Shown: piece by piece, positions 1 through 38,598 of the stretch
How the letters are laid out: every line of letters starts with the position of its first letter
Position numbering within the stretch: position 1 is the first letter of the stretch
Assembly: GCA_020848745.1 (NCBI GenBank)
Contig: JADLHM010000141.1
Span: 1-38,598 of the forward strand
Length of the DNA: 38,598 nucleotides
Direction of reading: 5' to 3'
Source of the DNA: Deltaproteobacteria bacterium
Lineage (GTDB): Bacteria > Desulfobacterota > Binatia > UTPRO1
Made by a program: the position numbers and the translations under genes
Notes under the pieces: model-generated
The model's input: only the letters and a program-made list of their open reading frames with translations
Databases searched by the model: none
Told to the model about the DNA's origin: nothing

Positions 1-241
1 CCGGCTCGTCGCCGAAGTGGGCGCGGATGATCCGCTGCTTCAGGTACTCGAGGGTGCCGAGGTCTTCGACGATGTCGCCGCCGGTGTCGTAGAAGAAGAT
101 CTCGCCGCTCTTGTTGCGTCCGACGGCGACCACCCACTCGAGCTCGTCACGGTCTTCGAGCAGATAGTTGATGGTCTGCGACACTCCCTTTCCGGAGATG
201 ATCGTGACCTTCGCACGTGCGGTCTTGTCGTCGTTCGCCAT
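1..241 (-). CDS. Unknown protein, partial (3' end outside window)
   Basis: This reading frame starts at ATG (241) and runs off the left edge, giving 80 residues of an incomplete protein. The start reads MANDDKTARAKVTIISGKG and the visible part is charged, mixed alpha/beta in character and has no signal peptide or membrane segment. I do not recognise a family. Codon use matches the surrounding genes, and the frame is uninterrupted from the ATG to the edge. It lies 43 bases downstream of the methyltransferase stop, and a possible promoter sits in that gap, so it may be transcribed separately. Function is unassigned. Confidence 0.65.
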   Translation of the reverse strand, partial: MANDDKTARAKVTIISGKGVSQTINYLLEDRDELEWVVAVGRNKSGEIFFYDTGGDIVEDLGTLEYLKQRIIRAHFGDEP

Positions 242-272
242 CAGCGGATTGAACAGAATCGGCTAACGGGAC

Positions 273-299
273 CGTATAAGCGGGCTAGGGAGCAGTCAA
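273..299 (-). promoter_or_regulatory. Possible sigma70 promoter for the partial gene at 1-241
   Basis: Read on the minus strand, TTGACT (299-294) is followed after 15 bases by TATACG (278-273). The spacer is short and the -35 lies partly over the end of the upstream gene, so this is only a candidate. The predicted start would give a leader of roughly 25 bases. Confidence 0.3.
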
Positions 300-1532
300 T
301 ACGGCTTCGAGGATCGTCTCGACGTGCGGACTCTGCGGAAACAGGTCGATGGGCTGCACGCGGGCGACGACGAAGCCGGCGCCCGCGAGCGTGCGGACGT
401 CGCGCGCGAGCGTCGTCGGATCGCACGATACGTACACGATGCGTCGGGGCGCGAGGCGCGCGAGCAGCCCGGCGACGGCCGCGGCGCCCGTTCGCGGCGG
501 GTCGAGCACGACCACGTCCGCGCCGGAGAGGCCGTGGCGGCGCAGGTGGTCGTCCGCCGCGGCGACCTCGAAGCGTGCGTTGACGAGCCCGCTCGCCGCC
601 GCGCTCGCCGCGCCGTCCTCGACGGCGCGCGGGTCCTGGTCGACGGCGACGACCGACGACGCGGCGCGGGCGAGCGGCAGGGTGAGGTTTCCGGCGCCGC
701 AGAAGAGGTCGAGGACGGGCGCCCCGCCGCCGACCATCGCCACCACGGTGCGTACGAGGAGGAGGTTGGCGGCCGGATTCACCTGCGTGAAGGTTCCCGC
801 GCGCTGGACGGTCGGCGCCGCGTCGATCTCGGAGCGTACCGTGATCTCCGTGACGCCGAAGCGGCGCGTCCACGTCCGACCACGGAGCGCGACGCCCGCG
901 GCCGTCGGCGTCGCGGCGAGCCAGGCGCGGATCGCGCCGTCGTCGGCGGCCGCGAATGCGCCGCGCGCGGTGGCGTCGAGCACGAGTCCCTTGCGGCCGT
1001 TCGCGACGATCTCCACGTCCTCGAGCGTCGTTTGCAGCGATCCGACGAGCGCGCGCAGCGGCGCGAGCCCGGCCGCGACGGCGGGCTCCGCGATCGGGCA
1101 CCGGTCGATCGGGACGAGCGCGTGCGAACGCGGCCGGCGGTAGCCCACGACGCCGCCCGCGCCGACGTGTACGCGGATCCGGTGGCGATAGGCCCATTCC
1201 GAGGGCGCCGCCAAGATGGGCGCGAGCGCGCGCGGCGTCACGCCGGCGATCCGCGCCAGCGACTCGCGGACGTTCGTCTCCTTGGCGGCGAGCTGCGTCA
1301 CGTAGTCGACGTGTTGCCACGGGCAGCCGCCGCACTCGCGCGCCCACGGACACGGCGGGTCGCGCCGCGCCGGACCGGGTGCGCACACGTGAAGGAGCGC
1401 GGCGCGCGCCCAGTTGCCGTGCTCCTCGACGACGCGAACCCGGACGCGGTCGCCCGGCGCGGCCCCCGGAACGAACACGACCCGGCCGTCGCGGCGGCCG
1501 ACCGCGTCCGGCCCGTAGGCGAGCGTGGTCAC
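285..1532 (-). CDS. rlmD: RlmD/TrmA-family RNA (uracil-5-)-methyltransferase
   Basis: This protein is predicted to methylate C5 of a uridine in RNA, most likely 23S rRNA, using S-adenosylmethionine. The N-terminus is a TRAM domain (LAYGPDAVGR, then a VVFVPGAAPGDRV strand pair). A four-cysteine iron-sulfur cluster motif follows (PCPWARECGGCPW). The C-terminal Rossmann fold has QVNP, the SAM-binding VLDLFCGAGNLTLPLA, the DPPRTG motif, and the catalytic-cysteine motif YVSCDPTTLARD with the closing LFPQSPHVET. The family contains RlmC, RlmD and TrmA, and target specificity cannot be read from the sequence. The GTG start at 1532 gives 415 residues but cuts into the first TRAM strand. The frame stays open upstream without ATG, GTG or TTG, and a CTG at 1577 would restore the strand, so the start is uncertain. 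Confidence 0.85.
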   Translation of the reverse strand: MTTLAYGPDAVGRRDGRVVFVPGAAPGDRVRVRVVEEHGNWARAALLHVCAPGPARRDPPCPWARECGGCPWQHVDYVTQLAAKETNVRESLARIAGVTPRALAPILAAPSEWAYRHRIRVHVGAGGVVGYRRPRSHALVPIDRCPIAEPAVAAGLAPLRALVGSLQTTLEDVEIVANGRKGLVLDATARGAFAAADDGAIRAWLAATPTAAGVALRGRTWTRRFGVTEITVRSEIDAAPTVQRAGTFTQVNPAANLLLVRTVVAMVGGGAPVLDLFCGAGNLTLPLARAASSVVAVDQDPRAVEDGAASAAASGLVNARFEVAAADDHLRRHGLSGADVVVLDPPRTGAAAVAGLLARLAPRRIVYVSCDPTTLARDVRTLAGAGFVVARVQPIDLFPQSPHVETILEAVLTAP

Positions 1533-1587
1533 GTCGAGGACGAACGTCCCCGGCTCGTCGGGACAATGGGGCGTCAGCGGCGTCGAC

Positions 1588-1917
1588 TCAGTTCGCGGTG
1601 GAGGGTGCTTCCACCGGCGCGTCGGCCGCCGGCGCCTCGCGTGCGGGCGCCGGCTGCGCGCGCGTCACCGCCTCGAAGCGGGCGACGAGCTCTTCGAAGC
1701 GGCGCGCCATCTGCTCGCTCCGCCCGGCGACGTCCTCGAGGCGGCGCGCCATGAACGTGCGCTGGTCCTCGAGCTCGCGGATCTTTCCCTCGAGCTCCTG
1801 GACGCGCGGGTTGGCGGCGATGATGTAGTTGCCCGCGCCCGACGTCACCATGAACACCGCGCCGGCCACGCCCAGGATGAACCCGAGCAGGAACCCCACC
1901 AGTATCTTCAAGATCAT
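1588..1917 (-). CDS. Small membrane-anchored coiled-coil protein
   Basis: This 109-residue protein has one N-terminal membrane segment (about residues 3-25, MILKILVGFLLGFILGVAG), then a polar heptad-like helix (about 37-85, rich in Glu, Arg and Leu, e.g. VQELEGKIRELEDQ), and ends in a low-complexity Ala/Pro tail. The topology suggests an anchor with a coiled coil in the cytoplasm or periplasm. I cannot assign a named family. Its ATG overlaps the glutamate dehydrogenase stop as ATGA, which fixes the start and implies translational coupling. The methyltransferase gene follows in the same direction. A role in glutamate dehydrogenase function is not implied by anything in the sequence. Confidence 0.75.
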   Translation of the reverse strand: MILKILVGFLLGFILGVAGAVFMVTSGAGNYIIAANPRVQELEGKIRELEDQRTFMARRLEDVAGRSEQMARRFEELVARFEAVTRAQPAPAREAPAADAPVEAPSTAN

Positions 1918-4900
1918 GCGGCCTCCTCCAATCGTCCGAGCTCGCGCACCAATACCATGATCGCGGGGAGTGTGACGGTCCCGGCGCTCTGGAGGTCGGC
2001 GAGGAGGGCGCGAATGCGTTCCAGGGTGGCGGCGCGGCGGAGGCGGAAGGTGACGACCCGCGCCGCGACCTCGCCGCTGCCGGCGAGGAGCTGGCGGGTG
2101 AGCTCGCGGCGCACGTGGTCGAGCTCGGCGCCGAGGCTTTCGACGGCGCGGCGCTCCCAGCGGTCCTCGCCGGCGACGTCGTCGAGCGCCTGTCGGAGCC
2201 ACGCGAAGTCGAAGATCTCGGCCGCGCCGAAGTACGCGGCGGCGGCGGTCGCGGGCGGAATGTTCGTCGCGCCGGCGACGTGGGCGACGTCGAGGAGGGC
2301 ACGCAGCCCTTCCAGCCGGACGCAGGCCGCGGCGAGGTCCGTCGGCACCTGCTCCGCGACGAGGGCGGCGACGCGGGCGTCCCGGCGGGCGCGCTCCGCG
2401 GCGGGCAACGCCGCCTCCGCCTCGGCGAGGGCGGGCCGGGTGCGGTCGATCATCGCGTCGAGCGGACCGAGGCGCGGGTAGGCGGCGAGGATCCAGCGCA
2501 CGGCGCGATCGAGTCCGGCGACCACCAGGTCCAGGATGCGTGTTTCGATCGTCGGGCCCGCGTCCACGGCTCGCGCCGCGATCGCCCGCGCGTCGGAGAG
2601 CGCGTCGGCGACCACGAACGCGCGTGCGACGTCCGGGGCCGTCGCGCCGCTCTCGCGCATGGTGCGGGTGAAGAAAGCGGCGCCCATCAGGTCCACGACG
2701 TCGTTGGTGAGGGTGGTCGCGATGATCTCGCGGCGGAGACGGTGCACGCGGATCGCGTCGCGGCAGCGGGCGACCATCCGCGCCGGGAAATACGCCAGCA
2801 GCACGCGCTCGAGGTGGGGATCCTCGCAGAGCGCGTCGCTCGCGAGGAGCCGCGTCGCGTGCATCTTGGCGTAGGCGAGCAGCACCGCCAGCTCCGGCCG
2901 GGTGAGGCCGCGGGCGATCGAGCGCCGGGCGCGCAGCGCGTCGCGGTCGGGGAGTCCCTCGAGGGCGCGATCGAGGAGGCCGGTCGCCTCGAGGTCAGCC
3001 ATCATCTCGCGGAAGTGGACGAGCCGGGTCTCGCTGCGGCGCTGATCGCGCGAGATGGCGCGGCTCTGGCTCCGGTTGTGCGCGAGCACGAGCGCGGCCA
3101 CGTCCTCGGCGAGCTCCTGGAGGAGCGCGTTCCGCTCGGCCGTCGTCATGGCGCCGCTCGCCACCGGCGGCTGGAGCGCGATCTTGAGGTTCACCTCGTG
3201 ATCGGAGGTGTCGACGCCCGCCGAATTGTCGATGGCGTCGGTGTTGATGCGTCCGCCGGCGAGCGCGAACTCGACCCGGGCGCGCTGCGTGAAACCGAGG
3301 TTCCCGCCTTCGCCGACGACGCGCGCGCGCAGCTCGCTCGCGTTGACGCGCACGGTGGCGTTCGTGCCGTCGCCGACGTCGGCGTTGCTCTCGCCGCGCG
3401 ACTTCACGTACGTGCCGATGCCGCCGTTGAAGAGCAGGTCGGTCGGCATCCGCAGAACCGCCTGGATCAGCTGGTCGCCGTCGATCGTCTCGGCGGCGAT
3501 GCCGAGCATGGCGCGCGCCTCGGCCGAGAGGCGGACGATCTTCGTGCCGCGCGGGATCACCGCGCCTCCCGCGCTCAGCGCCTCGGGGCGATAGTCGGCC
3601 CAGCTCGAGTGCGGCAGGGCGAACAGGCGCGTGCGCTCGGCGTACGATGCCTCCGGATCCGGGTCGGGATCGAGAAAGACGTGGCGGTGGTCGAACGCCG
3701 CGCGCAGCCGCGCGGCGCGGGAGCACAGCAGGCCGTTCCCGAAGACGTCGCCGCTCATGTCGCCGATGCCGGTCACCGTGAAAGGGTCGCGGGCGACGTC
3801 GCGTCCGTCGAGCTCGCGGAAGTGGAGCGCGACGCATTCCCAGGCGCCGCGGGCGGTGATGCCCATGCGCTTGTGGTCGTACCCGTGCGAGCCGCCCGAG
3901 GCGAAGGCGTCGCCGAGCCAGAAGCCCCGCTCCTCGGCGAGCGCGTTGGCGACGTCCGAGAACGTCGCGGTGCCCTTGTCGGCGGCGACGACCAGGTAGG
4001 GATCCGGCTCGTCGTGGCAGACGGTCCCCTCCGGACGCGCGATGCGGTCGCCGTCGACGTCGTCGGTGAGGTCGAGGAGGCAGCCGACGAACGTGCGATA
4101 GGCGTCGAGCACCGCCGGCGGACTCACGGGCCCCTTCACGACGAAGCCGCCCTTCGCGCCGACCGGCACGATGACGGCGTTCTTCACGGTCTGCGTCTTC
4201 ATGAGGCCGAGGACCTCGGTCCGGAAGTCGTCGCGCCGATCGCTCCACCGCAGACCGCCCCGCGCGATGCGTCCCGCCCGCAGGTGCACGCCCTCGATGC
4301 GCGGGCCGTGGACGAAGATCTCGTACAACGGGCGCGGCTTCGGCATGTGGTCGACCCGGGTGCCATCGATCTTGAACGCGACGGTGTCGCCGCGGCCGGC
4401 CGCGAGCCCGGCGTAGTAGCTCGTCCGGACGGTCGCGCCGACCATGTTGCCGAGCGCGCGGAGCACGCGGTCGTCGGCGATGCTCGGGACGTCGTCGAGC
4501 GCGCGCACGAACGCCTCGTAGGCCGCGGAGGCGCGGCCGCGATCGGCGTGCGGGTCGTGGCGCGCGCCGAACCACGCGAAGAGCAGCGCGGCGTGGCTCG
4601 GGTTGCGGATGAGCGCCTCGACCGACGCCCGCGGGCTCGGCGCCGCGCCGATCTGCGCCGCGTAGGCGGCGTAGGCGCGCAGCACTTGCACCTCCTGCCA
4701 CGCGAGGCCGGCGGCCGGCACCAGGCGGTGCAGCCCGTCGCTCTCGACCCGACCCTCGCGGACGGCGAGCACGGTCGCGACGAGGCGCGCGGCGTCGCGC
4801 GCGACGTCCACGCGATCGCCCGCCTCGGTCCGCACGAGGAAGGTCTCGACGTGGGCGGGCGCGCCGTCGAGCGCGGGCAGGAGCACGGTGTTCTCCGCGA

Positions 4901-6668
4901 ACACCCGCAGGCCGAGGTCTTCGAGCACGGGCATGACGTCGGAGAGGACGAGGGGCTCCCGCAGATAGAGCTTGAGCGCGGTGTAGGGCTCGGGATGTCC
5001 GGCGGCGTCGGCGAGGGCGATTCGCGTCCTGCCGCCGCCGGCGAGGGCCTCGAGCTCCGCCACGTCGTCGGCGGCGGTTGCCGGGTCGGTCGCCGCCTTG
5101 TAGGCGTCCGGAAAGATCGCCGCGTAGCGGTCCGCGAGGGCCGCACCGTCGACGTCGCCCCGCGCGCTGCGCAGCCGATCGCGCAGGCGGTCGTTCCAGC
5201 CGCGCGTCAGCTCGGCGATCTCGCACTGCAGGTCCTCGCGCCGGATCGCCAGCACCTGGGCACGCGACGCGGCGAGCGAGACGTGCAGGCGCGCGTGCTC
5301 GCCCTCGCCGAGCACGACGTGGTCTTCGACGACCTCGCCGCCGAAGCGCGTCGCCAGCAGGTCGCGCACGCGGTCGCGGACGACCTCGGAGAAGGCGTCG
5401 CGCGGCATGACGATCGTGGCGGCGACGCCGCGCTCGAGCGGATCGGGGCGCAACGTGAGCGACAGCTCGCGCGTGCGCTCGGCCGCGAGGATCGCGCGGA
5501 TCTCGCCGCGGATCGCGTCGACCGACATCGCGAAGAGATCGGCCTTGGGCAGCGTGTCGAAGACGGCCAGGATCTCGCGGTGCTCGTGCGAATCCGGGAC
5601 GACGCGCTCGGCCTGCAACACCTGCTGCAAGCGCCGCCGCAAGACCGGGATCTCCGAGGCCTCGTCGGCATGGGCCTGGAAGGTGAAGAGTCCGAGGAGG
5701 CGGAACTCGCCGCGCACGCGACCCTGGCGGTCGAGCTTCTTGACGCCCACGTACTCCATCCGCACGTCGCGGTGGACCGGGGCGTGGGCGGTGGTGCGCG
5801 CGAGGACGAGCAGCGGTCCGCCGACCACGCGGCTGCGTATCGGCTCGGGGATGCTCGCGACCGGCGTCGGCTCGGCGTAGTGCGAGCGCTCCGTGCGACG
5901 GAGGAGCCCGAGACCGGAGTCGGGGTCGAGCGCGAGGGTCGGCACGTCGTCGCGCTCCTCGAGGGAGACGCTGCGGTACCCGAGGAAGACGAAGCCGCCG
6001 GCGATCAGCCAGCGCAGCAGCTCCTGGACCTCCTGCACCTCGTCGTCCCAGGCCGCGCTGCCGCCCTTGTACCCGTCGAGGTGCGCGACGACCCCCTCGG
6101 TCGCGGCGACGAGCGCGGGATAGTCGTCCGTCACGAGCACGAGGTCGGCGAGGCGCGCGGCGACGCTCGCCTCGAGATCGGCGCGGCGCTCCGCGTCGAG
6201 GGGCGGCAACACGGCGAGCACGAGCGACTCGCGCCGGCCGCTCTCGCCCGCAGCGTCGAGCCCCTGGAGCCGTCCGAGCTCGCCGCCGGCGGCGGGCTCG
6301 CGCCGCGTCGTCAGCAGCGGGTGGAGGACGTGGCGGACCTCGATGCCCGCCGCCCGCACGCAGTTGCGGATCGTGTCGACGATGAACGGGCGATCGGTCG
6401 CGACGGTCTCGAGGACGGTGGCCACGTCGTCCGCGCGGGTCCGGACGCGCGGCGCCTGGCCGGGCGCCGCGAGGAAGGCGAAGCTCCGCGTGGCGACCGC
6501 GGCGGCCGCCTCGTCGCCGAGCTCCTCGGCCCAGGGCTCGCCGTCCTTGCTGAAGAGGGCGGTGGCCAGCACGGCGATCGCCTCGTCCTCCCATCCCGCG
6601 TGGCGTTCGCGCACGCGGGAGACGATGCGCGCCAGACGATCGGTCTCGACGGCCGCCGGGCGGCTCAC
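1914..6668 (-). CDS. gdhB: NAD-specific glutamate dehydrogenase, large (180-kDa-type) family
   Basis: The enzyme oxidatively deaminates glutamate to 2-oxoglutarate and ammonium with NAD+, feeding carbon into the TCA cycle. At 1584 residues it has the length of the large bacterial class described in Streptomyces and Pseudomonas. The catalytic core is clear: GGLRWSDRRDDFRTEVLGLM, then PVGAKGGFVVKGP with the substrate-binding lysine near residue 839, followed by VVAADKGTATFSD and ASGGSHGYDHKRMGITARGA, then TGIGDMSGDVFGNG. The long N-terminal region is the regulatory, ACT-like part of the family. The GTG start at 6668 shares four bases (GTGA) with the stop of the upstream gene, which supports this start. 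The stop overlaps the next gene's ATG, so three genes are translationally chained. The symbol varies between organisms (gdhB, gdh2). Confidence 0.93.
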   Translation of the reverse strand: MSRPAAVETDRLARIVSRVRERHAGWEDEAIAVLATALFSKDGEPWAEELGDEAAAAVATRSFAFLAAPGQAPRVRTRADDVATVLETVATDRPFIVDTIRNCVRAAGIEVRHVLHPLLTTRREPAAGGELGRLQGLDAAGESGRRESLVLAVLPPLDAERRADLEASVAARLADLVLVTDDYPALVAATEGVVAHLDGYKGGSAAWDDEVQEVQELLRWLIAGGFVFLGYRSVSLEERDDVPTLALDPDSGLGLLRRTERSHYAEPTPVASIPEPIRSRVVGGPLLVLARTTAHAPVHRDVRMEYVGVKKLDRQGRVRGEFRLLGLFTFQAHADEASEIPVLRRRLQQVLQAERVVPDSHEHREILAVFDTLPKADLFAMSVDAIRGEIRAILAAERTRELSLTLRPDPLERGVAATIVMPRDAFSEVVRDRVRDLLATRFGGEVVEDHVVLGEGEHARLHVSLAASRAQVLAIRREDLQCEIAELTRGWNDRLRDRLRSARGDVDGAALADRYAAIFPDAYKAATDPATAADDVAELEALAGGGRTRIALADAAGHPEPYTALKLYLREPLVLSDVMPVLEDLGLRVFAENTVLLPALDGAPAHVETFLVRTEAGDRVDVARDAARLVATVLAVREGRVESDGLHRLVPAAGLAWQEVQVLRAYAAYAAQIGAAPSPRASVEALIRNPSHAALLFAWFGARHDPHADRGRASAAYEAFVRALDDVPSIADDRVLRALGNMVGATVRTSYYAGLAAGRGDTVAFKIDGTRVDHMPKPRPLYEIFVHGPRIEGVHLRAGRIARGGLRWSDRRDDFRTEVLGLMKTQTVKNAVIVPVGAKGGFVVKGPVSPPAVLDAYRTFVGCLLDLTDDVDGDRIARPEGTVCHDEPDPYLVVAADKGTATFSDVANALAEERGFWLGDAFASGGSHGYDHKRMGITARGAWECVALHFRELDGRDVARDPFTVTGIGDMSGDVFGNGLLCSRAARLRAAFDHRHVFLDPDPDPEASYAERTRLFALPHSSWADYRPEALSAGGAVIPRGTKIVRLSAEARAMLGIAAETIDGDQLIQAVLRMPTDLLFNGGIGTYVKSRGESNADVGDGTNATVRVNASELRARVVGEGGNLGFTQRARVEFALAGGRINTDAIDNSAGVDTSDHEVNLKIALQPPVASGAMTTAERNALLQELAEDVAALVLAHNRSQSRAISRDQRRSETRLVHFREMMADLEATGLLDRALEGLPDRDALRARRSIARGLTRPELAVLLAYAKMHATRLLASDALCEDPHLERVLLAYFPARMVARCRDAIRVHRLRREIIATTLTNDVVDLMGAAFFTRTMRESGATAPDVARAFVVADALSDARAIAARAVDAGPTIETRILDLVVAGLDRAVRWILAAYPRLGPLDAMIDRTRPALAEAEAALPAAERARRDARVAALVAEQVPTDLAAACVRLEGLRALLDVAHVAGATNIPPATAAAAYFGAAEIFDFAWLRQALDDVAGEDRWERRAVESLGAELDHVRRELTRQLLAGSGEVAARVVTFRLRRAATLERIRALLADLQSAGTVTLPAIMVLVRELGRLEEAA

Positions 6669-7066
6669 GGCGTCACCGGGCGCCGCCGGATGCGCGCCGC
6701 GTCCTCCCAGGGCTGGTCGACCGGAAAGGCGGCGTCGGCGTGCACCTCGATCCGCGCGCAGCCGCGCGCCGCGGCGCGCGCTCCGGCGCAGGCGAGGAGC
6801 GCGGCGACGGCCGCGGCGTCGCCGCGCAGCTCGCGTACCATCGCGGTCGTCGGACCGAGCCCGCGCACGTACGCGATCACGACGAGCCCGGCGAGGGCGT
6901 CCGCGCCTTCCCGCTCGGCGACGTAGAGGTCCTCGCGGAGCGTGCCGACGAGCCGCCGGAAGCGCTTGCGGTCCGCGCGGGCCGCGTCGAGCGGAGCGCC
7001 GAGCAGGGCTCGTACGCGCGTGAAGTCGTCCCGGCGCGCGCGCCGCACCACGAGCCCGGCCAGCAT
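6665..7066 (-). CDS. GNAT-like acyltransferase, probable
   Basis: This is a protein of 133 residues from the ATG at 7066. It begins with a typical GNAT first strand (LVVRRARRDDFTRVRALL). A strand pair follows (LYVAEREG, then LAGLVVIAYVRGLG), and a later helix and strand (AGARAAARGCARIEVHAD) resembles the end of the acetyl-CoA-binding core. The usual Q/RxxGxG/A loop is not obvious, so activity is uncertain and it may be degenerate or non-catalytic. An upstream ATG at 7132 would add 22 residues that do not look like part of the fold. It is the first gene of the chain into glutamate dehydrogenase, overlapping it by four bases. The substrate is unknown. Confidence 0.6.
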   Translation of the reverse strand: MLAGLVVRRARRDDFTRVRALLGAPLDAARADRKRFRRLVGTLREDLYVAEREGADALAGLVVIAYVRGLGPTTAMVRELRGDAAAVAALLACAGARAAARGCARIEVHADAAFPVDQPWEDAARIRRRPVTP

Positions 7067-7162
7067 GGCCCCGGTGTTTACCAACCGGGACGCGGCCGGG
7101 CCAGCGGAGGGCATCGCGAGATCGGCTCGCATCCTCGTCGGCTCGCGCCCGCCGGCGTCCGG

Positions 7163-9067
7163 TCAGCGCGTCTTCTGGCGGCAGACGACGCGGTTCGCGC
7201 GTCGGTTCGTCTGGCAGCCGCTCGCGCTGACGTAGCGTTCGCTCGCGACCGCCACCGACAGTACGAGCTCGGGGGCGCGGCTGCGCTCGAGGTCGAGATG
7301 CGCTGCGGTCAGGGCGAGCGTATAGCGCGCGCCGTCGCGCGAGTGCAGCGTGACCTTCTTCACGCCGCCGAGGAGCTGGCCCGTCTTGTCGGCGAACGAC
7401 AGGCTCGTGCCGTTGCGGTTCATCTTCCAGTCGCGCGCGGGGACGACCACCTGCATCAGCTGGTCGCCGTCGGTCTTGGCGAGCGTCATCGTGAGCGCTT
7501 GCCCCGCGACCTCCGCCATCGCGGCGGCCGCGATCGCGTCGAAACGGCCCTTGATGGTGATCGAGTCCTCGTGCGCGGCCTTCCCGATCGCGATCCGCAT
7601 CGACTGGATCACGAGGAGGCCGCACGCGTCCGTGGCGAGCTGGTCGGGATTCGCCATCGCGTCGCAGTTGTCGCACGCGTCGCCGATGCCGTCGCCGTCG
7701 ATGTCCTCCTGCCGTCCGTTGGACGCCGCGGGGCAATTGTCCTCGGCGTCGGCGATGCCGTCGGCGTCGGCATCCGGCGGCGGAGGCGTCGGCGCGATGG
7801 TCGGCGTCGGCGCCGGCGTCGGCTCGCCCGCGCCGTTCCCGGGGTACAGATAGCTCGCGCCGGCGCGGTCGTCGTCGGTGAGGCCGGCGCCGCGGCCGTC
7901 GAAGTGGGCGAACGAGTACATCGTTGCGCTCGCGTCGGTGGAGTGCGCGAGGCCGATCGTATGGCCGATCTCGTGCGTCGCGACCTCCGCGAGGTTGGTC
8001 GCGTTCCAGAACGAGCAGCCGCTCCAGCCGTTGTTGAAGATGATGTCGCCTTCGACCACCTCGCGGAACGTCGTGCCGGCGAAGGTCTTCGACGCGCCGC
8101 CGGCGCAGTAGCCGCCGATGGCGAGGACGCCGCCGCAGCCCGAGGGATCGGTCACCTCGTTGAACGGGTCGTTGAAGACGATCTTGCTGGTGCCGTCGCA
8201 GAAGCCGTTTGCGGTCGCCGCGGTCGTTCCGGCGGACTGCATGACCAGCGACGATGTCGGTACGCCGGTCCACACGGCGAACGCGTCGTTGATCGCTTTC
8301 TGGCTGGCGGTGAAGCCGATCTTCGCGTCGCCGGCCTGATCGAGGTAGTACCGCACCGGCTGGCCCTCGTCGGGGAGGAACCAGCGCACGTTGTTGAAGA
8401 GCTTGAACCCCTCGGCGTCGGTCGGCGCGGGGACCGTCGCGGCCGCGCGCGCGCCGGAGGCCGACGCGAGCGGCTGCAGCATGCGCGGCACCGGCTGACT
8501 GCGCACGATGTCCTGAAGCCGGGCGACGAACGGGCCGGCGAGGCGACGGTCGGCCGGGTCGTGGGTCTGGAGGCGCGCGCCGCCGAGGACCACGACGCCG
8601 TCCTCGTCGAGCGAGCGGCTCGCGACGCGCGCGCCGCTCGCGGGATCGGTCGCGACCGAGAACTTGCCGAGCCCCATCTGGGTCGTGCGGAGAAACCCCT
8701 CGCCGTCCTGGCCCAGGAAGGCGATGACGCTCTCGCCGACCTCGTAGCGCGCGGCGCCGTAGAGGTGCAGCTCGTCGTCGCCGACGCGGCCGCCGGGGTC
8801 GCGAATCGTGATGGTCGCCTGCGGGAGATATCCTTTGATGACGTGCTCCACCGCGAGGGTCGTGAACGTGACGATCGAGCCGCCGCTCGTGCGCTCGGCG
8901 TGCACGTCGGCCACGGTGCCGGTCACGATCGCGTCGGCGGAGAGCGTGAGCGCCTCGTCGCTCATGCGGACGAGCGTCGTCGCGCGTGCGGGCGCCGACA
9001 TCAGGAGCAGCAGCCCGGCGAGCGCGGCCGCGACGCGCAGCGTGACGAGAACGGACCGACGAAGCAT
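7163..9067 (-). CDS. Secreted matrixin-like zinc metalloprotease with thrombospondin type 3 repeats
   Basis: This 634-residue protein starts with a signal peptide (basic MLRRSVLVTLR, hydrophobic core, cleavage near SAPARA, about residue 30). An N-terminal region of unknown fold covers about 30-200. The catalytic domain has the metzincin zinc motif HEIGHTIGLAHS followed by a Met-turn (ATMYSF), and several cysteines around GGVLAIGGYC that suggest disulfides. A Pro/Thr linker (PTPAPTPTIAPTPPPP) leads to two calcium-binding thrombospondin type 3 repeats (DADADGIADAEDNCP, DIDGDGIGDACDNC). A C-terminal beta-rich domain of about 170 residues ends in two cysteines and a basic tail. The protein is expected to act outside the cell or on the surface. 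A GGAGGGG Shine-Dalgarno precedes the ATG. Confidence 0.87.
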   Translation of the reverse strand: MLRRSVLVTLRVAAALAGLLLLMSAPARATTLVRMSDEALTLSADAIVTGTVADVHAERTSGGSIVTFTTLAVEHVIKGYLPQATITIRDPGGRVGDDELHLYGAARYEVGESVIAFLGQDGEGFLRTTQMGLGKFSVATDPASGARVASRSLDEDGVVVLGGARLQTHDPADRRLAGPFVARLQDIVRSQPVPRMLQPLASASGARAAATVPAPTDAEGFKLFNNVRWFLPDEGQPVRYYLDQAGDAKIGFTASQKAINDAFAVWTGVPTSSLVMQSAGTTAATANGFCDGTSKIVFNDPFNEVTDPSGCGGVLAIGGYCAGGASKTFAGTTFREVVEGDIIFNNGWSGCSFWNATNLAEVATHEIGHTIGLAHSTDASATMYSFAHFDGRGAGLTDDDRAGASYLYPGNGAGEPTPAPTPTIAPTPPPPDADADGIADAEDNCPAASNGRQEDIDGDGIGDACDNCDAMANPDQLATDACGLLVIQSMRIAIGKAAHEDSITIKGRFDAIAAAAMAEVAGQALTMTLAKTDGDQLMQVVVPARDWKMNRNGTSLSFADKTGQLLGGVKKVTLHSRDGARYTLALTAAHLDLERSRAPELVLSVAVASERYVSASGCQTNRRANRVVCRQKTR

Positions 9068-9294
9068 CGAACCCCTCCGCGACCCGAACGTGGGTCACGG
9101 GGCGCGCAGCAAAGCAGGTGCCAGCAGCGGGAGCGCATGGGACGCGCGCGGTCGTCGCTACGAGCCCGCGCTTGCGTGCCGGGCGCGTGGCGACCGTCAT
9201 CGACGTGACGGAAAGCTGACGCGCGCGTCGGAAGACGGACTCGCGGCTCGCATGTCCGTTGCCTTGCAGCTTCGCTTGGCGCTAAAGACCGGCC
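9068..9294. other. Divergent intergenic region between metalloprotease and MBL hydrolase
   Basis: This 227-base gap must carry the promoters of both flanking genes. On the plus strand, TAAAGA at 9283-9288 lies only seven bases before the ATG, with TTGCCT 18 bases upstream, which would give an almost leaderless transcript, but the match is weak. No repeat, RNA gene or convincing short reading frame is seen. Confidence 0.3.
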
Positions 9295-10053
9295 ATGCCG
9301 GCGTCCGACGATCCGAAGCTCGAGGTCACCGTGCTCGGCTCCTCGGACGCGTTCTGCAGCGGCGGGCACCCGCACGCGACGTACCTGGTCGAGACCGCGC
9401 GGGCGACGTTCCTCGTGGATTGCGGTCCGACGGTCCTGCTGGCGCTGAAGCGCCACGGCATCGACACCGCCCGCGTCGACTTCGTCGTCATCAGCCACAT
9501 GCACGGCGACCACTTCGCCGGGCTGCCCTTCCTGCTGCTCGAGTCGATCTACGAGCGCCCGCGGACGCGGCCGCTCGTGGTGCTCGGTCCGCGCGGCGTC
9601 GCGGCGCGCGTCTGGGCGCTCACACGCACGCTCTACCCGGACGTGGTGCCGGACACGCTGCCGTTCGCGCTCGAGTTCGTGGAGCTCGAGCCCGAGCGTC
9701 GCGCGACGATCGCGGACGTCGAGCTCCATCCCGTGCGCGTGCCGCACCAGGACGAGGACGTCTCGCTCGCCGTCGGTTTCGCCTCGGGCGGGAAGCGGCT
9801 GCTCTACAGCGGCGATTCGCCCTGGGACGACCGCTTCCTCGAGCTCGCGCGCGACGTCGATCTCTTTCTCTGCGAGTGCACTGCGTACGACGAGCCCATG
9901 GGCCGCCACATCGAGTGGACGACGCTCGCGCCGCTCGTGCCCCGGCTCGGGTGCCGTCGCCTCGTGCTGATCCACCTCGGCCGGAAGATGCGCGAGCATT
10001 GCGGCGAGCTCGGCGTCGAGTGCGCGAGCGAGGGCATGAAGATCCGGCTGTAG
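9295..10053 (+). CDS. MBL-fold metallo-hydrolase (RNase Z-like class)
   Basis: This cytoplasmic protein of 252 residues has the metallo-beta-lactamase fold. The first strand and glycine turn are LEVTVLGSSDAFCSGG. The metal-binding motif is HMHGDH at residues 68-73. A third ligand is plausibly in VRVPHQD, the bridging aspartate is in LLYSGDSPWDD, and the last histidine is in VLIHLG. The arrangement resembles RNase Z and the related PF12706 hydrolases, with the whole fold in one compact domain. The flexible exosite arm typical of true RNase Z is not evident, so tRNA 3'-processing is possible but not shown. It stands alone between a divergent and a convergent gene. Confidence 0.82.
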   Translation: MPASDDPKLEVTVLGSSDAFCSGGHPHATYLVETARATFLVDCGPTVLLALKRHGIDTARVDFVVISHMHGDHFAGLPFLLLESIYERPRTRPLVVLGPRGVAARVWALTRTLYPDVVPDTLPFALEFVELEPERRATIADVELHPVRVPHQDEDVSLAVGFASGGKRLLYSGDSPWDDRFLELARDVDLFLCECTAYDEPMGRHIEWTTLAPLVPRLGCRRLVLIHLGRKMREHCGELGVECASEGMKIRL

Positions 10054-10062
10054 GCGGGCCAC

Positions 10063-11244
10063 TCAGCGCCGGCGCGGGCGCGGCGGCGGACCGCCGTACG
10101 GATGACCCGGCCGCACGAGCACCGAGCCCTCCGCTTCCTCGCGCGCCTTCGTGTCGTCCTCGACCACGAACGCGCCGACGCTCCGCCGCAGGAGCTCCGC
10201 GAAGAAGGGGAGCGATGCGGCGCCGCGTTCGAGGCTCGCGGCGGTCGCGGCCGCGGCGCGCGCGCTCGGCTCGCGCCCGGTCGCGTGCAGCACGAAGGCC
10301 ATTTCCTCGAGCCGGCGGCGGTACGACGCCGCCGCGGCGCCGGTGAAGAGCTCGCGCTCGGCGCGCGCCAGCACGGCCTGCACGCGCTCCTCCTGCTGGG
10401 GACGGCTCAGCAGGATCGGGCTCGCGCGCGCGGCGCGGATCTCGTCGAGATATGGTGCGAGCGTGTCCCGCTCGAGGAGCCACGTCGCGAAGTCGATTTC
10501 GTCGAGCAGCGCCGCGCCCTCGGCGGCCGCGGCCGCGTCGCTCGCGACCTCCGGCGCGATGCGTGCGAGCATCGGAGACGTGAGCGGGGCGGGCGGCTGA
10601 CTCGTGAGGCGCGCGCGCAACGCGGGGTACTGCCCCACGGTTTCGGCGATGCCGCCGGCGCGGGCACGCTCGTAGCCTTCCGCGAGGAGCGCGTCACCGT
10701 AGGCTCCGTCGATCGCGACCATCCGGACGTGATGCAGCGCGCGCAGGTCGTCGTGCATGCGGCGCAGCGACTTCCGCGGCAGCTCGGCGAGGTTCACGTC
10801 CCGGAGGCCCTTCGGCTCGTTCAAGATGGCGGTCATCACGAGAAGCCCGCCGCCCGCCTGCGGACGCGCGATCCGGACCAGCCGATCGCCGCGGCCGTCG
10901 ATGCCGGAGACCCAACCTTCGAGCGCGGTCGCCGTCCAGCGCGGCGGGGCCACGGCTGCGGCGGGGGACGCCGGCGCGACGACCCCGCGTTGCCCGAAGC
11001 GATAGAGCGCGCGCCGCGCGTCCTTCGCGACCGCCTTCCAGCCGCGGCCCTCGGCCGCTGCCGCGAGCTCGCGGAGCGCCACGGCGTGCGCCTCGTCGAC
11101 GACGGTGCTCAGGCGCTCGACGAGCGCGCGGTCGAGCGCGGCGGTGCGGCCGGCGAGCGCGAGCAGGTCAGCCGGCGTCGTGTCGTCGTCGGCGACGCCG
11201 GCCGCGCGGAGCGCTTCGCGCCCGGCCGCGGCGTCGTCACTCAT
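10063..11244 (-). CDS. Protein of unknown function coupled to an M23 peptidase
   Basis: This 393-residue protein is Ala/Arg-rich, largely helical, and has no signal peptide or membrane segment. I do not recognise a family. Visible parts are an N-terminal helical region (to about 90), a mixed segment around 105-145 (ALEGWVSGIDGRGDRLVRIA, LLVMTAILNEPKGLRDV), a central helical region, and a tail rich in Pro and Arg (PYGGPPPRPRRR). The segment GDRLVRIARP... resembles beta strands of a small globular domain. Its ATG lies inside the last codons of the M23 peptidase gene (eight-base overlap), so the two are probably made together. It converges on the MBL gene with only nine bases between the stops. 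Function is not assigned. Confidence 0.7.
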   Translation of the reverse strand: MSDDAAAGREALRAAGVADDDTTPADLLALAGRTAALDRALVERLSTVVDEAHAVALRELAAAAEGRGWKAVAKDARRALYRFGQRGVVAPASPAAAVAPPRWTATALEGWVSGIDGRGDRLVRIARPQAGGGLLVMTAILNEPKGLRDVNLAELPRKSLRRMHDDLRALHHVRMVAIDGAYGDALLAEGYERARAGGIAETVGQYPALRARLTSQPPAPLTSPMLARIAPEVASDAAAAAEGAALLDEIDFATWLLERDTLAPYLDEIRAARASPILLSRPQQEERVQAVLARAERELFTGAAAASYRRRLEEMAFVLHATGREPSARAAAATAASLERGAASLPFFAELLRRSVGAFVVEDDTKAREEAEGSVLVRPGHPYGGPPPRPRRR

Positions 11245-12652
11245 CGCGCGTCGCGGTCACCGTGGCGCGTGGGTACTGCTCGAGCTTCGCGGTCACGTGA
11301 TCGCGGATCCACTTGCCGTCCCACCATGCGACGGGGTCGACGTGGACGCCGTAGAGCATGATGCTGAAGTGCAGGTGATCGCCGCCGGCGAGCCCCGTCT
11401 CGCCGGTCCGGCCGAGGGTCTCGCCGCGTTGCACTTCCTGTCCTTGCGTCACGGTGATCGCGCTCAAGTGGCCGTAGAGCGAGAAGATGCCGAGCCCGTG
11501 GTCGACGATGACCGCCTCGCCGTAGATGCCGAGGTCGTCGGCGAAGACGACCTTGCCGGTGCTCGCCGCGACGACCGGAGCCTGGCGGAGCGATGCGAGG
11601 TCGTACCCGAGGTGCGTCTGGGTATCGATGATGGTTCCGTCGTGGCGATACGAGCGGCGATCGCCGAAGCCGGCGAGCGGCGCGCTGTTCGGCTGGCGGA
11701 GGAACGCACCGTCCCACCTGGGCGTCGCGGCCGACGTGCGGGTGGCTTCCTTGATCCGCACCTCGCTGTTCTGCCGCACGGTTCGGTTCACGTAGAGGTA
11801 GCCCTGCACGAGATCGGGCTGCGCGGGCAGGCGACTCGCGTTCAGGATCTCGGGCACCTTGCGCTCGAGGAACGGGTCGTCGATGTCGAGCGTCTTGTTC
11901 GCGAAGGTGCGCGGCTTCACGACCGTGTGGAACGTCACTTCGCGCCGGTTCCCTGCGGCGTCCTCGGCGACGGTTTTCGCGGTGGCCTTGTGGTCGAGGT
12001 CCTGCGGGACGGCGAAGAACGCCGCGTGGATGGCCGGGTCGGCGAAGAGCCCGGCCGTACCCGGAAAGAAGTAGCTCGCCACCGCGACACCGCTCCTCAC
12101 CGCGTCGGACGAGGTCCTGTAGAGCATGAAATCGAGGCCGCCGAGCGTGAGGTAGTGCTGCTGCGAGAGCACCTCGACGGTCGGCGGGCTCAGATCGATG
12201 GTGAAGGGCGCTTCGAGCAGCACCGGATCGCTGCGCAGCCAGCGCAGCCAGGAATAGTCGCCCGCGAACACCCGGAGCGTCGCCGGTCCCTCGCCGAGCT
12301 TGTGGTCGATCGGCGCGAGCGGCCTGCTGACCGTGGTCTCGAAGATCCCGCTGCCGCGCCACGTCTGGGCGGGGTAGGTCTCGCTGGCGAGCACGGTGGT
12401 GGCGCCGTTGCTCTCGACCTCGACGCGGCTCCACGCGAGCCCGGTGCCGACGTCGTGGAGCGTGACGTCGATCGTGCTGCCGCGGCCGAGGGCGGTGACG
12501 GGATGCGCGAGCTCCGCGGTCGGCCGCCGGCGCTCGAGCTTCACCCACCCGACGAAGACGATCGACGCGACGAGCGCGAGCGTGACTCCGAGCACCAGCC
12601 GGCGACCCACTCCACCCTCGCGCTGGCCACGTTGTCGCCCTTGCCGTGCCAT
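11237..12652 (-). CDS. Membrane-anchored M23 (LytM-type) metallopeptidase
   Basis: This 471-residue protein has a basic N-terminus and one membrane segment (about residues 17-36), with the rest predicted periplasmic. The middle (about 45-300) is beta-rich and carries phrases typical of extracellular Ig-like domains (TIDVTLHDVGTGLAWSRVEV, SPPTVEVLS). The C-terminal M23 domain has all zinc ligands: HLGYD for the first His and Asp, YGHLS, and the GDHLHFS HxH motif. Such proteins cut peptide bonds in peptidoglycan during growth or division. The ATG at 12652 follows a 38-base gap from the upstream Nudix gene, and the stop overlaps the unknown gene at 10063-11244. The intact ligands argue for an active enzyme and not a degenerate EnvC-type activator. 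Confidence 0.88.
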   Translation of the reverse strand: MARQGRQRGQREGGVGRRLVLGVTLALVASIVFVGWVKLERRRPTAELAHPVTALGRGSTIDVTLHDVGTGLAWSRVEVESNGATTVLASETYPAQTWRGSGIFETTVSRPLAPIDHKLGEGPATLRVFAGDYSWLRWLRSDPVLLEAPFTIDLSPPTVEVLSQQHYLTLGGLDFMLYRTSSDAVRSGVAVASYFFPGTAGLFADPAIHAAFFAVPQDLDHKATAKTVAEDAAGNRREVTFHTVVKPRTFANKTLDIDDPFLERKVPEILNASRLPAQPDLVQGYLYVNRTVRQNSEVRIKEATRTSAATPRWDGAFLRQPNSAPLAGFGDRRSYRHDGTIIDTQTHLGYDLASLRQAPVVAASTGKVVFADDLGIYGEAVIVDHGLGIFSLYGHLSAITVTQGQEVQRGETLGRTGETGLAGGDHLHFSIMLYGVHVDPVAWWDGKWIRDHVTAKLEQYPRATVTATRDE

Positions 12653-12690
12653 CGACCCGCTCGCGACCTTACGAGCCGCTCCGAAGGGTG

Positions 12691-13278
12691 TCAATCTTGC
12701 CGGGCCGCGAGCGCGGTGATGAGGTCGAGCAAGCTCGCAGTGATCCGCTGCGTCGCGCCCCAGATCACGCGGCCGTCGTGACGATAGGCCGTGACCGGGA
12801 TCGCACGCCCCTCGATCGTCCACGATTCCGTGACGCTCGTCGCGGGATCGTCGAGAACGCGGAGCGGCAGCGCGAACGCGTCGTGCACCTCGCGCGGGTC
12901 CAGGCGGAGCGCGTAGGGGTGCGGGACGCGCGCCACGAAAGGCGTGATGACGAAGTTCGAGCTGAAGGTGCGGATCGGGTCGAGCGCGCCGAGCACGTCG
13001 ACGTCGGAGGCGCGGAGACCGATCTCTTCGTCGGCCTCGCGGAGCGCGGTCGCGAGCAGCGAGGGGTCGCGCTCGGGCGCGTGGCGCCCGCCGGGGAAGG
13101 CGACCTGTCCGGCGTGCTGGGGCAGGGCGGCGCTGCGGGTCGTATAGAGGAGGTGCAGGTCGTCGTCGACGTCGAAGAGCGGCACCAGCACGGCCGCCTG
13201 GACGGCCGACGACGGCGGCGGCGCCGGGCGCGGCTCGGCGAGCGCCGCCCGCAGCGCCGGCAGGATCTCGCGGGTCAT
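12691..13278 (-). CDS. nudL: Nudix hydrolase, NudL-type CoA pyrophosphatase
   Basis: This 195-residue enzyme is predicted to hydrolyse the pyrophosphate of coenzyme A to 4'-phosphopantetheine and 3',5'-ADP. The CoA-specific UPF0035 signature is present (LLYTTRSAALPQHAGQVAFPGG) and runs directly into the Nudix box (GGRHAPERDPSLLATALREADEEIGL region, with the metal-binding READEE). The Nudix box has the expanded spacing typical of this subgroup. The ATG at 13278 is used here; a GTG at 13293 in frame would add five residues, and neither has a clear Shine-Dalgarno. It is divergent from thiI, with 55 bases between the starts. The M23 peptidase gene follows in the same direction. Confidence 0.87.
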   Translation of the reverse strand: MTREILPALRAALAEPRPAPPPSSAVQAAVLVPLFDVDDDLHLLYTTRSAALPQHAGQVAFPGGRHAPERDPSLLATALREADEEIGLRASDVDVLGALDPIRTFSSNFVITPFVARVPHPYALRLDPREVHDAFALPLRVLDDPATSVTESWTIEGRAIPVTAYRHDGRVIWGATQRITASLLDLITALAARQD

Positions 13279-13333
13279 CGGGCCGGATATCACGGCGGTT
13301 CGCCCGCCCGAAAGCGCGTGCTATGCGCGGCGG

Positions 13334-14542
13334 ATGGCCTGCGTCGTCGTGCGCTACCACGAGATCGCCCTCAAGGGCGGGAATCGGCAGCGCTTCGTGC
13401 AGCGTCTGATCGCGAACCTGCGCGACGCGACGACCGGCCTCGGGGTGCGGAGCGCCGACAGCCTGCCGGGGCGGATCGTGCTGCGGCTCGCGCCGGAGGC
13501 GCCCGTCGACCTCGTGTGCGAGCGCGTGGCGCATACCTTCGGGGTCGCCAACTACTCGGCCGGCGTGGAGATCCCGGCCGGCCTCGACGCCATCCGCGCG
13601 GCGGTGCTCGACTGCGCGCGCGCGGAGGCGTTCACGACGTTCGCGGTCCGCGCGCGGCGCGCCGACAAGTCGTTCCCGATGACGTCGCCCGAGCTCGGCG
13701 CGTTCCTCGGCGCGGCAGTCGTGGCCGAGGTCGGCGGACGCGTCGACCTCGAGACGCCCGACCTGCCGATCACCGTCGAGATCCTGCCGCGGACGGCGTA
13801 CGTGTCGGGCGGCAAGCGCCCAGGGCCGGGCGGCCTGCCGGTGACGATCAGCGGACGGGTGACGTGCCTCATGTCGGGCGGCATCGACTCGCCGGTTGCG
13901 GCGTACCGCATGATGCAGCGCGGGTGCCGCGTCGACTTCGTGCACTTCAGCGGCGTGCCGTACACGAGCCGCGCGAGCGTCGACAAGGCGCGGGATCTCG
14001 TCGAGCACCTCACGCGCCGGCAGCTGCGCTCCGATCTCTGGGTCGTGCCGTTCGGCGAGATCCAGAGCGAGATCGTCGCGCGCGTGCCGCGCAGCCATCG
14101 CGTCGTTCTCTATCGTCGCATGATGCTGCGGATCGCCGAGGCGCTCGGACGACACGGCGCGCGCGTTCTGGTGACGGGCGAGAGCCTCGGCCAGGTCTCG
14201 TCGCAGACGCTGGAGAACATGCAGACGATCGCGGCGGCGACGTCGGCGCTCGTGCTCCGGCCGCTCGTCGGCATGGACAAGAACGAGATCATCCAGCAGG
14301 CGGTCCGCATCGGCACGTTTACGACGTCGATCCTGCCGGACCAGGACTGCTGCACGCTCTTCACGCCCGCGCACCCGACGACGCGCGCGACCCTCGCCGA
14401 GGTCGAGGCGGCGGAACGGCAGCTCGACGTGCCGGCGCTGGTCGCACGCGGTGTCGCGGATGCGACGCGCGAACGCTTCGTGTTCCCGCCCGAACTCGCC
14501 GGCAAGGCCGCCGCCGGGACGCGTCTCACGGTCCAGGGCTGA
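13334..14542 (+). CDS. thiI: tRNA 4-thiouridine synthase ThiI, rhodanese-less form
   Basis: ThiI transfers sulfur to uridine 8 of tRNA and in many bacteria also serves thiamine thiazole synthesis. The 402 residues comprise an N-terminal ferredoxin-like and THUMP region (to about 165), then the PP-loop ATP-binding motif SGGIDSP at residues 181-187, which adenylates the uridine. The acceptor-cysteine region is PDQDCC with Cys339 and Cys340. The family's E. coli member is longer (482 residues) because of a C-terminal rhodanese domain carrying the persulfide cysteine. That domain is absent here, as in many bacteria and archaea, so sulfur must arrive another way. It is plausible but not shown that the enzyme serves tRNA only. 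The end overlaps the convergent permease gene by 17 bases. Confidence 0.93.
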   Translation: MACVVVRYHEIALKGGNRQRFVQRLIANLRDATTGLGVRSADSLPGRIVLRLAPEAPVDLVCERVAHTFGVANYSAGVEIPAGLDAIRAAVLDCARAEAFTTFAVRARRADKSFPMTSPELGAFLGAAVVAEVGGRVDLETPDLPITVEILPRTAYVSGGKRPGPGGLPVTISGRVTCLMSGGIDSPVAAYRMMQRGCRVDFVHFSGVPYTSRASVDKARDLVEHLTRRQLRSDLWVVPFGEIQSEIVARVPRSHRVVLYRRMMLRIAEALGRHGARVLVTGESLGQVSSQTLENMQTIAAATSALVLRPLVGMDKNEIIQQAVRIGTFTTSILPDQDCCTLFTPAHPTTRATLAEVEAAERQLDVPALVARGVADATRERFVFPPELAGKAAAGTRLTVQG

Positions 14543-16097
14543 GCGTCGCCGCGGCGAAGCGCGCGACGAACGCGCGCGCCACCGCGGCCGGCGTCTCGCC
14601 GTCCTGATCGACGGCGGCGTTCATCCGCCGCATGAGGTCGGGCGGAATCGCGCCCGCGAGCGGTCGGAGCGCGCGCACCACATCCGGTCGCTCGCGCACG
14701 AGGCGGGCGCTCGCGAGCAGGACCGCGTCGTAGGGCGGAATGACGTGCCGGTCGTCGGCCAGCACCGTGAGGCCGAGCGCGCCGATCCGGCCGTCGGTCG
14801 AGAAGGCGCTGATGACGTCGACCTGCGCGCTCGCGACCGCGGCGTACATGAGCGACGCGTCCATGCTGCGTCGCTCGCGGAAGCGGAGCCCGTAGGTGGC
14901 GGCGAGCGCGGTCCATTCGGGCCGGCCGAAGAACTCGTAGTCGCCCGCCATGACGAGGTCGGGCGCGTGCGCCGCCAGGTCGCTGATCGTCGTCACGCCG
15001 AGCCGGCCGGCGGACTCGTCGCGCATCGCGAGCGCGTACGCATTCTCGAATCCGAGCGCCGCGACGAGCGTGATCCCGTGCGTCTCGGTCAGGTGCCGGC
15101 TCACCTCGGCCAGCACCACCGCCGGATCGGGCGGGACGTCCGTGCGCTTCATGACGGTTGCCCAGATCGTGCCGGTGTAGTCGACGTAGAGGTCGAGCGC
15201 GCCCGCTGCGAGGGCATCGAAGGCCACGGTCGATCCGAGCGATGCCACGACGCGGGTCGGGTGCGACGTGGTCCGCGCGATCGCGCCCGCGACGATCTCG
15301 CTCAACACGTACTGTTCCGTGAACGTCTTGGCGCCGATCACGACCGGGCGCTCGGCGGCGCCGAGGCGCCGGCCGACGGCGTGCGCCGCGGTCGCGAGCG
15401 CCAGCGCGGCGAGGCACGCGAGCGCGGCGGCGACGATGCCGCGTCGGCCCGTGCGCACGCCCACCTCCGCCGCGTGCACGAGCGCGTCGAGCGCGAGCGC
15501 GAGCGCGGCGGACGCGAAGCAACCGGTGAGCACCGCCGCCAGATTGCGGGTCTGGAGGCCGCTGAAGATGTAGTCGCCGAGGCTCGGGGCGCCGATCGGC
15601 GTCGCGAGGGTCGCGATGCCGACGATCCAGACCGTCGCCGTGCGGATGCCGGCGACGACGACCGGCCCCGCGAGCGGCAGCTCGACGAGCCGCAGTCGTT
15701 CGCGGTCCGTCATGCCGACGCCGCGCGCGGCTTCGACGACCACCGGATCCACGCCGCGAATACCGGTCACCGTGTTTCGGAGGATCGGCAGCACGCCGTA
15801 GCACGTGAGCCCGAGGAGTGCGGGGAGGTAGCCGATGCTCGGCACGTCGATGCCGACGAAACGCCGCGCGAGCGCGCCGAGTGCCGCGAGCGCGGGCACC
15901 ATCACGGCGAGCAGCGCGAGGCTCGGGATCGTCTGCACCGCGCTCGCGACGGCGAGCGCGAAGGGCTCGGCGCGCGGTCGGTGCGTCACCCACACGCCGA
16001 CGGGGAGGCTGAGGGCGATCGCGAGAGCGAGGGCGGCGAGCGCGAGCTCGAGGTGCGCGGCGAGGCGTTCCGGCAGGAGCGCGAGCTGCTCGCTCAT
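14526..16097 (-). CDS. Osmoprotectant-type ABC transporter, permease fused to substrate-binding protein
   Basis: One polypeptide of 523 residues carries two parts. Residues about 1-215 form a permease with roughly five to six membrane segments and the EAA-type loop (EAARGVGMTDRERLRLVELPLAGP). After a further hydrophobic segment (about 225-245), residues about 255-523 form a betaine/choline-type binding domain of the OpuAC class (VIGAKTFTEQYVLSEIV, DLYVDYTGTIWATV, and a late YDAVLLA region). The fusion tethers the binding domain to the outer face of the membrane. Substrate cannot be fixed; glycine betaine, choline or carnitine are the known family choices. The ATG overlaps the ATPase stop as ATGA, giving a compact two-gene importer. 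Confidence 0.9.
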   Translation of the reverse strand: MSEQLALLPERLAAHLELALAALALAIALSLPVGVWVTHRPRAEPFALAVASAVQTIPSLALLAVMVPALAALGALARRFVGIDVPSIGYLPALLGLTCYGVLPILRNTVTGIRGVDPVVVEAARGVGMTDRERLRLVELPLAGPVVVAGIRTATVWIVGIATLATPIGAPSLGDYIFSGLQTRNLAAVLTGCFASAALALALDALVHAAEVGVRTGRRGIVAAALACLAALALATAAHAVGRRLGAAERPVVIGAKTFTEQYVLSEIVAGAIARTTSHPTRVVASLGSTVAFDALAAGALDLYVDYTGTIWATVMKRTDVPPDPAVVLAEVSRHLTETHGITLVAALGFENAYALAMRDESAGRLGVTTISDLAAHAPDLVMAGDYEFFGRPEWTALAATYGLRFRERRSMDASLMYAAVASAQVDVISAFSTDGRIGALGLTVLADDRHVIPPYDAVLLASARLVRERPDVVRALRPLAGAIPPDLMRRMNAAVDQDGETPAAVARAFVARFAAATLSPGP

Positions 16098-16864
16098 GCG
16101 CGGCCGGGCGGCTGCGCGTCCGCCCGGAGGGCGGCCAGCCCGCGGAGCGGCGCCGCGAGGAGCCGCCGGACATACTCCGTCGCCGGCCGCGCCATGAGCG
16201 CCGACGGCGCGTCGATCTGCTCCACGCGTCCGTCGTTCAGGACGGCGATGCGGTCGGCGACGACGAGGGCTTCGAGGACGTCGTGGGTGACGAAGATCGC
16301 GGTGAGATCGAGCCGGCGTGCGATCGCGAGGAACGATTGCTGCAGGCGCTCGCGTGTGAGCGGGTCGAGCGCGCCGAACGGCTCGTCGAGCAGCAGCACG
16401 CTCGGCTGGGCGGCGATCGCGCGCGCGACGCCGACCCGCTGTTGTTGGCCGCCCGAGAGCGAGGCCGGGGCGCGATCGCGGAAGCGCGCGGGCGCGAGCT
16501 CGACGAGGTCGAGCAGCTCGTCGACGCGCGCCGCGACGCGCTCGTCCGGCCACCCGAGGAGGCGCGGCGTGACGCCGACGTTCTCGCCGACCGTCATGTG
16601 GGGGAAGAGGCCGACCTGTTGGAAGCAGTAGCCGATGCGGCGACGGAGCGCGTGCGGGGCGAGCGCGGCGACGTCGACGCCGTCGAGCTCGACCCGTCCG
16701 CCGTCGGGCTCGATCAGGCGGTTCACCATCTTGAGCGTCGTCGTCTTGCCCGAGCCGGAGCCGCCGAGGAGCACCAGACGCTCGCCGCGCGCGACCTCGA
16801 GCGTGAGCCCGTCGACGACCGTCGCGTCGCCGAAGCGCTTGCGCAGCTCGACCAGGCGCAGCAC
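16094..16864 (-). CDS. Osmoprotectant-type ABC transporter ATPase
   Basis: This 256-residue ATPase powers the fused permease/binding protein. It has Walker A (GGSGSGKTT), Q-loop (CFQQVGLFPH), signature (LSGGQQQR), Walker B (LLLDEPFGALD) and the switch histidine (THD). The Q-loop spacing and GLFPHMTVGENV match the OpuCA/ProV branch. The C-terminal CBS domains that sense ionic strength in OpuA-type ATPases are missing, since the protein ends shortly after the ATPase core. The start is GTG at 16864, four bases after the hydrolase stop. The unit reads hydrolase, ATPase, fused permease. Confidence 0.92.
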   Translation of the reverse strand: MLRLVELRKRFGDATVVDGLTLEVARGERLVLLGGSGSGKTTTLKMVNRLIEPDGGRVELDGVDVAALAPHALRRRIGYCFQQVGLFPHMTVGENVGVTPRLLGWPDERVAARVDELLDLVELAPARFRDRAPASLSGGQQQRVGVARAIAAQPSVLLLDEPFGALDPLTRERLQQSFLAIARRLDLTAIFVTHDVLEALVVADRIAVLNDGRVEQIDAPSALMARPATEYVRRLLAAPLRGLAALRADAQPPGRA

Positions 16865-16868
16865 GGGA

Positions 16869-17702
16869 TCACCCCCGCGGGAGGTCGGCGAGGAACGGCT
16901 CGACGGCGGCGAGGAACCCGCTCGGGTTGTCGCCCATGACCGAGTGTCCGGCGCCCGGCACCGTGCGCACCTCCGCGCCCACGACGCCGCCGAAACGCGC
17001 CGCGACCTCGGGGTCGAGGATGTCGCTCTCGCCGCCGCGCACGATCAGCACCGGGCAGCGGATGCCGGAGACGCGCTCCCAGAGGTCTCCCATGCCTTCG
17101 CCGACGCGCGCCGGGTTGCGCAGGGCGGGATCGTACTTCCAGGTCCAGCGCCCGTTCGGGAGCCGCCTCAGATTGTGGCGCAGACGTTCCCGGATGTTGT
17201 CGAGCGAGCGGCGCGGGTTGAACGCGTGCGCGCGGGCGACGAAGTCCTCGAACGTGTCGAGCTCGTCGGTCGCGGCGACGAAGTTGCGGATGTTGTCGAC
17301 GCCGTCGCGTCGCACCTCGGGCGCGATGTCCACGACGACGAGCGCGCGCACGAGGTCGGGCCGGCGGGCGGTGAGCGTCAGCGCGACGAGGCCGCCCATC
17401 GAGAGGGCGACGACGACCGCCGGAGCGCCGAGCGTCGTCTCGACGAAGCGCTCGACGTCGCGGCTTTGCGTCGCGAGGCGGTAGTCGCCGTCGGCCGCCC
17501 AGCTCGAATCGCCGTGGCCGCGCTGGTCGAGCGCGCGTACGTGATGGGTGCGCGCGAAGCTCGGAGCGACCTCGTCCCAGCTGTGCGCCGTCTGTGTGAT
17601 GCCGTGCAGGCAGACGAGGGGCGGATGTCCGACCGTGCCCCAATCGAGATAGTGGAGCGAGAGATCGTCGAGCGTGGTGCTGGCGTCGGTCGGATGGGGC
17701 AT
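16869..17702 (-). CDS. Alpha/beta hydrolase, serine type
   Basis: This 277-residue cytoplasmic protein has the alpha/beta hydrolase fold. It shows the oxyanion HG motif (LVCLHGITQTAHSWDEVAP), the DQRGHGDS turn, and a nucleophile elbow VALSMGG with Ser101, where Ala replaces the first glycine of GxSxG. The acid is probably the Asp in GGESDILD and the base the His in GAGHSVMGDNP. This set is typical of esterases, C-C hydrolases and non-heme haloperoxidase-like enzymes; the substrate cannot be deduced. The gene sits between dciA (14 bases upstream) and the ABC ATPase (4 bases downstream) and is probably co-transcribed with both. Confidence 0.87.
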   Translation of the reverse strand: MPHPTDASTTLDDLSLHYLDWGTVGHPPLVCLHGITQTAHSWDEVAPSFARTHHVRALDQRGHGDSSWAADGDYRLATQSRDVERFVETTLGAPAVVVALSMGGLVALTLTARRPDLVRALVVVDIAPEVRRDGVDNIRNFVAATDELDTFEDFVARAHAFNPRRSLDNIRERLRHNLRRLPNGRWTWKYDPALRNPARVGEGMGDLWERVSGIRCPVLIVRGGESDILDPEVAARFGGVVGAEVRTVPGAGHSVMGDNPSGFLAAVEPFLADLPRG

Positions 17703-17716
17703 CGGTGTCTCCCGCG

Positions 17717-18166
17717 TCACTCGACGCGCGCGCGGCGCCGCCAGGCGTCGAGCACGCCGGCGAAGCTCGCCCGCAACGTGGCCGGTAAGCCGTCGAGGTC
17801 GGTCGCCGCGGGCGGTGGCGGGCAGGTCGGCGCGGGCGCGCGCCGCGCCGGCGTCGGGGCCGCGGCGCGGCCCTCGGTCAGTACGAGAAAGAGATCGTCG
17901 ACGAGCGGCCGCGTCAGGCGCTCGTTCAGGGCGGCGACGATGCCGCGCTTCAAGAGGTTCAGCTCCTGCATCCAAGGGGCGCTCGACACCGCGACGACGA
18001 GCGTCCGGCCGCGCAGGCGGACGGGCTCCGCGCGGCGTGCGATGGCCGCGCCGACCGCATCGCTCCAGACCCGCCAGATGGCGCTCGCGCCGGGCGTCCC
18101 GAGGACGCGGTCGAGGCAGGTTTCGAGCACTCCGTCGATGCTCGCAGGCTCGCGGCGCGGGCTCAC
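17717..18166 (-). CDS. dciA: DciA-like DUF721 protein, putative helicase loader
   Basis: This 149-residue protein matches the DUF721/DciA pattern: AIWRVWSDAVGAAIARRAEPVRLRGRTLVVAVSSAPWMQELNLLK region covers about residues 25-70, with the conserved W..AVG..I and W..EL..L.. spacing. DciA is the widespread ancestral loader of the replicative helicase DnaB. The C-terminal half is Pro/Ala-rich and ends in a short basic helix. The start is GTG at 18166, since no ATG precedes the conserved region in frame nearby. It is divergent from nrdJ, so the two may share control, although that is an inference. The downstream hydrolase and transporter are probably in the same transcript. Confidence 0.82.
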   Translation of the reverse strand: MSPRREPASIDGVLETCLDRVLGTPGASAIWRVWSDAVGAAIARRAEPVRLRGRTLVVAVSSAPWMQELNLLKRGIVAALNERLTRPLVDDLFLVLTEGRAAAPTPARRAPAPTCPPPPAATDLDGLPATLRASFAGVLDAWRRRARVE

Positions 18167-18229
18167 GCGGCGGTCCTTAGCGTGAGCGTCGCCATGGAGA
18201 AAGCCTTGCGGATCGCGACGATTTTTTTC

Positions 18230-18257
18230 TTGACAGGCTGTCCATTCCTTGTGTACT
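18230..18257 (+). promoter_or_regulatory. Sigma70-like promoter of nrdJ
   Basis: The -35 TTGACA (18230-18235) is a perfect match. After a 16-base spacer comes TGTACT (18252-18257), four of six consensus bases. It would start transcription near 18264, giving a leader of about 107 bases to the ATG at 18371. Confidence 0.6.
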
Positions 18258-18319
18258 GACCCGCCTCGCTCTACAACATCTTGATGGTTCGCGGGTCGAA
18301 GCCAAGTCGTGTCACGGAT

Positions 18320-18340
18320 CGCTCCGAGCAGCTCGGAGCG
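18320..18340 (+). repeat. Perfect inverted repeat in the nrdJ leader
   Basis: CGCTCCGAG (18320-18328) and CTCGGAGCG (18332-18340) are exact reverse complements around the loop CAG. In RNA this gives a stable 9-bp hairpin between the promoter and the Shine-Dalgarno. It has no U-run, so it is not an intrinsic terminator; an operator or a leader structure are possible. Confidence 0.55.
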
Positions 18341-18370
18341 CCGCAAAACCAGCAAATCGAGGGTCGTGCC

Positions 18371-21091
18371 ATGGAAAATGGGGTGGCGGTGGGCGGCATG
18401 GACGGGGCGGCGGAGGCGCAACGGATGGCGTTCGGAGAGGAGGCTCCGGCGGAGGGGCGATCGGGCCTCGCGATCAAGCGCTATTTCACGCAGGCCGGCC
18501 TGGATCCGTTCGCGAACGTGGAGTGGGAGCGACGGAGCGCGGTCATCTACGGAGAGAAGGGCGAGGTCGTCTTCGAGCAACACGAGGTCGAGATCCCGAA
18601 GGCCTGGACGCAGCTCGCGACCAACGTCGTGGTCTCGAAGTACTTCCGGGGTCCGCTCGGGACGCCGCAGCGCGAGACGAGCGTTCGTCAGCTGATCGGG
18701 CGCGTCGTCGGAACGATCCGCTCGTGGGGCACCGCGCAGGGCTACTTCGCGACGCCCGCCGACGCGGCGGTCTTCGCGGACGAGCTCACGCACCTCCTGC
18801 TCCACCAGAAGGCCTGCTTCAACAGCCCGGTCTGGTTCAACGTCGGCGTCGAGGCGAAGCCGCAATGCAGCGCCTGCTTCATCCTCTCCGTCGAGGACAC
18901 CATGGACTCGATCCTCGACTGGTACCGCCGCGAGGGCGTCATCTTCAAAGGCGGCTCCGGCTCGGGGGTGAACCTCTCGAAGCTCCGTTCGTCGAAAGAG
19001 CGGCTGGTCGGCGGCGGAACGGCGTCGGGTCCGGTCTCCTTCATGAAGGCGGCCGACGCGTCGGCGGGCGTCATCAAGTCGGGCGGGAAGACGCGGCGGG
19101 CGGCCAAGATGGTCGTCCTGAACGTCGACCACCCCGACGTCATGGAGTTCATCGCCTGCAAGACCGAGGAGGAGCGTAAGGCGCGGGCCCTGATCGCGGC
19201 CGGCTACGACAGCTCGCTCGACGGCGCGGCGTATGGATCGGTCGCGTTCCAGAACGCCAACAACTCGGTGCGGGTGACGGACGCCTTCATGAGCGCCGTC
19301 ATTTCCGACGGCGACTGGCAGACGAGGTTCGTGCGGACCGGCGAGGTGGCGGAGACGTTCCGCGCCCGCGACGTCATGCGCGCCATCTCCGAGAACGCGC
19401 ACGCCTGCGGCGATCCGGGTCTCCAGTTCGACACGACCATCAACGACTGGCACACCTGCCCGGCGAGCGGCCGCATCAACGCGTCGAATCCGTGCAGCGA
19501 GTACATGCACCTCGACAACTCGGCCTGTAACCTCTCGTCGCTGAACCTCATGAAGTTCGTCGGCGCGACGGGCGATTTCGACGTCGACGCGGTCAAGCAC
19601 GCCGTCGACGTGATGATCACCGCACAGGACATCCTCGTCGACAACTCGAGCTATCCGACGCCGGAGATCGAGAAGAACGCGCACGCGTTCCGCGAGCTCG
19701 GGCTCGGCTACGCCAATCTCGGCGCGCTCCTGATGTCGCTCGGTCTCCCGTACGACTCCGAGGCGGGTCGGCAGTACGCGGCGGCCGTGACGGCGCTCGT
19801 GTGCGGCGAGGCGTATCTCCAGTCGGCGCGCATCGCCGGCGGGATGGGACCGTTCGCGGGCTACGGACCGAATCGCGAGCCGATGCAGCGGGTGATCGGC
19901 AAGCACCGCGCGGCGGCGCACAAGATCGACCCGTCGCTCGTGCCGCTCGAGCTGTTGAGCGAGTCGCGGCGGGTGTGGGACGAGGCGTACGCGCTCGGCG
20001 AGAAACAGGGATTCCGGAACTCGCAGGCGACCGTGTTGGCGCCGACGGGAACCATCGCGTTCATGATGGACTGCGACACGACCGGAATCGAGCCCGACAT
20101 CGCGCTCGTGAAGTACAAGAAGCTGGTCGGCGGCGGCATGCTGAAGATCGTCAACATGACGATCCGGCGCGCGCTCACCCGGCTCGGGTACGAGAGCCGC
20201 GAGATCCAGGACATCCTCGAGTACATCGAGGAGCAGGAGACGATCGAGGGGGCGCCGCACCTCGAGGACGAGCACCTCGCCGTCTTCGACTGCGCGTTCA
20301 AGCCACAGCGCGGGGCGCGCTCGATCCACTACCTTGGCCACATCCGCATGATGGGCGCGGCACAGCCCTTCATCTCGGGCGCCATCTCCAAGACCGTCAA
20401 CATGCCCGCCGACGCCACGGTCGACGACGTGACCGAGGCGTATCTCGAGGCCTGGCGCGACGGCCTCAAGGCGATCGCGATCTACCGCGACGGTTGCAAG
20501 CAGACGCAGCCGCTCAACACGGGCAAGACCGTCGAGGTGGCGAAAGTCGAGGCGCGGCCGACGCGGCGTCGGCTACAGAACGACTGCAAGTCCGAGCGCC
20601 ACAAGTTCGAGATCGCCGGGCACGAGGGGTATATCCACGTCGGGTTCTACGAGGACGGCACCCCGGGCGAGATCTTCATCAAGATGGCGAAGGAAGGCAG
20701 CACCATCTCCGGCTTGATGGATACGATCGCGACGCTCACGTCCATGGCGCTCCAGTACGGCGTGCCGCTCGAGGTCCTCGTCAACAAGTTCGCGCACGTC
20801 CGCTTCGAGCCCTCCGGGTTCACCAAGAATCCGGAGATCCCGATGGCGAAGTCGCTGACCGACTATATCTTCCGCTTCCTCGGCTCGCGCCACTTGTCGG
20901 CCGAGCAGCGGCGGGAAGTCGGGCTCGCCGAGGTCGTCACGGCCGAGATCGAGGGCGGTGCGCGATCGAGTGTCGTGAGCTTCAGTCCGCAGGCCGACGC
21001 GCCGAGTTGCTCCGATTGCGGCGCGATCATGGTGCGCAACGGCAGTTGCTACAAATGTCTCAACTGCGGCTCCACGAGCGGTTGCTCGTGA
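18371..21091 (+). CDS. nrdJ: Vitamin B12-dependent (class II) ribonucleotide reductase
   Basis: The enzyme reduces ribonucleotides to deoxyribonucleotides using adenosylcobalamin, independent of oxygen. The ATG at 18371 has GAGGG seven bases upstream, giving 906 residues; an ATG at 18284 has no Shine-Dalgarno. The N-terminal motif IKRYFTQAGLDPF leads to SPVWFNVG and the redox-active region KPQCSACFILS (Cys166 and Cys169). The active-site radical loop is NPCSEY at residues 373-378 with Asn, Cys and Glu in the expected spacing. A TSCPD domain follows (about 740-860: DCKSERHKFEI, TISGLMDTIATLTSMALQYG). The last 30 residues carry a zinc-ribbon-like CSDCGAIMVRNGSCYKCLNC. It is the only nucleotide reductase in the window. 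No cobalamin riboswitch is visible in the short leader. Confidence 0.95.
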   Translation: MENGVAVGGMDGAAEAQRMAFGEEAPAEGRSGLAIKRYFTQAGLDPFANVEWERRSAVIYGEKGEVVFEQHEVEIPKAWTQLATNVVVSKYFRGPLGTPQRETSVRQLIGRVVGTIRSWGTAQGYFATPADAAVFADELTHLLLHQKACFNSPVWFNVGVEAKPQCSACFILSVEDTMDSILDWYRREGVIFKGGSGSGVNLSKLRSSKERLVGGGTASGPVSFMKAADASAGVIKSGGKTRRAAKMVVLNVDHPDVMEFIACKTEEERKARALIAAGYDSSLDGAAYGSVAFQNANNSVRVTDAFMSAVISDGDWQTRFVRTGEVAETFRARDVMRAISENAHACGDPGLQFDTTINDWHTCPASGRINASNPCSEYMHLDNSACNLSSLNLMKFVGATGDFDVDAVKHAVDVMITAQDILVDNSSYPTPEIEKNAHAFRELGLGYANLGALLMSLGLPYDSEAGRQYAAAVTALVCGEAYLQSARIAGGMGPFAGYGPNREPMQRVIGKHRAAAHKIDPSLVPLELLSESRRVWDEAYALGEKQGFRNSQATVLAPTGTIAFMMDCDTTGIEPDIALVKYKKLVGGGMLKIVNMTIRRALTRLGYESREIQDILEYIEEQETIEGAPHLEDEHLAVFDCAFKPQRGARSIHYLGHIRMMGAAQPFISGAISKTVNMPADATVDDVTEAYLEAWRDGLKAIAIYRDGCKQTQPLNTGKTVEVAKVEARPTRRRLQNDCKSERHKFEIAGHEGYIHVGFYEDGTPGEIFIKMAKEGSTISGLMDTIATLTSMALQYGVPLEVLVNKFAHVRFEPSGFTKNPEIPMAKSLTDYIFRFLGSRHLSAEQRREVGLAEVVTAEIEGGARSSVVSFSPQADAPSCSDCGAIMVRNGSCYKCLNCGSTSGCS

Positions 21092-21110
21092 GTCTCGAAG
21101 CAGGGTCCGC

Positions 21111-21139
21111 CGTCGCGATGGCTCCGGAGCGTCGCGACG
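21111..21139. repeat. Nested hairpin after nrdJ
   Basis: CGTCGCGA (21111-21118) pairs with TCGCGACG (21132-21139), and the loop itself holds the palindrome GCTCCGGAGC (21121-21130). A further 7-bp hairpin spans the nrdJ stop (21073-21090). These are likely 3'-end RNA structures. Confidence 0.5.
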
Positions 21140-21223
21140 TGGAGGGGGAACGGGAATCGGTGGGGAACTGAGGCGGTGGTCGAGTTCCCGGAGCCTCGTT
21201 GTGGTCGTGGTGGCCGGGGGAAA

Positions 21224-21262
21224 ACGAGAGCCGGTACGTGACCGACACGTACCGGCTCTCGT
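21224..21262. terminator. Long perfect hairpin between nrdJ and gcvH
   Basis: A 17-bp perfect stem (21224-21240 with 21246-21262) closes on the 5-base loop ACCGA, with arms reading ACGAGAGCCGGTACGTG and its complement. No T-run follows, so it is a hairpin-only or factor-assisted terminator, or an RNA stabiliser. It lies within the 264-base gap and precedes the gcvH promoter. Confidence 0.6.
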
Positions 21263-21301
21263 CGTTGTGGCTGGCCGCGTACGGCGCGGGCGACTGCTCC
21301 C

Positions 21302-21329
21302 TTGACAGCGAAAAGCGGCACCCTATAAG
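21302..21329 (+). promoter_or_regulatory. Sigma70-like promoter of gcvH
   Basis: TTGACA (21302-21307, perfect) is followed after 16 bases by TATAAG (21324-21329, five of six). The expected start near 21336 gives a leader of about 20 bases containing the Shine-Dalgarno GAGGGG (21344-21349). Confidence 0.75.
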
Positions 21330-21355
21330 GGCCGCATGATCACGAGGGGCTGCGC

Positions 21356-21742
21356 ATGGCCGATACGTTGAAGTTCACGAACGATCATCTCTGGCTACGC
21401 ATTGACGGATCGCGTGCGCACGTCGGCATCTCGGAGCATGCTCAGGGAGAGCTCGGTGAGATCATCGCCATCGAGCTTCCGGACGTGGGAGACGAGGTGG
21501 AGAAGGGGGAGTCCTTTGGTGAGCTCGAGTCCGTCAAGACGGTGAACGAACTCATCGCTCCCGTTTCCGGTCAGGTGGTCGCTATCAACACCGAGCTCGA
21601 CGATCATCCGACCATCGTCAACGAGGATCCGTATCACGAAGGGTGGCTGATCGAGGTCGAGATCAACGACAGCTCCGAGCTCGAATCCCTTCTGGACGCC
21701 GACGAGTACGACGAGCTGGTTTCGGGCGAGGAAGAGGCGTGA
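21356..21742 (+). CDS. gcvH: Glycine cleavage system H protein
   Basis: GcvH carries the lipoyl arm that shuttles the aminomethyl group between the P, T and L proteins of glycine cleavage. The 128 residues have the family shape: N-terminal KFTNDHLWLRIDG, the HVGISEHAQGELGEI hairpin, and the lipoylation motif ELESVKTVNEL with Lys61, close to the usual ESVKAVSDL. The tail is acidic and ends EEEA, longer than the core. The gcvT and gcvP genes are not adjacent, so the protein may serve a complex encoded elsewhere, or act in lipoate transfer. It has its own promoter and is translationally coupled (GTGA) to the downstream methyltransferase. Confidence 0.95.
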   Translation: MADTLKFTNDHLWLRIDGSRAHVGISEHAQGELGEIIAIELPDVGDEVEKGESFGELESVKTVNELIAPVSGQVVAINTELDDHPTIVNEDPYHEGWLIEVEINDSSELESLLDADEYDELVSGEEEA

Positions 21743-22466
21743 TCCTCGGGCTTCGGCCCGCGCTCCTCACGCTCGCGCTCTCGCTTGCTTCGTTCGTCGC
21801 TCCGCTCGGATCGTCGCGCGCGGCCGACGGCAGCGCGCTCGATGCGCGGCTTTCGGCGCGCGGCATACGCGACGCCCGTGTGCTCGAAGCGTTTGCGCGC
21901 GTTCCCCGCGACGCCTTCGTTCCGGAGGATGCGCTCGAACGGCGCTTCGACGACAAGCCGCTGCCCCCGACCTTCACGCAGGTCATCTCGCAACCCTATC
22001 TGCTGGCGCGGATGATCGAGCTGGTGCAGCCGAAGGCGGACACGCGCGTGCTCGAGGTCGGCACCGGCACGGGGTACGCCGCCGCACTCCTCGCCGAGCT
22101 CGCCGCCGAGGTCTTCTCGGTTGGCGTCATTCCCGAATCCGCGGCGACCGCGCGCCTGCGGTTGGCGCGCGAGGGATACCAGAACGTGCACGTGAAGGTC
22201 GGCGACGGCTCGCTCGGCTGGCGTGAGTACGGTCCGTACGACGCGGTCATCGTCACGTCGATCGGTCCCCGCGTGCCGCCCGCGCTCATCGAGCAATTGG
22301 TCGAGGGTGGGGTGCTGGTGATGCCGGTCGGCCCGCCGCGCGGGAGGCAGGTGTTGCTGCGGGGCGTGAAGAAGGGGTTCAAGCTGCGCGCCAAGGAAGT
22401 GGCGGAGCTTCAACCCGGAGGCGGTTCGGCCGCTCCTCGGCCGCCTGCGCGTGGCCCGGGACGAGG

Positions 22467-24169
<1,703 letters not shown>

Positions 24170-24173
24170 GAGT

Positions 24174-24218
24174 CTCCGCACGGACCGGCCTTCCAGCTCG
24201 GATCCGATCCGTGCGGAG
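24174..24218. terminator. Inverted repeat after eno
   Basis: CTCCGCACGGA (24174-24184) is matched exactly by TCCGTGCGGAG (24208-24218) around a 23-base loop. It lies right after the eno stop, but no T-run follows. A factor-assisted terminator or an mRNA 3' structure is likely. Confidence 0.5.
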
Positions 24219-24384
24219 CTTCCCTCGGAATTCGCCCGCGTCCGGTCCATGTTTCTGAGCTGGTTTAAAACGCTCTGTTACTCTTTCCCCCAGGGAGGGG
24301 TGAACGCGATTTTAAGCTCGCGAGTGTCTCCCGACATGACTCTGATTCTCCATCGGAATTCAGTTCCAAAATGCAATTTTTCTC

Positions 24385-24414
24385 TTGACATGCGCTACAG
24401 CACTTTCCTATGAT
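24385..24414 (+). promoter_or_regulatory. Near-consensus sigma70 promoter of the 25-residue peptide gene
   Basis: TTGACA (24385-24390, perfect) is followed after 18 bases by TATGAT (24409-24414, five of six). The surroundings are AT-rich and the downstream gene has a strong Shine-Dalgarno. This is one of the best promoter matches in the window. Confidence 0.75.
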
Positions 24415-24511
24415 GCCATCCGGTTGAGTGGTGGGGTGGCTGTGGATCGGGGGAGCGCTCGCCTGAGCGAACCTAGGGTCAAACGCAGCTAACGTTTTTG
24501 AGGAGGTGCCT

Positions 24512-24589
24512 ATGGCAGCCAAGAAGAAAGCGTCCAAGGCCAAGAAGAAAGCGCCGGCCAAGAAGGGCGCTGCCAAGAAGAAGAAGTAG
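24512..24589 (+). CDS. 25-residue Lys/Ala-rich histone-H1-like basic peptide
   Basis: The reading frame ATG (24512) to TAG (24587-24589) encodes 25 residues with 13 lysines and 8 alanines, in KKKA/AKKK blocks with one Pro, one Ser and one Gly. It is preceded at 24500-24507 by GAGGAGGT, an essentially ideal Shine-Dalgarno with a suitable spacing. Upstream is a near-consensus promoter and downstream is a strong terminator, so it has its own transcription unit. The composition resembles the tails of histone H1 and bacterial histone-like proteins and implies binding to nucleic acid or another polyanion. There is no acidic residue. Small RNA function for the transcript, with an incidental reading frame, is an alternative. 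I assign no specific role. Confidence 0.72.
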   Translation: MAAKKKASKAKKKAPAKKGAAKKKK

Positions 24590-24663
24590 CTTCTTCTCTT
24601 CAGTTCTGTTCGCAGCGAGAAGTTCTCGTAGCGTGTAGTTTCCGTCTGGACTCAGGCGAGGTG

Positions 24664-24682
24664 TAGAGCCCCCTGGGCTCTA
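24664..24682 (+). repeat. Small hairpin in the 3' UTR of the peptide transcript
   Basis: TAGAGCCC (24664-24671) pairs with GGGCTCTA (24675-24682) around CCT, an exact 8-bp stem. It sits 9 bases before the terminator hairpin, making a tandem structure. Confidence 0.5.
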
Positions 24683-24691
24683 TGGAAAAAG

Positions 24692-24722
24692 GCCCTTCGG
24701 CTTCCCGTCGAAGGGCTTTTTT
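24692..24722 (+). terminator. Intrinsic (Rho-independent) terminator
   Basis: GCCCTTCG (24692-24699) pairs perfectly with CGAAGGGC (24709-24716) over a 9-base loop and is followed by six Ts (24717-24722). An A-run (24686-24690) on the other side would allow function in both directions. It ends the peptide transcript and lies only 9 bases before the next ATG. Confidence 0.85.
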
Positions 24723-24731
24723 CATGTTCCG

Positions 24732-25502
24732 ATGCCGACCGATCTCTCCGGAATCACCGTCGACGTCGCGCGCGCCGAGGCATCCCGCTTCCGGCACCCG
24801 CTGTTGCTGCTGCACGGGTTGTGGACCGGAGGATGGATCTGGCGCGATTTCTCCGCGTACCTCGCGCATCGCGGATGGGACGCATGGGTTCCGTCCTTCC
24901 TTTCCGGACGCGAGGCGCCCGGCGTGGAGAGCCGCCGGCGCGCGCTCCTCGATGTCTGTCGTGATCTTCCCGCTCCGCCGGTCGTCGTGGCGCACGACGC
25001 CGGCTTGGTGTTCGCCGATCTCATCGCCCGTGATCTCCCCCTGCCGGCAATCGTCGCGATCGCACCGCTCGCGCTCCGTCGCCCGGCCGTCTGGAATCGG
25101 CCGCGCTGGTGGAGCGCCGCGCTCGGAGGAGACCGGGTCGCACCGCCGGAAGGTGCGGCGGATCCGTTCGCGAGCGGGATTTCCGAAGCGGACGTCCGCC
25201 GTCTGCGAACCGATTCGGGAGAGCTCTTTCGGCGCGTGGGCTTACGGGAGCGCGAGCCGGGACGGCTCGTGCTCCCCGGGCTCGTGGTGGCCGCGGAGGC
25301 GGATCCCGCGGCGCGGCTCGCGGACTGTCGAGGTCTCGCCGCGCAACGATCCTGGGACTTGAGGATCCAGGCGGTCTCCAGTCATTTCCCGATGCTCGGC
25401 CGTTCGGCGACCCGTCTCGCGGACAGCGTCCATCGCTGGATCGTGCGGACGCTCGGCGCCGACCTCCTCGCCTGGGTCGAGGACGATGAGCCCGACGAGT
25501 GA
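24732..25502 (+). CDS. Alpha/beta hydrolase with aspartate nucleophile motif
   Basis: This 256-residue protein has the alpha/beta hydrolase fold: PLLLLHGLWTGGWIWRDF carries the oxyanion HG, and the elbow reads VVVAHDAGLVF, so Asp89 takes the place of the usual serine. Aspartate at this position is typical of epoxide hydrolases and haloalkane dehalogenases (HDWG-type). A candidate acid is in VVAAEADPAARL and a histidine base is in VSSHFPML. The cap region is short. The tail is acidic (EDDEPDE). The ATG lies 9 bases after the T-run of a strong terminator, and there is no Shine-Dalgarno. Expression may therefore depend on read-through or on a start upstream. Substrate unknown. Confidence 0.8.
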   Translation: MPTDLSGITVDVARAEASRFRHPLLLLHGLWTGGWIWRDFSAYLAHRGWDAWVPSFLSGREAPGVESRRRALLDVCRDLPAPPVVVAHDAGLVFADLIARDLPLPAIVAIAPLALRRPAVWNRPRWWSAALGGDRVAPPEGAADPFASGISEADVRRLRTDSGELFRRVGLREREPGRLVLPGLVVAAEADPAARLADCRGLAAQRSWDLRIQAVSSHFPMLGRSATRLADSVHRWIVRTLGADLLAWVEDDEPDE

Positions 25503-25517
25503 ACCGCTCGACCCCAC

Positions 25518-25546
25518 TTTACTCTATGAAACAGATTAGATATCAG
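25518..25546 (+). promoter_or_regulatory. Possible promoter of the SCP2 gene
   Basis: TTTACT (25518-25523) and TATCAG (25541-25546) are separated by 17 bases in the 90-base gap before the SCP2 gene. Both boxes are only partial matches, but the region is AT-richer than the flanks. Confidence 0.35.
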
Positions 25547-25592
25547 CCTCCCGTTCAACCACTCCACTCTCAGCAGTGTAAGGAGGCTTTCG

Positions 25593-25928
25593 ATGCCACG
25601 ACCATTTACCAACACGAAGGACGTGATGGCGGACATGCCGAACGTGTTCAACGCCGGCGCCGCGAAGGGTTTGAAGGCCGTCTACCAGTTCGATCTGACT
25701 GGGGACAACGGCGGCAAGTACAACCTCGCCATCGATGACGGCAAGCTGACGACCGGCGAAGGCTCGCATGCGTCGCCGAACATCACGATCACCATGGCGG
25801 CGAGCGACTACCTCGACATGGTGAACGGAAAGCTGAACCCGCAGATGGCGTTCATGAGCGGCAAGCTCAAGATCGCGGGCGACATGGGCCTCGCGATGAA
25901 GATGCAGCAGCTCTTCCCGATGAGCTGA
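25593..25928 (+). CDS. SCP2 sterol-carrier-domain protein
   Basis: This 111-residue protein is a stand-alone SCP2 domain. It has the strands AVYQFDLTG, KYNLAIDDG and ITITMAASDYLDMVNGKL, then the conserved AFMSGKLKIAGDMGLAMKMQQLF ending region. SCP2 domains bind lipids or acyl-CoAs in a hydrophobic tunnel. There is no signal peptide, so it is cytoplasmic. AAGGAGG lies seven bases before the ATG, which is clearly the right start. The nearest lipid-related genes are the patatin at 26989 and the broken enoyl-CoA hydratase at 37755, neither in the same operon. Its ligand is not deducible. Confidence 0.9.
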   Translation: MPRPFTNTKDVMADMPNVFNAGAAKGLKAVYQFDLTGDNGGKYNLAIDDGKLTTGEGSHASPNITITMAASDYLDMVNGKLNPQMAFMSGKLKIAGDMGLAMKMQQLFPMS

Positions 25929-25953
25929 GCGCTCGCGACGAGCCTTGCGTTAC

Positions 25954-25992
25954 CCGAGGGGGGCCCGACCGCGATGGACGGGCTCCCCTCGG
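25954..25992. terminator. Strong hairpin between convergent SCP2 and cysH genes
   Basis: CCGAGGGGGGCCCG (25954-25967) pairs with CGGGCTCCCCTCGG (25979-25992) with one G-U pair, over an 11-base loop. A T-rich but short tail (TCGTTT) follows. It probably ends transcripts from one or both sides. Confidence 0.6.
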
Positions 25993-26029
25993 TCGTTTCA
26001 GGGGCGTCCGGCGCGGCGCGGCCGCGAAA

Positions 26030-26752
26030 TCAGATGTCGCGGCCGCGATCGTTGAAGGCGCTGTGGATGCCGCACTCGATCTTGTCCCGGCCGGCCCACC
26101 GTCCGGCGCGCTCGTCCTCCCCCGCGAGCACGGGTCGCGTACAGGGGGCACAGCCGATGCTGGCGTAGCCGCGTTCGAAGAGCGGATGCAGCGGCAGGTC
26201 GTGGCGCTGCATGTACTCGTAGGTGTCACGGGCGCGCCATCGGACCAGCGGGTTCACCTTCATGATCCCGTTCTTCAGCTCCTCGATCACGGGCAAGGCA
26301 TTGCGGGTGGCGGCCTGGTCGCGGCGCCGACCGTTCATCCAGGCGCGCACGTTTCTGAGGGCCCGCCGCAGCGGCTCGACCTTGTTGATCTCGCAGCAGC
26401 GATCGGGGTCGTGGCGAAAGAGGTCGGGCCCGTGCGCGCGCTCGACGTCTTCCTTGCCGACGGCCGGCGCGACCTCCACGAGATTGAATCCGAGGCGTTC
26501 GACGAGAAGGTCGCGATACGCCAGGGTCTCGGGGAAGTGGTAGCCCGTGTTGATGAAGACGACCGGGGTCGCCGGCGCGATCGACTGCAGCATGTGGGTG
26601 AGCACGACGCCTTCGTGCTGGAAGGAGCAGGTGAGAACGGCGTCGGGGGCGTATCGGTCGACCGTCCACTGGAGGATCTCGGCGGGCTCGGCTTCCTCGA
26701 AACGGAGGGCCAGGGCCGCGACGTCCTCTTCATGGGGGGCGACTTTCAACAT
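26030..26752 (-). CDS. cysH: Adenylylsulfate (APS) reductase, thioredoxin-dependent
   Basis: The enzyme reduces adenylylsulfate to sulfite in assimilatory sulfate reduction. The 240 residues contain the PP-loop-like start region with the segment LTCSFQHEGVVL, the FINTGYHFPETL region, and the two cysteine pairs of the [4Fe-4S] cluster: RCCEINK and GCAPCTRPV. Cluster-carrying members generally reduce APS; PAPS reductases lack these cysteines. The catalytic cysteine motif KIECGIH closes the protein. No cysNDC, cysI or cysJ neighbours are in the window, so the pathway is completed elsewhere. An ATG at 26752 is used; the 236 bases upstream hold no other gene. Confidence 0.93.
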   Translation of the reverse strand: MLKVAPHEEDVAALALRFEEAEPAEILQWTVDRYAPDAVLTCSFQHEGVVLTHMLQSIAPATPVVFINTGYHFPETLAYRDLLVERLGFNLVEVAPAVGKEDVERAHGPDLFRHDPDRCCEINKVEPLRRALRNVRAWMNGRRRDQAATRNALPVIEELKNGIMKVNPLVRWRARDTYEYMQRHDLPLHPLFERGYASIGCAPCTRPVLAGEDERAGRWAGRDKIECGIHSAFNDRGRDI

Positions 26753-26988
26753 CGCCGGCCTGTATATCCGCGCCCCCTACCCGGAGCAACGTAGAACGCC
26801 ATACGAATCACGGGCTTGATGTCCGGAGCCCGCGTGGGACGAGCCGCGCGCGAGCGCCGTGACGCGACCGGGACCCCGTGCGCACCTCGAAGCATTCCGC
26901 TACGTTGCGCATCATCGAGGTGCTGTGTCGGCGCCTCCTCGCGGCGACCGACCCGCGGATTCCGGCGCTTCCGGGAGCCGCCCTACGG

Positions 26989-28347
26989 CTACGCTTTCGC
27001 GACCGAGATGGCGCGCGAGGGCACCTCGCGCGTCAGGAAGTCCGTCGCTTCCTCGGGGGTCTCGCCCGTCCGCATCCGCTGCATGCCCTCGCTGACGGTC
27101 TTCCGGGTCATGAGGATGCCGTAGCTCTCCATGATCCGGCGGATCATGTCGTAGTGGATCTCGATCGACTGCGTCACCGACTCGTATCCGTGCTGCGCCG
27201 CCCGGCGGCGCTCCCAGAACGCGATCGGCGTCATCTGGAAGAAATCGAGGTCCTTCTCGGTCGGCTCGATCAGGATGATGTCGCCCTTGAAGTTGGGATC
27301 GTCCTGGTACTGACGGAGCCCGAGCTGGAGCCGCGAGTGCAGGAGGGTGCGGAGCACCTGGTTCAGGATGGTGAGCATCCCGCGATCGGCGAGCTGCACG
27401 CCCTCGGCGACGTAGTCGTCCTTCTGCGGATCGTACTTGCGCACCACGCGGTTCGAGAAGGGGCGGAACGGGTTGTAGCAGATGACGAGGTCGGCGCCGT
27501 GGTCGATCGCGACGTCGATGTTGGCCGTGCGGCGCACGCCGCCGTCGACGTAGTCGATGCCGCGGATGCGCGCGGGGCGGTAGAAGCCGGGGAGAGCGGT
27601 CGAGGCCTGCACTGCCTCGGAAATGGAGAGCGAGCTGTCCTCGTCGTGGCCGAATACGACGCGTTCGGCGGAGTCGAGGTTCATCGCCGAGATGTAGAGC
27701 TCCCGCTTGCGTGCCTGGAAGAGCGCCTTGAAACCGTTCGGCATGCGTCGCCGTTCCAGGTTGTCGCGCAGGTAGCGCTCGATGGTCACGTTGTCGAAGA
27801 GGCCCGACGGCAGGTAGTCGAGCGGGAACGGAAAAGGGCGGCCGGCGAGCAGTGCCTGCCCGAGCGGTCGCAGCACGTCGGCCGCGTGGGAGATCGACGG
27901 AGCCCGTACGAAATCGCGCACCGGGTCCGCGATGGTTTCGGCGAGGGCGGGGCTCTTGGCGACGAGATCGAGGATGGAGCCCGGGATGAAGGCGGCCAGG
28001 TCGAGCACGTAGCGGAGGGGGCGCTCGACGAACTCCGCGTAGTTCGGCTGGTAGAAGTCGAACGCCCGGAACTGCGTGAACTCCTCGGAGCTGCCCTCGA
28101 GGCTGCGCAGCATCTCGGGCGGCGTGACGCCGCTCGCGAGGGGCGCCGCGAGGAACGCGCCCGCGGAGAGGCCGACGTAGATGTCGAAGTCGGTCGTCTT
28201 GCGGTTGACCAGGAAGTCGTCGAATGCCTTCAAGCCGCCGAGCTTGAAGCCGCCGCCGCTGATCGCACCCCCGGCGAGCACGAGGGCGATCCGCGGGTTG
28301 CGTTTGCGGACGGTGAGGTCGCTCTTCTGGACGATCGTGATGCCCAT
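26989..28347 (-). CDS. Patatin-like phospholipase
   Basis: This 452-residue cytoplasmic protein has the patatin fold. The oxyanion loop is LVLAGGAISGGGFKLGGL, the nucleophile elbow is VGLSAGAF with Ser61, and the catalytic Asp is in YVDGGVRR. A long C-terminal part (about 230-452) includes the VVICYNPFRPF region and helical segments. There is no signal peptide. Bacterial members act as lipases on phospholipids or neutral lipids, but the substrate here is unknown. The ATG at 28347 has GAGAGGGTGAC just before it. Genes on both sides are in the same direction (cysH downstream, murU upstream), and it has a possible promoter of its own. Confidence 0.88.
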   Translation of the reverse strand: MGITIVQKSDLTVRKRNPRIALVLAGGAISGGGFKLGGLKAFDDFLVNRKTTDFDIYVGLSAGAFLAAPLASGVTPPEMLRSLEGSSEEFTQFRAFDFYQPNYAEFVERPLRYVLDLAAFIPGSILDLVAKSPALAETIADPVRDFVRAPSISHAADVLRPLGQALLAGRPFPFPLDYLPSGLFDNVTIERYLRDNLERRRMPNGFKALFQARKRELYISAMNLDSAERVVFGHDEDSSLSISEAVQASTALPGFYRPARIRGIDYVDGGVRRTANIDVAIDHGADLVICYNPFRPFSNRVVRKYDPQKDDYVAEGVQLADRGMLTILNQVLRTLLHSRLQLGLRQYQDDPNFKGDIILIEPTEKDLDFFQMTPIAFWERRRAAQHGYESVTQSIEIHYDMIRRIMESYGILMTRKTVSEGMQRMRTGETPEEATDFLTREVPSRAISVAKA

Positions 28348-28378
28348 GTCACCCTCTCCCCCGCGACACCTGACGGAT

Positions 28379-28407
28379 CTGTAAAGCAGATGGCGAAACC
28401 GCGTCAA
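28379..28407 (-). promoter_or_regulatory. Possible promoter of the patatin gene
   Basis: On the minus strand TTGACG (28407-28402) is followed after 17 bases by TTACAG (28384-28379). The -35 is good and the -10 weak. The transcript would have a leader of about 25 bases with a Shine-Dalgarno. The rest of the 141-base gap is unremarkable. Confidence 0.45.
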
Positions 28408-28488
28408 GCGCGACCCTCCCGCCGCGAGCGAGGTCGGCGGCGTAGGGGTACTCGCGCCGGCGGTTCGTGGTGGATGGCTCGCGCGTCA

Positions 28489-29232
28489 TCAGGTGGCCGC
28501 GGGCGTCCCGAGATGCGCGAGCCGGATCCCCGTCAGATCCCGAGCGGCGCGCTCCCGGTCGGCTGGCGTGTCGATCACGCGCCAGAAGCCGTCGAACGGG
28601 AAGCCCTGCAACGCGGCGTCGGCGGCGAGCATGGCCGGGTAGGTCTGGCGGGTGATGCTGAAGACGCCGTCCGCCGGCATGAAATCGAAGACGCGGCGGG
28701 AGAGGACGTGGACGCCCGCGAACATGTACGGCGTGAGCGGAGACGGGGCGTGCTCCGGCCGACCGAGGAAGCGCCGCACGCGCCCGCCGGCGTCGATCTC
28801 GATCTCGCCGTAGCGCGCTTGCGCGGGATCACGCCGGAGCACGAGCGTGGCATCGGCGCCCCCGGCGCGATGGCGGGCGATCACGCGATCGAGCGGCAGG
28901 TCGAGGATCGTGTCGCTGTTCACGACGACGAAGTCGCCGTCGCCGAGCAGCGGCTGCGCGCGCTTGATGCCGCCGCCGGTGTCGAGCAGCGGCTGCTCCT
29001 CGGAGTACGCGATCGAGAGCCCGAGGCGACTGCCGTCTCCGAGCGCGTTCCGGAGGGCTTGACCGTGCCAATGGAGGTTCACGACCACGTCGGTGATGCC
29101 GTAGTGGCGCAACAGCGCGAGGTTGTAGGTGATGAGCGGCCGCCCCGCGACCTCGACGAGCGCCTTCGGTCGGTCGTTCGTGAGCGGCCGAAGGCGCGTG
29201 CCGAGCCCGGCCGCCAGCACCATCGCCTTCAT
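28489..29232 (-). CDS. murU: MurU-like sugar-1-phosphate nucleotidyltransferase
   Basis: This 247-residue enzyme is a nucleotidyltransferase (MKAMVLAAGLGTRLRPLT with the pyrophosphorylase signature, then RPKALVEVAGRPL). Further elements are GITDVVVNLHWHG, FVVVNSDTI (the metal-binding Asp), and the conserved GFPFDGFWRVIDTPAD ending. The partner gene directly upstream is an AmgK-like kinase, and the two overlap as ATGA. In Pseudomonas, AmgK and MurU convert N-acetylmuramic acid to UDP-MurNAc in a cell-wall recycling shortcut that bypasses fosfomycin-sensitive MurA. Other members of this fold make GDP-mannose or dTDP-glucose, so the sugar is inferred from the gene pair. The stop lies 141 bases before the patatin start. 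Confidence 0.83.
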   Translation of the reverse strand: MKAMVLAAGLGTRLRPLTNDRPKALVEVAGRPLITYNLALLRHYGITDVVVNLHWHGQALRNALGDGSRLGLSIAYSEEQPLLDTGGGIKRAQPLLGDGDFVVVNSDTILDLPLDRVIARHRAGGADATLVLRRDPAQARYGEIEIDAGGRVRRFLGRPEHAPSPLTPYMFAGVHVLSRRVFDFMPADGVFSITRQTYPAMLAADAALQGFPFDGFWRVIDTPADRERAARDLTGIRLAHLGTPAAT

Positions 29233-30281
29233 GGGGCGCCTTCCTGCCATTGCGCCGCGAACTCGTCCGCCAGCGCCCCGGGCAACGGCACCTCGGCGAG
29301 CAAGCGGCGGCAGGTCGCGACCACGTCGGGAAGGAAGGCGAGGGGCCCGGACTTCCCTTTCGCGAGCGCTATGTAATGGAGGCGGCCGACGACCTTGAGG
29401 GCGCGATGCAGCGCGACCAGCGCGTAGCGGTGTCGATCGAGGTCGCCGCCCCGGCCGCGCGCGTTCCAGTAGTAGGCGAGAAGCCGACGCTCCATGCCCG
29501 CGTCGACGAGGCGGGGGGTGATGCGGTCCGTGAGCAGGGACGCGAGGTCGTACTCGGCGGGCGCCATGAAGGCGTCCTGGAAGTCGATGATGATCGGCCG
29601 GTCGTCTCGCCAGAGGAGGTTCCAGCCGTGGTAGTCGCGGTGGCTCAAGACCCGCGGCGCGGCGGCGAGCTCCCGCGTGACCGCGTCGAAGCTCTCCTGG
29701 TAGCCGTGGCGGGTGGCGGCGGAGAGCGTCGCTCCGAGCCGGCGCTCTACGCCCCACTCGAGAAAATGCTCCAGCTCCCACTGGAGGAGCCGATCGTCGA
29801 GCCCTTGCTTGAAGGCGATGCTGGTCGCGGGACGATGGGTGGTGCCGCGCTCGTGGAGAATGAGGAGCGCGTCGATGGCGCGGCGGTACACGCGCTCGGC
29901 GTCGTCACCGGCACGGACCGCGGCGTCCCACAGCACGACGTCGCCGGCGTCCTCGAGGAGCAGCATCCCGTCGTCCACGGCCGCCACGTAGATCTCCGGC
30001 ACCGGCGCGCCGATCGCGACCAGCAACCGGTGGACGTCGAGGAACGGCAGCTCGACGAGCGGCTCGGGAAACACGCCGAGTTCTTCGGAGCTCAACGGCA
30101 GGCCGCTCCCGGCGAGCACCATCACGACGACGGTCGCGGGGGCGCCGCCGCCGGTGAGCGTCGCGCGGAAGTAGCGGCGTGCGGAAAAGTCGCCGGCGAG
30201 GTGCGCGACGTCCGCGAGCGCGGCGCCGGGCCACCGGTCCCCGACCAGGCGCGTGATCCGTGGCGCGACGTCGTCGTGCAT
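29229..30281 (-). CDS. amgK: AmgK-like amino-sugar anomeric kinase (APH family)
   Basis: This 350-residue cytoplasmic kinase belongs to the aminoglycoside-phosphotransferase fold. It has the N-lobe strands (ARRYFRATL), hinge region (DDGMLLLEDAGDVVLWDA), the catalytic loop VLSHRDYHGWNLLW with the HRD-type Asp and following Asn, and the metal motif IIDFQDAFMAPAEYDLASLL. AmgK phosphorylates the anomeric position of N-acetylmuramate and N-acetylglucosamine. The family match is supported by the tight pairing with a MurU-like gene (four-base overlap) and by the FQDAF and YDLASLL details. An antibiotic-resistance phosphotransferase of the same fold is less likely. It is divergent from the nuo operon, 155 bases apart. 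Confidence 0.84.
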   Translation of the reverse strand: MHDDVAPRITRLVGDRWPGAALADVAHLAGDFSARRYFRATLTGGGAPATVVVMVLAGSGLPLSSEELGVFPEPLVELPFLDVHRLLVAIGAPVPEIYVAAVDDGMLLLEDAGDVVLWDAAVRAGDDAERVYRRAIDALLILHERGTTHRPATSIAFKQGLDDRLLQWELEHFLEWGVERRLGATLSAATRHGYQESFDAVTRELAAAPRVLSHRDYHGWNLLWRDDRPIIIDFQDAFMAPAEYDLASLLTDRITPRLVDAGMERRLLAYYWNARGRGGDLDRHRYALVALHRALKVVGRLHYIALAKGKSGPLAFLPDVVATCRRLLAEVPLPGALADEFAAQWQEGAP

Positions 30282-30350
30282 GGCGTTGGCGTCGTGTAGC
30301 GCGCGCGCGTTCGGCGCACCAGCCGCTCGCCGAGTCGGGCACCCGCAACC

Positions 30351-30378
30351 TTGACATGCGAGAGACCATCGGCATAAC
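30351..30378 (+). promoter_or_regulatory. Sigma70-like promoter of the nuo operon
   Basis: TTGACA (30351-30356, perfect) is followed after 16 bases by CATAAC (30373-30378, four of six). The leader to the nuoA GTG would be about 50 bases. It lies in the 155-base gap to divergent amgK, and no second strong match is seen. Confidence 0.55.
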
Positions 30379-30436
30379 GGGTGGCGCCGCGCGGACCTAG
30401 CTGCGCGGGGTCACGGGTTTCGCGGGGGCATTCGCA

Positions 30437-30799
30437 GTGCTGGACCAATACATCGGCGTCGTCATCACGTTCGCGCTCGGCGCCGTGATCGTCCTCGGGA
30501 TGGTCTCCGGCAGCATGATCTTCGGCGTGCGGAGCAAGTCGCGTCGGGCCGTGAAGGACGAGGTCTTCGAGTGCGGCAACCCTTCGTCGGGTCCCGCCCG
30601 CGGCCGCTTCTCGGTGCACTTCTACCTCGTGGCGATCCTCTTCATCGTCTTCGACGTCGAGGTCGTGTTCATGTACCCGTGGGCGATCGTATTCCGGCAG
30701 CTCGGCGTCCCGGGGCTCATCGAGATGCTCACGTTCGTTGCCGTCCTGGGGTTCGGTCTCGCCTACGTCTGGCGGCGCGGGGCGCTCGCGTGGGATTGA
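30437..30799 (+). CDS. nuoA: NADH-quinone oxidoreductase subunit A
   Basis: NuoA is a small membrane subunit at the junction between the arms of Complex I. The 120 residues show three membrane helices, the loop FECGNPSSGPARGRFSVHFY, and the conserved FDVEVVFMYPWAIVF. The start is GTG at 30437, since no ATG fits. It overlaps nuoH by ten bases. In the usual operon nuoB follows nuoA, but here nuoH does, skipping B to G. Confidence 0.95.
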   Translation: MLDQYIGVVITFALGAVIVLGMVSGSMIFGVRSKSRRAVKDEVFECGNPSSGPARGRFSVHFYLVAILFIVFDVEVVFMYPWAIVFRQLGVPGLIEMLTFVAVLGFGLAYVWRRGALAWD

Positions 30800-31887
30800 T
30801 CGAGGTCGGCATCGCGGCGGCGAAGGCGTTCGCCGTGTTGATGCTCGTCCTCCACATGAGCGCCGTCCTGCTCTGGGTCGAGCGCAAGGGCAGCGCGCTC
30901 ATTCAGGACCGCATCGGCGCCAATCGGGCCAACATTTTCGGCGTGATGCCGGTCAATTTCGGCCTCATCAACACGCTCATCGCCGACCCGATCAAGCTGC
31001 TCACCAAGGAGGACATGGTGCCGGCGGGGGCCGACAAGCTCCTGCACTTCCTGGCGCCGTTCCTGGCGGTCTTCCCCGTCATGGTCACGTTCGCGGCGAT
31101 CCCGTTCGGCGACCGGCTCGTGATCGGCGACCACAGCATCAACCTCCAGGTCGCCGAGCTCGACATCGGCATCCTCTACGTCCTCGCGATGTCCTCGCTC
31201 GCGGTCTACGGCGTGGTGCTCGGAGGCTGGGCGTCGAACAGCCGGTGGGCGCTCCTCGGGGGCATCCGGGGCTCGGCCCAGATGATCTCGTACGAGATCG
31301 CGCTGGGGCTCGCCCTCATCGGCGCGGTGATGACGTTCGGTACGCTCGACATGCAGGCGATCGCCCGCGCTCAGGGGCATCACTTCTTCGGCGTGATCCC
31401 CGCGTGGGGCGTGCTCTATCAGCCGCTCGGGTTCCTGATCTTCCTGATCGCCGGCATCGCGGAGACGAAGCGCGTGCCCTTCGACCTCCCCGAGGGCGAG
31501 TCCGAGCTCATCAGCGGGTACTTCACCGAGTACTCGGGCATGAAACAGGCGGCCTTCATGTTGAGCGATTTCGCGGAGAGCGTCGTCGTCGCCGGGCTCG
31601 CGACCACGCTCTTCTTCGGCGCGTGGCAGGTGCCGTTCCTCTTCCGCGACGGCTTCCATCTGCCGGGCGGGGCGATCGTCGCCCTGCCGCACCTCGCGGT
31701 CGTCGGCCTCCAGGTCGCGAGCTTCACGGTCAAAGTCTTCGCGCTCTGCGTGTTCCAGATCCTCGTACGCTGGACGCTCCCGCGCTACCGCTACGATCAG
31801 GTGATGGACCTCGGGTGGAAGTACCTGCTGCCCCTGGCGCTCGCCAACATGCTGGTGACGGGCATCGTCATCGTGCTGCTCGGGTGA
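30790..31887 (+). CDS. nuoH: NADH-quinone oxidoreductase subunit H
   Basis: NuoH forms most of the quinone-binding chamber with the peripheral arm. The 365 residues have about eight membrane helices, the N-terminal [25 protein letters not shown] motif, and the conserved loop [31 protein letters not shown]. The family usually reads AETNR; this one has Lys, a minor change. GTG at 30790 overlaps nuoA and is the start consistent with the family; TTG at 30796 is possible. The stop overlaps nuoJ if its GTG is used. Confidence 0.95.
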
Positions 31888-31892
31888 TCGCG

Positions 31893-32405
31893 ATGGGCGC
31901 CGCGCTCTTCCTTCTCGTCGCCGTCCTGACCGTCGCCGCGGCCCTCGGGGTGGTCCTGCACCCGAATCCGGTCAAGTGCGCGCTCTTTCTCGTGGTGACC
32001 CTCTTCCTCCTCGCGGTCGTCTTCGTGTTGCTCGAGGCCCACATGATCGCGGCGCTCCAGATCATCGTCTACGCCGGCGCGATCATGGTGCTCTTCTTGT
32101 TCGTCATCATGCTCCTGAATCTCCGGAGCGACGACCCCGAGCGCGGCCGGCGACGCTACGCCCTGCGCGGCCTCGCCTGGATGGGTGGCGTGGTCTTCGC
32201 GATCGAGCTCGCCTTGCTGGTGCGCGGCGCGACGGTAGGCTCCGCGGGAGCCGCGCCCGAGGGCTACGGCGGCGCGGCCGCCGTGGCGCGGAGTCTCTAC
32301 ACGGATTTTCTCCTCCCGTTCGAGCTGACGTCGATCCTGCTGCTGGTGGCGGTGGTGGGGGCGGTCGTGCTCGCGCAGAAGCAAAGGCGACCGACGCTCT
32401 CATGA
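31893..32405 (+). CDS. nuoJ: NADH-quinone oxidoreductase subunit J
   Basis: NuoJ is a membrane subunit with the pi-bulge helix that couples quinone reduction to proton transfer. The 170 residues contain five membrane helices and the typical [51 protein letters not shown] region. ATG 31893 places [11 protein letters not shown] at the N-terminus as in relatives; GTG at 31884 would add three residues and overlap nuoH by four bases. It is followed by an ATGA overlap with nuoK. The gene nuoI is missing between H and J. Confidence 0.93.
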
Positions 32406-32707
32406 TCATCCAGACCGAATGGGTCCTGATGCTATCGGCCGTGCTCTTCGCCATCGGTGTCGTCGGGGTGCTCGTGCGCCGCAACGTCATCGTCATCTTC
32501 ATGGCGATCGAGCTCATGCTGAACGCCGTGAACCTGAGCTTCATCGCGCTCGCGCGGGCGCGGGGCGCGGTGGACGGGCAGGTGGTCGTCTTCTTCGTGA
32601 TGACGGTCGCCGCCGCGGAGGCCGCCGTCGGGCTCGCGATCATCATCGCGTCCTTCCGCAACCGGACCACCGTCAACGCCGACGAGCTGGCGTTGCTGCG
32701 CGGGTGA
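32402..32707 (+). CDS. nuoK: NADH-quinone oxidoreductase subunit K
   Basis: NuoK has three membrane helices and belongs to the proton channel near NuoJ and NuoN. The 101 residues match the family length. Conserved glutamates are present in [17 protein letters not shown] and in [13 protein letters not shown]. The ATG at 32402 overlaps the nuoJ stop (ATGA), and nuoL starts four bases after the nuoK stop. Confidence 0.95.
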
Positions 32708-32711
32708 CCCG

Positions 32712-34658
32712 ATGCACGAGACCCACGCCGCCGCCGAAGCCGTGATCCTGCACTCGCAGATGCTCTGGTTGATTCCGTTCTTCCCGCTCGCCGGATTTCT
32801 GATCGCCGTGTGCGCCGAGCGCTTGTCCGGGCTCGTGAAGATCACGTCGCCGCTCGCGGTGCTGGCCGCGCTCGCGGTCGCGGTCTCCTCCGTGGCGACG
32901 CTCTTCGGCGCTCCCGAGGGGGCGCGCCTCTCCCAGACCGTCTACACGTGGATGGCTGCCGGGTCGTTTCATGCCGACATCGCGTTCCGTATGGACGCGC
33001 TCTCGGCGGTCATGGCGCTGGTCGTGACCGCGGTCGGCTTCCTGATCCACGTCTACTCCGTCGGCTACATGGGCCACGACGAGAGCTGCCCGCGTTTCTT
33101 CGCGTACCTGAACCTCTTCATGTTCGCGATGTTGCTGCTCGTGCTCGGCGACAACCTCCTCGTGTTGTTCGTCGGGTGGGAGGGCGTCGGGCTGTGCTCC
33201 TATCTATTGATCGGCTTCTGGTACGAGAGCGACGACAACGCGGCCGCGGGCAAGAAGGCGTTCATCGTGAACCGCATCGGCGACATGGGCTTCGTGCTCG
33301 GCCTCTTGCTCCTCGCCTGGAGCCTGGCTCCGGCGGCGGGGGGCGCGCTCAGCCTCGACTTCGCTCACATCCAGGCGCATGCGGCGAGCCTCGATTCCGG
33401 CACCGCGACGGTCATCGCGCTCCTCTTGCTCATCGGCGCGACCGGCAAGTCGGCGCAGATCCCGCTCTACACCTGGTTGCCGGACGCGATGGCGGGTCCG
33501 ACGCCCGTCTCGGCGCTGATCCACGCCGCGACGATGGTGACCGCCGGCATCTACATGATCGCCCGGCTGAACGTCGTGTTCGCGCTCAGCCCCGCCGCCA
33601 TGCAGGTGGTCGCCGTGCTCGGCGCCATGACCGCGCTCTTCGCCGCCACGATCGCGCTCGTGCAGACCGACATCAAGAAGGTGCTCGCCTACTCGACGGT
33701 GAGCCAGCTCGGCTTCATGGTGCTGGCGCTCGGCGTCGGCGCCTTCGCGACGGCGGTCTTCCATGTGATGACCCACGCCTTCTTCAAGGCGCTCCTCTTC
33801 CTCGCCGCCGGGAGCGTGATCCACGGCATGAGCGGCGAGCAGGACGTCCAGAAGATGGGCGGGCTCCGCACCAAGATGCCGGTCACCTTCTGGACCTTCT
33901 TGATCGGCACGCTGGCGATCGCGGGCGCCCCCGGCTTCGCCGGCTTCTTCAGCAAGGACGAGATCCTCTACCACGCGTGGGCGGGCGGCCATCCGTGGCT
34001 CTGGCTCACCGCCACGATCACCGCGACGCTCACGGCCTTCTACATGTTCCGCCTGCTCTTCCTGACCTTCTTCGGGGAGCTGCGCGCCGACCACGACGTC
34101 GCGCATCACGTCCACGAGTCGCCGCCGGTCATGACGATCCCGCTCGTCATCCTCGCCCTGCTGTCGATCGTCGGCGGCTGGGTCGGACTGCCCGAGCACT
34201 GGCTCTGGGGGAACCGCTTCGGCCACCTCCTCGCGCCGGTGACGGGGTACCCGCACCTCGCGGAGGGCGGCATGCTGGGCGAGGGCGCGCTCATGCTGAT
34301 CGCGACGACGCTCGCGATCGCGGGCGCGCTGCTCGCCTATGTCTTCTACCTCCGGCTCCCGGGTCTCCCCATGGTGCTGAGCTGGCGGCTGAAGGGCGCC
34401 TACGAGCTGCTGCTCAACAAGTACTGGATCGACGAGCTCTACGATGCGGTGATCGTCGCTCCCTACGTGCGGCTCTCGACGTTCCTCTGGAAAGTCGCCG
34501 ACCAGGAGCTCATCGACGGGTTCGTGAACGGCCTCGCCGGCGCGGTCGGCGCGAACGGCAACCTCTGGCGTCACGCCCAGACCGGCAACGTCCAGCACTA
34601 CGCACTCGCGTTCCTCGGCGGCGTCGTCGCGGTGCTCGCCTACTACGTGATGCGATGA
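32712..34658 (+). CDS. nuoL: NADH-quinone oxidoreductase subunit L
   Basis: NuoL is the distal antiporter-like proton pump of the membrane arm, with the long lateral helix at its C-terminus. The 648 residues show the expected features: FVGWEGVGLCSYLLIGFW with the charged Glu, TGKSAQIPLYTWLPDAMAGPTPVSALIHAATMVTAGIYM, LVQTDIKKVLAYSTVSQLGFM, the HAFFKALLFLAAGSVIH segment, and the C-terminal helix after about residue 530 (KGAYELLLNKYWIDELYDA). The length is in the normal range (E. coli NuoL has 613). It overlaps nuoM by ATGA. Confidence 0.96.
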   Translation: MHETHAAAEAVILHSQMLWLIPFFPLAGFLIAVCAERLSGLVKITSPLAVLAALAVAVSSVATLFGAPEGARLSQTVYTWMAAGSFHADIAFRMDALSAVMALVVTAVGFLIHVYSVGYMGHDESCPRFFAYLNLFMFAMLLLVLGDNLLVLFVGWEGVGLCSYLLIGFWYESDDNAAAGKKAFIVNRIGDMGFVLGLLLLAWSLAPAAGGALSLDFAHIQAHAASLDSGTATVIALLLLIGATGKSAQIPLYTWLPDAMAGPTPVSALIHAATMVTAGIYMIARLNVVFALSPAAMQVVAVLGAMTALFAATIALVQTDIKKVLAYSTVSQLGFMVLALGVGAFATAVFHVMTHAFFKALLFLAAGSVIHGMSGEQDVQKMGGLRTKMPVTFWTFLIGTLAIAGAPGFAGFFSKDEILYHAWAGGHPWLWLTATITATLTAFYMFRLLFLTFFGELRADHDVAHHVHESPPVMTIPLVILALLSIVGGWVGLPEHWLWGNRFGHLLAPVTGYPHLAEGGMLGEGALMLIATTLAIAGALLAYVFYLRLPGLPMVLSWRLKGAYELLLNKYWIDELYDAVIVAPYVRLSTFLWKVADQELIDGFVNGLAGAVGANGNLWRHAQTGNVQHYALAFLGGVVAVLAYYVMR

Positions 34659-36226
34659 ACGGCTTCGAACCAGCCGGCGGAACCGGCAACGTGCTCCTGA
34701 GCCTCGTCGTCTGGACGCCCATGATCGGCGCGTTCCTCGTGCTGCTGCTGCCGCGCGAGCAGGTGGACGGCGCCAAGCGCGCGGCCTTCGTGTTCTCGTC
34801 GATCACGTTCCTGTTGTCGCTCGGCCTGTGGGCCGGGCTCCGCCCCGACACGGCGGAGTTCCAGTTCCTCGAACAGCACCCGTGGATCCCGGACTGGGGC
34901 ATTCAGTACCTGCTCGGCGTCGATGGGGTGAGCCTCTTCCTCGTGCTGCTCACCACGTTCCTCACGCCGCTCGTGATTCTCTTCTCGTTCGGCGACGTGC
35001 AGAAGCGCGTGAAGGAGTACTTCTTCTTCATGCTGATGCTCGAGACGGGGATGATCGGCGCCTTCGTCGCGCTCGACCTCTTCCTCTTCTACGTCTTCTG
35101 GGAGCTGATGCTCGTGCCGATGTACTTCATCATCGGCATCTGGGGTGGCCAGCGCCGGGTGTACGCCTCGATCAAGTTCCTCCTCTACACCCTGACCGCG
35201 AGCCTCCTGATGCTGCTCGCGATCCTCTACCTCGTCGGCGCCCACGTTCGCGCCGGCGCGCCGACGACCTTCGACGTCCGGCTCCTCTACGACGTGGCGC
35301 TGAGTCCGCGGGAGCAGGGGTGGCTCTTCGCCGCTTTCGCGCTCGCGTTCGCGGTGAAGGTGCCGATGTTCCCGCTCCACACCTGGCTCCCCGACGCGCA
35401 CGTCGAGGCGCCGACGGGCGGCTCGGTCATCCTCGCCGCCATCATGCTGAAACTCGGCACCTACGGCTTCCTGCGTTTCGCGATGCCGCTCTTTCCGGCG
35501 GCGACGGTGGCGGCGACGCCCTTCGTCGTGGCGCTCGCGGTGATCGGCATCGTGTACGGGGCGATGGTCGCCATGGTGCAGCCCGACTTGAAGAAGCTCG
35601 TCGCGTACTCCTCGGTGTCGCATCTCGGCTTCGTGATGCTCGGCCTCTTCGCCGTGAACCCGATGGGCATCCAGGGCGCCATCTATCAGATGTTGAACCA
35701 CGGGCTCTCGACGGGCGCGCTCTTCCTCCTGGTCGGCATGATCTACGAGCGCCGCCACACGCGCCTGATCGCGGACTTCGGCGGCCTCTGGAAGCCGATC
35801 CCGCGCTACGCGGCCGTGTTCTTGCTGGTCACCTTGTCGTCGATCGGATTGCCGGGCCTGAACGGCTTCGTCGGCGAGTTCCTGATCCTGCTCGGCGCCT
35901 TCGGCGAGAGCCGTCTCGCGACGGTCGTCGCGTCGAGCGGCCTCGTGCTCGGCGCGGTCTACATGCTGTGGATGTTCCAGCGGCTCGCCTTCGGCCCGCT
36001 CCGCCACGAGGAGAACGCGACGCTCGAGGACCTCCGGCCGCGCGAGATCGCGGTGCTGGTGCCGGTCGTCGCCATGATCGTCGTGATGGGCGTCTACCCG
36101 AAACCGTTCCTCGAGGTGATGGAGCCGTCGGTGAAGGGGATCATCGCCCGCATGGAGAAGCACCAGGCGCGCGCCGTCGCCGTCGAGGCGGACCACGCGC
36201 CGGCGAAGCACGCGGGGGGCGTCTGA
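34655..36226 (+). CDS. nuoM: NADH-quinone oxidoreductase subunit M
   Basis: NuoM is the second antiporter-like proton pump. Of 523 residues, the conserved segments are VFWELMLVPMYFIIGIWGG with the channel Glu, VPMFPLHTWLPDAHVEAPTGGSVILAAIMLKLGTYG, MVQPDLKKLVAYSSVSHLGFV, and MLNHGLSTGALFLLVGM. The C-terminal tail is charged and variable. The start is ATG at 34655, overlapping nuoL by four bases; the stop overlaps the nuoN start by one base (TGATG). Confidence 0.96.
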   Translation: MNGFEPAGGTGNVLLSLVVWTPMIGAFLVLLLPREQVDGAKRAAFVFSSITFLLSLGLWAGLRPDTAEFQFLEQHPWIPDWGIQYLLGVDGVSLFLVLLTTFLTPLVILFSFGDVQKRVKEYFFFMLMLETGMIGAFVALDLFLFYVFWELMLVPMYFIIGIWGGQRRVYASIKFLLYTLTASLLMLLAILYLVGAHVRAGAPTTFDVRLLYDVALSPREQGWLFAAFALAFAVKVPMFPLHTWLPDAHVEAPTGGSVILAAIMLKLGTYGFLRFAMPLFPAATVAATPFVVALAVIGIVYGAMVAMVQPDLKKLVAYSSVSHLGFVMLGLFAVNPMGIQGAIYQMLNHGLSTGALFLLVGMIYERRHTRLIADFGGLWKPIPRYAAVFLLVTLSSIGLPGLNGFVGEFLILLGAFGESRLATVVASSGLVLGAVYMLWMFQRLAFGPLRHEENATLEDLRPREIAVLVPVVAMIVVMGVYPKPFLEVMEPSVKGIIARMEKHQARAVAVEADHAPAKHAGGV

Positions 36227-37668
36227 TGGAGCAGCTGCTGCTGCCGGCGATCGACTGGCTCGCGATCCTCCCGGTCGGCCTGACGTCGATCCTCGGCCTC
36301 GTTCTCCTGGCCCTCGGGCTCTTCGTCGACGACGACGAGACGCTCGGTTGGATCACGCTGATAGGCCTGGCCGTGACCGCAGTCGCGACCGCGTGCCTCG
36401 CCGGTCAGAAGTCGATCACCTTCAACGGGACGTTCGCGCTCGACGGCTACGCGCTCTTCTTCGATCTCCTGTTCCTGGTGACCGGCATCGTCGTCGTCCT
36501 GATGTCGATGACCTACCTCGAAGGCACGGGCATCCCCTCGGGCGACTATTATGGCCTCGTCGTCTTCGCGATCGCGGGCATGATCGTGATGGCGTCCGCG
36601 ACCGACCTCATCGTCGTGTTCCTCGGCCTCGAGATCATGTCGATCAGCGTCTACGTCCTAGCCGGCGCGTGGCGGACGCAGCTCCGGTCGAACGAGGCCG
36701 CGATGAAATACTTCCTGCTCGGCGCGTTCGCGACGGGCTTCCTGCTGTACGGCATCGCGCTCGTCTACGGGGCGACCGGCGCCTTCCGGCTCGACCAGAT
36801 CGCGGCGGCGGTCGGCGGCACGCCGAATCGCTCCATGCTGATCGCCGGCGTCGCGATGCTGATCGTCGCGTTCGGGTTCAAGGTGGCCGCGGCGCCGTTC
36901 CACATGTGGACCCCCGACGTCTACGAAGGGGCGCCGACCACCGTCACCGCGCTGATGGCGGTCGCGGTGAAGGCCGCGGGCTTCGCGGCCTTCGTGCGGG
37001 TCTTCCTCCACGGCTTCGGCGGGCTGCACGCCGACTGGTCGATGCTGCTCTGGGTGATCGCCGCGCTCACCATGACGGTCGGCAACGTGCTCGCCCTCGC
37101 GCAGCGGAGCGTGAAGCGCATGCTCGCGTACTCGAGCGTCGCGCACGCCGGATACATCCTCGTGGCGCTCGTCGCTGCGGGCTCCGCCGGCGGCACCGCG
37201 GCGCTCTTCTATCTGCTGGTCTACTCCTTCATGACGCTCGGTGCGTTCGGCGTCGTGGCCGCGCTCGGCTCGGTCGGTGAGCCGAACGAGACACTCGACG
37301 ACTACGCGGGTCTCGGGTTCCGCCGCCCGCTCCTCGGTGTCACCATGACGATTTTCATGCTGTCGCTGACGGGGATTCCGCCGCTCGCGGGATTCGCCGG
37401 CAAGCTCTACGTCTTCACGGCCGCGATCCGCGAAGGCTACTACGTGCTCGCCGTGATCGGCGTCCTCAACAGCGCGATCTCGGCCGCCTACTACGTCCGG
37501 GTGCTGATCGCGATGTACCTGACGCCCGCCGCCGAGGAGCACGGCCGCGTGCCGCGGCAGCCCTATCTGTTGACGTCGATCGTGCTGTCGGCGGTCATGA
37601 CGGTCGTGGTCGGCGTCTTTCCCGCGATCTGGATGCAGCTCGCGCGCTTCGGGTTCCTGTCGCTCTGA
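36226..37668 (+). CDS. nuoN: NADH-quinone oxidoreductase subunit N
   Basis: NuoN is the antiporter-like subunit closest to the quinone site. The 480 residues include FLGLEIMSISVYVLAGAW with the channel Glu, APFHMWTPDVYEGAPTTVTALMAVAVKAAGF with the conserved pocket, RMLAYSSVAHAGYILVAL, and the C-terminal GIPPLAGFAGKLYVF. It closes the operon. The downstream 86-base gap has only a weak hairpin, so a clear terminator is not seen. Confidence 0.96.
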   Translation: MEQLLLPAIDWLAILPVGLTSILGLVLLALGLFVDDDETLGWITLIGLAVTAVATACLAGQKSITFNGTFALDGYALFFDLLFLVTGIVVVLMSMTYLEGTGIPSGDYYGLVVFAIAGMIVMASATDLIVVFLGLEIMSISVYVLAGAWRTQLRSNEAAMKYFLLGAFATGFLLYGIALVYGATGAFRLDQIAAAVGGTPNRSMLIAGVAMLIVAFGFKVAAAPFHMWTPDVYEGAPTTVTALMAVAVKAAGFAAFVRVFLHGFGGLHADWSMLLWVIAALTMTVGNVLALAQRSVKRMLAYSSVAHAGYILVALVAAGSAGGTAALFYLLVYSFMTLGAFGVVAALGSVGEPNETLDDYAGLGFRRPLLGVTMTIFMLSLTGIPPLAGFAGKLYVFTAAIREGYYVLAVIGVLNSAISAAYYVRVLIAMYLTPAAEEHGRVPRQPYLLTSIVLSAVMTVVVGVFPAIWMQLARFGFLSL

Positions 37669-37754
37669 GCGCGCACGCTGCCGGCGGCAGTCGCTGCGCG
37701 ATGAGCACCTGAACCCGAGGCGCTCGTACATCCTCAGAAGGGAGGGAGGTTTCC

Positions 37755-38299
37755 GTGGCTGACCTGCTCTACGAGAAGGCCGAGTACGTCGCGACGCTGA
37801 CGCTGAACCCCCCGAGCGGTTGAACGCGATCAGCGTCGAGATGCTGGAGCTGCTCACGCGGAAGCTCTTGGAGGCCGAGGCCGACCCCGACGTGCGGGTG
37901 ATCGTGCTGACGGGGGCCGGGCGCGGTTTCTGCAGCGGGCTCGATTTGAAGGACGCGGCGGCGGGGAAAGGCATCGGCGGCGCCGGGGTGTTGTCGCCCG
38001 GAGGCGGAGCGGCTCACTTCGGGACCCGCGATCTGCCGACGACGGTGCTGCACGAGCTCGATACGCCGATCATCTGCGCGCTCAACGGACCGGCGGCCTG
38101 GGCCGCGAAGATGGCGGCCAACGCCCCGCTCGCGCTCCGGGCGATGAAGCGCCTCTACCGCCACGGTCTCGGCGAGGACTTCGAATCGCACTCCCACCAC
38201 GTGCTCATGCAGCTCATGCTGCTGTTCCGTTCGCGCGACTTCCAGGAGGGGATCCACGCCTTCATGGAGAAGCGCGCGCCGCGGTTCAGCGGCACGTAG
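37755..38299 (+). pseudogene. Enoyl-CoA hydratase pseudogene: frameshift plus internal deletion
   Basis: The gene starts at GTG 37755 after GGAGGGAGG and reads VADLLYEKAEYVATLTLN, the normal start of the crotonase family. It then hits a frameshift in a run of six C (37808-37813): in-frame it stops at TGA, whereas the other frame continues ERLNAISVEM, so a one-base loss of the kind AACCGCCCC to AACCCCCC restores the family motif NRPERLNAI. Downstream, VIVLTGAGRGFCSGLDL (oxyanion site) is normal. Then ALNGPAAW joins straight to AAKMAANAPLALRAMKR: roughly 90 residues, including the second half of the catalytic fold, are missing in frame. The remainder (RDFQEGIHAFMEKRAPRFSG) is a normal ending. 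Two independent lesions make it non-functional, unless one is an assembly error. Confidence 0.82.
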
Positions 38300-38317
38300 G
38301 CCGCGTTCCCGGTACGG

Positions 38318-38590
38318 CTACGACCGCGCGATCGTCCAGATCCCGATCGCGATGAACCCCGCGCCGGCGAGCCACGAGAGCGTGCGTGGGCTCACGTACT
38401 GGGAGATCAGGCCGCCCATGGCGACGCCGATCGCCGACGTCACGATCAGCGCCGATGCGGCGCCGGCGAAGACGGCGAGCTTCGAGTGCCGGCCGTCGGC
38501 GGCGTAGAGGAACGTCGCGAGCTGCGTCTTGTCGCCGAGCTCGGCGAGAAAGACCGTCGTGAAGACGGTCAAGAAGAAACGGATGTCCAT
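38318..38590 (-). CDS. Single-domain UPF0016/GDT1-family transporter
   Basis: This 90-residue membrane protein has three helices and the family signature ELGDKTQLAT (E-x-G-D-K/R-T/S) near residue 17. The eukaryotic relatives Gdt1 and TMEM165 have two such domains and move Ca2+ or Mn2+ into the Golgi; bacterial single-domain forms are thought to work as oligomers. A second copy with opposite topology is often encoded next door, and may lie beyond the window edge, eight bases away on the upstream side. ATG at 38590 is used. It converges on the hydratase pseudogene. Confidence 0.88.
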   Translation of the reverse strand: MDIRFFLTVFTTVFLAELGDKTQLATFLYAADGRHSKLAVFAGAASALIVTSAIGVAMGGLISQYVSPRTLSWLAGAGFIAIGIWTIARS

Positions 38591-38598
38591 CGTGAGAG

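Follow-up and report, generated by a model that had tools for sequence, protein, structure and literature searches.

Low-complexity proteins rich in lysine, alanine and proline, with length variation that arises from in-frame changes in repeat number, are known from several bacteria, including Hc2 of Chlamydia, the H1-like proteins of Bordetella and Burkholderia and AlgP of Pseudomonas (PMC2848022; PMC9239181). Hc2 binds DNA (PMC2848022), and AlgP acts on the spacing of polyphosphate granules (PMC9239181). Pairing between the 5′-UTR and the 3′-UTR has been described for the icaR mRNA of Staphylococcus aureus (PMC3868564), and the hok and aapA messages have a short open reading frame and paired 5′ and 3′ ends (PMC6733600). 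Lysine-rich H1-like proteins and 5′-3′ UTR pairing are thus known separately; in the open-licence literature we found no description of a dedicated micro-gene (12–40 residues in most members) with a class-wide end-paired message. Protamines and the C-terminal tails of eukaryotic H1 are short disordered polycations with KKKAPAKK-like motifs, and the peptide considered here resembles them in kind, although shared descent is not claimed.

The locus lies in a stretch of 38,598 nucleotides of deltaproteobacterial DNA, referred to here as the window. Positions 24385–24722 form a complete small transcription unit between enolase and alpha/beta hydrolase genes, with a G+C content of 52–57% as against 65–72% outside. 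Its features and neighbours are as follows.

22772–24169, plus strand: enolase gene (Pfam), upstream neighbour
24357–24384, plus strand: UP-element-like stretch AATTCAGTTCCAAAATGCAATTTTTCTC, immediately 5′ of the −35 element
24385–24414, plus strand: sigma-70-type promoter TTGACA-18-TATGAT (−35 at 24385–24390, −10 at 24409–24414)
24421–24511, plus strand: 5′ leader of about 90 nt, start site estimated
24458–24467, plus strand: 5′ arm of helix P1, CTCGCCTGAG, perfect complement of 24651–24660, covarying across families
24500–24507, plus strand: Shine-Dalgarno sequence GAGGAGGT, 5 nt before the ATG at 24512
24512–24589, plus strand: micro-gene frame MAAKKKASKAKKKAPAKKGAAKKKK, 25 residues with 13 lysines, stop codon TAG
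24651–24660, plus strand: 3′ arm of helix P1, CTCAGGCGAG, perfect complement of 24458–24467, covarying across families
24664–24682, plus strand: P2 hairpin TAGAGCCC-CCT-GGGCTCTA, between the P1 3′ arm and the terminator
24686–24722, plus strand: intrinsic terminator AAAAAGGCCCTTCG..CGTCGAAGGGCTTTTTT, from a computed fold, conserved in the family
24732–25502, plus strand: alpha/beta hydrolase gene (Pfam), downstream neighbour

The elements on which the first-pass annotation had based its proposal, a near-consensus promoter, an ideal Shine-Dalgarno sequence, a 25-codon frame with 13 lysines and a terminator, all set in an AT-richer island, are each confirmed in the sequence. The promoter matches the consensus at 11 of 12 positions with a spacer of 18 nt, and no other such site is present on either strand between 23500 and 25500 (shuffled sequence gives 0.1). 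The stretch upstream of the −35 element, which we take to resemble an UP element, has the class consensus AAAAAATTTCCAAAATGNCATTYTYCT with a near-palindrome AAAATGNCATT; a class-wide stretch, AAAAAATTTCCAAAATGNCATTYTYC, is conserved across families at this place, and the upstream stretch is absent in families f4, f5 and f10. Such a promoter suggests strong expression. A search of the window's own genome that allowed up to 3 mismatches recovered the upstream element at this single site, and therefore no regulon was found there within that limit. The leader opens with a G/U-rich element, GAGTGGTGGGGTGGCTG, shared by many of the families in the class. At the other end of the unit, the P2 hairpin is conserved among members of the family although its loop varies, and the terminator, which was not listed by a consensus scan, folds as a 16-pair hairpin with a final T run. 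A distinct conserved leader element, AGGGGUUCCCACA(AC), lies 5′ of the Shine-Dalgarno sequence at loci L016, L025, L124, L027 and L127, and is restricted to f5. Elsewhere in the window are a large NAD-glutamate dehydrogenase of the Bac_GDH_CD family (a frame of 2428 residues, 1914–9200, minus strand) and genes for NADH dehydrogenase subunits (30571–37668, plus strand), namely NADHdh and two Proton_antipo_M proteins.

When the 25-residue peptide was used as a tblastn query over the phylum, the window itself was the sole match. Since a short low-complexity query fails in tblastn, relatives were sought by DNA similarity, synteny and a model of the promoter. A blastn query of 501 bases around the locus matched 28 of 58 related genomes, with matches ranging from 93% identity in the genus to short matches over the Shine-Dalgarno sequence and frame in other families, and short Lys/Ala frames behind GGAGG were present at nearly all of the blastn loci read. 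Enolase synteny added ten members from genomes that had given no blastn match. The promoter sequence model R1, which matches 56 of 148 genomes of the class and nearly always at one site per genome, added more. In total the set comprises 66 distinct members, spread over 12 families of the window's class of uncultured bacteria, with peptides of 12–112 residues. All 66 start with ATG and have GGAGG within 18 nt of it, the spacing being 5 nt in 52 of them. No clear copy was seen in f9 (with one exception), f12 or f14, and no short lysine-rich frame was present in the enolase loci that a scan retrieved from other phyla. Three loci from the first search (L018, L021 and L028) were rejected, as they had no frame or represented the lysine-rich tails of longer proteins, and matches in other classes were mostly portions of longer proteins. 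Two divergent short lysine-rich frames behind AGGAGG are probable extra members outside the 66: one of 34 residues at L215 (G038, f9) and one of 56 residues at L126:353 (G055, f5), directly 3′ of enolase. At L156, in another class of the phylum, a frame like that of ribosomal protein THX carries a Lys/Ala tail that resembles the peptide.

Among the promoter-model matches outside the class, a lysine-rich frame was found in f24 only, where the same type of promoter precedes a Lys/Ala/Pro protein of 73 residues. Because f24 has promoter and protein without a paired leader, the protein looks older than that leader, and seems on this comparison to be the older part of the system. Within the class, the peptide frame lies after eno in f1, f4, f5, f7, f10 and f15 and about 1–3 kb beyond it in f11 and f13, and hydrolase-like frames were read by eye 3′ of the micro-gene in f2, f6, f7, f8 and f13. 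The neighbours kept between families (gcvH, eno, the hydrolase and cysH, in part read by eye) are housekeeping genes in conserved order. The suggestion that the peptide might be a processed effector finds no favour here: it has no hydrophobic signal stretch, no gene for maturation or export was seen adjoining it, and its surroundings are these housekeeping genes.

Over 35 members the peptide consists of 47.5% Lys, 27.8% Ala, 5.0% Arg and 4.9% Pro, with three acidic residues in total, one Ile and no Leu, Phe, Trp or Tyr. A block SKAKKKAPAKK is kept in 16 members of several families, and its third codon positions vary to include all four Ala codons and both AAA and AAG; the non-silent exceptions are two Lys/Arg exchanges, and two kinds of Ser codon are also found. 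Pairwise differences at codon positions 1/2/3 between frames of the same family and length, which are not independent counts, were 16/17/109 in f2, 6/6/16 in f1, 3/2/15 in f15, 6/0/15 in f6 and 0/0/6 in f8. Length changes between members are in frame. As the codon changes are mostly silent, the peptide is under selection and is probably translated. The shortest members, MAKKKAKKKKKK and MAAKKKAKKKKKK, have 12–13 codons and belong to f2, where MAAKKKAKKKKKK recurs in several genera; at loci L164, L177, L185, L186, L191 and L193 such frames are flanked by a leader and a 3′ UTR that are themselves strongly conserved. To our knowledge, these frames are among the shortest conserved proteins. Lack of conservation of the frame in relatives had been named as an observation that would count against a gene; instead the frame is kept and changes mainly by synonymous substitution, which supports the proposal of a dedicated and self-contained gene coding for a short peptide like an H1 tail, one that gene callers would overlook. 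An open frame that arose by chance in purine-rich sequence, with the RNA alone functional or nothing at all, was given almost no credence. The low complexity of the sequence, and the ease with which AAG runs arise, would speak for it, but across the 66 members the ATG and the Shine-Dalgarno sequence are conserved, length changes keep the frame and substitutions fall at third positions, all of which already contradicts it, and chance is excluded because frame, start, Shine-Dalgarno sequence, promoter and terminator are conserved in other genera and families. We conclude from these comparisons that the locus is a genuine micro-gene, passed on by vertical inheritance, for what would be a short disordered polycation.

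The two arms of P1 have different sequences in other families and are still complementary (CTCACCTGAG/CTCAGGTGAG, GTGTCTGTG/CACAGACAC, TTTGCCTGTGAGGGTG/CACCCTCACAGGCGAA, GTTTCGTCG/CGACGAAAC and CTCGTGCGGAGGGA/TCCCTTCGCACGAG), and in f7, f10 and f15 the arms are quite different, for example GAGTTCGAGACGGGGG/CCCCCGTCTCGAACTC. When 3′ UTRs were swapped between families, the complementarity of a leader to its own 3′ UTR was equalled in 1 of 100,000 and 3 of 200,000 permutations, a conservative test because many families share one core. In an alignment of 31 arm pairs, both sides have changed in 7 of the 11 base pairs. The covariation score for these pairs was 0.200, compared with 0.123 ± 0.015 for shuffled pairs (0 of 500 shuffles as high), in an alignment whose register was taken from the conserved core, with a few rows placed by hand, and where the kinship of rows inflates covariation somewhat. 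The ends of the mRNA have thus retained the ability to pair across the class while their sequences changed. The 5′ arm lies about 45–70 nt before the ATG and the 3′ arm just before the terminator hairpins, which places the Shine-Dalgarno sequence and frame in the loop, free of P1. The computed probability of P1 exceeds 0.5 in 65% of members, with the Shine-Dalgarno sequence outside the helix. Conservation of the peptide and of the end pairing suggests that the peptide is important and the folded message too.

Further pairings are predicted in some lineages. In folds computed for the window's genus, the minimum-energy structure contains the local hairpin CGCUC-GCCU-GAGCG in place of P1, with the 3′ arm engaged in other pairing; the message may have two states, one with P1 and one with this hairpin. 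A helix crossing P1 is evident by eye in f2 and f90 (GGGAGGGUUU/AAACCCUCC) and in f11, f13 and f15 (UGGUGGGUGGCU/GGCCAUUCACUA), and in some families the message may form a pseudoknotted closed loop. Over all families the crossing helix is only suggestive (2,754 of 100,000 permutations). The 3′ UTR of f2 has a near-invariant element, AAACCCUCCUUA, at about +30 to +45 past the stop codon in L164 for example, and this we take to contain the 16S anti-Shine-Dalgarno sequence CCUCCUUA.

With regard to known families, the window's 25-mer gives no match to the Pfam HC2 or NCBIfam hist_H1_lk_Burk and Hc2 profiles. A member of 78 residues in f5 has weak matches to Pfam HC2 and hist_H1_lk_Burk below the cut-off, the best relative scoring 19.4 bits against a cut-off of 40 (Pfam HC2, PF07382) and 23 against 80 (NCBIfam). 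These sub-threshold H1-like matches agree in kind and confer no family membership. Hc2 has 165–237 residues as compared with 12–112 here, where the mRNA is also dedicated and structured. Paired RNA ends are likewise a feature of 6S RNA (RF00013), which was rejected, as 6S loci are found elsewhere in f2, f10 and f14 genomes and the transcript has no match in Rfam. ARAGORN found nothing at the locus and no tRNA-like domain, and tmRNA was rejected on that ground.

The possibility that the transcript itself is a regulatory RNA stands in part, as it contains a selected, covarying 5′-3′ structure; that structure belongs to the message of a selected peptide, however, and does not take its place. A purely regulatory RNA is therefore unlikely, while a dual-function RNA is possible. 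In its fullest form this alternative makes the folded, pseudoknotted transcript the main product, acting in trans or binding protein, with the poly-lysine peptide as a built-in cofactor that binds its own RNA. Covariation of the UTR arms between families, alongside a frame that in f2 can be as short as 12 codons, would fit such a scheme, as would the nearly invariant stretches of the f2 leader and 3′ UTR and the crossing helices in f2/f90 and f11/f13/f15. We nevertheless regard it as unlikely: the frame, its Shine-Dalgarno sequence and its amino acids are conserved everywhere with mostly synonymous substitutions, in f24 promoter and protein occur without the paired leader, and Rfam offers no counterpart. 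A self-regulated message of the icaR or hok type, for which there are precedents (PMC3868564; PMC6733600), is a rather improbable alternative. Here the 3′ UTR would control translation, with AAACCCUCCUUA of f2 pairing either with GGGAGGGUUU of the leader or with the Shine-Dalgarno sequence AAGGAGG as an on/off switch for which the peptide may be the signal. An icaR-like switch is possible in f2 because AAACCCUCCUUA is complementary to the Shine-Dalgarno sequence too; in the f2 alignment, the ACCCUCCUUA element is little changed over 20 rows and has complementarity to each of the two partners, and in the window's genus P1 competes with the local hairpin. In most families, though, the 5′ arm is situated well before the Shine-Dalgarno sequence, in contrast to icaR (PMC3868564), and pairing covaries class-wide; P1 leaves the Shine-Dalgarno sequence uncovered in other families, and no anti-Shine-Dalgarno element was seen by eye in their 3′ UTRs.

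The size of the peptide, its own promoter and terminator and the 5′-3′ folded mRNA also recall type I toxins such as hok and aapA, short toxic peptides made from stable folded messages (PMC6733600). The peptide here is cationic and non-hydrophobic, however, with no hydrophobic stretch and with no Leu or Phe and a single Ile in 35 members; P1 does not sequester the Shine-Dalgarno sequence, no antisense RNA was seen, and no second promoter-like site that might give one was found nearby on either strand. A single promoter copy in the genome and neighbours kept between families also argue against a toxin, which we consider very improbable.

The reading we prefer, to which we give an even chance, is that of a highly expressed polycation of the H1-tail or protamine kind, encoded by an mRNA in which pairing of the two ends serves stability or autoregulation. 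The UP-like promoter would drive the gene and the near-perfect Shine-Dalgarno sequence translation of the frame. The mRNA would fold back so that the leader arm pairs with the 3′-UTR arm and encloses the Shine-Dalgarno sequence and frame in a loop, to which several lineages would add the crossing helix. The peptide could then act, much as protamine or an H1 tail does, as a counter-ion for nucleic acid, without sequence specificity, or for polyphosphate. Tying of the ends may make the short message more stable, or may enable the peptide to bind the mRNA that encodes it and thereby hold it in check. Binding of nucleic acid or polyphosphate is the most likely function of the peptide, at close to an even call, with the counter-point that the poly-lysine of f2, at 12–17 residues, is very short for DNA compaction. 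More tentatively, and on balance doubtful, the locus could represent a class-wide family of pseudoknotted RNAs with ends paired around a poly-lysine micro-ORF of as few as 12 codons, where RNA and peptide work together as a ribonucleoprotein or a self-regulating switch.

In conclusion, the conservation of this locus indicates that selected proteins of 12–25 residues, composed almost only of lysine and alanine, exist as dedicated single-gene units missed by annotation. It also indicates that end pairing of a bacterial message can be maintained throughout a whole class. The system offers a testable case in which paired mRNA ends may serve stability or autoregulation, and the peptide is possibly a minimal bacterial 'protamine'.
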